Positions 1 to 64,000 of a DNA stretch of 64,000 nt are shown here, one piece after another. Under the pieces are notes generated by a model, which saw only the letters and a program-made list of their open reading frames with translations, searched no databases and was not told the origin of the DNA. Positions within the stretch are counted from its first letter, which is position 1. Every line of letters starts with the position of its first letter. Origin of the DNA: Parahoeflea alexandrii (GTDB taxonomy: Bacteria > Pseudomonadota > Alphaproteobacteria > Rhizobiales > Rhizobiaceae). The translations under genes were made by a program, and so were the position numbers. The stretch covers positions 124,001 to 188,000 of the forward strand of contig NZ_JAPWHB010000002.1 in assembly GCF_027214025.1 (NCBI RefSeq). The letters are read 5' to 3'.

Positions 1-3000
1 CGTTCGGTCGCCGATGAAGAGGCCCTCGCCTCGCTTCCCGAGGACGAGCGCTACGGATCGGAAACCGATGCCCGCCAGGTCTTCGACCGGCTCGCCGGCA
101 CCTGGACCTACTGGGGCTGGAAGGGCGGCTACTTCACCAGCGAAGAAGACGCCCGCGCCTTCATGGACGAGCAGGCCTACATGCTCGCCACCCAGCGCGT
201 CGCCCCCAACTCCCCGCAATGGTTCAACACCGGCCTGCACTGGGCCTACGGCATCGACGGCCCCGGCCAGGGCCATTTCTATGTCGATCCGTTCACCGGC
301 AAGCTCACGAAGTCCAAGTCCTCCTACGAGCACCCGCAGCCGCATGCCTGCTTCATCCAGTCGGTCGAGGACGATCTCGTCAACGAGAACGGCATCATGG
401 ACCTGTGGGTGCGTGAAGCCCGCCTGTTCAAATACGGCTCCGGCACCGGCTCCAACTTCTCCCACCTGCGCGGCGAAGGCGAAAAGCTCTCGGGCGGCGG
501 CAAGTCGTCGGGCCTGATGAGCTTCCTCAAGATCGGCGACCGCGCCGCCGGCGCCATCAAGTCGGGCGGCACCACCCGCCGTGCGGCCAAGATGGTCGTT
601 GTCGACATCGATCACCCCGATATCGAGGCCTACATCAACTGGAAGGTCAAGGAAGAGCAGAAGGTCGCAGCCCTCGTCACCGGCTCGAAGATCGTCGCCG
701 GCCACCTGAAAGCCATCATGAAGGCCTGCATGAACTGCGAGGCCGACAACGACGCCTGTTTCGACCCCAAGCAGAACCCGGCGCTGAAGCGCGAGATCAA
801 GGCTGCCAAGAAGAACCAGGTGCCTGAAAACTACGTCAAGCGCGTCATCCAGTTTGCCCGTCAGGGCTACACCGACATCGAATTCAAGACCTACGACACC
901 GACTGGGATTCGGAGGCCTACCTCACGGTTTCGGGCCAGAATTCCAACAACTCGGTCTCGATCAAGGACGACTTCCTGCAAGCCGTCGAAGCCGACGGCG
1001 ACTGGAACCTGACCGCCCGCAAGGACGGCAAGGTAATGAAGACGCTGAAAGCCCGCGACCTGTGGGAACAGATCGGCCACGCCGCCTGGGCCTCGGCCGA
1101 TCCGGGCCTGCACTACAACACCACCATGAACGACTGGCACACCTGCCCGGCGGCAGGCCCGATCCGCGCCTCCAACCCGTGCTCGGAATACATGTTCCTT
1201 GACGACACGGCCTGCAACCTGGCCTCGCTCAACCTGCTGCGCTTCAAGGACAAGGACACCAAGCGCATCAACATCGCCGATTACGAGCATGCCGTCCGGC
1301 TCTGGACCATCGTGCTCGAAGTCTCGGTGATGATGGCGCAGTTCCCCTCCCACCAGATTGCCGAGCTGTCCTACAAGTACCGCACGCTCGGCCTCGGCTT
1401 CGCCAATATCGGCGGCCTCTTGATGACCACCGGCATTCCCTACGATTCCAAGGAAGGCCGCGCCATCTGCGGCGCGCTGACCGCGATCATGACCGGCGTT
1501 GCCTATGCCACATCGGCTGAAATGGCCGGCGAGATCGGACCGTTTGCCGGTTACAAGGACAACAAGAAGAACATGCTGCGGGTGATCCGCAATCACCGCC
1601 GCGCAGCCCACGGCGAAATGACCGGCTATGAAGAGCTGTCGGTCAACCCGGTGGCGCTGATCCACGAGGATTGCCCCGATCAGGACCTGATCGCCCACGC
1701 AACGGCTGCCTGGGACAAGGCGCTCGAGCTCGGCCAGAAGCACGGCTTCCGCAACGCGCAGGCCACCGTGATCGCCCCGACCGGCACCATCGGCCTGGTG
1801 ATGGACTGCGACACCACCGGCATCGAACCCGACTTCGCGCTGGTCAAGTTCAAGAAACTCGCCGGCGGCGGCTACTTCAAGATCATCAACAATGCCGTCC
1901 CCGAGGCGCTCCGCACGCTCGGTTATTCCGAAGCCCAGCTCGCCGAGATCGAGGCCTATGCCGTCGGTCACGGCAACATCAACCAGGCACCCGGCATCAA
2001 CCCAGGCTCGCTCAAGGCCAAGGGCTTCACCGACACCCAGATCGAGGCGATCAACGGCGCCACCAAGGCGGCCTTCGACATCAAGTTCGTCTTCAACAAG
2101 TGGACGCTGGGCGACGACTTCTGCAAGGACGTGCTCGGCTTCACCGACGAGCAGATGAACGACTTCTCCTTCGACATGCTGTCCGCCATGGGCTTTGCAA
2201 AGAAGGACATCGAGGCCGCCAACATCCACGTCTGCGGCGCGATGACGCTCGAAGGCGCACCGCACCTCAAGGTCGAGCACTATCCGGTGTTCGATTGCGC
2301 CAACCCGTGCGGCAAGGTCGGCAAGCGCTACCTTTCGGTGGAGAGCCATATCCGCATGATGGCGGCCGCCCAGCCGTTCATCTCGGGCGCGATCTCGAAG
2401 ACCATCAACATGCCCAACGACGCCACCGTCGATGACTGCAAGAGCGCCTACATGCTCTCGTGGAAGCTGGCGCTGAAGGCCAACGCGCTCTACCGCGACG
2501 GCTCGAAGCTCAGCCAGCCGCTCAATTCCTCACTGATCGAGGATGACGAGGACGAGGATGACGCAATCGAGGCGCTGGCGGCCATGCCCGCCGCCGCCCA
2601 GGCCGTCACCGTCACCGAGAAGATCGTCGAGCGCGTGGTCGAGCGGCTCTATCGCGACCGCGAGAAACTGCCGAACCGCCGCAAGGGCTACACCCAGAAA
2701 GCCGTCATCGGCGGCCACAAGGTCTACCTGCGCACCGGCGAGTTCGACGACGGCCGCCTCGGCGAGATCTTCATCGACATGCACAAGGAAGGTGCCGCCT
2801 TCCGCGCGATGATGAACAACTTCGCCATCGCCATCTCGCTCGGCCTGCAATACGGCGTGCCGTTGGAAGAATACGTGGAGGCCTTCACCTTCACCAAGTT
2901 CGAGCCGGCCGGTATGGTGCAGGGCAATGACGCGATCAAGAACGCCACCTCGATCCTCGACTACATCTTCCGCGAGTTGGCCGTCTCCTACCTGTCGCGC

Positions 3001-3555
3001 CACGACCTTGCCCATGTCGACACCTCCGACTTCGGCAACACCGCGCTCGGCAAGGGCATCTCGGAAGGCAAGGCGCAGCCCTTCTCCAAGGGCCTGACCC
3101 GCGGCGCCTCGCTGAAGGTCGTCACCGGCGCCGGTGCAGCCGGCACCGCCGAACCGAAAGGCCAGGCAGCGCCCGCCAAGGCAAGCCCCTCCGGCGCCTC
3201 GGTGATCACCGCCTCGTTCTCGTCGAAGACCACGTCGAGCAAGGCGTCGGGCAATCTCGCCGTCCGCGCCGAACCGGAAGCCATCGCCTCCGACGGCGGC
3301 GTCGCCTTCAAGCGTGACTACGAGGAACGCGCCGAGGAACTGGCCGTCGAGATCGAGTTGGAGGAAACCCTGTTCACCGACGAAGCCGCCGAGACCGCGG
3401 CCAACGCCAAGAAGCTCGAAGCCGACCGCCGCGCCAAGTCGATCATGCAGGGCTACACCGGCAACATGTGCACCGAATGCCAGAACTTCACCATGGTCAG
3501 GAACGGCACCTGCGAGAAGTGCGACACGTGTGGAAGTACGAGCGGGTGTAGCTGA
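1..3555 (+). CDS. nrdJ: Vitamin B12-dependent (class II) ribonucleoside-diphosphate reductase, 5' end outside the window
   Basis: Reduces ribonucleotides to deoxyribonucleotides using adenosylcobalamin to make the active-site radical. The reading frame is open from base 1, so the true start lies upstream; 1184 residues are visible. Seen: an N-terminal SPQWFNTGL block, the NPCSE and CNLASLNL motifs of the RNR barrel, the PTGTIG loop, and a C-terminal Cys-rich tail (CTECQNF...[13 protein letters not shown]) like the zinc-ribbon/redox tail of large NrdJ enzymes. A low-complexity Ala/Lys/Ser linker precedes a TSCxxC-type tail. It ends with TGA followed at once by a hairpin terminator, so it is the last gene of its transcript. 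Class II enzymes work with or without oxygen but require cobalamin. The call is firm; only the start is unknown. Confidence 0.96.
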
Positions 3556-3575
3556 GGCCGGATTGAATTGAAGAG

Positions 3576-3612
3576 ATCAGCCCGGGGCGCAAGCTCCGGG
3601 CTGATTGCTTTC
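3576..3612 (+). terminator. Hairpin terminator after nrdJ
   Basis: An inverted repeat of about 10 bp (ATCAGCCCGG / CCGGGCTGAT, arms near 3576-3585 and 3596-3605) closes a short loop and is followed by a T-rich stretch. It lies 20 bp after the nrdJ stop. The T-tract is imperfect, so efficiency is uncertain. Confidence 0.7.
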
Positions 3613-3640
3613 GATCGAGGCTTGCTCAATGCAAGAGGAA

Positions 3641-3683
3641 GCATCACGGAATGGATCCTCGGCTCGGGGGCCGAGGATGACGA
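3641..3683 (+). repeat. 43-bp palindromic intergenic repeat, copy A (CTCGGC stem type)
   Basis: Starts GCATCACGGAATGGATCC, then a hairpin (CCTCGGC / GCCGAGG), ending GATGACGA. It matches copy C at 4249-4291 almost perfectly. It matches the reverse complement of copies B and D in the flanks but differs in the stem bases. It is a REP-like extragenic element of the kind common in Rhizobiales intergenic regions. Confidence 0.85.
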
Positions 3684-3820
3684 CCCAGAGATTGCTGCAA
3701 TATGGCAGTGAAAGAGTCAGTCGAAAAGACAATGCAGGGTGCCTGCCAGAGAGAACGACAACAGAGCCTTCAAAAAGACATCCGCCGAACTCGGATGAAT
3801 TTGAGACGGTACCCCCATCT

Positions 3821-3863
3821 TCGTCATCCTAGGGCCCCGACCCTAGGATCCATTCCGTGATGC
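3821..3863 (-). repeat. 43-bp palindromic intergenic repeat, copy B (CTAGGG stem type)
   Basis: Inverse orientation to copy A. The outer sequence is the same (GCATCACGGAATGGATCCT when read on the minus strand), but the stem reads ATCCTAGGG / CCCTAGGAT, so both arms have changed together relative to A. It forms an inverted pair with A across 137 bp. Confidence 0.85.
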
Positions 3864-3937
3864 CGCCCAATACGGCGCGCCATCGCAGGGCAGCGCTCCT
3901 GCCTCACCGCGCGAAACAAACGAACGGCCCTAACCCA

Positions 3938-4225
3938 TCACCACCCGGTCCCGCGAAACAGCTCTGACCAGTCCGGATTGGTCTTCTCGATCAAGTCGAT
4001 CTTCCATTGCCTTGGCCAGCGCTTGAGCGATTTCTCGCGCTGGATCGCGTCGCTGATGTCGAAATGCTCCTCATACCAGACCAGCCTGCGCACACCGTAC
4101 CGGCTGGTAAAGCGAGAGCCGGTGCCAGCCACATGCTCCGGAATCCGCCGCCCCAGATCATTGGTCACGCCGATGTAGATCGTCCCGCCCTTTCGGCTGG
4201 CGAGCATGTAGACATAGCCAGTCAT
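3938..4225 (-). CDS. GIY-YIG superfamily nuclease domain protein, 95 aa
   Basis: A single-domain GIY-YIG protein. The N-terminal GYVYMLASRKGGTIYIGVTNDL carries the family's two-strand signature (YVYML and IYIGVTNDL), followed by the conserved Arg of the LGRRIPEH helix and the REKSLKRWPRQWKIDLIEK region. The C-terminus ends in NPDWSELF, typical of the short bacterial UPF0213/YhbQ-like group. This fold cuts DNA in homing endonucleases, UvrC and repair enzymes; the role of stand-alone bacterial members is mostly unknown. The gene sits alone between two inverted pairs of 43-bp palindromes (A/B on one side, C/D on the other), which suggests a link to these repeats. No operon partner is present. 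Confidence 0.9.
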   Translation of the reverse strand: MTGYVYMLASRKGGTIYIGVTNDLGRRIPEHVAGTGSRFTSRYGVRRLVWYEEHFDISDAIQREKSLKRWPRQWKIDLIEKTNPDWSELFRGTGW

Positions 4226-4248
4226 ACGCGGATGATACCGCAGGTTGC

Positions 4249-4291
4249 AGCATCACGGAATGGATCCTCGGCTCGGAGGCCGAGGATGACG
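4249..4291 (+). repeat. 43-bp palindromic intergenic repeat, copy C (CTCGGC stem type)
   Basis: Nearly identical to copy A, including the CTCGGC/GCCGAGG stem; one loop base differs (CTCGGAGGCC versus CTCGGGGGCC). It begins 23 bp upstream of the GIY-YIG start codon and pairs with copy D across 91 bp. Confidence 0.85.
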
Positions 4292-4382
4292 ACGGTGAGA
4301 GGAAGCCGGGACGACGGACAAATTAGGGAACCAAGACAAGTGCAAATGCCTAAGGTGTGCAACGCTGACCGCCCCACACTCT

Positions 4383-4425
4383 TCGTCATCCTAGGGCCCC
4401 GACCCTAGGATCCATTCCGCGATGC
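4383..4425 (-). repeat. 43-bp palindromic intergenic repeat, copy D (CTAGGG stem type)
   Basis: Nearly identical to copy B (one change: CCGCGATGC for CCGTGATGC), same minus orientation and same CTAGGG stem. The four copies therefore alternate + - + -, with the two stem types alternating too. Confidence 0.85.
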
Positions 4426-5105
4426 CACAACGTCGCACGAACCACCGCTTGGCACGCGTCGGCAAGTCCCCCGCGTACAATCCCCTCCCTCACCATCTGA
4501 CATTCCAACCACTTGCCCCAAAACCAGCCCAGTCTTTTCCCCACCCCACCCCCGCATGCGACACTGGCACTGCCTTTCGCCAGATCGGATGTTTCGGGGC
4601 CACGGACCCCGGGGCGGCGGGGGACGGTAGATCCGGTTCGTGCGGAGCCGAACCGCGGGGGCCGGAGGGATTGAGCAACGATCATCCCGGCGCACTGTCG
4701 AAGGATTGGCGCCGGTGCCGGTGACCCGGCTGACCCGTGTCAGCCACCGGCAAGCCCGCAAGATGCGATGGTCGCAGGACCTGAGCATGCTCCGGGCAGG
4801 ACGGGTTCGGCGGCGCGGGCCGCCAAACGATGACAGCCGTCCGCGCGAGTGATCGCAATCAATTCAGGAACCACCCGGCGCCCGGAAGGCATCGGGTCCG
4901 ACACCGGCGGGGTCAGCGCGAGCGAGCCAATGCCAACACCCTAGTATTCCATTCGGGCACGCCCGAGCGCCCCGCATTCCGGCCTGTCACAGACAGAACC
5001 CGGAACCCGGACTGATCAGACCGTCGGTGACATTGTCACGCGCGGTTATCGGCGTATGTGCAAGCGGTGCGGCGGCTCAACGGACCACGCCGCGAGCCAT
5101 GCGCC
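4426..5105. other. 680-bp GC-rich intergenic stretch, no gene recognised
   Basis: No reading frame here has a convincing ribosome-binding site or family resemblance; short open frames exist in several frames, as expected from base composition. Several GC hairpins are visible (for example around 4600-4640), but I recognise no tRNA, SRP RNA, riboswitch or other known RNA. It may be decayed sequence next to the repeat cluster. Confidence 0.5.
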
Positions 5106-5483
5106 TCAGCGCCGCGCCTTGCGGGCCGCGTAGCGCTGGTCGCGCTTTTCCTTCATCGCCGCCATGTCGGCCACGGCGCGTTCGGCGCGGGCGGCCTCGT
5201 CGGCTTCGCGGGCGATGGCTTCGGCATGTTCGGCCTCGTAGGCGGCAGCCGCATCGGCGGCGTCCTGCGCGGCCTTGCGTTCCTGTTCTTCAAGCTTTGC
5301 CCGCGCGCGTTCGGCCTGGCGCTCTTCGCGCGCCTTGGCCACCGCCTCGCGTTCGGCGCGTTTTGCAATGACCTCGGGGTCATCCGCCTTCGGCGCCGCC
5401 TTCATTTTCTCCAGAAGCTTCTTCTTGGCTTCCATGGCGTCCTGACGGCGGTCGGTGAAGGCAGTGCGTAGTGAGTTTTTCAA
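5106..5483 (-). CDS. DUF6481-like small coiled-coil protein, about 125 aa
   Basis: A highly charged, Ala/Lys/Glu/Arg-rich protein predicted to be one long helix or coiled coil. The N-terminal pattern KNSLRTAFTDRRQDAMEAKK followed by LLEKMKA and a C-terminal RYAARKARR resembles the DUF6481 family, known only as a conserved small alphaproteobacterial protein. A TTG start at 5483 is chosen because translation from it begins MKNSL..FTDR, as in the family, with AGGA nine bases upstream. An in-frame GTG at 5546 would add 21 residues without family support. No function is known. Confidence 0.72.
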   Translation of the reverse strand: MKNSLRTAFTDRRQDAMEAKKKLLEKMKAAPKADDPEVIAKRAEREAVAKAREERQAERARAKLEEQERKAAQDAADAAAAYEAEHAEAIAREADEAARAERAVADMAAMKEKRDQRYAARKARR

Positions 5484-5798
5484 ACGAAATTCATCCTGGG
5501 TTGAGATCAATGCCGGGTCGGCAAGCCGCCAGATGCGGCGATCCACCTGTTATGTGACGGTCCGGAGGGCTTTGTGCAACCCCGCCGATCCGTTTTGACG
5601 AAGGTTCTTTTGTCCCGGCCGCCTTAGGTTTGCCCAAAACGGCCGTCTCGCAGCCGCCACCTCTCCCCGCGCCATCGGAACGCCACCCACCGCCACAAGG
5701 CCATCAATACGCCGCTTCAAGGTTTTACAGCCAGCCCGGCCCGTTCTATGCATGCGTGACAAGGGCACCACCCGCACCATTTCGGCAAGGAACTCCGC

Positions 5799-6563
5799 AT
5801 GTCCCTCACCTATGCCATCGGCGATGTTCACGGTCGGCGCGACCTGCTCGAGGCCCTGCTTGCGGCAATCAGAGACGATGCCCGCGGCCGCAATGCGCGG
5901 ATCGTCTTTCTCGGCGACATCATCGATCGCGGCCCGGAAAGCCGGCAAAGCCTGGACCTGGTGATCAGGACGCTCGAGGCCTGTCCCGGATCGCGCCTGG
6001 TCCAGGGCAATCACGAGGAGTTCCTGCTCACCTTCCTTGATGCCGCCTCCCCGGAGGACCGGCAGGTCGCGGCGCGCCGATGGCTGCCCAATGGCGGCAC
6101 CGAGACGCTTCGCTCCTACGGCTTTGCCGACACCGACCCATTCGACGACATCGCCCAAAGTCTGGCCGCGGAGTTTCCGGCCCACATTACCGCCCTGCGC
6201 GATGCCGAGTGGATGGTCGAGACGGATGGCTGCGTGATGGTCCATGGCGGCATCGATCCGGATCTGCCGCTGGCGGCGCAGGACCCGGTGACCACGCGCT
6301 GGATCCGCGACAGGTTTCTCAGGTTCCAGGGCCCGCTGCCGAAGATCGTCGTCCATGGCCACACCATGACCGAATCCTCCCTGCCGGAGCTCCACAACAA
6401 TCGCATCGCGCTCGACACCGGCGCGGTCCATTCGGGCCACCTGACCTGCGCCGTCTTCGACGGCGATGCCCCGCCCCGGTTTCTCGCCACCGACGATCAC
6501 GGGCCGGCAATCGAAGTCGGCGAAATCCGTCCGCTCGACTATCGCTCGCATGCCAGCCGGTAG
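5799..6563 (+). CDS. Metallophosphoesterase of the serine/threonine phosphatase / Ap4A hydrolase type, 254 aa
   Basis: A two-metal calcineurin-like phosphoesterase. The ordered metal-binding motifs are present: GDVHG (about residues 8-12), GDIIDRG (about 46-52), GNHEE (about 76-80) and a C-terminal GHT/DTG pair. Length and layout fit the bacterial PrpE/ApaH-like or PPP-type phosphatases; the substrate (phosphoprotein or dinucleoside polyphosphate) cannot be told from sequence alone. The start is supported by AAGGA about 8 bases upstream. The gene stands alone; the next plus-strand gene begins 87 bp downstream. Confidence 0.88.
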   Translation: MSLTYAIGDVHGRRDLLEALLAAIRDDARGRNARIVFLGDIIDRGPESRQSLDLVIRTLEACPGSRLVQGNHEEFLLTFLDAASPEDRQVAARRWLPNGGTETLRSYGFADTDPFDDIAQSLAAEFPAHITALRDAEWMVETDGCVMVHGGIDPDLPLAAQDPVTTRWIRDRFLRFQGPLPKIVVHGHTMTESSLPELHNNRIALDTGAVHSGHLTCAVFDGDAPPRFLATDDHGPAIEVGEIRPLDYRSHASR

Positions 6564-6650
6564 AGAGTGCCGCCCTCCCGCTGGCCGGCCCTTCCCCTCG
6601 ACGGTCCACCGCGCTAGACCAACCGCAAATCAACCAGAAAGGCGACTCAC

Positions 6651-6869
6651 ATGAGCGACGAAACCCGGGATTCCAACGGCACGGCTTTGGCCGATGGAGA
6701 CAATGTCACCGTGATCAAGGATCTCAAGGTCAAGGGCACCTCGTCGACCATCAAGCGCGGCACGCTGGTCAAGGGCATCCGGCTCACCGGCAATCCCGAC
6801 GAGGTCGAATGCCGGGTCGAGAAGATCAAGGGCCTGGTGCTCCGCACCGAATTTCTGAAAAAGGCCTGA
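6651..6869 (+). CDS. PhnA/YjdM-type small protein lacking the zinc ribbon, 72 aa
   Basis: Matches the C-terminal PhnA domain (SNGTALADGDNVTVIKDLKVKG followed by a KRGTLVKGIRLT and KGLVLRTEFLKK tail). E. coli YjdM has an N-terminal zinc ribbon that is absent here, leaving a stand-alone SH3-like barrel. Despite the historical name, no phosphonate role is established for this family, and no phn genes are nearby. AAAGG lies 9-10 bases before the ATG. It may be cotranscribed with the phosphatase upstream. Confidence 0.85.
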   Translation: MSDETRDSNGTALADGDNVTVIKDLKVKGTSSTIKRGTLVKGIRLTGNPDEVECRVEKIKGLVLRTEFLKKA

Positions 6870-6905
6870 GTCTGCGGAAAAGCCCTGGACGGCCCCGGTC
6901 CGCCG

Positions 6906-8120
6906 TCAGTTGCCTGAAACCTTGCCGATCCACCTGGCCAGCGGCGTCGAACTGAGCCCGTGGACAAGAATCGACAGCGCCACAGTCATCGACACGCAGG
7001 CCAGCAGTTCGGCCTCATTGGCAAATTCGAACGCGTCGAGGATCACCAGCGTGAACAGGATCGAGGCCAGCCCGCGCGGCCCGAACCAGCCGAGAAACAG
7101 TTTTTCCCGGGTCTCGAGCCCCGAGCCCAGCAGCGACAGCCAGATCGCGCCCACCCGCACGACGGTGAGGAACGCCACCGCGATCAGAACGGTTTTCATC
7201 GAGGCATGCGCAAGCCCCTCGGGCAACAGCACCGCGCCGAACACCAGGAAGGACGACATGGTCAGGAGGAGGCCGGCGCCTTCCATGAACTCGCGCACGA
7301 AGCGGATATTGTGCTTGTAGGTGTTGCCGAAGATCATGCCCGCGACAAACGCGGCAATGAATCCGTTGCCGCCGATGACCGTCGCCAGCACATAGGCCGC
7401 GAAGGCGGCTGCCAGGAACACCACCCCTTCCGCCGATGCGGCGATCAGCCGGCGCGCCTGCGCCACATCCATCAACCGCGCCACCACCCAGCCGGTGAAT
7501 ATCCCGGCCAGCGGGCCGAGCACGATCTGCAGGGCCGCCTTGAGCGCCAGTCCGTCGGTCGCAGCATTGGCCATCCCGGCCGTAGCCAGGGTCGAGGCCA
7601 GCAACACGAAGGGCAGCACCAGCCCATCATTGAGGCCGCTTTCGACATTGATCGTCTCGCTGAGCTTTTCGGGCACATTGGCGCTGGTGACGACGCTCTG
7701 GCCCAGCGCCGCGTCGGTCGGCGTCAACAATGCGGCGGTGAGCAGCGCCATGGCGACGCCGCCTTCCGGGCTGACCAGCCAGGTCACGAGCGTGCCGAGT
7801 GCAATGGACAGCGGCAGGCCGATCAGCAGCATCCGTGCCGGCAGCTTCCAGCTTTGCTTGAGTTGCGAGAACTGCACATGCGAGGCATCCGAGAACAGCA
7901 CCAGCACAAGCGTGATTTCCGCCAGCAGCCGCTTGCCTTCATGCATCACGTCCGGTGGCACCGCCGCCAGCAATTGCTCCGACAGAGCATAGCCGAAACA
8001 CATGAAAGTGATCGGAAGCGTCAGCAGCGAGCGGTCGATGGCACGGGTGACCAGCGAATAGACGATAAAGGCAACCAGGATGGCCAGAACCACCAGATCG
8101 AAATGCATGTCCTGGTTCAT
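6906..8120 (-). CDS. CPA1-family sodium(cation):proton antiporter, 404 aa
   Basis: An inner-membrane exchanger of monovalent cations for protons. The protein is hydrophobic throughout, with about 12 membrane segments. Typical NhaP/CPA1 features are visible: LTPTDAALGQSVV (the TDAALG membrane-crossing motif), NVESGLNDGLVLPF (the ESGLNDG ion-binding segment with the paired acidic residue), and GWFGPRGLASILF near the C-terminus. There is no cytoplasmic C-terminal regulatory domain, so it is a short form. The ion (Na, K or Li) is unknown. It is convergent with the PhnA-like gene, whose stop is 36 bp away. Confidence 0.92.
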   Translation of the reverse strand: MNQDMHFDLVVLAILVAFIVYSLVTRAIDRSLLTLPITFMCFGYALSEQLLAAVPPDVMHEGKRLLAEITLVLVLFSDASHVQFSQLKQSWKLPARMLLIGLPLSIALGTLVTWLVSPEGGVAMALLTAALLTPTDAALGQSVVTSANVPEKLSETINVESGLNDGLVLPFVLLASTLATAGMANAATDGLALKAALQIVLGPLAGIFTGWVVARLMDVAQARRLIAASAEGVVFLAAAFAAYVLATVIGGNGFIAAFVAGMIFGNTYKHNIRFVREFMEGAGLLLTMSSFLVFGAVLLPEGLAHASMKTVLIAVAFLTVVRVGAIWLSLLGSGLETREKLFLGWFGPRGLASILFTLVILDAFEFANEAELLACVSMTVALSILVHGLSSTPLARWIGKVSGN

Positions 8121-8208
8121 TGCGCGCGCACCCCACCATCCCCGGTTCAGGCGCGACTATGCCCCGCCCCGAACGGATTATCCACCGTCATTCCTGCAAG
8201 GTTCTAGC

Positions 8209-9687
8209 TCAGGTGCCGCAATAGGTGGTGTAGGGCCCGAAATCCGAAGGCGCGCCCAGCGCGAACACTTCCAGTCCCTTGCGCTCGGTGAACGGATCGG
8301 CCAGCACCTCGACCAGCCGCTCGAACGGCGCCAGGTTGCCGCTGGTTGCCGCGCCGAGCGCCGCCTCGACCATGTGGTTGCGCGGAATATAGACAGGGTT
8401 GACCTTGTTCATGGCAGCAGTCCGCGTTTCCACCGGCACCTGCTCGCGGGCCAGCCGCGCCTGCCACAGAGCCAGCCAGACATCGAATCCCGCGGGATTT
8501 GCAAACAGCGCGCGCGCAGGCGCCACCTCACCTACCGCCGCCTGTCCGAGACTGCGGAAGACGCGGGTAAAATCGGCATTTTGGGTTTCCAGCACCGCAA
8601 GCAGCCCGACGGCGAGATCCATGTCCTCCGGCTCTTCGCGCGTGAGCCCCAGCTTGGCCCGCATGCCGGATAGCCAGGCGCGCTCATAGATGAGCGGAAA
8701 GCCGTTGATGATCTCTCCGGCCTGGCGCACCGCGTCGTCACTGTCATCGGGGTTGATCAGATCCAGCAGCGTTTCGGCCAGCCGCGCCAGGTTCCACTGC
8801 GCGATCTTCGGCTGGTTGCCGTAGGCGTAGCGGCCGTGGCTGTCGATCGAGCTGAACACCATGGCCGGGTCGTAGCCATCGATGAAGGCGCACGGACCGT
8901 AATCGATGGTTTCGCCGGAAATCGTCATGTTGTCGGTGTTCATCACGCCATGGACGAAGCCAAGGTTCATCCAGCGCGCAATCAGCGCCGCCTGACGGTC
9001 GCGCACCGCCTTGAGCAGCCCGAGATACCGGTCCGGCTGGCCGGCAAGCTCGGGATAATGCCGTGCAATGGCATAGTCCGCCAGTTGCCTGAGCCGATCG
9101 ATCTCGCCCCGCGCCGCGAAGAACTGGAACGTGCCGACCCGCAGGTGGCTCGAGGCCACCCGCGCCAGCACAGCGCCGGGCGCAGGCCCGTCCTGCCGCA
9201 TGATCTCCTCGCCGGTCGCCACCGCCGCCAGCGCCCGCGTCGTCGGCACGCCGAGCGCATGCATCGCCTCGCCGATCACGTATTCACGCAGCACCGGCCC
9301 AAGCACAGCCTTGCCGTCGCCACCGCGCGAGAACGGCGTGCGGCCCGATCCCTTGAGATGGATGTCGCGGCGCCTGCCCTGCCTGTCGATCACCTCACCC
9401 AAAAGCAGTGCCCGGCCATCGCCCAGCTGCGGCGAAAACCCGCCGAACTGGTGCCCGGCATAGGCCATGGCCAAGGGCTCCGCCCCTTCGGGCGCCTCGT
9501 GGCCGGCGAAGATCGCGGCCCCGGCATCGCTGTCGAGCGCATCCGCATCGAGGCCGAGTTCGTCGGCCAGTTCCCGGTTGAAGCGGATCATCCGCGGCGC
9601 GGGCACTTCCGCCCCTTTCCACGGCACGTAGAACCCTTCGAGTTCGCGGGCATAGGAATTGTCGAACTGGAAGTTGGCGATGCTCAT
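8209..9687 (-). CDS. selO: Protein adenylyltransferase SelO (YdiU family), 492 aa
   Basis: A pseudokinase-fold enzyme that transfers AMP to Ser, Thr or Tyr of target proteins, linked to redox stress in the studied members. Seen: the N-terminal FDNSY block, AYAGHQFGGFSPQLGDGRALLLGE (flipped ATP site), HLKGSGRTPFSRGGDGKA with the conserved Lys/Arg residues, and MNTDNMTISGETIDYGPCAF with the catalytic Asn and Asp-Tyr-Gly. The C-terminus ends YCGT, keeping a Cys where eukaryotic SelO has a selenocysteine cluster. AAGGA precedes the ATG. Its position next to msrA/msrB, on the same strand, fits a redox theme. Confidence 0.95.
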   Translation of the reverse strand: MSIANFQFDNSYARELEGFYVPWKGAEVPAPRMIRFNRELADELGLDADALDSDAGAAIFAGHEAPEGAEPLAMAYAGHQFGGFSPQLGDGRALLLGEVIDRQGRRRDIHLKGSGRTPFSRGGDGKAVLGPVLREYVIGEAMHALGVPTTRALAAVATGEEIMRQDGPAPGAVLARVASSHLRVGTFQFFAARGEIDRLRQLADYAIARHYPELAGQPDRYLGLLKAVRDRQAALIARWMNLGFVHGVMNTDNMTISGETIDYGPCAFIDGYDPAMVFSSIDSHGRYAYGNQPKIAQWNLARLAETLLDLINPDDSDDAVRQAGEIINGFPLIYERAWLSGMRAKLGLTREEPEDMDLAVGLLAVLETQNADFTRVFRSLGQAAVGEVAPARALFANPAGFDVWLALWQARLAREQVPVETRTAAMNKVNPVYIPRNHMVEAALGAATSGNLAPFERLVEVLADPFTERKGLEVFALGAPSDFGPYTTYCGT

Positions 9688-9788
9688 GCGGGTGGTCCTT
9701 CTCGGTCTTGATACCGCAAATGCGGACGACCGGCCCGGCGAAGTCAGTCACCGGCCGGTCGCTTCTTGTTCAGCCTCGCGGCAGCAGC

Positions 9789-10295
9789 CTATTCGGCCGC
9801 GTCCCGCTTCGGCAGCACCCAGTCGGGCCGCGCGAAATGGCAGGTGTAGCCATGCGGAATCCGCTCGAGATAATCCTGGTGCTCGGGCTCGGCTTCCCAG
9901 AAATCTCCCACCGGCTCGACCTCCGTCACCACCTTGCCGGGCCACAGTCCCGACGCGTCGACATCGGCGATGGTGTCGAGCGCGGTCTGCCGCTGCTGGT
10001 CGTCGGTGTAGTAGATCGCCGAGCGGTAGGACATGCCGCGGTCATTGCCCTGCCGGTTGGGCGTGGTCGGATCGTGGATCTGGAAAAAGAACTCCAAGAG
10101 CCTGCGGTAGCTGATGCGGTTCGGATCGAAGATGATCTCGATGCCCTCGGCATGGGTACCGTGGTCGCGGTAGGTGGCGTTCTTCACGTCGCCGCCGGTA
10201 TAGCCGACGCGGGTCTTCTCCACGCCGGGCATCTTGCGGATGAGATCCTGCATGCCCCAGAAGCATCCGCCGGCAAGAACTGCACGTTCGCTCAT
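9789..10295 (-). CDS. msrA: Peptide-methionine (S)-S-oxide reductase MsrA, 168 aa
   Basis: Repairs the S form of methionine sulfoxide in proteins. The catalytic GGCFWG motif is at residues 9-14, followed by [12 protein letters not shown] and the conserved [11 protein letters not shown] and DPTT blocks. A Cys in the C-terminal GYTCHF segment is the likely resolving residue. The ATG directly abuts the msrB stop (TAGATG), so the two are translated as a coupled pair. No signal peptide, so cytoplasmic. Confidence 0.96.
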
Positions 10296-10745
10296 CTAGA
10301 TATCCTCCACCTGGTCAAGATAGTCGCCATAGCCCTCGGCCACCATGTCGGCCTTCGGCACAAACCGCAAGGATGCGGAATTGATGCAGTAGCGCAAGCC
10401 GCCCCGGTCCCTGGGACCGTCGGGGAACACGTGCCCGAGATGACTGTCGCCATGCTTTGAGCGCACCTCGGTGCGGACCATGCCGTGCGACACGTCGCGC
10501 AACTCGGTTACATGCGCAGGTTCGATCGGCTTGGTGAAGCTCGGCCAGCCGCAGCCGCTCTCGAACTTGTCCGACGAGGCGAACAAGGGCTCGCCCGAGA
10601 CGATGTCGACATAGATGCCGGCGGCCTTGTTGTCATTGTATTCGCCGGTGAAAGGCCGCTCGGTTGCGTTCTGCTGGGTGACCCTGAACTGTTCAGGCGT
10701 CAGCCGGGCAATGGCTTCATCGGTTTTCGTAAAAGCTCTGGTCAT
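10296..10745 (-). CDS. msrB: Peptide-methionine (R)-S-oxide reductase MsrB, zinc-free type, 149 aa
   Basis: Reduces the R form of methionine sulfoxide, complementing MsrA. The SeR-domain motifs are present: [31 protein letters not shown] and the catalytic Cys in [11 protein letters not shown]. The two CxxC pairs that bind zinc in many MsrB proteins are missing (the first is replaced by [10 protein letters not shown]), which marks this as the zinc-free subgroup, with the Cys in SGCGWPSF the probable resolving Cys. AAGGG lies upstream of the ATG. First gene of the msrB-msrA pair. Confidence 0.95.
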
Positions 10746-10869
10746 ACCGGATCCCTTCCTGAAGGCGCGTGCTGTCAGAAAGAGAGATGGGCCACTATGG
10801 TAGGATTTTCAATCGCCAAACCGATAGGTCCAGCATCACAAAGGGTCAACTTGCGGTGAGATCCGGCCT

Positions 10870-11793
10870 CTACAGGTACCGCTGCAACATCGGCAGCGCG
10901 TTCTCGACACAGGCGCGGCCTTCGGCGATTGTTTCGCGGGCACGGTTGAATTCCATCAGGCCGATGTCGCTGAGCCGCGGTATGAGCATCACGTGCGGCG
11001 GCTCACCTGCGAGACGGGTGCGGGTGATCTGGTCCTGCATGATGTTGATCGAGTTGGAAATCACGTCGAAATATCCCGGCGTCGACGGCCCTTTCTGGAG
11101 AAGCCGCGGGATCATCTGTTCCGCCGGCTGACGGAGCGGCTGCGGCAGGTGCCGCAGCATCGCATCGAGCGATTCATTCGGAACCGGCGTTTGAAGCAAT
11201 TCGGCAGCCCCCTCCGGTTGGGTCTCGAAACGCCGCCCCACGAGATCGCCGTTCAGGTTGACAGCGATGATCACATCCGCCCCCAGGGCACGGCACACCG
11301 AGACCGGCACCGGATTGGTCAGGCCGCCGTCGACCAGCCACCGCCCGTCGATCCTGGCCGGACTGAGAATGCCCGGCAAGGCGACCGAGGCCCGCACCGC
11401 CTCGTGGATCGGTCCCGACTGCAGCCAGATCTCTCGGCCGGTGACCAGGTCCGTGGCAACCGCTGCAAATTTCTTGGCGTGGCTCTCGATCGGCTCGGCG
11501 ATGCCGAGCCCCTGCAGAAATGTGACGATCTGTCTGCCGTCCATCACCCCGCCACCCGATAGCCGGACATCCATCAATCCGATGATCTCGCGCCAGGTGG
11601 CAGCCATCGCCCAGTCTCGTAGCGCGGGCAACTGCCCCGCGACATAGGCCGCGCCCACCAGAGAGCCGATCGACGTTCCACACACGATCTCAGGCTCGAT
11701 GCCGGCTTCCGTCAAGGCGTCGATGACGCCGATATGCGACCATCCACGCGCAGCGCCACTGCCCAGCGCCAGGCCGATACGGGGATGTTTCAT
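10870..11793 (-). CDS. Patatin-like phospholipase (RssA-type), 307 aa
   Basis: A predicted lipid acyl hydrolase with a Ser-Asp dyad. Seen: the oxyanion-hole glycine run GSGAARGWSHIGV (residues about 12-24), the nucleophile elbow GTSIG, and the catalytic Asp in DGGLTNPVPV. The N-terminal halves of RssA/YchK-like proteins look the same; the physiological substrate is unknown. No signal peptide or membrane segment is obvious. AGGAA precedes the ATG. It lies downstream of, and on the same strand as, tamA-tamB (134 bp gap), so a shared outer-membrane or lipid role is possible but unproven. Confidence 0.9.
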   Translation of the reverse strand: MKHPRIGLALGSGAARGWSHIGVIDALTEAGIEPEIVCGTSIGSLVGAAYVAGQLPALRDWAMAATWREIIGLMDVRLSGGGVMDGRQIVTFLQGLGIAEPIESHAKKFAAVATDLVTGREIWLQSGPIHEAVRASVALPGILSPARIDGRWLVDGGLTNPVPVSVCRALGADVIIAVNLNGDLVGRRFETQPEGAAELLQTPVPNESLDAMLRHLPQPLRQPAEQMIPRLLQKGPSTPGYFDVISNSINIMQDQITRTRLAGEPPHVMLIPRLSDIGLMEFNRARETIAEGRACVENALPMLQRYL

Positions 11794-11927
11794 AGGCTGA
11801 TGTTCCTGAGACGCTGATGCAGACAGGCAAGCTTAGCGCTCGCCCCTAGCCTTGTCATCCCTTGGTTCCGGTCGGGCCATGGCGGACACCGGCCCGCCAC
11901 CTTGCACCCTGTCCACCGTTTCGCACC

Positions 11928-14900
11928 CTAGTATTCGCGCTCGAAGAAAATCCCGCCCTTGGTCTCGCCGCCGGAACTGGCCTCGCCGCGCAGCTTGATC
12001 CCCTTACCGATGTCGAGATCGATGCGCGCCTTGCCCGAGCCCGCCGACGATCCGCTCTCGATGCCGAGATAGGTGCGGTCGTTGAGATATTTGCCGACGC
12101 CGAGCGAAGTGTCGCCGGTTTCCTCGTCTGTGCGCACGTCGATGTCATCGACCCCGGTCGCGCGGCGCAGTTGCTCCAGCACCCCGCCGCCGTTCACCGC
12201 GCCGGTCAACTGCGCTGCGGCTTCCGCGAGTTGGGCTATCTGCACCGGCGACAGGCTGGAAATCGAGCGTCCGAACACCAGCTGCGCGAGCACCTCGTCC
12301 TCGGGTAGCTCCGGGCTCGAGGTGAACCTGAACCTGGGCGCGTCCGCCGGGCCGGTGATCAGCACCGTCACCGTGGTGCTGCCCGACTGGCTTGAAGCCG
12401 CGAGATCGAGGATCGGCACCACCGAACCGGCAAATCCAAGCGTGCCGCGGGTGAAATCGAGCCTTTTACCCAGCAGGTTGAGCCTGCCGCGCACCAGATC
12501 GAAACCGCCGGCTGCAACCGGCGCGCCGGTGCTACCGGTCAGCCGCAGCGATCCGCCGAGTTCCACATCCATGCCCCGGCCGCGGATGAAGATGCGGTTT
12601 GCCCGCACCTGCACATCGAGCCCCAATCCGCCGGAGGACCCGCCCTCCCCGTCACCCGACAGGCGTTCGGCCTGCGACCGGATATCGGCGGGCGCATTCT
12701 TGTGGGTCACGTCTAGGCGCGAGATCGAGCTCGGCAGGGAGTCCGGAACCACGATCGTGGTTTCATCGAGCTGCACGCTGCCGCCGAGTTGCGGCAACAG
12801 GGTCAGCGGACCGGTCAGCGTCAGATCAGCATCGAAGCGGGTGGCAACCATCTGGCCGTCGGCATAGCGCCCACGCGCCACCTTGAGCTTGAGGTCGGCA
12901 GGAAAATTGGCGGCTGCATCGAGACTGACAGTTCCCGAACCGCTGATCCGTCCGCCCGACGACAGGTCACCCGACAGCGAGCGGATCGACGCCTGGCCCG
13001 GTGTCAGGCCGATGTCCGCCGACAGATTGTCGATCGCGATACCCGATCGCCCGTCCACCAGGCGGCCGCCCGATGTCGTGATGGTTCCCGAGATCTGCGG
13101 CGCGCCGATGGAACCGTCGATTGCCATATCGGCCCGTGCCGTGCCGGAGAGCGCCAGCCCCTGCTTGGCGATCGCCCCCGACAGCAGCGAAAACGGCACG
13201 CTGCCGTTGATCCGCGCGGATATTGCCTGCGCGCCCGATGTCTGCAACCCGCCGGACGCCGTGAAAGCCAGGCCGCCGCCGCTCGCTTTGGCGTCGAAGC
13301 TCAGCCGATCCGCCTTGAAGCCGCCTGTTGCGCTGACCGCCAGCGGCACATCGGCAACCGACGAGGCCGCCGCGGCCCGGACATCGCGGGCGTCGAGCGC
13401 GTAGTCGACGACAGGCGCTGAGCCTGTGCCCCGCACCCTGACCGTTCCCGATAGCGCACCCGACAGTCCCGCGCCCGGCGCGACCGCATTGACCGCGGTC
13501 AGCGGCAAGCCGGATATCGCGAGATCGACCGCCAGCGTCTCTCCCGCCGACCCTGTGACGGACACCCGTCCGCCACCTGGAGACAGCACCAGCCGCTCGA
13601 TCCGCGCCACGCCGTCGCGAACGACAATGCGGGCAGGCTCGACAAGACTGATCGCCAGGCCTTTCCACACGGTACGGGCGGATTCGGCTTCGAGTTCGGT
13701 CCCATTTTCACTCTGCCGAACCCGCGCATTGATGGAGACCGGAAGTCCGGCTGCCTGCGCCTTGCCTTCGACCACCGTCCAGGCGTCGGTCTGGCTGAAC
13801 GACGCCGCAAGCGTCGTCACGTCGGTTCCTCCGGCGCTCAGCCTTGCCACATCCAGCGTGCCAACGGGTTTGGGTGCGCCGAAAAGATCAGCCACGTCGA
13901 GGTTGACCCGGGCATCGCGGAGCGAGAACCCCTCTCCCGACAGGTCCGGGAAACCGATCCCTATGGTGGCGACCGACTTGTCGTCCACCACGTCGAACCT
14001 GATCGAACCGCCGCCGCTCCCCTCGATCGCCTGCAAGGCCAGCGCGGACAGCGACCCGATATCGTTCAGCTCGAGATCGATCACGCCAGCCGGGCGATAG
14101 GCTTCATCGAGAACAAGAGAGCCGGAGATCAGGTTGTCGGCGACCTGCAGCCTGAGCGGATCGATCCGCACAGCACCATCAGCCTGAGAGACCACCAGAC
14201 TGCCGTTGACCGGTCGCCCCTCGAGCGAGCCGGTCAGTTCCACATCGGCTTGCGGAGAAGCCGGATCGGCCACCCCTTTGGCGGTGAGCACCAGATCCGA
14301 GAGATCGCGCCCCTGCAGCAACAGCTCGTTGCCGCTGAGCCGCGCTTCGAAAGCCGGCGCCGAGGCCTTGCCGGAGACGCTTGCCGTCAGGTTCAGGCCG
14401 CCGGAGACCGCATCGCTATCGTCGGCGGGCCGGGAGAACGCCGCCTCGACGTCGCCGGCAATCTCGCCCTCGGCGCTCAGCGCCACACTGCCGCTGGCCT
14501 GCACGGATGAGGACGAAGCCTCAAAATCACTGACGGTCAGCGCACCGGCCTCGTCCCGCGAGACCTCCGCCTGAAACGTCGTGTCCGGCCCCAGCAAATC
14601 CGTCGCCTGCACAGACAGCACGGCATTGCGGATCGAGCCCGACAGGTTTGCCGCCAGTGCGCCCGCCGCGTCAAACGAGAAATCCCGGATCGCCAGTTCG
14701 GCCACGCCGGTGCGGAGCTGCAACGCCTCGCTTGAGATGGACCCGTCTTCATCAAGCGCAATCGCGCCGGACAGGTTTACCCCGCCGGCAACCGCGCGGG
14801 CAGCGATGTCATTGCTCGACCCGACCGCATCGATCCGGACGTTGACCGTTCCCGTGCCGCTTCTTGTGTCGAGCGAAAACCGCTCGAAATCGGCGACCAC

Positions 14901-16118
14901 AGCAAGTCCGTCGGCACTGAAATCAGACCCGGACACGCGGTCGACCGACAATTCGAGACGCAGGCCGGCTTCTTCCGCCTTGCCATTGATGCGGACCGTG
15001 GCCTCCGGCACCGTCAGGTTTACCCGCGATGTTCCCTCGCCGAAACGCAATTCCGCCGCCCCCGCCTGCGGCGAGACCGAGGCCGTCAGGTCCACCTGCC
15101 CTTCCCGCGCCACGCGGCCGTGGCCCTGCGCCGTCAGCCGCGACGATGAGAACGTGAAGATGTCAATCACCGCCCCGGTGCGGTCGGGTTCGATCACACC
15201 TTCGAGCAGCAGGTCGCTTCGACCTGACAGCAATTGTCCGACCGAAGGCGGCAGGAACTGCTCGAACGTGCCGTTGGCTTCAAGCGAGACCGCATCACCC
15301 GCCTCGCCCGCGACCATCTGCAGGTTGGCTTCCGCAACAATCTCGTCATTGATCGCACCGGCGGCATTGAGCCGCCAATCGGCGAGCGAGCCTTGCGATG
15401 TCGCCGTCAGGCTGATTGCATCCCGGGGCGACAGCTTGAGAAGATGCGCCATCACACCGCCCGCCGGTTCCGAGAGCTTGGCCGATACGTTGAACCGGTC
15501 TTCGGCTTTAAGATAATCGGCATCGACGGTGAGAGCGCCGCCGGCTCCATCGATCCGCTTGACCACCAGATCGGCGAGCGCGGTTGACAGCGATGCATCG
15601 ACGCGGGCACTGCCCCTGGCTTCGAACCGGGCGAGACGGCCGGCGACCGGTTCGCCCACCAGGATATCCGGCGCCGTGAACCGCTTGATGTCAAACGCCA
15701 GCGGCAGCACCAATGGTCCGCCATCCGACTGGCTGTCCGAACCTTGCGGAAGCCGCGCCAGTTCCACCGCGTCAATGGTCAGGTCATCGATGGCCAGCCC
15801 GGCGCTCAGCAGCGCCAGTGGCGACCAGTCGATCTGAATTCCCTTGAGCAGGAGCCAGGGTTCTCCATCGGCATCGCTCAGCAGCACATGCCCGATGCGC
15901 GTCGACCCCGACAGCAATCCCTCGATCCGGTCGATCTCGACGCTCTGCGCCGGGCTCGAACCGAGCCGGTTCAGGGTCAGCGCGATCAGCCGCCCGCCGG
16001 GTGTCGTGGCGAAAACGAAAATCAGAGCCGCCAGAAGCACCAGTATGGCGATGGCAAGCCACCGGATCACGCGCCGGATCATGCCCGGACGGGATCTGTC
16101 TCTTTGCTTCTCCGCCAT
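11928..16118 (-). CDS. tamB: Translocation and assembly module protein TamB, about 1396 aa
   Basis: A long periplasm-spanning AsmA-like protein that partners the outer-membrane TamA; the family is linked to autotransporter assembly and to phospholipid transport between membranes. Seen: a basic N-terminus followed by one inner-membrane anchor (RWLAIAILVLLAALIFVF), a very long beta-rich repetitive middle, and the conserved C-terminal DUF490/TamB domain (VTVLITGPADAPRFRF, LPEDEVLAQLVFGR). The start at 16118 (MAEKQRDRS) is chosen because it follows the tamA stop by one base, giving tight coupling; an upstream in-frame start at 16145 would overlap tamA. Length is typical for the family. Confidence 0.95.
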   Translation of the reverse strand: MAEKQRDRSRPGMIRRVIRWLAIAILVLLAALIFVFATTPGGRLIALTLNRLGSSPAQSVEIDRIEGLLSGSTRIGHVLLSDADGEPWLLLKGIQIDWSPLALLSAGLAIDDLTIDAVELARLPQGSDSQSDGGPLVLPLAFDIKRFTAPDILVGEPVAGRLARFEARGSARVDASLSTALADLVVKRIDGAGGALTVDADYLKAEDRFNVSAKLSEPAGGVMAHLLKLSPRDAISLTATSQGSLADWRLNAAGAINDEIVAEANLQMVAGEAGDAVSLEANGTFEQFLPPSVGQLLSGRSDLLLEGVIEPDRTGAVIDIFTFSSSRLTAQGHGRVAREGQVDLTASVSPQAGAAELRFGEGTSRVNLTVPEATVRINGKAEEAGLRLELSVDRVSGSDFSADGLAVVADFERFSLDTRSGTGTVNVRIDAVGSSNDIAARAVAGGVNLSGAIALDEDGSISSEALQLRTGVAELAIRDFSFDAAGALAANLSGSIRNAVLSVQATDLLGPDTTFQAEVSRDEAGALTVSDFEASSSSVQASGSVALSAEGEIAGDVEAAFSRPADDSDAVSGGLNLTASVSGKASAPAFEARLSGNELLLQGRDLSDLVLTAKGVADPASPQADVELTGSLEGRPVNGSLVVSQADGAVRIDPLRLQVADNLISGSLVLDEAYRPAGVIDLELNDIGSLSALALQAIEGSGGGSIRFDVVDDKSVATIGIGFPDLSGEGFSLRDARVNLDVADLFGAPKPVGTLDVARLSAGGTDVTTLAASFSQTDAWTVVEGKAQAAGLPVSINARVRQSENGTELEAESARTVWKGLAISLVEPARIVVRDGVARIERLVLSPGGGRVSVTGSAGETLAVDLAISGLPLTAVNAVAPGAGLSGALSGTVRVRGTGSAPVVDYALDARDVRAAAASSVADVPLAVSATGGFKADRLSFDAKASGGGLAFTASGGLQTSGAQAISARINGSVPFSLLSGAIAKQGLALSGTARADMAIDGSIGAPQISGTITTSGGRLVDGRSGIAIDNLSADIGLTPGQASIRSLSGDLSSGGRISGSGTVSLDAAANFPADLKLKVARGRYADGQMVATRFDADLTLTGPLTLLPQLGGSVQLDETTIVVPDSLPSSISRLDVTHKNAPADIRSQAERLSGDGEGGSSGGLGLDVQVRANRIFIRGRGMDVELGGSLRLTGSTGAPVAAGGFDLVRGRLNLLGKRLDFTRGTLGFAGSVVPILDLAASSQSGSTTVTVLITGPADAPRFRFTSSPELPEDEVLAQLVFGRSISSLSPVQIAQLAEAAAQLTGAVNGGGVLEQLRRATGVDDIDVRTDEETGDTSLGVGKYLNDRTYLGIESGSSAGSGKARIDLDIGKGIKLRGEASSGGETKGGIFFEREY

Positions 16119-16119
16119 G

Positions 16120-18060
16120 TCAGAATGCCTGCCCGATCCCTGCATAAATCCCGTAATCGGGATCCGTGGGCTCCTTGTTCAGCGGCACGGCGACGTCGAC
16201 GCGAAGCGGCCCGAACGGTGTGGAGTAGCGCACTCCCACGCCGGCGCCGGCCTTGAACCGGGCGCCGGAAAAATTCTGGTTGGAGCTGACCAGACCAGCA
16301 TCGAGGAACGGCACGATGCCGATCGTGTCGGTGACGCCAATGCGCAATTCGGCCGACGCCTCGACCACCGAGCGGCCGCCCGTGGGTAATCCCGCCACAT
16401 CGCGCGGGCCGATGTCCTGATAGCCATAGCCGCGCACCGAACCACCGCCACCGGCATAGAACCGACGGTTGGCAGGAATGGCGGCAAGATTGGCGCCGTA
16501 GATCGACCCGGCGGCCACCCGGCCGGCAAGCACGAAGCGTTTTTCGGCATCAAGCGCCCGGTAGGCCGAAGCTTCCGCGCGCAGCTTGACGAAAGTCGCG
16601 CCCCCATTGATCTCGTAGGTCGGCTCGGCCAGAAGCGACAGCCGGGTGCCGGTGGTCGGATTGAGCTTGTTGTCACGGGTGTCGCGGACATATTCGAGCG
16701 GCACCGCCACGGTGATCGTTTCGCGATTGACGTTGAAGCTGTCGGTCAGCTTGGCATATTCGACATCGACGCCAGCCGAGACCGTCTGCTCGGACGTCAG
16801 CTCATAGGAAATCCCCGCGGATGCTTCGACGGAAAACCGGCGATAGGCATCGGGGTTTTCCTGCTTCACTTCAAGCTTCGAGGCAAATTTCGACGCCGGC
16901 CCGAGAACACCGGGCTTTTCGAACAGCAAAGCGCCGCGCCAGGTCAGGTCTTTCGCCTGAGCGGTCTGGCCCAAGCTGCTGACCGAGCCTTCGATGCGCA
17001 GCTTCTCCGCACGGCCAAACAGGTTCCGGTGGCCCCAATAGGCCTCCAACCCGCCGCCATCGGTGGACGAATAGGTGGCGCCCGCGCCGAGGAAGCGGTG
17101 TTTTCTTTCTGCAACCGTCACCGCAACCGGAACGGAACCATCCGCCGACAGGCTTTCGCTGCCACGCACCGTCACGCTTGAAAACACCTCCAGCGCCCGC
17201 AGCCGTTTCTCCGCTGCCGCCAACGCTGCCGGATCATATTGATCGCCCTCAGGGATACCCGCCATCCGGGCGATGAAATCCCGGTCGACGCTTTCCGCTC
17301 CATCGACAGCGGTCTGGCCGAACGGCGCGATTGGCCCGGCCTCGAGCTCAAGTGAAACGTCGATGACGCCGCGCGCGTGGTCGGCGACCACATCCCGGCC
17401 GGAGACCCTGGCAAACGGGTGCCCGCTCTTTTCCAGCTCCTGTACCAGCGCATTCTCGGCCTCGAGAATGACCGTCGACTTCGCGAGCTGGCCGGAAACC
17501 AGCCCCTGCTCGTCAGCCGCATAGGCGCGTCCATCAACATCGCGGACAGAAACGTCGCCAAACCGGAACGGCTTGCCCGGCTCGACCAGGATGCGAACCG
17601 GAACCGCTCCGCCGCCGCTCAGATCGGCATCGGGCGGCAGGTCGGCGAGCCGCCTGCCATCGAGAAGAATACGGACTTCGCCGGCATAGCGCGCATTCTC
17701 GTAGAGTGCGGCGATCAGCTGTTCGAAATCGCCATTTGCCCGCTGGATCAGCCCGATCGACCCCGCCACCGGGCGGTCGGCACCTTGCACCAGCGCCGAA
17801 GCGGCTTCCAGCCTGGTCTTCAATTCGCCATCGGGATCTTCGCCGGCAACCTCAAGCGTGACCGAATAGGAAAGCGGGTCGACCACTTCCACCGCATCCG
17901 GCGTGTCGCTTTCAAACAGCTTGAAGCCAAGGATTTCAAACGCCTGCGCCCGGTCGGCAGCAAGCCCGCCGGCAAAGCCCAGAACCAGGACAGCCGAAAG
18001 GGTTCGCAGCCATAAGGAGCCGCGCGCCCTGGAAATAATGTCCTGCGCGTCTTTCATCAT
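16120..18060 (-). CDS. tamA: Autotransporter assembly outer-membrane protein TamA (Omp85/BamA family), about 646 aa
   Basis: Outer-membrane beta-barrel partner of TamB. A signal peptide is visible (SLWLRTLSAVLVLGFAGG...RAQA) followed by POTRA domains (residues about 30-260) and a C-terminal 16-strand barrel containing the family's VRGY-type motif (GGGGSVRGYGYQDIG) and a final aromatic residue (GIYAGIGQAF). The start is placed at tandem ATGs at 18060/18057; an in-frame start 13 codons earlier has no better ribosome site. tamA precedes tamB with one base between stop and start. Confidence 0.95.
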   Translation of the reverse strand: MMKDAQDIISRARGSLWLRTLSAVLVLGFAGGLAADRAQAFEILGFKLFESDTPDAVEVVDPLSYSVTLEVAGEDPDGELKTRLEAASALVQGADRPVAGSIGLIQRANGDFEQLIAALYENARYAGEVRILLDGRRLADLPPDADLSGGGAVPVRILVEPGKPFRFGDVSVRDVDGRAYAADEQGLVSGQLAKSTVILEAENALVQELEKSGHPFARVSGRDVVADHARGVIDVSLELEAGPIAPFGQTAVDGAESVDRDFIARMAGIPEGDQYDPAALAAAEKRLRALEVFSSVTVRGSESLSADGSVPVAVTVAERKHRFLGAGATYSSTDGGGLEAYWGHRNLFGRAEKLRIEGSVSSLGQTAQAKDLTWRGALLFEKPGVLGPASKFASKLEVKQENPDAYRRFSVEASAGISYELTSEQTVSAGVDVEYAKLTDSFNVNRETITVAVPLEYVRDTRDNKLNPTTGTRLSLLAEPTYEINGGATFVKLRAEASAYRALDAEKRFVLAGRVAAGSIYGANLAAIPANRRFYAGGGGSVRGYGYQDIGPRDVAGLPTGGRSVVEASAELRIGVTDTIGIVPFLDAGLVSSNQNFSGARFKAGAGVGVRYSTPFGPLRVDVAVPLNKEPTDPDYGIYAGIGQAF

Positions 18061-18180
18061 CACCAATCTAGCAGGACACAATGAACGGTTGCTGAACATT
18101 GTGGCCCAAGTTCAATGCCCTCAGCCGGGCACATCGCTCCCTTATATAGAACAATCGGCTGGTTTGTCGCCCTCTTGCGC

Positions 18181-18687
18181 TCAGCCGCGGCCGAAGAAAT
18201 CGCCCTTGCCGAGCGGAACGCCGTTGTGGCGCAGGATCGCGTAGGCCGAGGTCATGTGGAAATAGAAGTTCGGCACCGAGAAGCCCTGGAAATACCGCAG
18301 GCCGGGAAAGCTCATCTCCTGGCCGCCGATCTTCAATGTAATCGTCTTGTCCTCGGCGCCGGCAAAATCGGCTTCCGGCAGGCTTTCGATGAATTCGCGG
18401 GTCCTGGCGAGACGGGCCTGCAGTTCGTCGAAGCTCTCCTCGACATCCGGATAGGAGGGAATCTCGACGCCGGCGAGCCGGGCAATGGCGCCCTTGGCAT
18501 GATCGGTGGCGAGCATGACCTGCCACCTGAGCGACAGCATGTCCGGCGCCAGGCGATCGTTGAGCAGGACGGCCGGGTCGATCTTGCGCTCCGCCGCCCA
18601 GGCTTCGGCCTTCTTCAGCACGTGGCCGAGATTGGAGAGCATGCTGGCATAGAACGGAACCGAGATGGAATGCATGGAAATCGACAT
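18181..18687 (-). CDS. DUF1993 family protein, about 168 aa
   Basis: A four-helix-bundle protein of the DinB-like DUF1993 group. Seen: MSISMHSISVPFYASML at the N-terminus, LAPDMLSLRWQV, and the C-terminal YFQGFSVPNFYFHMTSAYAILR segment with conserved His that DinB-like folds often use for metal. The ATG at 18687 is preferred over an upstream in-frame codon because a GGGG ribosome site lies just before it and the family starts here. Function is unknown. The gene is monocistronic and divergent from the flavoprotein gene at 18878. Confidence 0.85.
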   Translation of the reverse strand: MSISMHSISVPFYASMLSNLGHVLKKAEAWAAERKIDPAVLLNDRLAPDMLSLRWQVMLATDHAKGAIARLAGVEIPSYPDVEESFDELQARLARTREFIESLPEADFAGAEDKTITLKIGGQEMSFPGLRYFQGFSVPNFYFHMTSAYAILRHNGVPLGKGDFFGRG

Positions 18688-18877
18688 TGGAAACCCCGTT
18701 TGAAGCTGCGGACACTGCTGATCCGCCGTCCAGCATGTGGAATGCCCTTGCCGGTAAAAGGCAAGCGGCATTCATCCGTTGCCGCAAACTTCTTTGTTAC
18801 CGGATGTCGCATTTGCCTCTTGTGCACGCTGATTCGATTTCGCAATCTGCCGCCGAAATCGGGCACGGAGACGAGCA

Positions 18878-21433
18878 ATGAAATCGCATGTCAGGGCAGT
18901 TGTAATCGGTGGCGGCGTGGTCGGATGTTCCGTCCTGTACCATCTGGCCAAGGCCGGCTGGAGCGATGTCATGCTGATCGAGCGCTCGGAACTGACCTCG
19001 GGTTCGTCCTGGCATGCCGCCGGCGGCTTCCATACGCTCAACGGCGATCCCAACGTCGCCAAGCTGCAGGCCTACACCGTCAGCCTCTACGAGGAACTCG
19101 AAGCACTCTCGGGTCAGTCCTGCGGCCTGCACCTGACCGGCGGCGTGATGATGGCCGATTCGCCGGAACGCATGGACTTCCTCCGGCTTGTCCACGCCAA
19201 GGGCCGCTATCTCGGCATGGAGACCGAGCTGATCACCCCCTCCGAGGCCAAGGCGATGTTCCCGCTGATGGACGAGAGCAATTTCGTCGGCGCGCTCTGG
19301 GATCCGGTCGAGGGCCATCTCGACCCGTCCGGCACCACCCACGCCTACGCCAAGGCTGCCAAGAAGCTTGGCGCCGAGATCGTGCTCAGGAACCGGGTCA
19401 TCGAGCTGACCCAGGAGGTCGACGGCACCTGGAACGTCGTCACCGAACAGGGAACGGTCAAGGCCGACCACGTCGTCAATGCCGGTGGCCTCTGGGCGCG
19501 CGAAGTCGGCCGCATGGTCGGCCTCGAACTGCCGCTTCTGGCCATGGAACACATGTATCTCTTGACCGAGGAAATGCCCGAGGTGCTGGAGTTCAACGCC
19601 AAGACCGGCCGCGAGCTGGTCGGCGTCATCGATTTCAAGGGCGAGATCTACACCCGCCAGGAACGCACCGGCATCCTGCTCGGCACCTACGAGAAGGCCT
19701 GCAAGCCCTGGTCGCCGGTCAACACGCCGTGGGATTTCGGCCATGAACTGCTGGCGCCCGATCTCGACCGCATCGCGCCCTCGCTGGAAGTCGGCTTCCG
19801 CCACTTCCCGGCGATGGAAAACGCCGGCATCAAGCAGGTCATCAACGGCCCCTTCACATTCGCTCCCGACGGCAACCCGCTGGTCGGCCCCGTCCCCGGC
19901 CTGACCAACTACTGGACGGCCTGCGCCGTGATGGCCGGGTTCTCCCAGGGCGGTGGCGTGGGCCTGGCGCTGTCGAACTGGATGGTTCATGGCGATCCGG
20001 GCGCCGACATCTGGGGCATGGATGTTTCCCGCTTCGGCGAATGGGCGACGCTGCGCTACACCAACGCCAAGGTACGCGAGAATTATTCGCGCCGCTTCTC
20101 GATCCGCTTCCCCAACGAGGAACTGCCTGCCGCCCGCCCGCAGCAGACGACGCCACTCTACGACGTCATGGTGCGCGACAATCACGCGGTGATGGGCGAC
20201 AGCTGGGGGCTGGAGACGCCGCTCTGGTTTGCGCCAAGCGCCGAGGAAGCGCATGACGTGCTCTCCTTCCACCGCTCCAACGATTTCGAGCACATCGGCA
20301 ACGAGGTCCGCGCCGTGCGCGAGCGCGTCGGCGTCACCGAGATCGCCAATTTCGCCAAGTACCGCGTTTCCGGCCAAGGCGCGGAAGCCTGGCTGTCGCA
20401 TCTGATGACCAACACCATGCCGAAGACCGGCCGCATTGTGCTGACCCCGATGCTCAACGAGTTCGGCAAGCTGATCGGCGATTTCACCATTGCCAAGGCG
20501 GGCGACGAGGACTTCATGGTCTGGGGCTCGTCGGCGGCGCAGCGCTACCACATGCGCTGGTTCGAAAAGCACCTGCCAAGGGACGGCTCGATCCGCGTTC
20601 ACCGCTACGACCTCACCCTGGTCGGCCTGTCGATCGCCGGCCCCCGCGCCCGCGACCTGCTCGCCAAACTCACCGATGACGACGTCTCCAATGCGGCCTT
20701 CCGCTTCATGGATTTCCGCTGCATGGATGTCGGCGGCGCGCCATGCATGGTCAACCGTGTCACCTATACCGGCGATCTCGGCTACGAGATCTGGATGGAG
20801 CCGTGCTACCAGCAGGCGGTCTACCGCGCCATCAAGGCGGCGGGCGAGGAATTCGGCATCGCCGACTTCGGCATGCGCGCGCTGCTCTCGATGCGGCTCG
20901 AGAAGAACTTCCCCACCTGGTTCCGCGAACTCAGGCCCATCTACGGCCCCTACGAGGGCGGCATGGAGCGCTTCATCAAGCTGTCGAAGAACGATTTCAT
21001 CGGCCGCGAGGCGGCGGCAAAAGAACATGCGGACGGCCCGAAGCTGATACGCACCTCATTCCTGGTCGATGCGCTTGACGCCGACGTGATGGGCGACGAG
21101 CCGGTCTGGGCGAAAGTCGGCGACACCGATTACGGCACGGTCGAGGCCCCGCACGGCTACGGCGCGCCGCGCTTTGACGGCGACGGCAAGGAAATCGCCA
21201 AGCCGGAAGGCGGAACCCTGCGCGACGGCGACTGGCGCGTGGTCGGCTGGATCACCTCGGGCGGCTACGCCCACACCATCGGCTCCTCGATGGCCCAGGG
21301 CTACATCCCGGCGGCACTCGCGACCAACGGCGAGACCGGCATGTTCGAGATCGAAATCATGGGCATCCGCCGCCCGGCCCGGATCGCGCTCGAGGCGCCG
21401 TTTGATCCGATGGGCGAAAAGATGCGGGGGTGA
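18878..21433 (+). CDS. FAD-dependent dimethylglycine/sarcosine dehydrogenase-type protein with GcvT domains, 851 aa
   Basis: An oxidative N-demethylase of the DMGDH/SARDH type that feeds one-carbon units to tetrahydrofolate. Domains in order: N-terminal DAO Rossmann fold (VVIGGGVVGCSVLYHLAKAG, then HAAGGFHTLN near the flavin-attachment region), an FAO_M linker domain (residues about 370-425), a GCV_T folate-binding domain (about 430-720, with YTGDLGYEIW) and a GCV_T_C barrel (about 730-840, with WITSGGYAHTIGSSMAQGYI). The substrate could be dimethylglycine, sarcosine or a related N-methyl amine. It is 4 bp upstream of the hydratase gene, so they are cotranscribed. Confidence 0.9.
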   Translation: MKSHVRAVVIGGGVVGCSVLYHLAKAGWSDVMLIERSELTSGSSWHAAGGFHTLNGDPNVAKLQAYTVSLYEELEALSGQSCGLHLTGGVMMADSPERMDFLRLVHAKGRYLGMETELITPSEAKAMFPLMDESNFVGALWDPVEGHLDPSGTTHAYAKAAKKLGAEIVLRNRVIELTQEVDGTWNVVTEQGTVKADHVVNAGGLWAREVGRMVGLELPLLAMEHMYLLTEEMPEVLEFNAKTGRELVGVIDFKGEIYTRQERTGILLGTYEKACKPWSPVNTPWDFGHELLAPDLDRIAPSLEVGFRHFPAMENAGIKQVINGPFTFAPDGNPLVGPVPGLTNYWTACAVMAGFSQGGGVGLALSNWMVHGDPGADIWGMDVSRFGEWATLRYTNAKVRENYSRRFSIRFPNEELPAARPQQTTPLYDVMVRDNHAVMGDSWGLETPLWFAPSAEEAHDVLSFHRSNDFEHIGNEVRAVRERVGVTEIANFAKYRVSGQGAEAWLSHLMTNTMPKTGRIVLTPMLNEFGKLIGDFTIAKAGDEDFMVWGSSAAQRYHMRWFEKHLPRDGSIRVHRYDLTLVGLSIAGPRARDLLAKLTDDDVSNAAFRFMDFRCMDVGGAPCMVNRVTYTGDLGYEIWMEPCYQQAVYRAIKAAGEEFGIADFGMRALLSMRLEKNFPTWFRELRPIYGPYEGGMERFIKLSKNDFIGREAAAKEHADGPKLIRTSFLVDALDADVMGDEPVWAKVGDTDYGTVEAPHGYGAPRFDGDGKEIAKPEGGTLRDGDWRVVGWITSGGYAHTIGSSMAQGYIPAALATNGETGMFEIEIMGIRRPARIALEAPFDPMGEKMRG

Positions 21434-21437
21434 TCCG

Positions 21438-22250
21438 GTGACGGCCACCTGGGAGGAGAAGCGCGCGCGACACATCCATGACGCCCGGCGCGACAGGCGG
21501 CAGATCGCCTGTGCCCAGGCCGAAGACCTCTCGATGGAAACGGCCTACAGGATCAGCCGGCGGATCAGGGATCTGCGCAAAGCTGAAGGCGAGCGCGTGA
21601 TCGGCCGAAAGCTCGGCTTCACCAACCGCACGATCTGGGACGAATACCAGGTGCACGCCCCGATATGGGGCTACATGTATGACACGACCTTCCACGACGT
21701 TTCGTCGGCCCAGATCCCGTTTTCACTCGCCCCTTTCTGCGAGCCGCGGATCGAGCCCGAAATCGCCTTCGCCTTCGCGCGCGCCCCGCGGGTTGGGGAA
21801 AGCGACGACGAACTGCTCGGTGCGGTTGCCTGGTATGCGCACGGCTTCGAGATCGTCGATTCGCTCTACAAGGACTGGAAATTCAGGGCCGCCGACACGG
21901 TGGCTGCCTTCGGCCTGCACGGCGCCTATCTGTGCGGGCCGCGCCGGCAAATGACGGATGAAGACGCCGCGATGCTGCCGTCGGCTCTCAAGACCTTCCA
22001 GATCGAGATCGCGCGCGACGGCGAAACCATCGACATTGGCCATGGCGGCAATGTTCTGGGCAGCCCGCTGTCGGCACTGCGCCACGCCATCGAGGTGATT
22101 GCAAACGATCCCGACGCCGAGCCGATCGGCGACGGAGAAATCGTCACCACCGGCACGGTGACGCGCGCGTTCCCGGTCAAGCCGGGCGAGACATGGGCAA
22201 CAACGGTCAGCGGGCTGCCGCTCGACAATCTGCGGATTGCCTTCGCCTAG
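21438..22250 (+). CDS. Fumarylacetoacetate-hydrolase-family hydratase (2-keto-4-pentenoate hydratase-like), 270 aa
   Basis: Resembles the MhpD/HpcG hydratases, which add water to 2-hydroxy-dienoates in aromatic meta-cleavage pathways. Seen: IGRKLGFTNRTIWDEYQVHAP, the metal-binding stretch EPRIEPEIAFAF, HGFEIVDS, and a C-terminal GDGEIVTTGTVTRAFPVKPGETW. A GTG start at 21438 is chosen: GGGGG lies 6-8 bases upstream, and the protein begins MTATWEEKRA as family members do. It directly follows the flavoprotein gene with 4 bp between them, an unusual pairing since no other aromatic-degradation genes are near. Confidence 0.85.
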   Translation: MTATWEEKRARHIHDARRDRRQIACAQAEDLSMETAYRISRRIRDLRKAEGERVIGRKLGFTNRTIWDEYQVHAPIWGYMYDTTFHDVSSAQIPFSLAPFCEPRIEPEIAFAFARAPRVGESDDELLGAVAWYAHGFEIVDSLYKDWKFRAADTVAAFGLHGAYLCGPRRQMTDEDAAMLPSALKTFQIEIARDGETIDIGHGGNVLGSPLSALRHAIEVIANDPDAEPIGDGEIVTTGTVTRAFPVKPGETWATTVSGLPLDNLRIAFA

Positions 22251-22289
22251 AACGCCGAGCGATAGACAAGACCACTCGACCGGACAACG

Positions 22290-22323
22290 AAATGCCCGCG
22301 AAGTCAGAGACTTGCGGGCATTT
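22290..22323. terminator. Bidirectional hairpin terminator between hydratase and sufA
   Basis: A perfect 10-bp inverted repeat (AAATGCCCGC / GCGGGCATTT) around a 14-base loop sits between two convergent genes. With A's on the left and T's on the right of the stem it can end transcripts from both strands. Confidence 0.8.
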
Positions 22324-22376
22324 CAGGATTCAATCTGCAAAGCACCTGACTCAGCGTGTCAGGGGCAGGATCCGGT

Positions 22377-22766
22377 TCAATCCGCCCGGACCACAGCATT
22401 GCCCTCGGCGGCGAGCTTGGCCAGATCGGCAGGTTTCAGCTCGACCGATTCGCCGCAGCCGCAGGCCGATGTCTGGTTCGGGTTGTTGAACACGAAACCC
22501 GAGCGCAGCTTGGTGACTTCGTAATCCATCTCGGTGCCGAGCAGATAGAGCACGGCTTCCGGTGCCACGAACACCGTGGCGCCGTCGCGCTCGATCCGGT
22601 CATCCTTGGGATCGGCTTCCTTCGCCAGATCGATGGCGTATTCCATCCCGGCGCAACCGCCCTTCTTGATGCTCACGCGGATACCCGCGGCATTGTCGGA
22701 TGTCTTCAGGATTGTCTTGACGCGCTCGGCTGCCGCCGGCGTCAATGTCATTACGGCAAAACCCAT
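22377..22766 (-). CDS. sufA: SufA/HesB-family iron-sulfur carrier protein, about 129 aa
   Basis: An A-type carrier that receives an Fe-S cluster from SufBCD and passes it to target enzymes. The three cluster-binding cysteines are present in the family pattern: GGCAGM in the middle and CGCGES near the C-terminus, with NPNQTSACGCG between. The ATG at 22766 is chosen because AAGGAG lies 6 bases upstream; the in-frame codon 6 residues earlier would bury that site. It is the last gene of the suf operon, 108 bp after sufT, and meets a terminator 54 bp downstream. Confidence 0.93.
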   Translation of the reverse strand: MGFAVMTLTPAAAERVKTILKTSDNAAGIRVSIKKGGCAGMEYAIDLAKEADPKDDRIERDGATVFVAPEAVLYLLGTEMDYEVTKLRSGFVFNNPNQTSACGCGESVELKPADLAKLAAEGNAVVRAD

Positions 22767-22874
22767 CACGGTCTCCTTCGGCAAAACGGGTTCAAGGCCC
22801 GCTGCTTTGTTCCATGAATGTAGTGTGAAGCAGTCAACTTAACAAGAAGCCAACAAAGTGACAGCGGCACGGCA

Positions 22875-23264
22875 TCAGTACCAGCCGACAGCTACCTGCG
22901 CCTCTTCGCTCATCCGGTCCGGTGTCCAGGGCGGGTCGAACGTCATCGATACGTCGACGCCGGAAATGCCCTCGACCGTGTTGACGGCGTTCTCGACCCA
23001 GCCCGGCATTTCGCCGGCCACCGGGCAGCCCGGCGCGGTCAGCGTCATCTGGATCTTGACCATCCGGTCGTCCTCGATATCGATCTTGTAGATCAGCCCG
23101 AGCTCGTAGATGTCGGCCGGAATTTCCGGGTCGTAGACGGTCTTCAGCGCCGAGATGATGTCGTCGCTCAGCCTCGCCAGTTCCTCGCGCGGAATCGCCG
23201 ACTCGGTGACGGCAGTGCCGGTTTCGGCTGCTGCTGCGGTGTCAGTTTCGGATGCGTCGCTCAT
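22875..23264 (-). CDS. sufT: SUF system maturation protein SufT (DUF59/MIP18 family), 129 aa
   Basis: An auxiliary factor for Fe-S protein maturation, related to eukaryotic MIP18 and the N-terminal part of Mrp/ApbC. Seen: a polar Ala/Thr/Glu-rich leader of about 25 residues, then VYDPEIPADIYELGLIY and LTAPGCPVAGEMPGWV with the conserved Asp-Pro-Glu and single Cys, and FDPPWTPDRMSEEA at the end. The ATG at 23264 has GAAGGA 8 bases upstream; the open frame continues 56 codons upstream into sufS, but that part is a shadow. Known as sufX in some rhizobial operons. Confidence 0.92.
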   Translation of the reverse strand: MSDASETDTAAAAETGTAVTESAIPREELARLSDDIISALKTVYDPEIPADIYELGLIYKIDIEDDRMVKIQMTLTAPGCPVAGEMPGWVENAVNTVEGISGVDVSMTFDPPWTPDRMSEEAQVAVGWY

Positions 23265-23277
23265 CGGCTCATATCCT

Positions 23278-24516
23278 TCAAGAGAAAAACGCCCGGGCCT
23301 TTTCGAGTGCTTCGACCAGCACATCGATTTCCGCCCGGGTATTGTACAGCCCCATCGAGGCGCGGCAAGTCGAGGTCGCGCCGAACCGCTTGAGCAGCGG
23401 CTGGGCGCAATGGGTGCCTGCCCTGACGGCAACGCCAGAGCGATCGATCAGCATCGAGACGTCGTGGGCATGAATGCCCTCGATCTCGAAGGCGAAGATT
23501 GCGCCCTTGCCCGGAGCCGTGCCGATCAGGCGAAGCGCGTTGACCGCCTTGAGCTTTTCGGAGGCATAGGCGGCCAGATCGGCTTCGTGCGCGGCAATCC
23601 GCTCACGCCCGAGCTTTTCCATGTACTCGAGCGAGGCGCCAAGCCCGATCGCCTGCACGATCGGCGGTGTGCCCGCCTCGAACCGGTGCGGCGGATCATT
23701 GTAAGTGACCGCATCCTCGCTCACATCGACGATCATCTCGCCGCCGCCCATGAAAGGCTGCATGGCATTGAGCGCCTCTGACTTGCCGTAAAGCACGCCG
23801 ATGCCCGACGGGCCATAGAGCTTGTGACCGGTCATCACGTACCAGTCGCAATCGATGTCCTGGACATCGACCGGCATGTGAACAGCACCCTGGCTGCCGT
23901 CGACCAGCACCTTGATGCCGCGCTCATGCGCGATGCGGCAGACCTCCTTCACATCGACCACGGTGCCCAGAACGTTGGACATGTGGGTGATCGCCACCAG
24001 CTTGGTCCGGTCGGTCAGCGCCTTGCGGAAATCGTCGAGATCGAAATTGCCCTGGTCGTCGACGCCGACCCAGACGATCTTCGCGCCCTGGCGTTCGCGC
24101 AGGAAATGCCACGGCACGATGTTGGAGTGATGCTCCATGATGGTGATGACGATCTCGTCGCCCTCGCCGATATGCGGCATGCCATAGCCGTAGGCCACCG
24201 TGTTGATCGCCTCGGTGGTCGACTTGGTGAACACCACATTGTCGACCGACGGCGAATTGAGGAACCGCTTCACGATCTCCCGCGCATTCTCATAGGCGTC
24301 GGTCGCCGCATTCGACAGGAAATGCAGGCCGCGGTGCACATTGGCATATTCGTTCGCATAGGCATGGCTGACCGCATCGATCATCGCCTTCGGCTTTTGC
24401 GCCGACGCGCCATTGTCGAGATAAACCAGTGGCTTGTCATAGACCGTGCGCGACAGGATCGGGAAATCCTTGCGCACCGCCTCGACATCATAAACCTGAT
24501 TCAGATTGTCAGCCAT
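23278..24516 (-). CDS. sufS: SufS-type (class II) cysteine desulfurase, 412 aa
   Basis: A PLP enzyme that releases sulfur from cysteine as a persulfide for SufBCD. Seen: VYLDNGASAQKPKAM at the N-terminus, the PLP-binding Lys in YVMTGHKLYGPSGIGVLYG, and the class II active-site Cys in VAVRAGTHCAQPLL. ATG at 24516 overlaps the sufD stop by 8 bases, so translation is coupled. SufE is not seen in the window; class II enzymes usually need SufE or SufU. This is the second desulfurase of the operon. Confidence 0.95.
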   Translation of the reverse strand: MADNLNQVYDVEAVRKDFPILSRTVYDKPLVYLDNGASAQKPKAMIDAVSHAYANEYANVHRGLHFLSNAATDAYENAREIVKRFLNSPSVDNVVFTKSTTEAINTVAYGYGMPHIGEGDEIVITIMEHHSNIVPWHFLRERQGAKIVWVGVDDQGNFDLDDFRKALTDRTKLVAITHMSNVLGTVVDVKEVCRIAHERGIKVLVDGSQGAVHMPVDVQDIDCDWYVMTGHKLYGPSGIGVLYGKSEALNAMQPFMGGGEMIVDVSEDAVTYNDPPHRFEAGTPPIVQAIGLGASLEYMEKLGRERIAAHEADLAAYASEKLKAVNALRLIGTAPGKGAIFAFEIEGIHAHDVSMLIDRSGVAVRAGTHCAQPLLKRFGATSTCRASMGLYNTRAEIDVLVEALEKARAFFS

Positions 24517-25780
24517 GATCGGCAAGCCATTGTTCGATCAGCGCTTCCAGTGCCTCGACCAGCTCTTCGTTTTCAAGCTCGTCAATCAGCTCGTCAACGA
24601 ACCCGTTGACCAGCAACGCCCGCGCCGACTTCTCGGTGATGCCGCGCGCCATCAGGTAGAACAGGTGATTGTGATCGATATCGATCACCGTGGCGCCATG
24701 CGCGCAGATCACGTCATCGGCGAAGATCTCGAGTTCCGGCTTGGCCGAGAACTCGCCGTCATCCGACAGAAGCAGCGTGTTGCAGGCCATCTGCGCGTCG
24801 GTCTTCTGCGCGATCTGCGCCACCCGGATCTGGCCCTGGAAGACGCCACGCGCCCGGTTCAGCACCACGTTGCGGACGATCTCGGAGGACGTGGTGTTGG
24901 GCACCGTGTGGCCCAGCGTCAGCGTCACGTCGGTGTGGCTGTCGCCCGCCAGCAGGTTGACGCCGCGCAGGTCGAAATGCGAGCCCTCGCCCGCCACGTC
25001 GATATGCAGTTCCTGCCGCACCAGCTTGCCGCCGGCGTTGATCACATAGACCTTCAGCGTCGAGCCCGCGCCCAGCCGGGCGTTGAGCTGACCCAGATGC
25101 TGGTCGGTCTCGCCGCAGCCCTGCAGGACGATCCAAGTCACCTCGGCGCCGTCCTCGAGCTCGAGCGAGGCGACCGATGTCGACAGTCCGGCCTCGGCCT
25201 TGTCGCCAAGATGCCGTTCGATCACGGTGGCCTTCGCCTCGGCTCCGAATGCGGCCACGAAGCGGTTGTGCACCTGGCCGCCGGACTGGACCGACTGGAT
25301 CTCGATGATCTCGTCGATCGTCTGACCCGCGGCAACCTTGAAGCTGTAGCCGTCGCCGACGAAGGCGCCGTTGAGCCGGCCGATCAGGTCGTCGGAACCG
25401 CGCTCGGCAAGGCTCTTCGCCGCCCCACCGGAAACCAAGAGGTCCATGTAGGGCTCAAGTTCCATGCCGTCCGGCGCGCTCATGTCGGCGCTCTGGCCCT
25501 GGACGACGGGCAGCACGACGCTGCCGCGAACCAGCGGATCCAGCCGCCGTGCCGAACCGGTCGCCTTCTTCGGCACATCGCGCAGCAGGCTGCGCAGGTC
25601 GGTGTAATGCCAGCTTTCGATCCGCCGGGTCGGAAGGCCGGCATTGCTGATGCCACTGAGCAGCTTGTCGCGTGCGGCGGTCACCGGCGCATCACCCGGC
25701 AATTGACCGATCATCTCGGCGAAGCTGTCGAGGATCGCCTGTTCTGCTGCGGTGTGGGGCGGCTTTGTCTGCATGTTCAT
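24509..25780 (-). CDS. sufD: Fe-S cluster assembly scaffold subunit SufD, 423 aa
   Basis: Forms the SufBC2D scaffold with SufB and SufC. Beta-helix core is recognisable from GRLNGAFVGDGYSFKV to AQKTDAQMACNTLLLSDDGE, followed by the C-terminal signature KPELEIFADDVICAHGATVIDIDHNHLFYLMARGI, with the conserved Cys and His that SufD contributes to cluster building. AGGAG sits 8 bases before the ATG at 25780, which fixes the start; an open stretch of 26 codons upstream is not needed. It is 43 bp downstream of sufC. Confidence 0.95.
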   Translation of the reverse strand: MNMQTKPPHTAAEQAILDSFAEMIGQLPGDAPVTAARDKLLSGISNAGLPTRRIESWHYTDLRSLLRDVPKKATGSARRLDPLVRGSVVLPVVQGQSADMSAPDGMELEPYMDLLVSGGAAKSLAERGSDDLIGRLNGAFVGDGYSFKVAAGQTIDEIIEIQSVQSGGQVHNRFVAAFGAEAKATVIERHLGDKAEAGLSTSVASLELEDGAEVTWIVLQGCGETDQHLGQLNARLGAGSTLKVYVINAGGKLVRQELHIDVAGEGSHFDLRGVNLLAGDSHTDVTLTLGHTVPNTTSSEIVRNVVLNRARGVFQGQIRVAQIAQKTDAQMACNTLLLSDDGEFSAKPELEIFADDVICAHGATVIDIDHNHLFYLMARGITEKSARALLVNGFVDELIDELENEELVEALEALIEQWLADHG

Positions 25781-25823
25781 GCCTGTCTCTCCTGGCCTTG
25801 CGGCCCGTCTTTGTCGCGCAGCC

Positions 25824-26579
25824 TCAAGCGGCGGCTTCGATGATCCCGGCATAGCCATTGGCTTCGAGATCGAGCGCCAGGTCCTTGTCTCCGGTCTTGA
25901 TCACCTGGCCCTTGTAGAGCACGTGCACGGTGTCGGGCACGATGTGCTCGAGCAGGCGCTGATAGTGGGTGATGACGATGACCGCGCGGTCGGGCGAGCG
26001 CAGCGCGTTGACGCCATCGGACACGATCTTCAACGCATCGATGTCGAGGCCGGAGTCGGTTTCGTCGAGCACGCAAAGCTGCGGCGCCAGCAGTTTCATC
26101 TGCAGGATCTCGGCGCGCTTCTTCTCGCCGCCGGAGAACCCGACATTGAGCGGACGCTTGAGCATGTCCGGGTCGATCTGCAGGCTGGCGGCGGCTTCCT
26201 TGACCAGCCTGATGAAGTCCGGGGTCTTCAGCTCTTCCTCGCCGCGCGCCTTGCGCTGCTCGTTCATCGCCACCTTCAGGAACTGCATGGTGGCCACACC
26301 CGGGATCTCGACCGGATACTGGAACGCCAGGAAGATGCCCTTGGCGGCACGCTCGGCCGGGTCGAGTTCGAGAATGCTCTCGCCATTGTAGAGGATGTCG
26401 CCTTCGGTGACCTCGTAATCATCGCGGCCGGCGAGGATGTAGGACAGCGTCGACTTGCCCGAGCCGTTCGGCCCCATGATGGCGGCGACTTCGCCGGCCT
26501 TGACCGTCAGGTTGAGGCCGCGAATGATTTCCGTGCCGTCTTCGGCGATACGGGCGTGAAGGTTCTTGATTTCCAACAT
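25824..26579 (-). CDS. sufC: Fe-S cluster assembly ATPase SufC, 251 aa
   Basis: ABC-type ATPase that drives conformational change in SufBCD. Walker A GPNGSGKST (residues about 37-45), the Q-loop in LAFQYPVEIPG, an ABC signature in SFGFSGGEKKR-like form (NVGFSGGEKKRAEI), and a Walker B/D-loop LCVLDETDSGLDIDAL. There is no membrane component; SufC is soluble. The ribosome site is weak (GGAA). It lies 119 bp downstream of sufB. Confidence 0.97.
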   Translation of the reverse strand: MLEIKNLHARIAEDGTEIIRGLNLTVKAGEVAAIMGPNGSGKSTLSYILAGRDDYEVTEGDILYNGESILELDPAERAAKGIFLAFQYPVEIPGVATMQFLKVAMNEQRKARGEEELKTPDFIRLVKEAAASLQIDPDMLKRPLNVGFSGGEKKRAEILQMKLLAPQLCVLDETDSGLDIDALKIVSDGVNALRSPDRAVIVITHYQRLLEHIVPDTVHVLYKGQVIKTGDKDLALDLEANGYAGIIEAAA

Positions 26580-26698
26580 GTCTGATTCCGATACCTAGAT
26601 AATTTCAAGCCGCTTGTGCCAGCGGCGACAAAACACTGCGATGAGGGCCGCGGGCGCCCTGACCTTGACGGCCTGCACCCGCGCAACAGCCAGCATCA

Positions 26699-28168
26699 CT
26701 AACCGACGCTGCCTTCCAGCGAGATGCCGATCAGCTTCTGGGCTTCAACGGCGAACTCCATCGGCAGTTCCTGGATGACTTCCTTGACGAAGCCGTTGAC
26801 GATCAGCGCGATGGCTTCTTCCTCGGGGATGCCGCGGGCCAGGCAGTAGAACAGCTGGTCCTCGGAGATCTTCGAGGTCGTGGCTTCGTGCTCGAACTGC
26901 GCCGTCGAGTTCTTGGCCTCGATGTATGGCACCGTGTGCGCCCCGCAGTCGTTGCCAATTAGCAAACTGTCGCACTGTGTGAAGTTGCGGGCGTTCGTTG
27001 CCTTGCGGTGGGCCGAAACCTGGCCGCGATAGGTGTTGGACGAATGGCCGGCGGAGATGCCCTTGGAGATGATCCGGCTCGAGGTGTTCTTGCCGAGATG
27101 AATCATCTTGGTGCCCGAATCGATCTGCTGGTAGCCGTTCGACACCGCGATCGAGTAGAACTCGCCACGGCTGTCGTCGCCGCGCAGGATGCAGGACGGG
27201 TATTTCCAGGTGATCGCCGATCCGGTCTCGACCTGGGTCCAGGAGATCTTCGACCGGTCGCCGCGGCAGTCGCCGCGCTTGGTGACGAAATTGTAGATCC
27301 CGCCCTTGCCGTCCTTGTCGCCGGGATACCAGTTCTGCACCGTCGAGTACTTGATCTCGGCGTCATCCATGGCGATCAGCTCGACCACGGCGGCATGCAG
27401 CTGGTTCTCGTCGCGCTGCGGCGCGGTGCAGCCTTCGAGATAGGAGACGTAGGCCCCCTCCTCGGCGATGATCAGCGTGCGCTCGAACTGGCCGGTGTTC
27501 TTCTCGTTGATGCGGAAATAGGTCGACAGCTCCATCGGGCAGCGAACGCCCTTTGGCACGTAGACGAACGAACCATCAGTGAACACCGCCGCATTGAGCG
27601 TGGCGTAGTAATTGTCGGTCACCGGAACCACGGTGCCGAGATACTTCTGCACCAGCTCGGGATGCTCGCGCATCGCTTCCGAGATCGACATGAAGATCAC
27701 GCCGGCCTGGGCCAGTTCCTTCTTGAAGGTGGTGACCACGGAGACCGAATCGAACACCGCGTCGACAGCGATCTTCGACTGCTGCACGCCGGCCAGGATT
27801 TCCTGCTCGCGCAGCGGAATGCCGAGTTTCTCGTAGACCCGGAGCAGTTCCGGATCGACATCGTCGATCGACTTCGGGCCCGCCGTTCCCTTCGGCGCCG
27901 AGTAATAGTGAATGTCCTGGAAATCGATCTTGGGATAATCGACGCGCGCCCAGGTCGGCTCTTCCAGCGTCAGCCAGCGCTTGAACGCATCCAGCCGCCA
28001 CTCGAGCATCCATTCGGGCTCGTTCTTCTTGGCCGAAATCATCCGGATGGTGTCTTCGGTCAGACCCTTCGGGGCGGTATCGCTCTCGATAACGGTCTCG
28101 AAGCCGTATTTGTACTGATCAACGTCGATCTGGCGGACCTGATCAATGGTCTCCTGCACGGCAGGCAT
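26699..28168 (-). CDS. sufB: Fe-S cluster assembly scaffold protein SufB, 489 aa
   Basis: Main scaffold on which the nascent cluster forms. Typical sequence blocks are present: [74 protein letters not shown] and NCDSLLIG-type [20 protein letters not shown], the last carrying the Cys thought to bind the cluster. ATG at 28168 has GGAG six to seven bases upstream. Length is normal. It follows the first desulfurase by a gap of 153 bp. Confidence 0.97.
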
Positions 28169-28321
28169 GGCGCTCTCCAATCTCGCCGGGTCAAGGCCGG
28201 CAGCTTGTTAACGTCGTGTGATGTGCCATTCATGGCTCATCACTATGTAGTGCGGGACGGTCGTCCACGCTATGTCATTCGCGAAATTTTCTGTCTCGCG
28301 AATCAAAATCTTCCAGCCGCG

Positions 28322-29494
28322 TCAGGCGGCCACTTCGGCTCCCTTGCGGACCATCCGCCGGGTATTAATCGCTTTGAACGCTTCAAGGAACCGCTCAACG
28401 TCATTTTCCGTGTGTTCCGGCCCGAGGCTGATCCGGATTGCTCCGAGATCCGCGTCCGCGCCCATGGCCGCAAGCACATGGCTCAAGCCGATCTTGCCGG
28501 ACGAACAGGCAGCCCCGGCGGACACCGCCACGCCTTCCATGTCGAAGGCGATCTGCGCCGTTTCCGCCTTCAGGCCCGGCAGCGAGAAGAAGCTGGTGTT
28601 TGCGAGCCTCTCAACTGCCTCGCCATGCAGGATCACATCGGGCGCCAGTTCGCGCAACCCGGCTTCCAGCCGGTCGCGCAACGCGGCTATGCGGCCGACA
28701 TTAACAAGGGCTTGGCGAGCGGCATCGGCGGCTGCGCCAAACCCGGCAATGCAGATCAGGTTCTCGGTGCCGCCGCGATGGCCCTTTTCCTGCCCGCCGC
28801 CGCGCAACAGCGGTGCCGGCATCAGGATCTCGCCGGCACTGACAAGCGCGCCGATCCCCTTCGGGCCGCCGATCTTGTGACCCGACAGGATCAGGAAATC
28901 GGCGCCGAGATCGGCAAGCGACAGCGGCAGCCGGCCCGCGCCCTGCACCGCGTCGACAACCATCAGCCCGTGATGGGCCTTGACCAGCTCGGCGGCTTGC
29001 CGCACCGGCTGGAACACGCCGGTCTCGTTGTTGGCCAGTTGAAGCGCCAGCATCGCCTGGCCGCTCGCCTGATCGTGACCGGCGAGAGCATCTTCCAGGG
29101 CCTTGAGATCGAGCCGCCCCTCGGCATCGACCGGCAGCACGGTGATCTGGTCCGGCGCGAACCGGCCGCCCGAGAGAATGGCCGGATGCTCGACCGCAGA
29201 GACGTAGAGCCGCGACACCCGCACCGGCGAACGGCCCATGCGGTAATCGGGCGTCAGAACATGATTGGCGGCTTCCGTCGCGCCCGAGCAGAAAATCACC
29301 TGCGCCGGCGGCACATCGCAGAGCCGGGCCACGGCCTCGCGCGCCTTGCCGATCAGGGCGCGGGCCTTGCGGCCTTCCGCGTGCACCGATGAGGGGTTTC
29401 CGGGCAGCTCCATCGCGTCACACATCGCCGACTTCGCCGCCGCAAGCAGCGGCGCGGTCGCGTTGTGATCGAAGTAGAGACGCCCCTTGGCCAT
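28322..29494 (-). CDS. sufS2: Class I (NifS/IscS-like) cysteine desulfurase at the head of the suf operon, 390 aa
   Basis: A second PLP cysteine desulfurase in the same operon. Seen: LYFDHNATAPLL, a PLP Lys in ILSGHKIGGPKGIGALV, and the class I active-site loop VSAGAACSSGKIGLSHVL. Class I enzymes resemble IscS and do not need SufE. This gene order (S2-B-C-D-S1-X-A) is that described for the Agrobacterium suf operon, from memory. Tandem ATGs at 29497 and 29494 follow AAGGAAG; the second has better spacing. No IscR/SufR regulator gene lies upstream; an Irr-like box does. Confidence 0.92.
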   Translation of the reverse strand: MAKGRLYFDHNATAPLLAAAKSAMCDAMELPGNPSSVHAEGRKARALIGKAREAVARLCDVPPAQVIFCSGATEAANHVLTPDYRMGRSPVRVSRLYVSAVEHPAILSGGRFAPDQITVLPVDAEGRLDLKALEDALAGHDQASGQAMLALQLANNETGVFQPVRQAAELVKAHHGLMVVDAVQGAGRLPLSLADLGADFLILSGHKIGGPKGIGALVSAGEILMPAPLLRGGGQEKGHRGGTENLICIAGFGAAADAARQALVNVGRIAALRDRLEAGLRELAPDVILHGEAVERLANTSFFSLPGLKAETAQIAFDMEGVAVSAGAACSSGKIGLSHVLAAMGADADLGAIRISLGPEHTENDVERFLEAFKAINTRRMVRKGAEVAA

Positions 29495-29602
29495 CATCTT
29501 CCTTGCCTGCGGATGACGCCCGCCACCGTGGCAGGCGCATTTTTCTTGAATTTTCTGTGCCCGATGCCGTAAGACACACAAACTTTCAGCGACACCGCTG
29601 CA

Positions 29603-29621
29603 GTTTCGAACGATTCTAAAC
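29603..29621 (-). promoter_or_regulatory. Irr-type iron control element (ICE box) upstream of the suf operon
   Basis: The sequence GTTTCGAA-CGA-TTCTAAAC is an inverted repeat, 7 of 8 positions matching between arms, and fits the ICE pattern TTTnGAA-N3-TTCnAAA bound by Irr, the haem/iron-responsive Fur-family regulator of Rhizobiales. It lies 109 bp before the first suf start codon, between the divergent suf operon and the alpha/beta hydrolase. Motif presence is seen; binding is inferred. Confidence 0.65.
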
Positions 29622-29741
29622 TAGGTTCTAGGGAGCCGCCCCGCCCCCGTCAAGGGCACGCTAGCGATATCCACCCGCCCGCCGGCATCCGCAAACCCGG
29701 ACGGCAGGCCGCCCGAACCTGAGCCCATGCATGGAGTATCA

Positions 29742-30419
29742 ATGCCTGAAGTCATTTTCAACGGACCCGCCGGTCGTCTCGAAGGCCGCTACCAGCCGGG
29801 CAAGGAAAAGAACGCGCCGATCGCCATTGTGCTGCATCCGCACCCGCAGTTCGGTGGCACCATGAACAACCAGATCGTCTACCAGCTGTTCTACATGTTC
29901 CAGCAGCGCGGCTTTACGACGCTTCGCTTCAATTTCCGCTCGATCGGCCGCAGCCAGGGCGATTTCGACCACGGCGCCGGCGAACTCTCCGATGCCGCCG
30001 CAGCACTCGACTGGGTGCAGGGCCTGCATCCGGATTCGAAAAGCTGCTGGGTGGCAGGCTACTCCTTCGGCGCCTGGATCGGCATGCAGCTTCTGATGCG
30101 CCGCCCCGAGATCGAGGGCTTCTTCTCGATCGCGCCGCAGCCCAACACCTACGACTTCTCGTTCCTTGCCCCCTGCCCGTCCTCGGGCCTGATCATCCAT
30201 GGCGACGCCGACAAGGTGGCGCCCGAGAAGGACGTCAACGGCCTGGTCGAGAAGCTCAAGCTGCAAAAGGGCATCCTCATCACCCAGAAGACCATGCCCG
30301 GCGCCAACCACTTCTTCACCGGCAAGGTCGACGAGCTGATGGAAGAATGCGAGGACTACCTGGATCGCCGGCTGGCGGGAGAGCTGGTGCCGGAGACGGC
30401 AGCGAAAAGGTTGCGCTGA
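29742..30419 (+). CDS. Alpha/beta hydrolase, 225 aa
   Basis: Serine hydrolase fold of unknown substrate. Seen: ILHPHPQFGGTMNNQIVYQL near the N-terminus (HPHPxxGG, typical of this small bacterial group), the nucleophile elbow GYSFGAW (Ser about residue 107), the acid-bearing IIHGDADKVAP, and the catalytic His in PGANHFFTGK. Start at 29742 has GGAG five bases upstream; an ATG 15 bases earlier has no such site. It is divergent from suf, a neighbourhood commonly conserved in rhizobia. A strong terminator follows. Confidence 0.9.
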   Translation: MPEVIFNGPAGRLEGRYQPGKEKNAPIAIVLHPHPQFGGTMNNQIVYQLFYMFQQRGFTTLRFNFRSIGRSQGDFDHGAGELSDAAAALDWVQGLHPDSKSCWVAGYSFGAWIGMQLLMRRPEIEGFFSIAPQPNTYDFSFLAPCPSSGLIIHGDADKVAPEKDVNGLVEKLKLQKGILITQKTMPGANHFFTGKVDELMEECEDYLDRRLAGELVPETAAKRLR

Positions 30420-30446
30420 GGGTATCAAACAGGACACATTCATGAG

Positions 30447-30476
30447 GCACGGCAGAGAAATCCGCCGTGCTTTTTT
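30447..30476 (+). terminator. Rho-independent terminator after the alpha/beta hydrolase
   Basis: A perfect 7-bp stem (GCACGGC / GCCGTGC) with a 10-base loop and a run of six T's. It starts 27 bp after the stop codon of the hydrolase. Confidence 0.9.
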
Positions 30477-30782
30477 GTGTGGAGACTGGAGTAATATTGG
30501 CTTTCCACGGCAAGGTTGCTATGGGCGGACAGTGGGCTTTTGGTGCATTGGAACAATGGACTGAAAAGGGGCCGGTAGCGGGCTGACGGCTTCAAGAGAT
30601 AAGCGGTCGGATCGATGCCTTTAAGGTCATACTGATCTAAACGGCGGCGACCCCATTTCAATCGCTCTGAATTTTGCCGAATATGCCCGAAAGTTGCAGT
30701 ACAGTTGCCTGCCACGCCGAGGTGCGGCGAGGGCGAAACGTCCAGCTGGCGTGACAAACGCTAACAAGCCGTTAAGGAATAG
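30477..30782. other. 306-bp intergenic stretch with no supported gene
   Basis: Base composition drops below that of the flanking core genes. One antisense open frame of about 100 codons exists, but it lacks a ribosome site and recognisable family. It marks the left edge of the accessory segment. Confidence 0.4.
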
Positions 30783-31943
30783 TCAGCCGCTGACGGCTTT
30801 CAGGATAAGCGCCTTAAGCGGTGCAAATTCGCCGCCGTCTGCGGCTTGGAGAGACGTGTAGTAGGGAACACCACGATCAAGACGGCTCATGTCGACATGT
30901 CCGAATGTGTCGAGGCACTGCTGCATTAAGATGCTGCGCGCAACGCGACCGTTTCCATCAAGGAACGGGTGAACCGATAAAATGCCATGGAAGAGTCGGA
31001 CAATCGCATCCATCTGTTCAATCGGGTTCTTGGCGGCGGCGATACCGGTTCGCCACTCCGTACATACTTCAGTGAGAAGCCTCCGTATATCGGCAGGTTT
31101 AGGCGGACTGATCGTTGGATCTGCCGGCGCTGCGCTTGCCTTCCTTATTACGACTTCTTCAGTGCGTAGATGGCCAACGATTCGGGACGGCAGATCGAAG
31201 CATACAAGGCGGTGAAACAGCAGAACCATCGCGGGATCGAGCTGCAAGGATATCTTCACCACTCCTGGTTCGGATAAAATCTCACCGACTGCGAGTGGAT
31301 CCATAGATCGCACGGGATCGATAGACAAATCCTGCGCCCCTGCCATAACACGCATCGTTTGCGCCGCATCTGCCTGACCTTGGCGGATCTGATCGATATG
31401 ACTCAGAACGACCTTCAGATGCTGCGTCTGCTCCGTCATGAGGTCAGCAAGCTGATTCTCACGGTTTGCAAAGAAGGCCACCTGCTCGTCAGCGTTCATA
31501 GCGATGTGGAGATAGCCGACGCGGAGGCCGTACCCTTCCGGCGAATCCAAAGCTCCACGAATACGCTCAACATCGTAGATTTCACATTCCTGCCTCAGCG
31601 CATTAGCTTGATCACGCAAATCATTTCGTTGCTGGCGCGTCAGACGCTGATTTGTCATAAAAATAAAGCCGTTGCGCCCGTGCACTTGCGCGCTTTCTAG
31701 ATCGTGTAGGAACTTGCGTTCGATTGCGGAAAACTCTTTCTCCGTTGTTGGGAAGTATACCGCGCAGACCCAAAAATAACGTCCACGATCGCAAAGTATA
31801 TCAGCGCCGTTGTCAGGGCCGCCGAGCGGTGCTTGAGGGTGAACGTTATTATACTTTTCTAGTCGCAGAATACCAACGACAAGCCGCTCAGCCTGAGTCG
31901 GTCCGTATCGCCACTCTCTAAGTGCTGTTTCTGTACTTGGCAT
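30783..31943 (-). CDS. Fic-domain protein with a restriction-endonuclease-like N-terminal domain, 386 aa
   Basis: The C-terminal domain carries a complete Fic active site, HPFLDGNGRVAR (residues 325-336), which fits HxFx(D/E)GNGRxxR, so the protein is predicted to transfer AMP or another nucleotide part to a target. No clear (S/T)xxxE(G/N) inhibitory helix is visible. The first ~150 residues are not Fic: GGPDNGADI (41-49) and FWVCAVYFP (57-65) resemble the GGPDGGKDI...WVxAVYFP module of PD-(D/E)XK/Mrr-like domains found fused to diverse effectors, but the expected catalytic Lys is not evident, so it may be a binding domain. A helical stretch (residues about 150-210) links them. Codon use and GC differ from neighbours, suggesting transfer. 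Divergent from the gene at 32276. Confidence 0.85.
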   Translation of the reverse strand: MPSTETALREWRYGPTQAERLVVGILRLEKYNNVHPQAPLGGPDNGADILCDRGRYFWVCAVYFPTTEKEFSAIERKFLHDLESAQVHGRNGFIFMTNQRLTRQQRNDLRDQANALRQECEIYDVERIRGALDSPEGYGLRVGYLHIAMNADEQVAFFANRENQLADLMTEQTQHLKVVLSHIDQIRQGQADAAQTMRVMAGAQDLSIDPVRSMDPLAVGEILSEPGVVKISLQLDPAMVLLFHRLVCFDLPSRIVGHLRTEEVVIRKASAAPADPTISPPKPADIRRLLTEVCTEWRTGIAAAKNPIEQMDAIVRLFHGILSVHPFLDGNGRVARSILMQQCLDTFGHVDMSRLDRGVPYYTSLQAADGGEFAPLKALILKAVSG

Positions 31944-32012
31944 TTTTGAAATGTGCTCTCGATCTTTTTATTCACGCAATATCGATTGGTGAGTGCCAGC
32001 CCTTTCGTCAGC

Positions 32013-32279
32013 ATGTCAGCCGCAGAATTTGAGGGTCGCTCCCCGTGGCTGCTCAAGTCCGGAAGTAGTTATACGAATTCAGACCCACAGATTCCTTCCC
32101 GACTGCTTCTCCACACAGATGACGCTGGCCTGGATTCGATCCCATTGCTTTCATTCGAAACCGTTTCTCGTGTAGCAAAGATATTCATTGAGCGCATTCT
32201 GACCGACTTTATTGACCTAGGCACTCGCCAGCCAGGTCTGTATACAGACCCTTCAACCTGCAGTATGCATAGGCAATGA
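32013..32279 (+). CDS. Small protein of unknown function coupled to the next gene, 88 aa
   Basis: I do not recognise this protein. It ends in an ATGA overlap with the start of the next gene (TGA at 32277-32279, ATG at 32276), an arrangement that implies translational coupling and supports its being real. Start at 32013 is uncertain: the ribosome site is weak, and a GTG at 31953 would add 20 residues. Visible: an amphipathic helix FETVSRVAKIFIERILTDFI near residues 45-65. It could be a small partner (for example an antitoxin) of the downstream protein; that is inference only. Confidence 0.45.
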   Translation: MSAAEFEGRSPWLLKSGSSYTNSDPQIPSRLLLHTDDAGLDSIPLLSFETVSRVAKIFIERILTDFIDLGTRQPGLYTDPSTCSMHRQ

Positions 32280-33124
32280 ACCGTGTCGAGCCTTTCTCAA
32301 TTCCCGAATGGAAAGCGTTGCACCGTGAAGCATCGCTTGTCAGCCAGATACTCGGCTCCGGCGCCACTGCGTTGGGGCGTGCGAGTTATGGTAGCGGCTT
32401 TGGTGAATACTACACAGCGTTTTTCGGGCTTACGATTGGGATCGAGCGCTTGGCAAAACTCATTTTGGTTGCGGACTTTGCTATCGACAATGGCGGCACA
32501 TTGCCAGGTCAGGCTGTGGTCCGGCGATATGGCCATCGGTTGAAAGACCTGATTGGCAAGGCCGATCAGATTGCTACCAAACGAGACATCTCTGTTCCAT
32601 ATCTGCTGCCGACCGACCCGATTTGCTCTGCCGTTATAGATTGTCTTGATGAATTTTCAGACGCATCGAAGGGGCGGTATGCTAACTTTGAAGCTATCGG
32701 AAACCCCAATTTCAACGCTGCGGACGAGCCAGTCAATAAGTGGTGGACTGAGGTCGTCGAGCCAATCCTAGACAAGCATTATCGCGGAAGACGTACGGAG
32801 AGCAGGGTAAAGCAGCGGGCAGCGATCATGAATGCTTTAGTCGGCGATAGCGTTTTTATTCATCATACGAACGAAACCGGGGCGGTCATATCAAACCTCA
32901 CAACCGCTTCGGAGCGCACCGGGCAGACGAAATGGGCGCAGAAGTATGGTCGTTTCTATACACTGTCGGTTGTCAGGTGGCTCTCCCATATTTTTGATGA
33001 AATGACCCACACGGCGGGATACCAGCCGGGACTTGAAAGCTTGTTCGGACACTACGAATTCTTCCAAACATACACAGTCGATGACTACTTTCTTCTGACA
33101 AGAAAGGTCTGGCCTCTCACCTGA
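32276..33124 (+). CDS. Hypothetical protein, possibly HEPN-like, 282 aa
   Basis: Not recognised with certainty. Mostly helical. The segment FFGLTIGIERLAKLILVADF (residues about 46-65) followed by RRYGHRLKDLIGKAD (about 83-97) recalls the helix pair and GHxLKxL motif of HEPN-type domains seen in toxin and defence proteins; an exact RxxxxH RNase motif is not evident. The C-terminal half has YTLSVVRWLSHIFDEMTH. It is lower in GC with more A/T-ending codons than the core genes. It forms an operon with the 88-aa gene and is divergent from the Fic gene; the 330-bp space between them must hold both promoters. Function unknown. Confidence 0.6.
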   Translation: MNRVEPFSIPEWKALHREASLVSQILGSGATALGRASYGSGFGEYYTAFFGLTIGIERLAKLILVADFAIDNGGTLPGQAVVRRYGHRLKDLIGKADQIATKRDISVPYLLPTDPICSAVIDCLDEFSDASKGRYANFEAIGNPNFNAADEPVNKWWTEVVEPILDKHYRGRRTESRVKQRAAIMNALVGDSVFIHHTNETGAVISNLTTASERTGQTKWAQKYGRFYTLSVVRWLSHIFDEMTHTAGYQPGLESLFGHYEFFQTYTVDDYFLLTRKVWPLT

Positions 33125-33235
33125 GGCATACTCTGTGTTCGTGATCACCACAGGTAGGTCGGTTGCTGGATGGCGAGACGGGCAATGTAAAGGAGATAGA
33201 AGGCGCTAAAGCTAAGCCCTCGCTACCCGCCCCCT

Positions 33236-33467
33236 CTAAACCTCCACAACCTTGCCGTCATGCAATGTCCCCCGGCGGTTCATCAGGCTGGCGAGGTCGT
33301 GGTTGTGGGTGGCGATGACGGCGGAGAGGCCCGACTGGCGCACCAGCGCATCGAGCGCCTCGAACACGTAGCCGGCGGTTTCCGGGTCGAGATTGCCGGT
33401 GGGCTCGTCCGCCAGGAGCACCAGCAGCGCGTTGGCCACCGCGCGGGCAATCGCCACGCGCTGTTGT
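33236..33467 (-). pseudogene. Truncated duplicate of the 3' end of lolD
   Basis: Encodes only the C-terminal ~77 residues of an ABC ATPase: [12 protein letters not shown], Walker [15 protein letters not shown], and the H-loop [15 protein letters not shown]. It is the same sequence as the end of the intact lolD at 36347. 133 consecutive bases (33271-33403 and 36382-36514) are identical, including wobble positions. The Walker A part is missing and the frame continues upstream into unrelated sequence, so no functional ATPase can be made. It is a duplication or recombination scar. Confidence 0.88.
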
Positions 33468-33573
33468 GCGAAGCGCAAGGCCCCAGGGGACAGGCTCAGA
33501 CGATACTCGGAATTCCCGAACCACTGCCGATCTGCCCGGTGGGCCAGCCCGCACTGAAACCAGCGAAGTCCGA

Positions 33574-34458
33574 TCACCCGGTCTTGTCGCGCTCTTGCTG
33601 ACGTCGCACTTCCGGCAGCTGCTTGACCACGACATTCTGGTAGGCGTAGGGAATTTCGATCCCGGCCGCGTCGAAACGCTTCTTCACGGCTTCGAGCATG
33701 CTGTTCTTCACCCCCGCCGCAACGCCGGAATCCCCGCACCAGACGCGCAGGCTGAGATCGACGCTCGAGGCGCCGAGATTGGTGACCGGGCAGCCGACGA
33801 CCTCTTCGATATCGGAAAGTCCCGAGGCGACCTCGATGATCAGCGCCCGCGCCTCGTCGATGTCGCAATCATAGCCGATCGAGATCGGAATGACCGCCAT
33901 GGTCCGCTGTTCCTTGGCAGAGAGGTTGATCATGGTCGCGCTCGAAATCGAGGCGTTCGAGATGATGACGCGGCGATTGTCGAAGGTTTTCAGCATCGTG
34001 TAGCCGAGCGATACGTCCTCCACCACGCCGGTCTCGATGCCGCCCGGCGCATTGATCTGCAATTTGTCGCCGAGCCGGAACGGGCGATAGAAGATCAGGC
34101 TGAAACCCGCCACGAAATTCGACAGGGTCGATTGCGCGGCAAGGCCGAAGACCACCGAGGCGACCGAAACGCTTGCCAGAAGCGCTGTGGCGAGACGGTC
34201 GAGCGCCGGAATCATATGCGCGTAAAACATCAGGATCATGATCCAGACGAAGGCGCTTGCCACCTTCGACAGGAAGGCAATCGACATGCGGTCGAGCCGG
34301 TTATCGTGGTCCCGTTCGACCACAAGGTGGATCGCCCGCCTGAGCAGATGCGACAGCAACAGACCGGCGACCCAGAAGAGCGCGAGGATGATCAGCGCGC
34401 CCGACCATCTGTCGGGATGCAGATGCGTCAACCAGTTCTCGACTGTATTCCAGCTCAT
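33574..34458 (-). CDS. Small-conductance mechanosensitive channel, MscS family, 294 aa
   Basis: Inner-membrane channel that opens on membrane tension to release solutes. Three N-terminal membrane helices are seen (residues about 18-45, 60-85, 88-115); the pore-lining third helix and following loop match MscS ([32 protein letters not shown]), followed by the beta domain and a short C-terminal region. ATG at 34458 has GGAGGA four bases upstream, which decides it over an earlier in-frame codon. It lies directly after the lolD fragment, within the duplication-bounded segment. E. coli MscS is of similar size (286 aa). Confidence 0.92.
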
Positions 34459-34607
34459 CGGTTCCTCCATCATCGTTCCGGGTTCGCGCCCTCGTCAGCA
34501 CCAAGCACAAGCCGGAACTGCCTTCCAGCAGATTCTGCCCTTCAGGCTTTGCAGACAGTGCCGGCCCGCGGCTGAACTCTGGCTGCCGCGCGGGCCGTTG
34601 GCCGGGG

Positions 34608-35438
34608 TCAATGGGCGGCGGCATTCCACAACGCATTCTTCAGGTCAACGAGGGGCGGGTTGGGCAGAACCGGCGGCGGCTGGCGGCCGCTCACTCCCGG
34701 GCCTTCCAGAACGGAGAAGCGGATCTCGCCGTCGGTGTAGTAGCGGTCGCCCTCGCCGTTGCGTCCGTTGACGGTCAGGCCGACGCCCGTCACTTCGTAG
34801 ACCTGGGCGACGCGTCCAGTCGCGGCAAGGTCCGCGCTCAACTCGTCGCGCATGGCGTCAACGTCCGGGGAGATCGCGTGGGTCACGGCCCCCGTATAGT
34901 GGCTGAATCCGACGCTGACATCGAACGAGGCGGACCCCAGCCAGACGGGCCGCCCCTCCGCACCGGTGGAAAGGACGTTCCAGAAGCGCACATGCTGTCG
35001 CCTGTCTGCGCTCCGGCCAACCGCCTTCTCGAAAGCGAAATCCTGCCGCCGCCCCTGGTAGTACAACGGACTGACCGGCGCATCGCGATATTCCCTGTCG
35101 AAAATCACGCTGCCGACGATCTCGATGCTGGTGCGCAGCGTCACGGGATCGGCCGGCGACCAGCCCGCCGCCGCCATCGCCATCAGGAGGTCGTCCCGCG
35201 ATCCGATGATCCCGATATTCAGGGGATCGCCCGCCAGCCCGTCCGCGGTACGCGTCACCATCTCAAGGCCTTCCAACGCCTTTTGATGCCCGTAGTGGCG
35301 AAGGGCGAACGGCAATACGAGATAGGCCATGCCCGCCCAGACGATGGCGACGACGCCGACGGCAAGGATCAGGCGACGCAGGATGCGCCTGTACCGTCCC
35401 GGTCGGGCAGTCATTGTTTGAGGAAACCGCTCACTCAT
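34608..35438 (-). CDS. LssY_C-domain protein, single membrane anchor, about 276 aa
   Basis: Resembles the C-terminal domain of LssY, a protein first seen near Legionella type I secretion genes; function unknown. One membrane helix near the N-terminus (RLILAVGVVAIVWAGMAYLVLPF, residues about 22-44) followed by PLNIGIIGSRDDLLMAMAAAGW, SADPVTLRTS-type PADPVTLRTSIEI, DAPVSPLYYQGRRQDFAFEK and RRQHVRFW, all hallmark blocks. It stands as a separate protein without the PAP2/DedA parts of full LssY. The start is uncertain (35438 or 8 codons later). The 149 bp between it and mscS hold nothing recognised. Confidence 0.82.
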   Translation of the reverse strand: MSERFPQTMTARPGRYRRILRRLILAVGVVAIVWAGMAYLVLPFALRHYGHQKALEGLEMVTRTADGLAGDPLNIGIIGSRDDLLMAMAAAGWSPADPVTLRTSIEIVGSVIFDREYRDAPVSPLYYQGRRQDFAFEKAVGRSADRRQHVRFWNVLSTGAEGRPVWLGSASFDVSVGFSHYTGAVTHAISPDVDAMRDELSADLAATGRVAQVYEVTGVGLTVNGRNGEGDRYYTDGEIRFSVLEGPGVSGRQPPPVLPNPPLVDLKNALWNAAAH

Positions 35439-35689
35439 GGCCGATGTAATTCCGAACGAAATGCGGGCTCTTGCCACCAAGCCCGGCTGCCTCGCCCAGC
35501 CCAGTCATTTGAACTCAACCCGGTGGCTCCCGACTTCCTCTGCCCCAGACAAGCTTACCTGAAGCGCCAATCGAGGCAACCAATGTTGCTCCTGCCCGGC
35601 AGTGCGCGCTGCCCGCAGCAAGACCAGCATGTCGCCATCGGGCGACACCCACACCCGGAGCACCGACGACGACGCGAGACCTGTTGGCG
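35439..35689. other. Gap with an open C-terminal-like remnant
   Basis: No complete gene. On the minus strand about 60 codons before a TGA near 35507 are open with ordinary-looking composition (ending SGAEEVGSHRVEFK) but no start or family is seen. It may be the debris of a lost gene. Confidence 0.3.
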
Positions 35690-36246
35690 TCAGCGTCCGC
35701 GCCGATAGTGCATGGCGACCACGCCATTGCTGAGCGGCACGGCTGAAACAAGTTCCAGCCGTCGTGTGCCGGGAAGTCCGTTCTGGTAGAGTTTTGGCCC
35801 ATGGCCGGCAATCATCGGCTGGACGAGAAACTTGTACTCGTCAATCAGATCCAGGCGATCCAGTTCCGTTGCCAGCGTTCCGCTGCCGATGAGGACCCCG
35901 TCGGGATTCGCGTCCTTCAGGCTCTCCACGCTCTTGCGAAGGTCGCCCTGCATGTGGTGGCTGTTGGTCCAGGGGAAATCGCTCCGCTTCGAAGACACCA
36001 CATATTTCGGCTTGGTCTCCAGCTTGGCCGCCCACTCGCGGATCGCCAGCGGAGCTTCAACCTCGCCCCGGGCGACCGCAGGCCAGTAGCTTTCCATCAA
36101 CTCGTAGGTGACACGCCCCCACAGCATCGCCCCGGCGTCGTCCATGAGGCGGTGAAAAACGCATGTGTCTCGTCGTCTGCTATGCCTTCCTGATGGTCGA
36201 CACACCCGTCCAGAGTCACGTTGAGGCTGAAAGTCAGTAATCCCAT
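35690..36246 (-). pseudogene. Dihydrofolate-reductase-like (RibD C-terminal family) gene with a frameshift
   Basis: The downstream frame encodes a good family match (RLMDDAGAMLWGRVTYELMESYWPAVARGE, then SDFPWTNSHHMQGDL, VLIGSGTLATELDRLDLIDEYKFLVQPMIAGHGP). The family's N-terminus, MGLLTFSLNVTLDG, is present upstream but in another frame, starting at an ATG at 36246. The two join near 36150-36160, where one base appears to be missing beside an A-run (FFT then RLM). A single inserted base would give one protein of about 185 aa. Either a recent inactivation or a sequencing error. Related proteins reduce pyrimidine or folate-like substrates; role here unknown. Confidence 0.82.
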
Positions 36247-36346
36247 CGGGTAAAGCTATGCCAAAAATGCGAGACCGGCCAGACCCGACTGGCCGGCTTG
36301 GCCGAACCACAACCGCCCGCGGAAAAGACACCGCCAGCCGATATCG

Positions 36347-37048
36347 CTACAGCTCCACCACCTTGCCGTCGGCAAGCGTCACCCGGCGGTTCATCAGGCT
36401 GGCGAGGTCGTGGTTGTGGGTGGCGATGACGGCGGAGAGGCCCGACTGGCGCACCAGCGCATCGAGCGCCTCGAACACGTAGCCGGCGGTTTCCGGGTCG
36501 AGATTGCCGGTGGGTTCGTCCGCCAGCAGCACCAGCGGCGCGTTCGCCACCGCGCGGGCAATCGCCACGCGCTGCTGTTCGCCGCCCGACAACTCCGCCG
36601 GCCGGTGGTCGGCGCGATGGCCGATGCGCATGTAGTCGAGCAATTGCTCGGCCCGCTCCCTGGCGTCGGCTTTCGACAGGCCGGAGATCAGCTGCGGCAT
36701 CATGATGTTTTCAAGCGCCGTGAATTCCGGCAGCAGGTGATGGAACTGGTAGACGAAGCCGATCTCCGAGCGGCGGATCGCGGTACGGCGGTCGTCCGGC
36801 AAGCCTGCACAGGATTCGCCATTGACCAGCACGTCGCCCTCGTCGGGATGCTCAAGCAGGCCCGCCAGATGCAGCAGCGTCGATTTTCCGGTGCCCGAAG
36901 GCGCCACCAGGGCGACCGTTTCGCCGGGTTCGAGAATGAAGTCGGCCTGGTCGAGGATCGAGATCTGGTTCTCGCCCTGGACGAAGTGACGGCTGACGCC
37001 GGCCAGTTGCAGGACGGGGTGCGAGCGTGTGCCCATGCGATCACTCAT
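36347..37048 (-). CDS. lolD: Lipoprotein-releasing ABC transporter ATP-binding protein LolD, 233 aa
   Basis: Powers extraction of outer-membrane lipoproteins from the inner membrane. Walker [10 protein letters not shown] (residues about 49-57), Q-loop [17 protein letters not shown] (the [10 protein letters not shown] sequence is typical of LolD), signature LSGGEQQR, Walker [13 protein letters not shown] and H-loop THNHDLA. The ATG overlaps the last codons of the permease gene by 8 bases, so they are coupled. Its 3' end is duplicated at 33236-33467. Confidence 0.96.
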
Positions 37049-38336
37049 AACGCAGCGCCTGAACCGGATCGAGCCTCGAGGCCCGCCAGGACGGGATCAG
37101 GGTCGCGATGAAAGACAGAACCAGCGCCACCACCAGCACGATGATGGTCTCGCCCGAATCCATGTCGGCAGGCAGCTGGCTCAGGAAATAGAGTTCCGGG
37201 TTGAACAGCGTGGTTCCCGAAAGCCAGGAGAAAAATTGCCGGATGCTCTCGACGTTGAGACACACCACCACGCCGAGCAGGAAGCCCGCGATGGTGCCGG
37301 TCACGCCGATCGCCGCCCCGGTCATGAAGAAGATCCGCATTACCGAGCCCGAGGTCGCCCCCATGGTCCTCAGGATCGCGATGTCGCGGCCCTTGTCCTT
37401 GACCAGCATGATCAGCCCGGAAATGATGTTGAGCGCCGCCACCAGGATGATCAGCGTCAGGATCATGAACATCACGTTGCGCTCGACCTGCAGAGCCGAG
37501 AAGAAGGTTTGGTTGCGCTGCCGCCAGTCGGTGATGAACACCTGCCGCTCGGCCGCCGCCTCGACCAGCGGCCGGATCGTGTCGATGTCGTCGGGCCTTG
37601 CGACGAACAGTTCGATCGACTGCACCACCCCTTCGGAATTGAAGTAGAGCTGCGCCTCCTCGAGCGGCATGTAGATGATCGAGGCATCGTATTCCGACAT
37701 GCCGACCTCGAAGATGCCGGAGATCGGATAGGCCTTGACCCGCGGATTGACGCCAAACGGCGTCACGTCGCCTTCAGGTGCCACCAGCGTGATCATGTCG
37801 CCGGCGCCAAGCCCGAGCGACTGCGCCATGCGCGAACCGACCAGCACGCCCTCGCCCGCCGTGAAGCCGACCAGGTCGCCGGAGCGGATATTGTCCGAAA
37901 CGATCTTCATCGACTGCAGGTCTTCGGCCCGGATGCCGCGTACCAGCGCGCCGGTCCCTGCCCCGCCGACGCCCGAGGCGAGCGTCTGGCCCTCGACCAG
38001 CGGGATGGCGTTGAGCACCCCGTCGACCGCCTTGAAGCGGGTGGCCAGCGCCGCGTAATCGTCAAGCGGCCGGTCGATCGGCTGCACCACCATGTGGCCG
38101 TTGATGCCGAGAATGCGGGTGATCAACTCGCCCCGGAAGCCGTTCATCACCGCCATGACGATGATCAGCGTGGCCACGCCGAGCATGATGCCGACAAAGG
38201 AGAACCCGGCGATCACCGAGATGAACGCTTCCTTCCGCCGTGAGCGCAGGTAGCGCCAGGCGACCATCCGTTCGAAGGTCGAGAACGGTTTGGCCGAGGT
38301 TGGGGCGGCGATGGCGTCGGTGTCCGGATCGGTCAT
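37041..38336 (-). CDS. lolC: Lipoprotein-releasing ABC transporter permease LolC/LolE, 431 aa
   Basis: Membrane subunit of the Lol exporter. One N-terminal membrane helix ([27 protein letters not shown]), a large periplasmic domain with FtsX-like features ([21 protein letters not shown]), then three C-terminal helices. A single permease gene is present, so alphaproteobacteria like this use one LolC/E-type (LolF-like) subunit, probably as a homodimer with LolD. AAGGA precedes the ATG. Order lolC-lolD follows proS on the same strand, 27 bp apart. Confidence 0.94.
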
Positions 38337-38363
38337 GGGTCTGTCCTTTGGCCCATCCTTGCC

Positions 38364-39707
38364 CTAGCGGGCTTGCGCGAGGCGGTTGATGGCGTCTTCG
38401 ATCGACAGCGTTTCGCGTTCGCCGGTTGCCCGGATCTTGATCTCGACATTGCCCTCGGCCACCGCCCGCGGCCCGGCGATCACCTGGATCGGCAGGCCGA
38501 TCAGGTCGGCGGTCGCGAACTTGGCGCCGGCGCGCTCGTCGGTGTCGTCGTAAAGCACCTCGAGCCCGGCATTCTCCAGCGCGGTCTCGAGCTTTTCGCA
38601 GGCAGCGTCACAAGCAGCATCCCCGGGCTTCATGTTGATCAGGCCGATATCAAACGGCGCCACGCCCTTGGGCCAGATGATGCCGTTCTCGTCGTGCGAG
38701 GCTTCGATGATGGCGCCGAGCAGGCGCGACGGCCCGATGCCGTAGGAGCCCATGGAAACGAAATGCTGCTTGCCGTCCGGGCCCTGCACATAGGCGTTCA
38801 TCGGCTCGGAATACTTGGTGCCGAAATGGAAGATATGGCCGACCTCGATGCCGCGGGCGGAAACGCGCGAATCCTCACCCAGCCCGTCCCAGGCCTGGCG
38901 CGCCCACTCTTCCTTCTCCATGATCTCGTCGGTGGCGGCAAACGGCGTCGTCCACTTCTCGACGATCGCCGCGACGGCGGCGTCGTCGTTATAGTTCATG
39001 TCCGCGCCAGGCACGGCGAACGCTTCGAAATCGCGGTGGCAGAACACCTGGCTTTCGCCGGTCTCCGCCAGCACGATGAACTCATGGCTGAGTTCGCCGC
39101 CGATCGGCCCGGTGTCGGCGCGCATCGGAATCGATTTCAGCCCGCAGCGCTCGAAGGTCCTGAGGTAGGAGACGAACATCCGGTTGTAGGCGGCCTTCGA
39201 TGCCTCGTAGTCGAGATCGAACGAATAGGCATCCTTCATCAGGAACTCGCGCCCGCGCATCACCCCGAAGCGGGGGCGGCGCTCGTCGCGGAACTTCCAC
39301 TGGATATGGTAGAGGTTGAGCGGCAGGTCCTTGTAGGACTTGACGTAGGAGCGGAAGATGTCGGTGACCATTTCCTCGTTGGTCGGCCCGTACAGCATCT
39401 CGCGGTCGTTGCGGTCGTTGATCCGCAGCATTTCCTGGCCGTAATCATCGTAGCGGCCGCTCTCCCGCCACAGATCGGCAGCCTGGATGGTCGGCATCAG
39501 GATTTCGATGGCACCCGCCCGGTTCTGCTCCTCGCGGACGATATTGCACACCTTGTCGAGAACCCGCTTGCCGAGCGGCAGCCAGGAATAGATCCCGGCC
39601 GACTGCTGCTTGATCATGCCGGCACGCGCCATCAGGCGGTGGGAGACGATTTCCGCATCCTTGGGATTTTCCTTGAGGATGGGCAGAAAATATTTTGACA
39701 GACGCAT
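38364..39707 (-). CDS. proS: Prolyl-tRNA synthetase, short alphaproteobacterial form, 447 aa
   Basis: Charges tRNA-Pro. Class II motifs: motif 2 ([28 protein letters not shown]) and motif 3 ([24 protein letters not shown]), followed by the anticodon-binding domain. The editing insertion between motifs 2 and 3 found in E. coli ProS (572 aa) is absent, as in the mitochondrial-like short form of alphaproteobacteria. Located upstream of lolC, a conserved order. Confidence 0.97.
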
Positions 39708-39877
39708 GGGATGATCCGGTTTGGCTTCAAGCCTTGATGGCTGAATCGGGCAAAATGAGGGTTGTCGTGACCTGGGTCAGGACTCATGCGTTCATAACCG
39801 GTTCGCCAGGCAAAGAAAACCCGTTCGAGAGCGCCTCCCGAGCATGATAGTTTGCATACAGGTCTTATAATGGAATA

Positions 39878-40092
39878 GCCGCCACAGCATCGTCACAAAA
39901 CGCGTGACAAGCCATCTTCATTGAGCTAAATAAAGCTCACTAAAGAGGCAAATCCCACCGGGAGATGCCCAATTCGCGGTCAAAGTCTTGGGAGGATAGG
40001 ATCTCAGGCGCGCTTTGTTCGCAGCCCCCGGGAAACCGGGAAACAGATCACGCGACACCTGAACAACAAGGCTTCATGCCTTGTTTTTTTTT
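39878..40092 (+). ncRNA. Candidate small RNA with an orphan Rho-independent terminator
   Basis: A strong plus-strand terminator stands at 40066-40092: stem ACAAGGC / GCCTTGT, loop TTCAT, nine T's. No plus-strand gene precedes it; proS and its neighbours are on the minus strand. A TATAAT box at 39866-39871 could start a ~215-nt transcript, although no good -35 box sits at the right distance. Inside are further hairpins (GGCA...TGCC near 39952, CCCGGGAAACCGGG near 40027). The terminator could partly serve the minus-strand gene at 40192 instead, but its T-run favours the plus strand. Confidence 0.45.
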
Positions 40093-40191
40093 GGCCTGAA
40101 ATCTCGACGTTGCTGTTGTTTGCAGTATCTCCCAGGGTACGCCGGCCATCGCTGCAGATGACCGCAAGGCATTCGGGAAGACCCGTGCCGG

Positions 40192-40425
40192 TCAATCTTG
40201 CTTGCGCGCACCCTTGCCGAGTTCTTCCTCGGCGCGAACGTCCTTGTCCATTTTCTCAAGACTGTCGGTCACGTTGCCATCGGGCTTCTGCTTGACGCCG
40301 GGCACGGCCTGGCACTGGTTGCGGACATTTGCCTGGTCATTGCCCTGCAGGGAGTTGTCGCCCATTTTGTCCTGCGCCAGATCAGCCTCGGTAACGCGTT
40401 CGGCTTTGTTGGTTTTTGCGGACAT
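40192..40425 (-). CDS. Small hydrophilic conserved hypothetical protein, 77 aa
   Basis: A charged, Asn/Gln/Lys-rich protein without membrane segments (MSAKTNKAERVTEADLA..KMGDNSLQGNDQANVRNQ). I recall similar small proteins in rhizobia but know no function; composition suggests an intrinsically disordered protein. ATG at 40425 has an excellent ribosome site (GGAGG, 7 bases upstream). Likely its own transcription unit. Confidence 0.8.
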   Translation of the reverse strand: MSAKTNKAERVTEADLAQDKMGDNSLQGNDQANVRNQCQAVPGVKQKPDGNVTDSLEKMDKDVRAEEELGKGARKQD

Positions 40426-40561
40426 GATCAACCTCCGTGATTGCGTTGCGGGTCTCAACCCAACGCCCGCACATCACCAAGGTTCCAGAATGCCCGGATA
40501 AAACCGGCAGCCATCAATGCCGGGGCATGCCGACAGACAGGGCCCTGCCGCCGGGCGCGGG

Positions 40562-40843
40562 TCAGTTGCCCGCAGGCTTGAAATTGGGCGACAGCGCGAT
40601 CAGGTCGTCAAGCGTATAGCCGCCGACGACGGTGACAACGAAATAGGCCGCAAAGACCAGTCCGGAAATCAGCGTCGTGCGCCAGAAGATCGGCCCGAAG
40701 CGAAAATTCGCCGGCGCACTGTGCGTGGTTCCCAGTGTCACCTCACCCTCGTCAGCCTGGCTGCGGGCGGAAAACGGCAGCACCGTGAACAGGACCACCC
40801 ACCAGATGATGAAATAGATCGCAAAACCCGTACCAAAACCCAT
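40562..40843 (-). CDS. DUF1467 family membrane protein, 93 aa
   Basis: Two membrane helices (FAIYFIIWWVVLFTVLPF near residues 7-24 and LISGLVFAAYFVVTVVGGY near 58-76) with a hydrophilic loop between them. The WWVVLFxVLPF pattern is the family's signature. Function unknown. It is 12 bp after mce on the same strand with GAGGAG upstream, and this mce-DUF1467 pair is commonly conserved in alphaproteobacteria. Confidence 0.92.
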   Translation of the reverse strand: MGFGTGFAIYFIIWWVVLFTVLPFSARSQADEGEVTLGTTHSAPANFRFGPIFWRTTLISGLVFAAYFVVTVVGGYTLDDLIALSPNFKPAGN

Positions 40844-40855
40844 CGGGGAAACTCC

Positions 40856-41260
40856 TCAAACCTGCTCGAGTTCGATCAGGGTGCCATTGAAGTCCTTGGG
40901 ATGCAGGAACAGCACCGGCTTGTTGTGCGCGCCGATCTTCGGCTCGCCGTCGCCCAGAACCCGCGCGCCTTCGCTTTTGAGCCGGTCGCGCGCCGCCAGG
41001 ATGTCCTCCACCTCGTAGCAGACATGGTGCATGCCGCCCGACGGGTTCTTGGAAAGGAACGCCGCGATCGGCGATCCCTCCCCCAACGGCTCCAGCAGCT
41101 CGATCTTGGTGTTGGGCAGCTTGATGAAGACCACGGTCACGCCGTGTTCGGGCAGCGCCTGGGGTTCGGTCACATCCGCCCCGAGCATGGTCCGGTACTG
41201 GGCGCTCGCGGCCGCAAGGTCCGGCACCGCGATGGCAACATGGTTCAGGCGTCCAAGCAT
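40856..41260 (-). CDS. mce: Methylmalonyl-CoA epimerase, 134 aa
   Basis: Interconverts (2R)- and (2S)-methylmalonyl-CoA in propionyl-CoA degradation. VOC-fold protein with the metal-binding pattern: NHVAIAVPDL near residue 6, HGVTVVFI, and GGMHHVCYEVEDI, ending VLFLHPKDFNGTLIELEQV. GAGAGGA precedes the ATG. It lies 10 bp after rnj, so they share a transcript. Confidence 0.93.
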   Translation of the reverse strand: MLGRLNHVAIAVPDLAAASAQYRTMLGADVTEPQALPEHGVTVVFIKLPNTKIELLEPLGEGSPIAAFLSKNPSGGMHHVCYEVEDILAARDRLKSEGARVLGDGEPKIGAHNKPVLFLHPKDFNGTLIELEQV

Positions 41261-41270
41261 GATCGTCCTC

Positions 41271-42941
41271 TCACACCTTGCTGACGAACACCGTCACCAC
41301 AGGTTTCTTGCCCCATACCTCGTTTGCGGCGGCGCGAACAGAGCGGCGAATTGCCTCGCGCACGCCGTCGGTGTCCTTGCGCCGGCCGCGCGGGATGCTT
41401 TCGACCGCGCCCAACACCGAATCATAGAGGATATCCTCCATGTCGTCGCCATCCGCATCGAAGGCCGGCAGGCCGATGGCCGAGACCACCGGGTCGCGCT
41501 GGAACTCCAGCCGGTGGTCAAGCACCACATTCACCGCCACATGGCCGGCGAACGACAGCTTGCGCCGTTCCGAAATCCCCATCTCGTCCATATCGCCGAT
41601 CAGCTGGCCGTCCTTGTAGATGCGGCCGTGATGGGCCTGGCCGATCACTTCCGGCTTGCCCGGCGCCAGCCGCAGGATCGAGCCGTTGCGCACGCGCGGC
41701 GTGATCTCGATTCCCGAGGCCTGCGCCAGTTCGGCCTGCGCCGTCAGGTGCGCTGCCTCGCCGTGCACCGGCACCAGGATCCTGGGCTTCACCCACTCAT
41801 ACATCTGCACCAGTTCCGAGCGGCGCGGATGGCCGGAGACATGGACCAGGGCGTCCTGATCGGTGATGATCCTGACCCCCTGCTCGATCAGCCCGTTCTT
41901 GATGTCGAGGATGCCCTTCTCGTTGCCGGGAATGGCGCGCGAGGAGAACACCACGGTGTCGCCCGAGGCCAGCGCCACATTGCGCATCTCGTCGCGCGAC
42001 AGCTTGGCAAGCGCCGCACGCGGCTCGCCCTGGCTGCCGGTGAGGATCACCACCACCTTGTCGCGCGGAATGTAGCCGTACTCGTCTTCGGCAAGGAATT
42101 CGGGAATCCCCTCCATCATGCCAAGCTCGGTGGCGACGTTGACCACCCGCTTGATCGAGCTGCCGAGCAGCAGCACTTCGCGGCCCGCGTCGCGCGCGGC
42201 CTCGGCGATCGAGCGGATACGGCCGACATTGGACGAGAACGTGGTGATCGCCACCCGGCCCTCGGCATTCTCGATGACTTCGCGCAGGCCCTGGCTGACT
42301 TCCTTTTCGGACGGCGAAATCCCCTCGCGCATGGCGTTGGTCGAATCGCACATCATGGCGAGGATCCCCTCCTCGCCCAGTTGCCGGAAGCGGTTCTCGT
42401 CGGTCAGTGGCCCGAGCGACGGAGTCGCGTCGATCTTCCAGTCGCCGGTGTGGATGAGCTTGCCCAGAGGTGTGTCGATCGCCAGCGAGAACGGCTCCGG
42501 GATCGAATGGTTGACCGCCACCGGCTCGATTTCGAACGGGCCCGCGGTGAATTTCTGGCCCGCCTTGAACAGCGTGATCGGCACCTCGGCGCGGGTCCGC
42601 TCGTAGGCGCGCTTGGCTTCCAGCATGCCGGCGGTGAAGGCAGATGCATGAACCGGCACATTGAGCTGCGGCCAGATCTGCGCCAGGCCGCCATAATGAT
42701 CCTCATGCGCGTGGGTGATGATGATCGCCTTGAGCTGCTTGCCGAGGCTCTTGACGAAATCGACGTCCGGCAGCACCAGATCGACCCCCGGAAGCTCCGG
42801 CCCCGGGAAAGTTACGCCGCAATCGACCATGATCCATTCGCGGCTCTTGGGGGAACCATAGCCGTAAAGCGCCAGGTTCATGCCGATTTCGCCAACGCCG
42901 CCAAGCGGTACGAATACGAGATCATTGTCTTTTGTCATCAA
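41271..42941 (-). CDS. rnj: Ribonuclease J, 556 aa
   Basis: Metallo-beta-lactamase/beta-CASP ribonuclease with 5'-exo and endo activity, a main RNA-decay and rRNA-maturation enzyme in alphaproteobacteria. Seen: the zinc motif THAHEDHYGGL (residues about 74-84), later HTGDWKID and SGHPRRSEL (motif B/C regions), and VPVHGEAAHL. AGGA lies 6 bases before the ATG. Full length. It is first of a tight rnj-mce-DUF1467 run and lies 235 bp downstream of birA. Confidence 0.96.
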   Translation of the reverse strand: MMTKDNDLVFVPLGGVGEIGMNLALYGYGSPKSREWIMVDCGVTFPGPELPGVDLVLPDVDFVKSLGKQLKAIIITHAHEDHYGGLAQIWPQLNVPVHASAFTAGMLEAKRAYERTRAEVPITLFKAGQKFTAGPFEIEPVAVNHSIPEPFSLAIDTPLGKLIHTGDWKIDATPSLGPLTDENRFRQLGEEGILAMMCDSTNAMREGISPSEKEVSQGLREVIENAEGRVAITTFSSNVGRIRSIAEAARDAGREVLLLGSSIKRVVNVATELGMMEGIPEFLAEDEYGYIPRDKVVVILTGSQGEPRAALAKLSRDEMRNVALASGDTVVFSSRAIPGNEKGILDIKNGLIEQGVRIITDQDALVHVSGHPRRSELVQMYEWVKPRILVPVHGEAAHLTAQAELAQASGIEITPRVRNGSILRLAPGKPEVIGQAHHGRIYKDGQLIGDMDEMGISERRKLSFAGHVAVNVVLDHRLEFQRDPVVSAIGLPAFDADGDDMEDILYDSVLGAVESIPRGRRKDTDGVREAIRRSVRAAANEVWGKKPVVTVFVSKV

Positions 42942-43176
42942 TTGTCCTGTCTGGTCATATCACTGCGGCGCCGGGCACCAGATGTGGCGCATTGAGGTCG
43001 CTGCAGACCCTGATGCATATCACGTCCAAATGTGTTCATTCGAACCATAACGTGCATGCATTGTTTCAAAGTCCTAGAGCGCCCTATGCCCATCCGGTCG
43101 GATGCGCGGCGCTGTAGAGGTGGTACATGGTTTTCATCTGGAGCCGGACCCGGATCAAGGTGAAAAACATGCTCTC
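42942..43176. other. Gap where coaX (type III pantothenate kinase) is usually found
   Basis: 235 bp between birA and rnj, too short for coaX (about 260 codons). No kinase motif (DxGNT) or other gene remnant is seen in either strand. It presumably carries the rnj promoter. Confidence 0.5.
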
Positions 43177-43920
43177 TCAGGAGAAGAACACGTCTCCCGA
43201 AGCGATCATCTGCCTGCTCCCGTCCGGCATTGCAAGCATCAGCCTGCCATCATCGTCAATTCCGTCGAACAGACCATGTATTTGTCGCTCTGGCAAATTC
43301 ACCGTCACCGGCCCGCCCATACCCTGGGCGCGGTCGATCCAGGCCTCGCGAATGGCTGCCAGACCCCGCCCCTGATCCCAGGTTTTCAGCGTACGGTCCA
43401 TGGAAATCACCAGACGCGCGAACAGATCCTGCGGCGTGGCCGCGCTGCCCTGATCGTTGAGACAGGTCGCCGGGTAGAGACCCGCTTCCGGGAAATGCGC
43501 GACATTGACGCCGCAGCCGATCACCACCGCCCTGCGCCCGTCGGCCAGCTGCTCGGCCTCGATCAGGATGCCGGAAGTCTTCCGGCCGGAGATCAGCATG
43601 TCGTTCGGCCACTTGATCCGGAGCGCTTCCGCGGCATCGGCCGAAAGCACCGAGGCAATCGCGTCATGCACCGCAACGGTCACAGCCATCGGCAGGCTGG
43701 CAAGGGCCTGCCACGGCGCCGGGTCGATCAAGAGCAGCGACGAGTAGAGATTGCCGGGTTCGGACACCCAGTTTCGGCCCCGGCGCGCCCGGCCGCCGGT
43801 CTGCCGCACGGCCGTGATCCACAATCCGCCGGGATCGCCCGCCCGCGCCCGCTCCATGCACTCGATATTGGTGGACGCAACGTCCCCCAACTCGATGTGC
43901 CGGAAGTCCGGACCCTTCAT
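43177..43920 (-). CDS. birA: Biotin-[acetyl-CoA-carboxylase] ligase BirA, 247 aa
   Basis: Attaches biotin to the carboxyl-carrier protein. Ligase core is visible: STNIECMERARAG, the biotinyl-AMP loop QTGGRARRGRNWVSEPGNLYSSLLL, and RIKWPNDMLISGRKTSGILIEAE. No N-terminal DNA-binding domain, so it is a mono-functional enzyme, not a repressor. It follows nuoN by 18 bp in what is normally a nuoN-birA-coaX-rnj block; coaX is not found here. Confidence 0.95.
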   Translation of the reverse strand: MKGPDFRHIELGDVASTNIECMERARAGDPGGLWITAVRQTGGRARRGRNWVSEPGNLYSSLLLIDPAPWQALASLPMAVTVAVHDAIASVLSADAAEALRIKWPNDMLISGRKTSGILIEAEQLADGRRAVVIGCGVNVAHFPEAGLYPATCLNDQGSAATPQDLFARLVISMDRTLKTWDQGRGLAAIREAWIDRAQGMGGPVTVNLPERQIHGLFDGIDDDGRLMLAMPDGSRQMIASGDVFFS

Positions 43921-43938
43921 GCGCTCCGCCGCAACATT

Positions 43939-45381
43939 TTAGAAAAATGTCTTCGCGGCGACGTCGGCGGCAAGGCCCAGGGGATTGGAGACGATCACGT
44001 AGAACAGCACGAACAGGCCGGAAATGCCGAACACCAGCTTGAGTTCGCCGGCCACGGGGACGAACGAGCCGCTCGGCTGATCGAACCACATGATCTTGAC
44101 GATCCTGAGATAGTAGTAGGCGCCGATCACCGAAGCCAGAACGCCGATGATGGCGAGAGCGTAGAGCTTGGCCTCGATCGCCGCGACGAAGACGAAATAC
44201 TTGCCGAAGAAGCCTGCCAGCGGCGGAATGCCTGCGAGCGAGAACATCAGGATGGTCAGCATCAGCGCCATGAACGGGTTGGTCGATGACAGGCCCGCCA
44301 GATCATCGATCTGCTCGACATTGCCGTCTTCCTTGCGCCGCATGGCGAGGATGCAGGCGAATGTGCCGAGCGTCATCACCATGTAGATCAGCATGTAGAG
44401 GATGACACCGCGCACGCCGGCCTGGCTGCCGGCGGCAAGACCGACCAGGGCAAATCCCATATGCGCGATCGAGGAATAGGCCATCAGCCGCTTGATGTTC
44501 TTCTGGCCGATCGCCGCGAAGGCGCCAAGCACCATCGAACCGATCGAGATGAACACCACGATCTGCTGCCAGTCGAGAGTCACCGGCTCGAACGCGACAA
44601 TGACGATACGCACGAACAGCGCCATCGCGGCCACCTTCGGTGCGGCCGCGAAGAAGGCGGTCACTGGCGTCGGAGCGCCCTCATACACGTCCGGCGTCCA
44701 CATGTGGAACGGCACGGCGGAAATCTTGAAGGCAACGCCGGCCAGCAGGAACACCAGGCCGAAGATCAGGCCGAGCGAGCGCTCGCCACCGGAAATGGCG
44801 GCCGCGATCTCATCGAAGCCGGTATGGCCGGTGTAGCCGTAAACCAGCGAGGCGCCGTAAAGCAGCATGCCCGAGGACAGTGCGCCCAGCACGAAATACT
44901 TCAGGCCCGCTTCGGTCGAACGCTGGCTGTCGCGGTTGATGGCGGCGACCACGTAGAGCGCCAGCGACTGCAGCTCGAGGCCCATGTACAGCGCGATCAT
45001 GTCGTTGGCCGAGATCATCAGCATCATGCCGAGCGTCGCCAGCACGAACAGGACCGGAAGCTCGAACTTGTCGATCCGCTCGGCCTTGGCGTGGCCGACG
45101 GTCATCACCATTGCGGTGATCGCCCCGATCAGCGCCAGCACCTTCATGAACTTCGCGAATGGATCGGACAGGAACGCGCCGTTGAAGGCCTCGCCATTGC
45201 CGGTGACCAGCACCAGCACCAGGCCCGCCATGATCAGGAGCGCCACCGCCAGGCCGTTGACCATCGTCACCGACTTCTCGCCGGAGAAGACGCCGACCAT
45301 CAGGAGCACCATGGCGCCGACGGCCAGCATGAGCTCGGGCACGGAAAGCTGAAGGCTGGAAGTGAGAATTTCTGGCGTCAT
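43939..45381 (-). CDS. nuoN: NADH-quinone oxidoreductase subunit N, 480 aa
   Basis: Antiporter-like proton-pumping membrane subunit of complex I. About 14 membrane helices, with the family blocks [42 protein letters not shown] and [18 protein letters not shown] carrying the conserved Lys and His of the half-channels. Ends in VAAKTFF. The last nuo gene, followed by birA. GGAGA lies upstream of the ATG. Confidence 0.97.
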
Positions 45382-45401
45382 GGTCCCGCAGTCTCCGTAG
45401 C

Positions 45402-46913
45402 TCAGTTAACCGACAGCGCGAGATCGCGCGCTGCCTGCAGCGAAGCCGTGTAATTGTTGATAAGTGCGTCAACCGAAGCCGCCGTCACATCAAAGATCGG
45501 CGCCGGATAGACCCCGAAGAGGATTGTCAGCGCGATCAGCGGATAGAGGATCGCCTTTTCGCGGCCCGACAGGTCGAGCATCGCCTTCAGGCTTTCCTTC
45601 TCCAGCGCACCGAAGATGACCCGGCGATAGAGCCACAGCGCGTAGCCCGCCGACAGGATCACGCCGGTGGCGGCAAACAGCGCCACCCAGCTGTTGACCT
45701 GGAACACGCCCATCAGGGTCAGGAACTCGCCGACGAAGCCGGAGGTGCCGGGAAGCCCGACATTGGCCATGGTGAAGATCATGAACACCACTGCGTATTT
45801 CGGCATGTTGTTGACGAGACCGCCATAGGCGGCGATCTCGCGGGTGTGCAGCCGGTCATAGACGACGCCGACGCAGAGGAACAACGCGCCCGAAACCAGG
45901 CCGTGGCTCAGCATCTGGAAGATCGCACCCTGCACGCCCTGCTGGTTGGCGGCGAAGATCCCCATCGTCACGAAGCCCATGTGGGCCACCGACGAGTAGG
46001 CGATCAGCTTCTTGATGTCTTCCTGCATCAGCGCCACCAGCGAGGTGTAGATGATGGCGACCACCGACAGGGTGAAGATAAACGGCGCGAAATCGGCCGA
46101 GGCCAGCGGGAACATCGGCAGCGAGAACCTGAGGAAGCCGTAGCCGCCAAGCTTCAACAGCACGCCGGCCAGGATCACCGAACCGGCTGTCGGCGCCTCG
46201 ACGTGGGCATCGGGCAACCAGGTGTGGACCGGCCACATCGGCATCTTCACCGCGAACGAGGCAAAGAACGCCAGCCATAGCCAGGTCTGCATCGAGGCCG
46301 GGAAATTATGCGCCAGCAGCATGCGGATGTCGGTCGTGCCGGCATCCCAGTACATCGCCATGATCGCCAGCAGCATCAGCACCGAGCCGGCAAGCGTGTA
46401 GAGGAAGAACTTGAAGCTCGCATAGACCCGGCGCTTGCCGCCCCACACGCCGATGATGATGAACATCGGAATGAGGCCGGCTTCGAAGAACACGTAGAAC
46501 AACACGATGTCGAGCGCGCAGAACACGCCGATCATCATGGTCTCGAGCACCAGGAACGCGATCATGTATTCCCGCACGCGGGTCTCGACCGAATTCCAGC
46601 TGGCCAGGATGCACAGCGGCATCAGGAAGGTGGTCAGGATGACGAACAGCATCGAAATGCCGTCCACGCCCATCGCGTAGGAGAACATCGCGCCCGGCAT
46701 GTCGATGGTTTCCACCATCTGGAAGCCGGGATCGCTCATGTCGAAGCTGGCCCAGATCAACAGCGACATCACGAAGGTCGCGGTGGTGCCGAGAAGTGCC
46801 ACCTGGCGGATGTTGCGCCGCCCGATTTCGGTGTCGTCCTTGATCGGCAGCAGGAACAGTACGCAGATCAGCGGTATGAAGGTGACAACTGACAGAAGAG
46901 GCCAATCGGTCAT
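45402..46913 (-). CDS. nuoM: NADH-quinone oxidoreductase subunit M, about 503 aa
   Basis: Antiporter-like proton-pumping subunit. Seen: [23 protein letters not shown] (with the conserved Glu), [31 protein letters not shown] and [14 protein letters not shown]. The start is the ATG at 46913, which overlaps the nuoL stop in TGATG, giving coupling; an in-frame codon 9 residues earlier is not used. Confidence 0.97.
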
Positions 46914-48898
46914 CAGAATGCACTCCCGAGCATCATCCATGTGACAAGCGCTGCAATTCCGATCAGCATCACGAAGGCATAGTGGTAAAGATATCCGGTC
47001 TGCAGCCGGACAACCCGGCCGGTGATGTCCTGCACCCGTGCGGCAATGCCGTTCGGGCCGTAGCCATCGATGACGCGGCCGTCACCCTGCTTCCACAGGA
47101 AGGTGCCGAGCCATTTTGCAGGGCGGACGAAGATGAAGTCGTAAAGCTCGTCAAAGTACCATTTGTTGAGCAGGAAGCGGTAGAGCATCTGGTGATCCTC
47201 GGCCAGCCGCTTCGGCGTCTCAGGCGAGCGGATGTAGAAGTACCAGGCTGTCAGCAGCCCCAGCAGCATGGCCACGAACGGGCTCAGCTTCACCCACAGC
47301 GGCACGTGGTGGAATTCCTCGAGGATCTCGTTCTCGGCACCGGTGAACAGCGCGCCCTTCCAGAACTCGGCATATTCATGGCCGAAGAAATATTCCTTGA
47401 ACACGACGCCGGCAAACAGCGCGCCGACTGCGAGGATGAACAGCGGCACCAGCATCACCATCGGCGATTCATGGGCGTGATGCATCACGTCGGCAGAAGC
47501 GCGCGGCTTGCCGTGGAACGTCATGAAGATCAGCCGCCAGGAATAGAAGCTGGTAAACAGCGCCGCGATCACCAAGAGGCCGAAGGCGACGCCCGCGGCG
47601 GAGTTGTGCGCCACGTAGGCGGACTCGATGATGATGTCCTTGGAGAAGAAGCCGGCGGTGCCGATAAGCGTGCCGGGGATGCCGACGCCGGTCAGCGCGA
47701 TCGTGCCGATGATCATCATCCAGTAGGTAAGCGGTATCTTCTTGCGAAGACCGCCCATGCGCCGCATGTCCTGCTCGTCGGAGACGGCATGGATCACCGA
47801 GCCGGCGCCAAGGAACAGAAGCGCCTTGAAGAAGGCGTGCGTGAACAGGTGGAAGATCGCGCCGCCATAGGCGCCGATGCCGAGCGCCACGAACATGTAG
47901 CCGAGCTGCGAACAGGTCGAATAGGCGATCACCCGCTTGATGTCGTTCTGCACCAGGCCGACAGTGGCGGCGAAGAACGCGGTAATGGCGCCGATCCATG
48001 TTACGAAAGTCAGCGCGTCGGGCGAATGCTCGAACACCGGCGACATACGGGCGACCAGGAACACGCCGGCCGTCACCATGGTCGCGGCGTGGATCAGCGC
48101 CGACACCGGGGTCGGGCCTTCCATCGCGTCCGGAAGCCAGGTGTGCAGCAGGAACTGCGCCGACTTGCCCATCGCGCCCATGAACAGAAGCAGGCAGACG
48201 CCGGTCAGCGCATGCGCCTTGTCGAGATGCATGCCGAACAGCGTCAGCACGGTCTCGCCGCTCTCTGCGCCTTCCGCCGGAAGATAGTCGGCGACACCGG
48301 CGAAGATCGCGTCGAACGAAGCCGAACCGAACAGCACGAACAGGCCGAAGATGCCGAGCAGGAAGCCGAAGTCGCCGACGCGGTTGACGATGAACGCCTT
48401 CATTGCCGCGGCATTGGCGGACGGCTTCTTGTACCAGAAACCGATCAGCAGATAGGAGGCGACGCCGACGCCTTCCCAGCCGAAGAACATCTGCAGCAGG
48501 TTGTCCGAGGTCACCAGCATCAGCATGGCGAAGGTGAAGAACGACAGGTAGGCGAAGAACCGCGGACGATGCGGATCATGATGCATGTAGCCGATCGAAT
48601 AGACATGGACCAGGCAGGAGACGGTGTTGACCACCACCAGCATCACCGCCGTCAGCGTGTCGATCCTGAGCGCCCACTCGACATTGAGCGCGCCTGAATC
48701 GATCCAGCGCATGATCGGCACGCGAACCGTTTCGCCTTCGCCCATGGCGACCGTGAAGAAGGCCACCCACGACAGCAATGCGGCAACGATCAGGAACAGC
48801 GTGGTGACATATTCCGAGGCCTTGGCACCGATGGCGCGGCCACCGAAACCCGCGATCAGCGCGCCGATGAGAGGAAGAAAGACGATAGCTTGGTACAT
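46913..48898 (-). CDS. nuoL: NADH-quinone oxidoreductase subunit L, 661 aa
   Basis: Largest antiporter-like subunit, with the long lateral helix along the membrane arm at its C-terminus. Seen: [78 protein letters not shown] precedes the ATG. Length is normal. Ends one base into the nuoM start. Confidence 0.97.
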
Positions 48899-48905
48899 GG
48901 CTCTC

Positions 48906-49214
48906 TCAGCCCTTCATCATGTTGACGTCTTCCACGGCGATTGAGCCGCGGTTGCGATAGAAGACGACGAGAATGGCAAGCCCGATCGCCGCTTCCGCCG
49001 CAGCCACCGTCAGGATCAGGAGCGCGAACACCTGGCCGACAATGTCATTGAGGTGCATCGAGAACGCCACCATGTTCAGATTGACGGCAAGCAGGATGAG
49101 CTCGACCGACATCAGGATGACGATGACGTTCTTGCGGTTCAGGAAGATCCCGAAAATACCGAGCGTGAACAGAATCGCGCTGACAGTCAGGTAATGGGAG
49201 AGGCCGATTTCCAT
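48906..49214 (-). CDS. nuoK: NADH-quinone oxidoreductase subunit K, 102 aa
   Basis: Three membrane helices; the conserved buried Glu residues are seen in [16 protein letters not shown] and [12 protein letters not shown], which form the E-channel of the pump. Normal length. It overlaps nothing; 7 bp to nuoL. AAGGA before the start. Confidence 0.97.
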
Positions 49215-49240
49215 GCGATTGTTCCTTCACGTCCCCGCGT

Positions 49241-49855
49241 TCAAATGCCCTGGCCGGGCTTGACCTTGACCACCTCGATGGCGGTCTCCGGTGTCCGGGC
49301 GACCTGCTGGTTGATGTCTTGCCGCTTGATGTGTTCACGATGCCTGAGCGTCAGCACGATGGCGCCGATCATGGCCACCAGAAGCACCATGCCGGCGATC
49401 TGGAAGTAGAAGATATAGTCGGTGTAAAGCACGTCGCCGAGCGCCTGGGTGTTGGTGCGCTCGCTCAGCGCCGGGATCGGGCTGGCGCCGCTGCCGGCGG
49501 CTGCCGGGTGGAATGTATTGCCCGCCAGTACGATGATCAGCTCGGCTGCCAGGATGATCCCGACCAGCGCGCCCACCGGCGCGTATTCGAGCGCGCCGGA
49601 CTTCATCTCGGCGAAGTCCACGTCCAGCATCATCACGACGAACAGGAACAGCACCGCCACGGCGCCGACATAGACCACCAGCAGGATCATCGCCAGGAAC
49701 TCGGCGCCCGTGAGCAGGAACAGGCCGGCCGCGTTGAAGAAGGTGAGGATCAGGAACAAAACGGAATGCACCGGATTGCGCGCCGCGATCACCATGAAGG
49801 CGGAAGCCACTGCCACGAAGGCAAACAAATAGAAAAACAGAGCCTGCAGACCCAT
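49241..49855 (-). CDS. nuoJ: NADH-quinone oxidoreductase subunit J, 204 aa
   Basis: Membrane subunit next to the quinone cavity. Five hydrophobic helices; the family block FLLTGAEFLAMILLVVYVGAVAVLFLFVVMML is clear. ATG at 49855 (MGLQALFFYL) is chosen because the protein starts with its first helix there; 33 more codons upstream are open but hydrophilic and not family-like. 26 bp to nuoK. Confidence 0.95.
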   Translation of the reverse strand: MGLQALFFYLFAFVAVASAFMVIAARNPVHSVLFLILTFFNAAGLFLLTGAEFLAMILLVVYVGAVAVLFLFVVMMLDVDFAEMKSGALEYAPVGALVGIILAAELIIVLAGNTFHPAAAGSGASPIPALSERTNTQALGDVLYTDYIFYFQIAGMVLLVAMIGAIVLTLRHREHIKRQDINQQVARTPETAIEVVKVKPGQGI

Positions 49856-50000
49856 GATCGGCGCCTTTTCGTCTTTCCCCCGAGTGACAGGAACCCCTTG
49901 TTCCCGCCCCGAATTTGAGGCGGGATTGGCCAAAGCCGTCCCCTGCCCCCGCATGTGAATTCAGAACGGCGCGCCCGGAATGGTGCGCCGCTCCGGTGTC

Positions 50001-50486
50001 TTACCTGTAGGGCGAATCCATCGCGATGTTGCGAGCGATTTCCCGTTCCCAGCGGTCGCCATTGGCGAGCAGCCGTTCCTTGTCGTAGTAGAGTTCCTCG
50101 CGCGTTTCCGTCGCGAATTCGAAGTTCGGTCCCTCGACGATCGCGTCGACCGGACAGGCTTCCTGGCAGAAGCCGCAATAGATGCACTTCACCATGTCGA
50201 TGTCGTAGCGCACCGTGCGGCGGGTGCCGTCGTTGCGCCGCGGGCCGGCCTCGATGGTGATTGCCTGAGCCGGGCAGATGGCCTCGCACAGCTTGCAGGC
50301 GATGCAGCGTTCCTCGCCGTTCGGATAACGGCGCAGCGCGTGTTCGCCACGGAAGCGCGGGCTGACGGGCCCCTTCTCGTTCGGGTAGTTGACGGTCGCC
50401 TTCGGCGCGAAGAAATAGCGCATCGACAGGAAGAACGCGCCGACGAATTCCTTCAGGAACAGCGATTTTGCGGCTTGAGCCAACAT
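50001..50486 (-). CDS. nuoI: NADH-quinone oxidoreductase subunit I, 161 aa
   Basis: Carries clusters N6a and N6b. Two ferredoxin motifs are seen: [12 protein letters not shown] (about residues 61-72) and [12 protein letters not shown] (about 100-111). It is a peripheral-arm subunit contacting NuoB. CGGAGA precedes the start. 145 bp separate it from nuoJ. Confidence 0.97.
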
Positions 50487-50544
50487 GGTCAGTCTCCGCT
50501 CTTTCCGGGCTGCATCAGCCCGCTTGTGAAAATGGTGGTCGGGA

Positions 50545-51591
50545 TCACGGCGCGGTCCCCGTCAGCTTGAGCACGAAGGCCACGATAACCAGCATGCCGA
50601 GCGAGATCGGCAGGAAGACCTTCCAGCCAAGCCGCATCAGCTGGTCGTAGCGGTAGCGCGGCACGAAGGCCTTGACCATCGAGAACATGAAGAACACCAG
50701 GCAGGCCTTGAGCACGAACCAGATGATGCCCGGGACCCAGTTGAGGAACCACACGTCGAGCGGTGGCAGCCAGCCGCCCAGGAACAGGATCGTGGTCAGC
50801 GCGCACATCAGCACGATGGCCGCATACTCGCCGAGCATGAACATCATGTAGGGCGTCGAGCCGTATTCGACCATGAAGCCCGCAACCAGTTCCGATTCCG
50901 CTTCCGGCAGATCGAAGGGTGGACGGTTGGTCTCGGCCAGCGCCGAAATGAAGAAGATGATGAACAGCGGGAACAGCGCGAACCAGTGCCAGTCGAACAG
51001 CGAGTTCGGCAGCCCCATGCGTGTGCCGATGCCGTCGGCCTGCGCCATCACGATGTCGGTCAGGTTGAGCGAGCCGACGCAGAGCAGAACGGCAACGATG
51101 ACGAAACCGATCGAGACTTCGTAGGACACCATCTGCGCGGCGGAGCGGAGCGCGCCGAGGAACGGGTATTTCGAGTTCGAAGCCCAGCCGCCCATGATGA
51201 TGCCGTAGACCTCAAGCGAGGAGATGGCAAAGACGAACAGGATGCCCACGTTGATATCGGCAATCACCCAGCCGGCGTCGAACGGGATCACCGCCCAGGT
51301 TGCCAGCGCCAGGGTCACCGCCACCAACGGGGCGAGCAGGAACACGCCCTTGTTCGCGCCCGACGGAATCACCGGTTCCTTGAAGACGAACTTCAGAAGG
51401 TCGGCGAACGACTGGAACAGGCCCCATGGGCCGACCACGTTCGGGCCGCGGCGCAGCTGCACGGCAGCCCAGATCTTGCGGTCGGCGTAAAGGATGTAGG
51501 CGATGAACAGCAGCAGCGCCACCAGCACCAGCAGCGACTGCGCCAGAATGATGGCACCGGGCCAGACATAAGTTGTGATGAAACCGTCCAT
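50545..51591 (-). CDS. nuoH: NADH-quinone oxidoreductase subunit H, 348 aa
   Basis: Membrane subunit forming the quinone site and first part of the E-channel. Eight helices; blocks [41 protein letters not shown] and [13 protein letters not shown] are diagnostic. ATG at 51591 has GGG ... upstream and the family N-terminus; earlier in-frame codons are hydrophilic shadow. Confidence 0.97.
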
Positions 51592-51605
51592 GATGTTTCC
51601 CGCCC

Positions 51606-53687
51606 TTATTCCGCCGCCACTGCCTTGGCGGTCTTCGCCAAGGCCGAGCATTCAGCCATCACTGCAGATGCGCGTGCGATCGGGTTGGTCAAATAGAAGT
51701 CTTTGACCGCAGACGCAAACGCCGATTTGTTCATCCGGCCCGCTTTCTTCGCAATTGCGGCAATTGCGCCGCTGTCGCCGGTGGAAATCATGTCGATTTC
51801 GGCAAAATGCGGATACTCGGCATAGAGCGCTGCGCGCAATGCGACGAGCGAATCATAGGGCAGCTTCTTGCCAAGCACATCCGACAGCGCCCTCAGGATC
51901 GCCCAGTCTTCGCGCGCCTCGCCCGGTGCGAAGGCGGCGCGGCTGCCAAGCTGCACCCGGCCCTCGGTATTGACATAGGTGCCGGATTTTTCCGTGTAGG
52001 TCGCGGCCGGCAGGATCACGTCGGCATGATGCGCGCCGTTGTCGCCATGCGTACCGATATAGACGGTGAAACCGGCGGTCTTCTTGGTGAAATCGAGCTC
52101 GTCCGCTCCGAGCAGGAACAGCACATCGGTGCCCGTCAGCATGGCTTCCGCATCCAGACCGCCCTCGCCCGGCACCAAGCCGAGATCGAGACCGCCGACC
52201 CGCGCTGCCGCCGTGTGCAGCACCGCAAAGCCGTTCCAGTCGCCCTTCACCGCGCCAACTGCTTCGGCGAGCTTGGCGGCATTGGCGAGAACGCCTGCGC
52301 CGTCTCCGCGCGCCAGTGCGCCCTGGCCGACGATGATCATCGGCTTCTTGGCGCGCTTCAGCTTGGCGGCAAACTTGTTGGTGCCGTCGACCAGTTCCTT
52401 CAACGTCTCCGGACCGGCGCCGAGATATTCATGGCCATAGCGCAGGTCGGCCTGTTCGCCGATCAGCCCGATCGGCAGGTCGCCCATCCGCCAGCGCTTG
52501 CGGATGCGGGCGTTCAGGATCGCGGCTTCACGGCGCGGATTGGAGCCGATGATCAGGATCGCGTCCGCGTCCTCGATGCCTTCGATGGTCGGATTGAAGA
52601 TGTAGCTGGCGCGGCCGAGCGACGGATCGAGCGCTGCGCCATCCTGACGGCAATCGATATTGGCCGAGCCGAGCGAAGCGATCAGCACCTTGAGCGCGTA
52701 CATTTCCTCGACCGCCGCCAGATCGCCGGCAATCGCGCCGATGCGCTCGGGCTTGGCGCCGGCAACCGCAGTCGCGATCGCGCCGAAGGCCTCGCCCCAG
52801 CTTGCTGCTTCCAGGCGGCCGTTGCGGCGCACGTAAGGCCGGTCGAGACGCTGCGTGCGCAGCCCGTCCCAGATGAAGCGGGTCTTGTCGGAAATCCATT
52901 CCTCGTTGATCGCCTCGTTGACGCGCGGCATCACCCGCATCACTTCGCGGCCGCGGGTGTCGACCCGGATCGCCGAGCCGACGGCGTCCATGACGTCGAT
53001 CGATTCGGTCTTGTTGAGCTCCCACGGCCGCGCCTGGAAGGCGTAGGGCCGCGAGGTCAGCGCACCGACCGGGCAGAGGTCGATGACATTGCCCTGCAGC
53101 TCCGAGCTCATCGCGTGCTCGAGATAGGTGGTGATCTCGGCGTCCTCGCCGCGGCCGATCAGGCCGAGCTCGGAAATGCCAGCCACTTCGGTGGTGAAGC
53201 GAACGCAGCGCGTGCAGTGAATGCAGCGGTTCATGATCGTCTTGACCAGCGGTCCGATATACTTGTCTTCGACCGCGCGCTTGTTCTCGGCGTAGCGCGA
53301 ATTGTCCATGCCGAAGGCCATGGCCTGGTCCTGCAGGTCGCATTCGCCGCCCTGGTCGCAGATCGGGCAATCGAGCGGATGGTTGATGAGCAGGAACTCC
53401 ATCACCCCTTCGCGCGCCTTCTTGACCATCGGCGTGTTGGTGAACACCTCAGGCGCCTCGCCGTTCGGTCCGGGGCGCAGATCGCGCACGCCCATGGCGC
53501 AGGAGGCGGCGGGCTTGGGCGGTCCGCCCTTCACCTCGACCAGGCACATGCGGCAATTGCCGGCAATCGACAGCCGTTCGTGAAAACAGAACCGCGGCAC
53601 TTCCGCACCGGCCTCCTCACACGCCTGCAACAGCGTGTAGTGATCCGGCACTTCGATCTCGTTTCCATCAACCTTGATCTTGGCCAT
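51606..53687 (-). CDS. nuoG: NADH-quinone oxidoreductase subunit G, 693 aa
   Basis: Carries a [2Fe-2S] and several [4Fe-4S] clusters. N-terminal ferredoxin-like cysteines ([21 protein letters not shown]), the His/Cys cluster region [14 protein letters not shown], the motif [10 protein letters not shown], and [12 protein letters not shown]; the C-terminal two-thirds is a molybdopterin-oxidoreductase-like domain without the cofactor. The start has an AGG site. It lies 14 bp before nuoH. Confidence 0.97.
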
Positions 53688-53795
53688 GCAAGCAGTCCTA
53701 CCTTTGCGAACGGTCCCAGCGACCGCGTACCATCCCTCACCGGGACCTGAATGTGTGTCGCCGGGCGGCGGTCAGACCGCCCGGCTTTGTCATGT

Positions 53796-54653
53796 CTACT
53801 CGGCGGTTGCCCCGCCCTTTGCCAGTGCGCCGGCCTGATCAATCCAGTTGTCCCGGCCGATCCTGCCGCTGAACTGGAGGTAATCGTCGACCCAGGCCGC
53901 CTCTTCCGGCTGCCATGCCGCGATCTGCGCGAATGTCCAGACCCCGAGCCCGTTCAGCACCTGCTCGAGCTTCGGGCCGACGCCGGAAATCAACTTGAGA
54001 TCGTCCGGATTTTCCGGCTTCTCGATTTCCGCCGGGCGGCGAAAGTCCTCGGGCTGCAGCATCGCTGCGGCTTCTGTCTTCGGAGCAGCTTCGGCAACGG
54101 TTGCCGTTTCGCTTGCCACCGCTGCGGCAACCTCGGCATCCGACTTCAGCTTCTCGACCGCGGCAACGGTCTTGACCTTGGCCGGGACAGCGGCCTTTTC
54201 GGCCTTTGCCTTGACAACCTTCGGTTTCGCGGACTTTGCAGGGGCCGCCTTCGCCTTAGCTTCCGCCGGCGCAGGCTGCGCAGCCGGCTTCAATGCGACG
54301 ACGTCTGCGCTCGCGGCCCGGACGTCGGGCCGGGCAGCCTCTGCCACCTCGGCTTCGTCCTCTTCGGGCGCCAGGTCCTCGGCCAGCGTCGGCACGATCC
54401 AGCTGAGATCCGGCTTGGCGCCGAGCAGCGCACCCTGGCTCTGCATGGCCGCCTGCACCGCACCCATCATCATGCCGGTCATCTGCCCGGCGATGCCGAA
54501 ACCGATTGCCGTCGCCGCAGCGGCCGCGCCCAACGGATAGACCATCAGCGGCGAGACAGGGAAGTCTGCCGCTTTGGTCCAGTCAGTCATGGCGCTTGCC
54601 GGTTTCATCATCTCGCTCATGTTCATGTCTGTGGGAAAAGAAAACATCGACAT
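53796..54653 (-). CDS. Complex I operon-encoded helix-hairpin-helix protein, about 285 aa
   Basis: Lies between nuoF and nuoG. Three parts: an N-terminal region with a hydrophobic, phasin-like helix (PLMVYPLGAAAAATAIGFGIAG, residues about 35-60), a low-complexity Ala/Lys/Pro middle (about 115-215), and a C-terminal helix-hairpin-helix domain (DDLKLISGVGPKLEQVLNGLGVWTFAQIAAW) strongly like the C-terminal extension of NuoE in the same operon. Start at 54653 has AAGGAG upstream; longer in-frame sequence is not supported. Likely an accessory or assembly subunit of complex I in Rhizobiales; that is inference. Confidence 0.82.
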   Translation of the reverse strand: MSMFSFPTDMNMSEMMKPASAMTDWTKAADFPVSPLMVYPLGAAAAATAIGFGIAGQMTGMMMGAVQAAMQSQGALLGAKPDLSWIVPTLAEDLAPEEDEAEVAEAARPDVRAASADVVALKPAAQPAPAEAKAKAAPAKSAKPKVVKAKAEKAAVPAKVKTVAAVEKLKSDAEVAAAVASETATVAEAAPKTEAAAMLQPEDFRRPAEIEKPENPDDLKLISGVGPKLEQVLNGLGVWTFAQIAAWQPEEAAWVDDYLQFSGRIGRDNWIDQAGALAKGGATAE

Positions 54654-54732
54654 CAGTCTCTCCTTAGTCGTCTGTTGGCTCTTGTCCCTTGTGACGTTTC
54701 CTGGTCTTCCCGGGCCCGATGTAACGGGCCTC

Positions 54733-56043
<1,311 letters not shown>

Positions 56044-56049
56044 TCACCT

Positions 56050-57198
56050 CTATCGCGGCTTCTTGCCGAAGACCTTGATGTACTCGGCCTCGCCACCCTT
56101 GGCCAGCGCCTTGGCCTGCTTGAGCCAGTCCTCGCGCTCGATGCGGCCCTTGAATTTCAGATACCCGTCGACCCAGTCCCGTTCCGCCTGCTTCCACGAT
56201 GCGACTTGCGCGAACGTGTAGATGCCGAGCGAATGCAGGATGCCCTCGATCTTCGGCCCGACGCCCGAGATCATCTTCAGGTCATCGACCTGCGCAGGCT
56301 TTGCGATTCCGGCCGGACGGTTCTTGTCGTCCACCGATGCCGCAGCGGCAACCGGGGCCGGCTTTGCCGCGGCCTTGGCCGTTGCAGAATCCTTGCGCGC
56401 GGAACTCATCTTTGGCGCTTCCGTCGCCGAGGCTGCCGTCTTCGCATCGGCCTTCACATTGGCTTTCGCCTTGGCCGGCGACTTGCTCTCGGTTTCGGTG
56501 GCGGGTGATTTCGGGCGGCCCGCCTTGGTCGCAGCCGGCGACTTGGCCTTGGCGGTGGCCTTCGCACCGTTCTTGGCTCCCGGCTTGATTTCCTGCTTCA
56601 GCGTCGTCAGCCCGCCTGCCGGACCCGAATAGATCCGGTCGATTTGTGGGCCCGGGGTAACATCACCGGGCCGTCCGGCTTCGAACCGGTCGATGATGTA
56701 GGCCAGACGCTCGGGCGTCAGGTCCTCGAATGAATCCTTGAAGATCATCACCATCGGCGCGTTGACGCAGGCGCCCTGGCACTCGACTTCCTCCCAGGAC
56801 AGCGTTCCGCTGTCGTTGAGGTGGAAGGGTTCGGGATGGATCTTGCTGCGGCACACATCCATCAGCGCTTCCGAGCCGCGCAGCATGCACGGCGTGGTGC
56901 CGCAGACCTGGACATGGGCGCGCGTGCCGACCGGTTTCAGCTGGAACTGGGTGTAGAACGTCGCCACTTCGAGCGCCCGGATATAGGGCATGCCCAGCAT
57001 GTCGGCGATGGTCTCGATCGCCCGCTTGGTCACCCAGCCGTCCTGCTCCTGGGCCAGCATCAGCAGCGGGATCACCGCCGACTGAGCCCGCTCCTTCGGG
57101 TACTTCTTGATCCAGACCTTCGCCTGCGCGGCAAATTCGCGGTTGAAGGCGAATTCCGCTGGCTGGACACTCTCTTCGGCAAGTCGACGAACGGACAT
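56050..57198 (-). CDS. nuoE: NADH-quinone oxidoreductase subunit E with a C-terminal extension, about 382 aa
   Basis: Residues 1-200 are the normal NuoE [2Fe-2S] subunit: VATFYTQFQLKPVG, CGTTPCMLRGS and EVECQGACVNAPMVMI with the four cluster cysteines. It is followed by about 180 extra residues: an Ala/Lys/Ser-rich linker (about 205-300) and a helix-hairpin-helix domain (DDLKMISGVGPKIEGILHSLGIYTFAQVASW) that is a paralogue of the end of the 285-aa protein encoded between nuoF and nuoG. E. coli NuoE is 166 aa. Start at 57198 is chosen by family N-terminus; the ribosome site is modest. Confidence 0.94.
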   Translation of the reverse strand: MSVRRLAEESVQPAEFAFNREFAAQAKVWIKKYPKERAQSAVIPLLMLAQEQDGWVTKRAIETIADMLGMPYIRALEVATFYTQFQLKPVGTRAHVQVCGTTPCMLRGSEALMDVCRSKIHPEPFHLNDSGTLSWEEVECQGACVNAPMVMIFKDSFEDLTPERLAYIIDRFEAGRPGDVTPGPQIDRIYSGPAGGLTTLKQEIKPGAKNGAKATAKAKSPAATKAGRPKSPATETESKSPAKAKANVKADAKTAASATEAPKMSSARKDSATAKAAAKPAPVAAAASVDDKNRPAGIAKPAQVDDLKMISGVGPKIEGILHSLGIYTFAQVASWKQAERDWVDGYLKFKGRIEREDWLKQAKALAKGGEAEYIKVFGKKPR

Positions 57199-57282
57199 GA
57201 TGAACTCTTCTGTCTTATTTCCGGCCTGTTGGATTTCGCCGAGCGGCGACCTGGTCATGGATACAAAGGTTTGACGCGGCTT

Positions 57283-58473
57283 TCATCGGTCGACCTCCCC
57301 GAACACGATATCGAGCGAGCCGAGAGCCGCCGACACGTCGGCCAGCTGGTGGCCGCGACAGACGAAATCCATGGCCTGCAGATGCGCATATCCCGGAGCC
57401 CGGATCTTGCAGCGGTAGGGCTTGTTCGAACCATCCGACACCAGGTAGACGCCGAACTCGCCCTTCGGCGCCTCGACGGCCGCGTAAACCGCGCCTTCCG
57501 GCACCCGGTAGCCTTCGGTATAGAGCTTGAAATGATGGATCAGCGCTTCCATCGACCGCTTCATCTCGCCCCGCTTCGGCGGCACGATCTTGCCATCGGT
57601 GGAGGAGACCGGTCCGGTCTTTTCCTTGCCGAGCAACTGCTCGACGCACTGCTTCATGATCTTCACAGATTCGCGCATTTCCCGCATGCGGATCAGGTAA
57701 CGGTCGTAGCAGTCGCCGTTCTTGCCGATCGGAATGTCGAAATCGAGCTCCGAATAGCACTCGTAGGGCTGCGACCGGCGCAGATCCCAGGCCGCACCCG
57801 AGCCCCGCACCATGACGCCCGAGAAACCCCACGCCCAGGCATCATCGAGCTTGACGATGGCGATATCGACATTGCGCTGCTTGAAGATGCGGTTGTCGGT
57901 GAGAAGCCCTTCGATGTCGTCGCAGGTCTGCAGGAACGGATCGCACCATTTGCCGATATCCTCGACCAGCTCGTGCGGCAGGTCCTGATGCACGCCGCCG
58001 GGACGGAAATAGGCCGCGTGCAACCGCGCGCCGCAGGCACGCTCGTAAAACACCATCAGCTTTTCGCGCTCTTCGAAGCCCCACAGCGGCGGCGTCAGCG
58101 CGCCGACGTCGAGCGCCTGGGTCGTGATGTTCAAAAGATGCGACAGGATGCGGCCGATTTCCGAATAGAGCACCCGGATCAGCTGTCCGCGCTTGGGCAC
58201 CGTCACGCCGGCAAGCTTTTCCACGGCCAGCGCAAAGGCATGCTCCTGGTTCATCGGCGCGACGTAGTCGAGACGGTCGAAATAGGGAATGGCCTGCAGA
58301 TAGGTCTTGGCCTCGATCAGCTTCTCGGTGCCGCGGTGCAGAAGCCCGATATGCGGGTCGACCCGCTCGACGATCTCGCCGTCGAGCTCCAGCACCAGCC
58401 TGAGAACGCCGTGCGCCGCCGGGTGCTGCGGACCGAAGTTGATGTTGAAGTTACGGACGTTGTGTTCGTTCAT
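57283..58473 (-). CDS. nuoD: NADH-quinone oxidoreductase subunit D, 396 aa
   Basis: Hydrogenase-like 49-kDa subunit that forms the quinone site with NuoB. Starts [22 protein letters not shown], the family hallmark; later blocks [33 protein letters not shown] and [14 protein letters not shown] are typical. It is separate from NuoC (not fused). ATG at 58473. Confidence 0.97.
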
Positions 58474-58484
58474 GGTACCCGCCC

Positions 58485-59087
58485 TCACGCTTTCGCTTTT
58501 TCATCGCCCGGCAGCACGTAGTCGGTGCCTTCCCAGGGGGAGAGAAAATCGAAATTGCGGAATTCCTGCCTCAGCTCCACCGGCTCGTAGACCACCCGCT
58601 TGACTTCGTCGTCGTAACGGACCTCGACGAAGCCGGTCAGCGGGAAGTCCTTCCTGAGCGGATGGCCTTCGAAACCGTAGTCGGTGAGGATGCGGCGCAG
58701 GTCGGGATGGCCGGTGAACAGGATGCCGTAGAGATCATAGGCTTCGCGCTCGAACCAGTCGGCACCCGGAAAAACCGGCGTCAGCGAGGGAACCGGCGCG
58801 TCCTCCGACGTCATGATCTTGACCCGGATGCGGACATTCTGGCGCGGCGACAGCAGGTGGTAGACGACATCGAAGCGCTCCGGCCGGCCCGGCCAGTCAA
58901 CGCCGCAGATATCGATAAAGCTGACAAACTGGCACTGCGCGTCGTCGCGCAGAAACGTCATCAATTCGATCAGGCTGCCCGGCACGGAAATCAGCGTCAG
59001 CTCGTCATAGGCAAGCTCGGCGCGGTCGATGAGATCGCCTTTGGTTTCCAAGAGATAGTCGGAAAGGTCCTTGAGGACTTGGCTCAT
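58485..59087 (-). CDS. nuoC: NADH-quinone oxidoreductase subunit C, 200 aa
   Basis: 30-kDa subunit of the peripheral arm. The signature [24 protein letters not shown] followed by [13 protein letters not shown] is clear. ATG at 59087 has AGGAG upstream; a much longer open frame upstream runs into nuoB and is a shadow. 11 bp upstream of nuoD. Confidence 0.97.
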
Positions 59088-59098
59088 GTTCCGCTCTC

Positions 59099-59674
59099 CT
59101 ATCGCTCGATCGTGCCGGTGCGGCGGATCTTCTTCTGCAGAAGCAGAACCCCGTACAACAACGCCTCGGCCGTGGGCGGGCAGCCGGGAACATAGATATC
59201 CACCGGCACCACGCGGTCGCAGCCGCGCACCACCGAGTAGGAATAATGATAGTAGCCGCCGCCATTGGCGCACGAGCCCATCGAGATGACGTAGCGCGGC
59301 TCGGGCATCTGGTCGTAGACCTTGCGCAGCGCCGGCGCCATCTTGTTGGTCAGCGTGCCGGCAACGATCATCACGTCCGACTGACGCGGTGAAGCCCGCG
59401 GCGCGAAGCCGAATCGCTCGGCGTCATAGCGCGGCATCGACATCTGCATCATCTCAACGGCGCAGCAGGCAAGACCGAAAGTCATCCACATCAGCGAACC
59501 GGTGCGCGACCAGTTGATCAACTCGTCCGTGGACGTGACCAGAAAACCCTTGTCGGCCAGCTCGTTGTTGATCTCGCCGAAAAACGCGTCGTCGCTGCCA
59601 ACCGGCTTGCCGGTGTTGGGATCGATGATTCCCTTGGGCGCAGGCGCCACCAATGGTGCGTTGCTCACTCCCAT
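59099..59674 (-). CDS. nuoB: NADH-quinone oxidoreductase subunit B, 191 aa
   Basis: Holds the terminal cluster N2. Cluster cysteines in [10 protein letters not shown], the later [10 protein letters not shown] and YVPGCPP. ATG at 59674 follows GGGAG by 7 bases and overlaps the nuoA stop by 10 bases; an in-frame ATG 7 codons earlier lies deeper within nuoA. Confidence 0.97.
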
Positions 59675-60030
59675 TCGAGCGCTCCCTTTTTCCATTCGTA
59701 TACAAAGCCGACGGTCAGCACGCCGAGAAACGCCATCATCGACCAGAAACCCATCCAGCCGATGTCGCCGAACGACACGGCCCAGGGAAACAGGAAGGCT
59801 ACCTCGAGGTCGAAGATGATGAACAGGATCGAAACCAGATAGAACCGCACGTCGAATTTCATGCGCGCGTCATCGAATGCGTTGAAGCCGCACTCGTAGG
59901 CCGAGAGCTTTTCCGGATCGGGATTCTTGTAGGCGATCGCGAATGGCGCGATCAGCAAAGCCAGACCGATAACCAAAGCCAGACCGATGAAGATGGCAAT
60001 TGGCACATAAGCGCCCAGAAGTTCCGTCAT
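59665..60030 (-). CDS. nuoA: NADH-quinone oxidoreductase subunit A, 121 aa
   Basis: Three-helix membrane subunit at the joint of the two arms. Blocks [20 protein letters not shown] and [20 protein letters not shown] match the family. ATG at 60030 has AGGA upstream; a GTG 8 codons earlier is possible. First gene of the nuo operon, so the promoter lies in 60031-60577. Confidence 0.97.
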
Positions 60031-60577
60031 GACGTCCGTTCCTGTATCCGTCACAGTCGAAGCCCCTGCCTTACCCGAAGGTCTGGAGCCGGCCCCTCAC
60101 CTGTGCGGCTGATCATGTTGCAACGCGGCGTGGTTAGCGCAGCCCGCCAAGCGGCGCAAGAGCACACGAAGCATTTGATCAGATAGTGTGAGGTTTCACC
60201 ACCCAATGTTTCGCCGCGCCGGTGATAGCACGCAAAAATTTTCGGCAATTCACAGTTTTGCCACTGCCGCCGGGGCTGAAAAAGGAGAATCACTCCGGCA
60301 GCGGTCCGCTGCTGCGGAAAACCCACCCGCAAGCCGCACCCGGGGCATCGGCTGCAGCCGGCCTGTTTCGGGCGGATCGGCCGCGGAGCACCGCCCGGTG
60401 ATGCCGCTCGTCACCCGGAACGCGCCTGCGGGCGCACCCGAACAGCCATGAAAGCTCAATTGCGACAAAGGCCGACAATCGTCGAAGGTCTTTGGCGTTG
60501 AAGTTCTTTGGGAAGCTCTTGGGAAATCGGTGCCCCTGGGGCACAAGGTGGAAGCAGATCAGCTTCCGTTTGAAAAA
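60031..60577. other. Promoter region of nuo and 3' flank of tRNA-Asp; no gene seen
   Basis: About 550 bp. The part nearest nuoA is less GC-rich with an A/T patch at 60235-60245, where a promoter for nuo could lie, but no clear -35/-10 pair is identified. Further along are GC hairpins (GTGCCCCTGGGGCAC near 60530 and GGAAGC...GCTTCC near 60551) that may end tRNA-Asp transcription. Short open frames here have no support. Confidence 0.4.
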
Positions 60578-60654
60578 TGGCGCGAGTGACGGGGCTCGAA
60601 CCCGCGACCTCCGGCGTGACAGGCCGGCACTCTAACCAACTGAGCTACACCCGC
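60578..60654 (-). tRNA. tRNA-Asp (GTC)
   Basis: 77 nt, folds as a cloverleaf: acceptor GCGGGTG paired with CACTCGC (one G-U), D-arm AGCTCAGTTGGTTAGAG, anticodon loop CTGTCAC with anticodon GTC, and TC-loop GGTTCGAGCC. The 3' CCA is encoded. Transcribed on the minus strand. Confidence 0.95.
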
Positions 60655-60890
60655 GCATTTTTCACTCGGAACAAGCGGTGGCCGCCGTTCCGTGAGCGGT
60701 GAATTACGGGGTTCGCTCAAAGGTGTCAAGCGTCGATTGCGAAGGAAAAACGACAAAATTCAAACTTGCCGGAAACGCGCCCCCGGAAGGTCAGCTGTTG
60801 CGGGCTTCCTTCACGATTTGATGGATGCTGTCGAAGTTTTTTTCTTGCGGAACCGGCGCGAACGCCCTAAAGCATGCGCCACCAATCTGG

Positions 60891-60966
60891 GGGCGATTAG
60901 CTCAGTTGGTAGAGCGCCTCGTTTACACCGAGGATGTCGGGAGTTCGAGTCTCTCATCGCCCACCA
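60891..60966 (+). tRNA. tRNA-Val (TAC)
   Basis: 76 nt with encoded CCA. Acceptor GGGCGAT paired with ATCGCCC, D-arm AGCTCAGTTGGTAGAG, anticodon loop TTTACAC with anticodon TAC, and a TC-loop GAGTTCGAGTC. Plus strand, divergent from tRNA-Asp. Confidence 0.95.
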
Positions 60967-61123
60967 CTTCATCCCCTTGAAATCATTGAAACCCGCTGAC
61001 CTGCAACGGCTTTGACCCAAAGTGGCGTGACAAGACCGGGCTTCAGTATGGCCGGCAAGCCCCGGCCTTGGAAAGGCACAGCGGACAAGCACCTTCTAGG
61101 CGCAGAACGGTCCGCTGCGTCAT

Positions 61124-62464
61124 CTATCGTTGCAAACTCATCGTCGGAACGACGACGGCAGCCTCCATGCCCCGCGTCTGGCCGGCAATCGGCGAGACAA
61201 GTTCGAACTTGCAGTCCGCGCGCTCAGCAATGGTGCGGACAATGGCCAGTCCCAGCCCGCTTCCCTCGGCGGACCCGGATCCACGTTCAAACCGGCGGGT
61301 CAGGCGGGCGAGGATTTCCGACTCGATCACCGGGCTGTCGTTTTCGACGGACAGGCGTCCCGATGCCGAAAGCCTGATCCTGACGGGCGATCCGGGTGCG
61401 CCGTGCTTGAGGGCGTTCTCGATCAGGTTGCGGCACACGATGCCGAAGGCATCTGGATCAATATCGGACATCACCGGATGGTCTGGTGGAAGGAAGTCGA
61501 TCTGGCTCCCCCATGTGGTCCGTTCGAAGTCGGAAACGACCAGGCGCAGCACAAGACCCAGGTCTGCAGGTTTCCCTGTCCTGAGCCGTCCCCCTTCGGC
61601 ACGGGCAAGCTGGATCAGCTTCTCCGACAGACGCGTCAGGCGTTTCAGCGTTGTCTCGATGTCGGCCGCGCGTTTGGCCGCGACGGGGTCGGATGTTTCG
61701 CTTTGCAGGCGTTGCGCCTGGGCAATGGCGCCGGCCACGGGCGTGCGCAGTTCGTGGGCCGCGTTGGCAGCCAGGCTGCGTTCCGCCTCAAAGGCGGCGT
61801 TCAGCCGTGCAAGCAGATCGTTGGTTGCCACGGCGATGGGCGCAAGCTCGCTGGGCAGGTCAAGATCGGATGTTGGCGACAGATCGTGCGCGCCGCGACT
61901 CGCCAGCGCGTTTCGGAGCTGCCTGACCGGTCGGAAGCTCAAGCGAACGGCGCCGAAGATTGCGACCAGGCAGAGCGGTATGACGACCAGCAACGGCAGC
62001 CCGAGGCCCAACTGCATCTCGCGCGCCATCGACGCCCGGTGCTCAAGCGGCTCGGCCACGGCAATGGTAAGGCTTTCCTGCAGCGCTGCCTCGTAATAGA
62101 ACCTGTGGGTGGCAGATTGCCGGAACCCGACGCCATCGTAAGGCGGAAAGATCGAGGGGTCGGCGGCATGGGAACTGATGAGCACGCGTCCCTGTGCATC
62201 GCGAACGATGTAGGTCAGGAACTCCGAGTGCTCCTTCAGGTTGGCTATCCGCTGCGAAAGTCCTTCTTCCTCGCGGTCTATAATGTCGACAACCGCAAGC
62301 GGCAGCAGCCTTTGAGCCGTTTCCTGCAACGCGGAATCGAACACCTCGTCCATTTCATGGCGCAGCAGCGTCGCAGTCACTGTCGCTGTTATGATCCAGA
62401 GCAGTGTCACGCCGAGCCCGATGAGGATCGCCAGCCTTGCCTGAAGCGAACGGGGCGCCCTCAT
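61124..62464 (-). CDS. Sensor histidine kinase, 446 aa
   Basis: Membrane sensor kinase. Two membrane helices (residues about 10-32 and 155-180) enclose a ~120-residue periplasmic sensor region; then a HAMP-like segment (RPVRQLRNALASRG), the phosphorylation box HELRTPVAGAIAQ (His about residue 239), N-box NLIENALKHG and G-box GSGLGLAIV. The layout resembles QseC/TctE-type kinases. Its ATG overlaps the response-regulator stop in ATGA, so translation is coupled. Signal unknown. Confidence 0.93.
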   Translation of the reverse strand: MRAPRSLQARLAILIGLGVTLLWIITATVTATLLRHEMDEVFDSALQETAQRLLPLAVVDIIDREEEGLSQRIANLKEHSEFLTYIVRDAQGRVLISSHAADPSIFPPYDGVGFRQSATHRFYYEAALQESLTIAVAEPLEHRASMAREMQLGLGLPLLVVIPLCLVAIFGAVRLSFRPVRQLRNALASRGAHDLSPTSDLDLPSELAPIAVATNDLLARLNAAFEAERSLAANAAHELRTPVAGAIAQAQRLQSETSDPVAAKRAADIETTLKRLTRLSEKLIQLARAEGGRLRTGKPADLGLVLRLVVSDFERTTWGSQIDFLPPDHPVMSDIDPDAFGIVCRNLIENALKHGAPGSPVRIRLSASGRLSVENDSPVIESEILARLTRRFERGSGSAEGSGLGLAIVRTIAERADCKFELVSPIAGQTRGMEAAVVVPTMSLQR

Positions 62465-63120
62465 GTGGTCCCCAGCCGGTAGCCGAGGCCCCGCTCCGTC
62501 TCGATCACGGAATGGCCGAGCTTCTTGCGCAGGCGGCTCACATGCACCTCGATCGCGTTGCTGTCGATCTCGGTGTCGAAGGAATAGAGCCGCTCTTCAA
62601 GCTGCGCCTTGGAAAGCAGCTGCCCCGGACGCTGAACGAAGGCCTCGAAGAGCACCCATTCGCGCGCCGTCAGCGGCACCGCGCGGCCGGTCTTGCGCAC
62701 GCTGCGGGCGGCAAGATCTATCTCGAGGTCCCCGAGCCTGATGATGGGATTCGGATTGCCGCTGTAGCGCCGGGCGACGGATCCGATGCGCGCGGACAGT
62801 TCCGCAAGGTCAAACGGCTTGACCAGATAGTCATCCGCGCCGGCGTTCAATCCCTCGATCCGGTCGGAAACCTGATCAAGCGCTGTCAGAATGATGACGG
62901 GCGTCACATCGCCCTTGGAGCGAAAGGTCCTGAGAAAGGGAATGCCGCGCCCGTCCGGAAGCATCAGGTCGAGCAGCACCAGATCGTAGGCTGCAACCGC
63001 GACGGCGTCGCTCGCCTCGTCAAGCCGCTTGACCCAATCGAGCGAATGGCCGTCGGCGGCAATCTGGTCCCGCACGGCGGAGCCCAGAACCGTGTCGTCT
63101 TCAATCAGGAGTATGCGCAT
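62461..63120 (-). CDS. OmpR/PhoB-family response regulator, 219 aa
   Basis: Receiver domain: acidic pair in MRILLIEDDTVLG, phosphoacceptor Asp in LVLLDLMLPDGRGI, conserved Lys in ADDYLVKPFDLAEL. Winged-helix output domain: LTAREWVLFEAFVQRPGQLLSKAQL and IEVHVSRLRKKL, GLGYRL. The start at 63120 follows family alignment; the ribosome site is weak. Divergent from the PepSY gene, with heptamer direct repeats between, so it likely controls that gene and itself. Confidence 0.95.
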   Translation of the reverse strand: MRILLIEDDTVLGSAVRDQIAADGHSLDWVKRLDEASDAVAVAAYDLVLLDLMLPDGRGIPFLRTFRSKGDVTPVIILTALDQVSDRIEGLNAGADDYLVKPFDLAELSARIGSVARRYSGNPNPIIRLGDLEIDLAARSVRKTGRAVPLTAREWVLFEAFVQRPGQLLSKAQLEERLYSFDTEIDSNAIEVHVSRLRKKLGHSVIETERGLGYRLGTT

Positions 63121-63162
63121 GCTGTTCGCCCATGTTGTTCGTGCACTGTCTCGCATTGCCAA

Positions 63163-63211
63163 CTGACGGCAAACTGAAGCACCACGGTGTCCATGTTCAG
63201 CCCGCCGTCAG
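63163..63211. promoter_or_regulatory. Probable response-regulator operator upstream of the PepSY gene
   Basis: A heptamer direct repeat CTGACGG-CAAA-CTGAAGC (63163-63180, 11-bp period) on the plus strand, and a second on the minus strand, CTGACGG-CGGG-CTGAACA (63194-63211), 13 bp away. Heptamers 11 bp apart are the typical binding layout of OmpR/PhoB regulators. The first is repeated at 63594-63611. Operator function is inferred. Confidence 0.6.
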
Positions 63212-63261
63212 CTTCGGGGCGCAGATGAGCCTTCAAGATTCTACTACAGGGAGTATGGAGT

Positions 63262-63537
63262 ATGAGAAAGTCACTGGCCATTCTGTTTCTTTTCACGTCG
63301 CTTGGCGCCACCGGCCTGGCACGCGCCGAGGACGATGATTGCGCCGTGCCTATGGCGCAATGGCAGCCGCGCGAAGCGGTTCAGCGCGTGGCAGCGGAAC
63401 AGGGCGTGACCGTCCGCAGGATCAAGATTGATGACGGCTGCTACCAGATCAAGGGCCGCGACGCATCAGGGCGGAAGGTCGAGATCAAGGTCAATCCGCA
63501 GACGTTGGAAGTCATTGAAATCGAATATGACGATTGA
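63262..63537 (+). CDS. Secreted PepSY-domain protein, 91 aa
   Basis: A signal peptide (MRKSLAILFLFTSLGATGLARA, cleavage likely after ARA) precedes a mature protein of about 69 residues. The mature part matches the small PepSY fold: WQPREAVQRVAAEQGVTVRRIKIDDGCYQIKGRDASGRKVEIKV followed by an acidic end (EVIEIEYDD). Such proteins are often next to two-component systems and have been thought to sense or buffer cations or to inhibit proteases; not shown here. AGGGAG lies 8 bases upstream. Confidence 0.88.
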   Translation: MRKSLAILFLFTSLGATGLARAEDDDCAVPMAQWQPREAVQRVAAEQGVTVRRIKIDDGCYQIKGRDASGRKVEIKVNPQTLEVIEIEYDD

Positions 63538-63593
63538 GGCCTTGAGGAGTGCCGACGCTGTTGCGCCGCACTCCTTGGTCTGCAGTTTTGTTC

Positions 63594-63631
63594 CTGACGC
63601 CAAGCTGAAGCAGAAAGTCTCCGGGCGTCAG
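63594..63631. promoter_or_regulatory. Second probable response-regulator operator, upstream of the Asp-rich gene
   Basis: CTGACGC-CAAG-CTGAAGC (63594-63611) has the same heptamer direct repeat and 4-bp spacer as the site at 63163. An inverted heptamer GCGTCAG (63625-63631) follows 13 bp later, at the same offset as the second heptamer pair in the first operator. This places both genes in one regulon. Confidence 0.6.
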
Positions 63632-63689
63632 GAAACGATAAGGCCCAGGGACGAGGTTCCGGGTGTCGATCAAACCACAGGAGACACCC

Positions 63690-64000
63690 ATGAAGACAAC
63701 CCTTGCCATTCTGACCGCAACCACCGCGCTTGCCGCACTCCTCGCGATCCCGGCAGTCGGCGCGGTCCACTCCGGCCGCACCGGCGATTCCGGCCAGTTG
63801 ACAGCGATGGATAACGCCTCGCCCAACGAACATGGCTATCTGCTCGCCAGCAATGACGACGATGATCACCGGTCAAAGGCCCGATATCGTTCGGATGATG
63901 ACGACGACGATGATGAAGATGACGACGATCATCGCGGCCGGGCAAGCGCAAATCCTGCTCCCGCCGGCTCCGTCTCGCCCCCCAACAACGGTCTCTTCGA
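63690..64000 (+). CDS. Secreted Asp-rich protein, 3' end outside the window
   Basis: Begins MKTTLAILTATTALAALLAIPAVGAV, a clear signal peptide, followed by a short spacer and an extremely acidic stretch (SNDDDDH, then SDDDDDDDEDDDDH) with His residues, and a Pro/Ser/Asn-rich tail. 103 codons are visible with no stop. Asp/His clusters suggest divalent-cation binding (inference). CAGGAG lies 8 bases before the ATG. It is 152 bp after the PepSY gene and shares its operator sequence. Confidence 0.75.
   Translation, partial: MKTTLAILTATTALAALLAIPAVGAVHSGRTGDSGQLTAMDNASPNEHGYLLASNDDDDHRSKARYRSDDDDDDDEDDDDHRGRASANPAPAGSVSPPNNGLF

Follow-up and report, generated by a model that had tools for sequence, protein, structure and literature searches.

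Do a small nuclease gene and the inverted hairpin repeats around it form a working pair, and if so, does the nuclease spread the repeats? The question is raised by a locus in the window, the whole 64,000-nucleotide stretch of the Parahoeflea alexandrii genome analyzed here, in which a gene for a 95-aa GIY-YIG nuclease (3938–4225, minus strand; an ORF with a Pfam PF01541 match) lies among four 43-nt repeats of alternating orientation: A (3641–3683, minus), B (3821–3863, plus), C (4250–4292, minus) and D (4383–4425, plus). An earlier sequence-only reading had described this layout, with one stem common to A and C (CCTCGGC/GCCGAGG) and another to B and D (CCTAGGG/CCCTAGG), and both the positions and strands and the shared stems are confirmed. 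It had also placed the nuclease where a RAYT, the transposase of REP elements, would be expected, and had proposed a poorly described repeat-spreading or repeat-cutting system.

Repeats and nuclease at the window locus

In each unit the CGTC tag is followed by a 9-bp stem that closes a 6-nt loop, and then by an unpaired tail, CCATTCCG(T/C)GATGC. The stem is ATCCTCGGC/GCCGAGGAT in A, whose tail is CCATTCCGTGATGC, and in C, and ATCCTAGGG/CCCTAGGAT in B and D; the tails of B and C face the gene, downstream of its stop and upstream of its start, respectively. The units had been called 43-bp palindromes, which is true of the inner 24 nt, whereas the remainder comprises the CGTC tag on one side and an unpaired 14-nt tail on the other. 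As single-stranded DNA, the four units have predicted folding energies of -7.8 to -9.6 kcal/mol (z -2.1 to -2.9). The two arms change together, as had been claimed, and do so more than chance allows: in 33 distinct units of the genus loci, gathered without any stem requirement, Watson-Crick pairs fill 94.6% of stem cells vs. 77.9% (maximum 84.5%) when the 3' arms are shuffled 2000 times, and stem pairs 5, 6 and 9 each occur as at least two Watson-Crick types in several units. A looser collection of 90 units, many of them plain chance matches, is 68.6% paired vs. 48.9% after shuffling (maximum 54.8%, 1000 shuffles).

The window repeat is a CGTC-tagged REP. All four units carry an unpaired CGTC at one end, the 9-bp stems ATCCTCGGC and ATCCTAGGG fall within the 8–9 bp of the class and open with AT, the unpaired tail, CCATTCCG, is of the CCA kind, and the dispersed copies in the same genome are often inverted dimers. 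The 6-nt loop departs from the usual 4–5 nt but is not treated as excluding, because the survey of these repeats, in the part available, reports other loop lengths or compositions in some families (PMC3733652). Rfam returns four matches, all far under the gathering score, the best being plant-type miRNA models, which any long inverted repeat would fit. A terminator scan finds nothing at the four repeats, which are thus unlike classic terminators, and two weak terminator-like sites on the minus strand between A and B.

The protein matches Pfam GIY-YIG at 64.7 bits (cut-off 22.6) and is one of three such matches in the window's own genome (G000, 5.54 Mb). Across 28 relatives, Y6, Y17, R27, E64 and N83 are invariant and H31 is conserved in at least 90%; we take these to be the catalytic positions. 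The AlphaFold model has a mean pLDDT of 93.1, and the closest solved structures, by sequence and fold, are the UPF0213 GIY-YIG proteins 1zg2 and 1ywl, which differ from it in sharing 28–30% identity in the fold alignment. No NCBIfam family is matched. A defence system was considered and rejected, the best PADLOC match reaching E=0.04, to PDC-S14; a phage origin was likewise rejected, since all 11 phage records fall below 60% identity and the ten listed are at about 33–39%. Members of the family are common, occurring in 124 of 398 genomes of the phylum at E 1e-8 or better.

Dispersed copies in the genome and genus

Sought across its own and related genomes, the 43-mer proves not to be limited to the window locus. 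G000 contains at least 14 units, four of them at the GIY-YIG gene and the rest mainly in dimers; this count combines 12 arms with at most one mismatch and two dimer partners with two mismatches, while other two-mismatch places are taken as chance (a reversed-pattern control gave 1+1). The arm is present in 15 of 18 genus genomes, against a single match in one genome for the reversed control, and relatives of the protein are found at E 0.001 or better in 12 of the 18. Seven genus genomes have a close orthologue (at least 91%), with repeat units within 500 bp in every case. Five others (G151, G155, G162, G163 and G164) carry the repeat but give no GIY-YIG protein match, so the repeats persist without the gene.

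The dispersed dimers have their CGTC heads outside and their tails facing each other, and the distances between hairpins, among 62 distinct heads-out pairs, cluster at 50–52 nt (19 pairs) and 84–86 nt (13 pairs). B, the gene and C are oriented like such a dimer, the gene standing in for the short spacer. Three gene copies stand in tandem with repeats between them in G159, one of them with an internal stop, and G152 has one intact copy plus short remnants between further repeats; repeats and gene thus appear to duplicate and decay together in these genomes. Taken with the orientation of the units, the tandem copies and remnants suggest that the core unit at the window locus is B–gene–C (3821–4292, not assigned to a strand), heads out and tails in.

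Repeat types and nuclease types are partly matched within the genus. Dispersed type-1 copies are only marginally commoner in genomes that have the close orthologue (p=0.051), and dispersed type-2 repeats are commoner in genomes with a second nuclease type (p=0.011); the crossed pairs, each nuclease type with the other repeat type, are not associated (p 0.73 and 0.82). These p-values ignore relatedness, and the underlying counts have near-gene units subtracted, the figures for G139 and G165 being estimates. Elsewhere in the same genome (L266, G000:C21:267000-270800), five CGTC arms lie among three neighboring paralogous genes sharing TFADINDPASVARVDPDDxAA, and CGTC units may have helped the duplication of these genes.

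Association, pairing and geometry across the phylum

The association of CGTC hairpins with the gene family is phylum-wide. Around 85 distinct relatives (at least 50% identity, 61 genomes; four paralogues below 40% kept apart), 179 hairpins lie within 500 bp of the gene (2.12/kb) and 33 beyond 600 bp (0.123/kb). The set joins 70 places from a longer hit list, taken mostly best first, with 24 genus loci; some places, including contig ends, were skipped, hits of less than about 55 query residues dropped and duplicates merged. The first detector finds a nearby hairpin at 57 of the 85 genes, and on both sides at 40. A second detector, which allows long loops, counts 194 near and 33 far and reaches 68 genes; among the units missed by the first are long-loop ones in Mesorhizobium (L288, L289, L292 and L295), some with an inner hairpin. 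By either detector, 73 genes have a hairpin, or 72 without that at L150, which is unlike the rest and makes this locus a thirteenth exception beside the 12 genes where neither detector finds one.

The enrichment is specific to CGTC. With the first detector, ten of 11 other orderings of the same letters give 1–32 near hits; CCGT gives 72, overlapping CCGTCAT, that is, the real tag. Three control tags give 0–1 near hits with the second detector and, by either detector, mark 2, 6 and 3 of the 85 genes, while GTAG hairpins near family genes number 3 and 0 by the first and second detectors. GIY-YIG orthologues thus adjoin the repeats more often than chance, as the sequence-only reading had anticipated; it had named dispersed repeats without enrichment near GIY-YIG genes as the outcome that would speak against the idea, and the repeats are dispersed but strongly enriched there.

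Named genomes give a similar picture. Among the best 80 of 579 loci, 113 hairpins are near (1.42/kb) and 35 far (0.098/kb); the first detector marks 45 loci, the second 52 and either 61, leaving 19 at which neither finds one. The two sets are not independent, because L304, L335, L338 and L342 belong to both. A further 40 places were taken from the phylum-genome search; with the first detector only, CGTC hairpins are present at 21 of 28 loci in other proteobacterial classes and at 6 of 12 in other orders of the same class. Of four remoter GIY-YIG paralogues (33–35%), one has a nearby CGTC hairpin, unlike the other units. At L367–L393, in other proteobacterial classes, flanking repeats near CGTCATTCCCGCGAAGGCGGGAATCCAG recur at nuclease genes in several families, which may mean that gene and repeat spread horizontally together.

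The carriers of CGTC repeats named in the available part of the survey include Neisseriae, S. meliloti, A. lipoferum and N. aromaticivorans (PMC3733652). One record of each has CGTC hairpins within 500 bp of a relative of the gene, as does an Aeromonas record, so that five of seven records, chosen out of 41 and scanned with stems of at least 7 bp accepted, show the association; the Planktothrix and Spirosoma plasmid homologues (cyanobacterial and Bacteroidota) lack CGTC hairpins across the 6.3 kb examined. The Planktothrix relative (L411, p1, 3001–3285) lies between an MmeI-type restriction enzyme and DISARM DrmA. Two plasmid-labelled records, NZ_CP119140.1 (2.17 Mb, gonococcal) and CP090106.1 (3.7 Mb, S. 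meliloti ‘pSymB’), are of a size that suggests mislabelled chromosomes. In N. gonorrhoeae 2022NG-0076, 16 units lie within 900 bp of a gene whose product shares 51% identity with the window protein over 90 aa. The motif of these units is presumably that of dRS3. As the survey, in the part available, equates CGTC-1 of Neisseriae with dRS3 (PMC3733652), the gonococcal homologue is placed amid dRS3-type repeats on both grounds.

Repeat and protein vary together. Across the 56 genes that have typical units, the more alike the proteins are, the more alike are the repeats (Mantel r 0.58 for the tail and 0.51 for the stem; 0 of 2000 permutations each), although part of this correlation comes from linkage, because linked sequences share descent. 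In comparisons between paralogues within a genome, the tail is nearer to that of the closest protein elsewhere than to that of the own-genome paralogue in 21 of 28 comparisons and goes the opposite way in seven, and the stem is nearer in 26, with two ties; the 28 rows are not independent, since 16 come from G159. Most relatives examined adjoin their own version of the repeat, so the nuclease is probably a dedicated partner of the repeat family. The arrangement is mostly a mirror one: of 41 genes with units on both sides, 32 have the two nearest ones inverted (20 with tails in and 12 with heads in; p 0.0002) and nine have them direct, while at 17 of 24 named loci they are inverted (p 0.03). The 41 two-sided genes counted here exceed the 40 of the enrichment count owing to slightly different bounds.

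Could these be ordinary intergenic REPs that gather in non-coding DNA, where a short isolated gene offers room, and that act at mRNA ends or as stabilizers? The repeats are indeed intergenic and their stems could act in RNA, but with counting confined to intergenic DNA (by a crude mask of ORFs of 90 aa and longer) their density near the gene is still 4.4-fold higher in the 85-gene set (3.27 vs. 0.75/kb) and 6.7-fold higher in the named genomes (1.95 vs. 0.29/kb), and plain intergenic crowding was rejected on this ground; in addition, the control tags show no comparable enrichment, the type of repeat follows the type of protein, and the association recurs in unlike gene neighborhoods, all of which makes this account improbable. 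It is very improbable that a RAYT or another Y1/HUH transposase spreads the repeats while the GIY-YIG gene is a passenger. A Y1_Tnp match is present in 5 of 18 genus genomes, and GTAG REPs are linked to RAYT in the available part of the survey (PMC3733652); yet Y1_Tnp (PF01797) has no match in G000, on which ground a RAYT was rejected as mobilizer there, nor in 12 others of the 18, ten of 15 repeat-bearing genus genomes are without one, and the 2013 survey, in that same part, found no case of CGTC units flanking a tyrosine transposase gene (PMC3733652). The sequence-only reading is supported in part, in that the RAYT-like place it proposed for the GIY-YIG gene holds up, on the enrichment at family genes, the joint variation of repeat and protein and the lack of a Y1/RAYT match.

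Movement, mechanism and known systems

The only convincing presence/absence pair found is in the suf operon of Azospirillum. A. lipoferum 4B has the gene between sufB and sufC with a heads-out dimer on either side, whereas the flanks match 11 other Azospirillum records, among the matches listed, in two pieces (61–64% query cover); the five examined have a short intergenic gap without the gene, and three of them are 95–97% identical in the flanks. The ends of the block are not base-exact, with some 20–50 nt beside it unaligned by eye. Insertion in A. lipoferum explains this more simply than loss elsewhere. At the window locus, which lies beside nrd, the gene is syntenic in the six compared genomes that have it there, which argues against recent hopping; it is absent from the nrd locus, with no clean scar, in G151, G156, G163, G164 and G165. 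A base-exact empty site was found neither among the loci examined, the flanks of L013 and L012 included, nor in the genus comparisons. At wider tolerance, some copies of a larger dispersed repeat contain dimers and others do not, with blurred ends.

This larger repeat, near L012 and in G046, G152 and G153, with CGTC dimers in some copies, resembles the DNA at 4499–5055 of the window, segments of which match several places in genus genomes and represent another dispersed intergenic repeat of a few hundred bp. The L011 site is occupied by a type-1 dimer in G000 and G151 and by a type-2 dimer in G161, and the G046 and G160 segments show no CGTC hairpin by eye.

The window gene probably encodes a small site-specific GIY-YIG nuclease with the CGTC-tagged hairpin as its cognate recognition sequence, that is, a candidate cutter and its site. 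Its best reading is as a relative of Ssn, and of the Ssn kind; a 2025 paper reportedly describes Ssn as a site-specific single-strand GIY-YIG nuclease of Neisseria with a repeat target, NTS, and many homologues, and the gonococcal homologue of the window gene is presumably this published enzyme. Quite possibly, such a nuclease modulates genome dynamics or DNA uptake, as Ssn reportedly does in Neisseria, at repeats that multiply by other means, a view that shares the enzyme-site pairing and differs only in mobilization. The gonococcal homologue, 51% identical and amid dRS3-type repeats, the synteny of the window locus and the persistence of repeats in genomes without the gene all favor a modulator of this sort, while the two preferred dimer spacings (32 of 62 pairs), the tandem repeat-gene modules and the Azospirillum block have the anatomy of mobile elements.

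If the nuclease is paired with the repeat as a cutter with its site, it would bind the hairpin that the repeat forms in single-stranded DNA, as arises in replication, repair or DNA uptake, and would cut one strand near the tag or tail; such cuts might promote copying, deletion or exchange at the repeats. Heads-out dimers (CGTC–stem–tail–spacer–tail–stem–CGTC) could then be non-autonomous derivatives of the repeat–gene–repeat unit, by analogy with REPINs as derivatives of RAYT. It is plausible that the nuclease spreads the repeats. A tentative and rather doubtful extension would make the GIY-YIG family the missing mobilizing enzymes of the whole CGTC REP superfamily, with repeat–gene–repeat units as autonomous elements and heads-out dimers as their non-autonomous offspring; if true, hairpin elements would be spread by a single-strand-specific GIY-YIG nuclease independently of HUH transposases.

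The idea, called poorly described in the sequence-only reading, is less undescribed than thought, because a related GIY-YIG/repeat pair of Neisseria, Ssn, has reportedly been published; no publication joining GIY-YIG with REPs was found among the matches listed, judged by titles and abstract openings. GIY-YIG and RAYT are merely co-listed in one gene table in the available part of PMC9465073, and CGTC appears only in a reference in PMC6006769 and likewise in PMC12306157. CGTC REPs, to which the dRS3 repeats of Neisseria belong, are known from five phyla and chiefly from alphaproteobacteria; according to the available part of the survey, they apparently have no dedicated transposase and no enzyme for them was found (Di Nocera et al., 2013; PMC3733652). 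As described in that part, this superfamily has in common with the repeats studied here the CGTC tag, an 8–9-bp stem opening with AT, a CCA-type tail, dimers and an intergenic location, and differs in its usual loop of 4–5 nt (here 6 nt) and in lacking a dedicated enzyme where a GIY-YIG gene regularly adjoins here (PMC3733652). A nuclease gene accompanied by its own repeat variant offers a testable answer to this gap, together with many naturally occurring candidate pairs of enzyme and site; the pairing rule is wide and well supported.

In REPtrons (REP/REPIN plus RAYT), too, a single small gene of nuclease type is surrounded by inverted hairpin repeats, and non-coding dimers are dispersed elsewhere. 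Here, however, a GIY-YIG protein takes the place of HUH/Y1, with no Y1/HUH transposase beside the repeats, and the tag is CGTC rather than GTAG; the locus may represent a second way, besides the HUH one, for small hairpins to accumulate in genomes. The likeness to Ssn extends to the enzyme itself: both are GIY-YIG proteins, and the gonococcal homologue, at 51% over 90 aa, lies amid CGTCATTCCCGC-type repeats. Two of the features by which Ssn is said to be recognized are present as well, namely a single GIY-YIG domain with intact catalytic residues, judged from sequence and predicted structure, and a candidate cognate repeat that both flanks the gene and is scattered through the genome; the third, sequence-specific cleavage confined to single-stranded DNA, would be expected of the window protein if the kinship holds. 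The window system differs from Ssn in its repeat sequence, its low copy number, its heads-out dimers and the placement of the gene within such a dimer.
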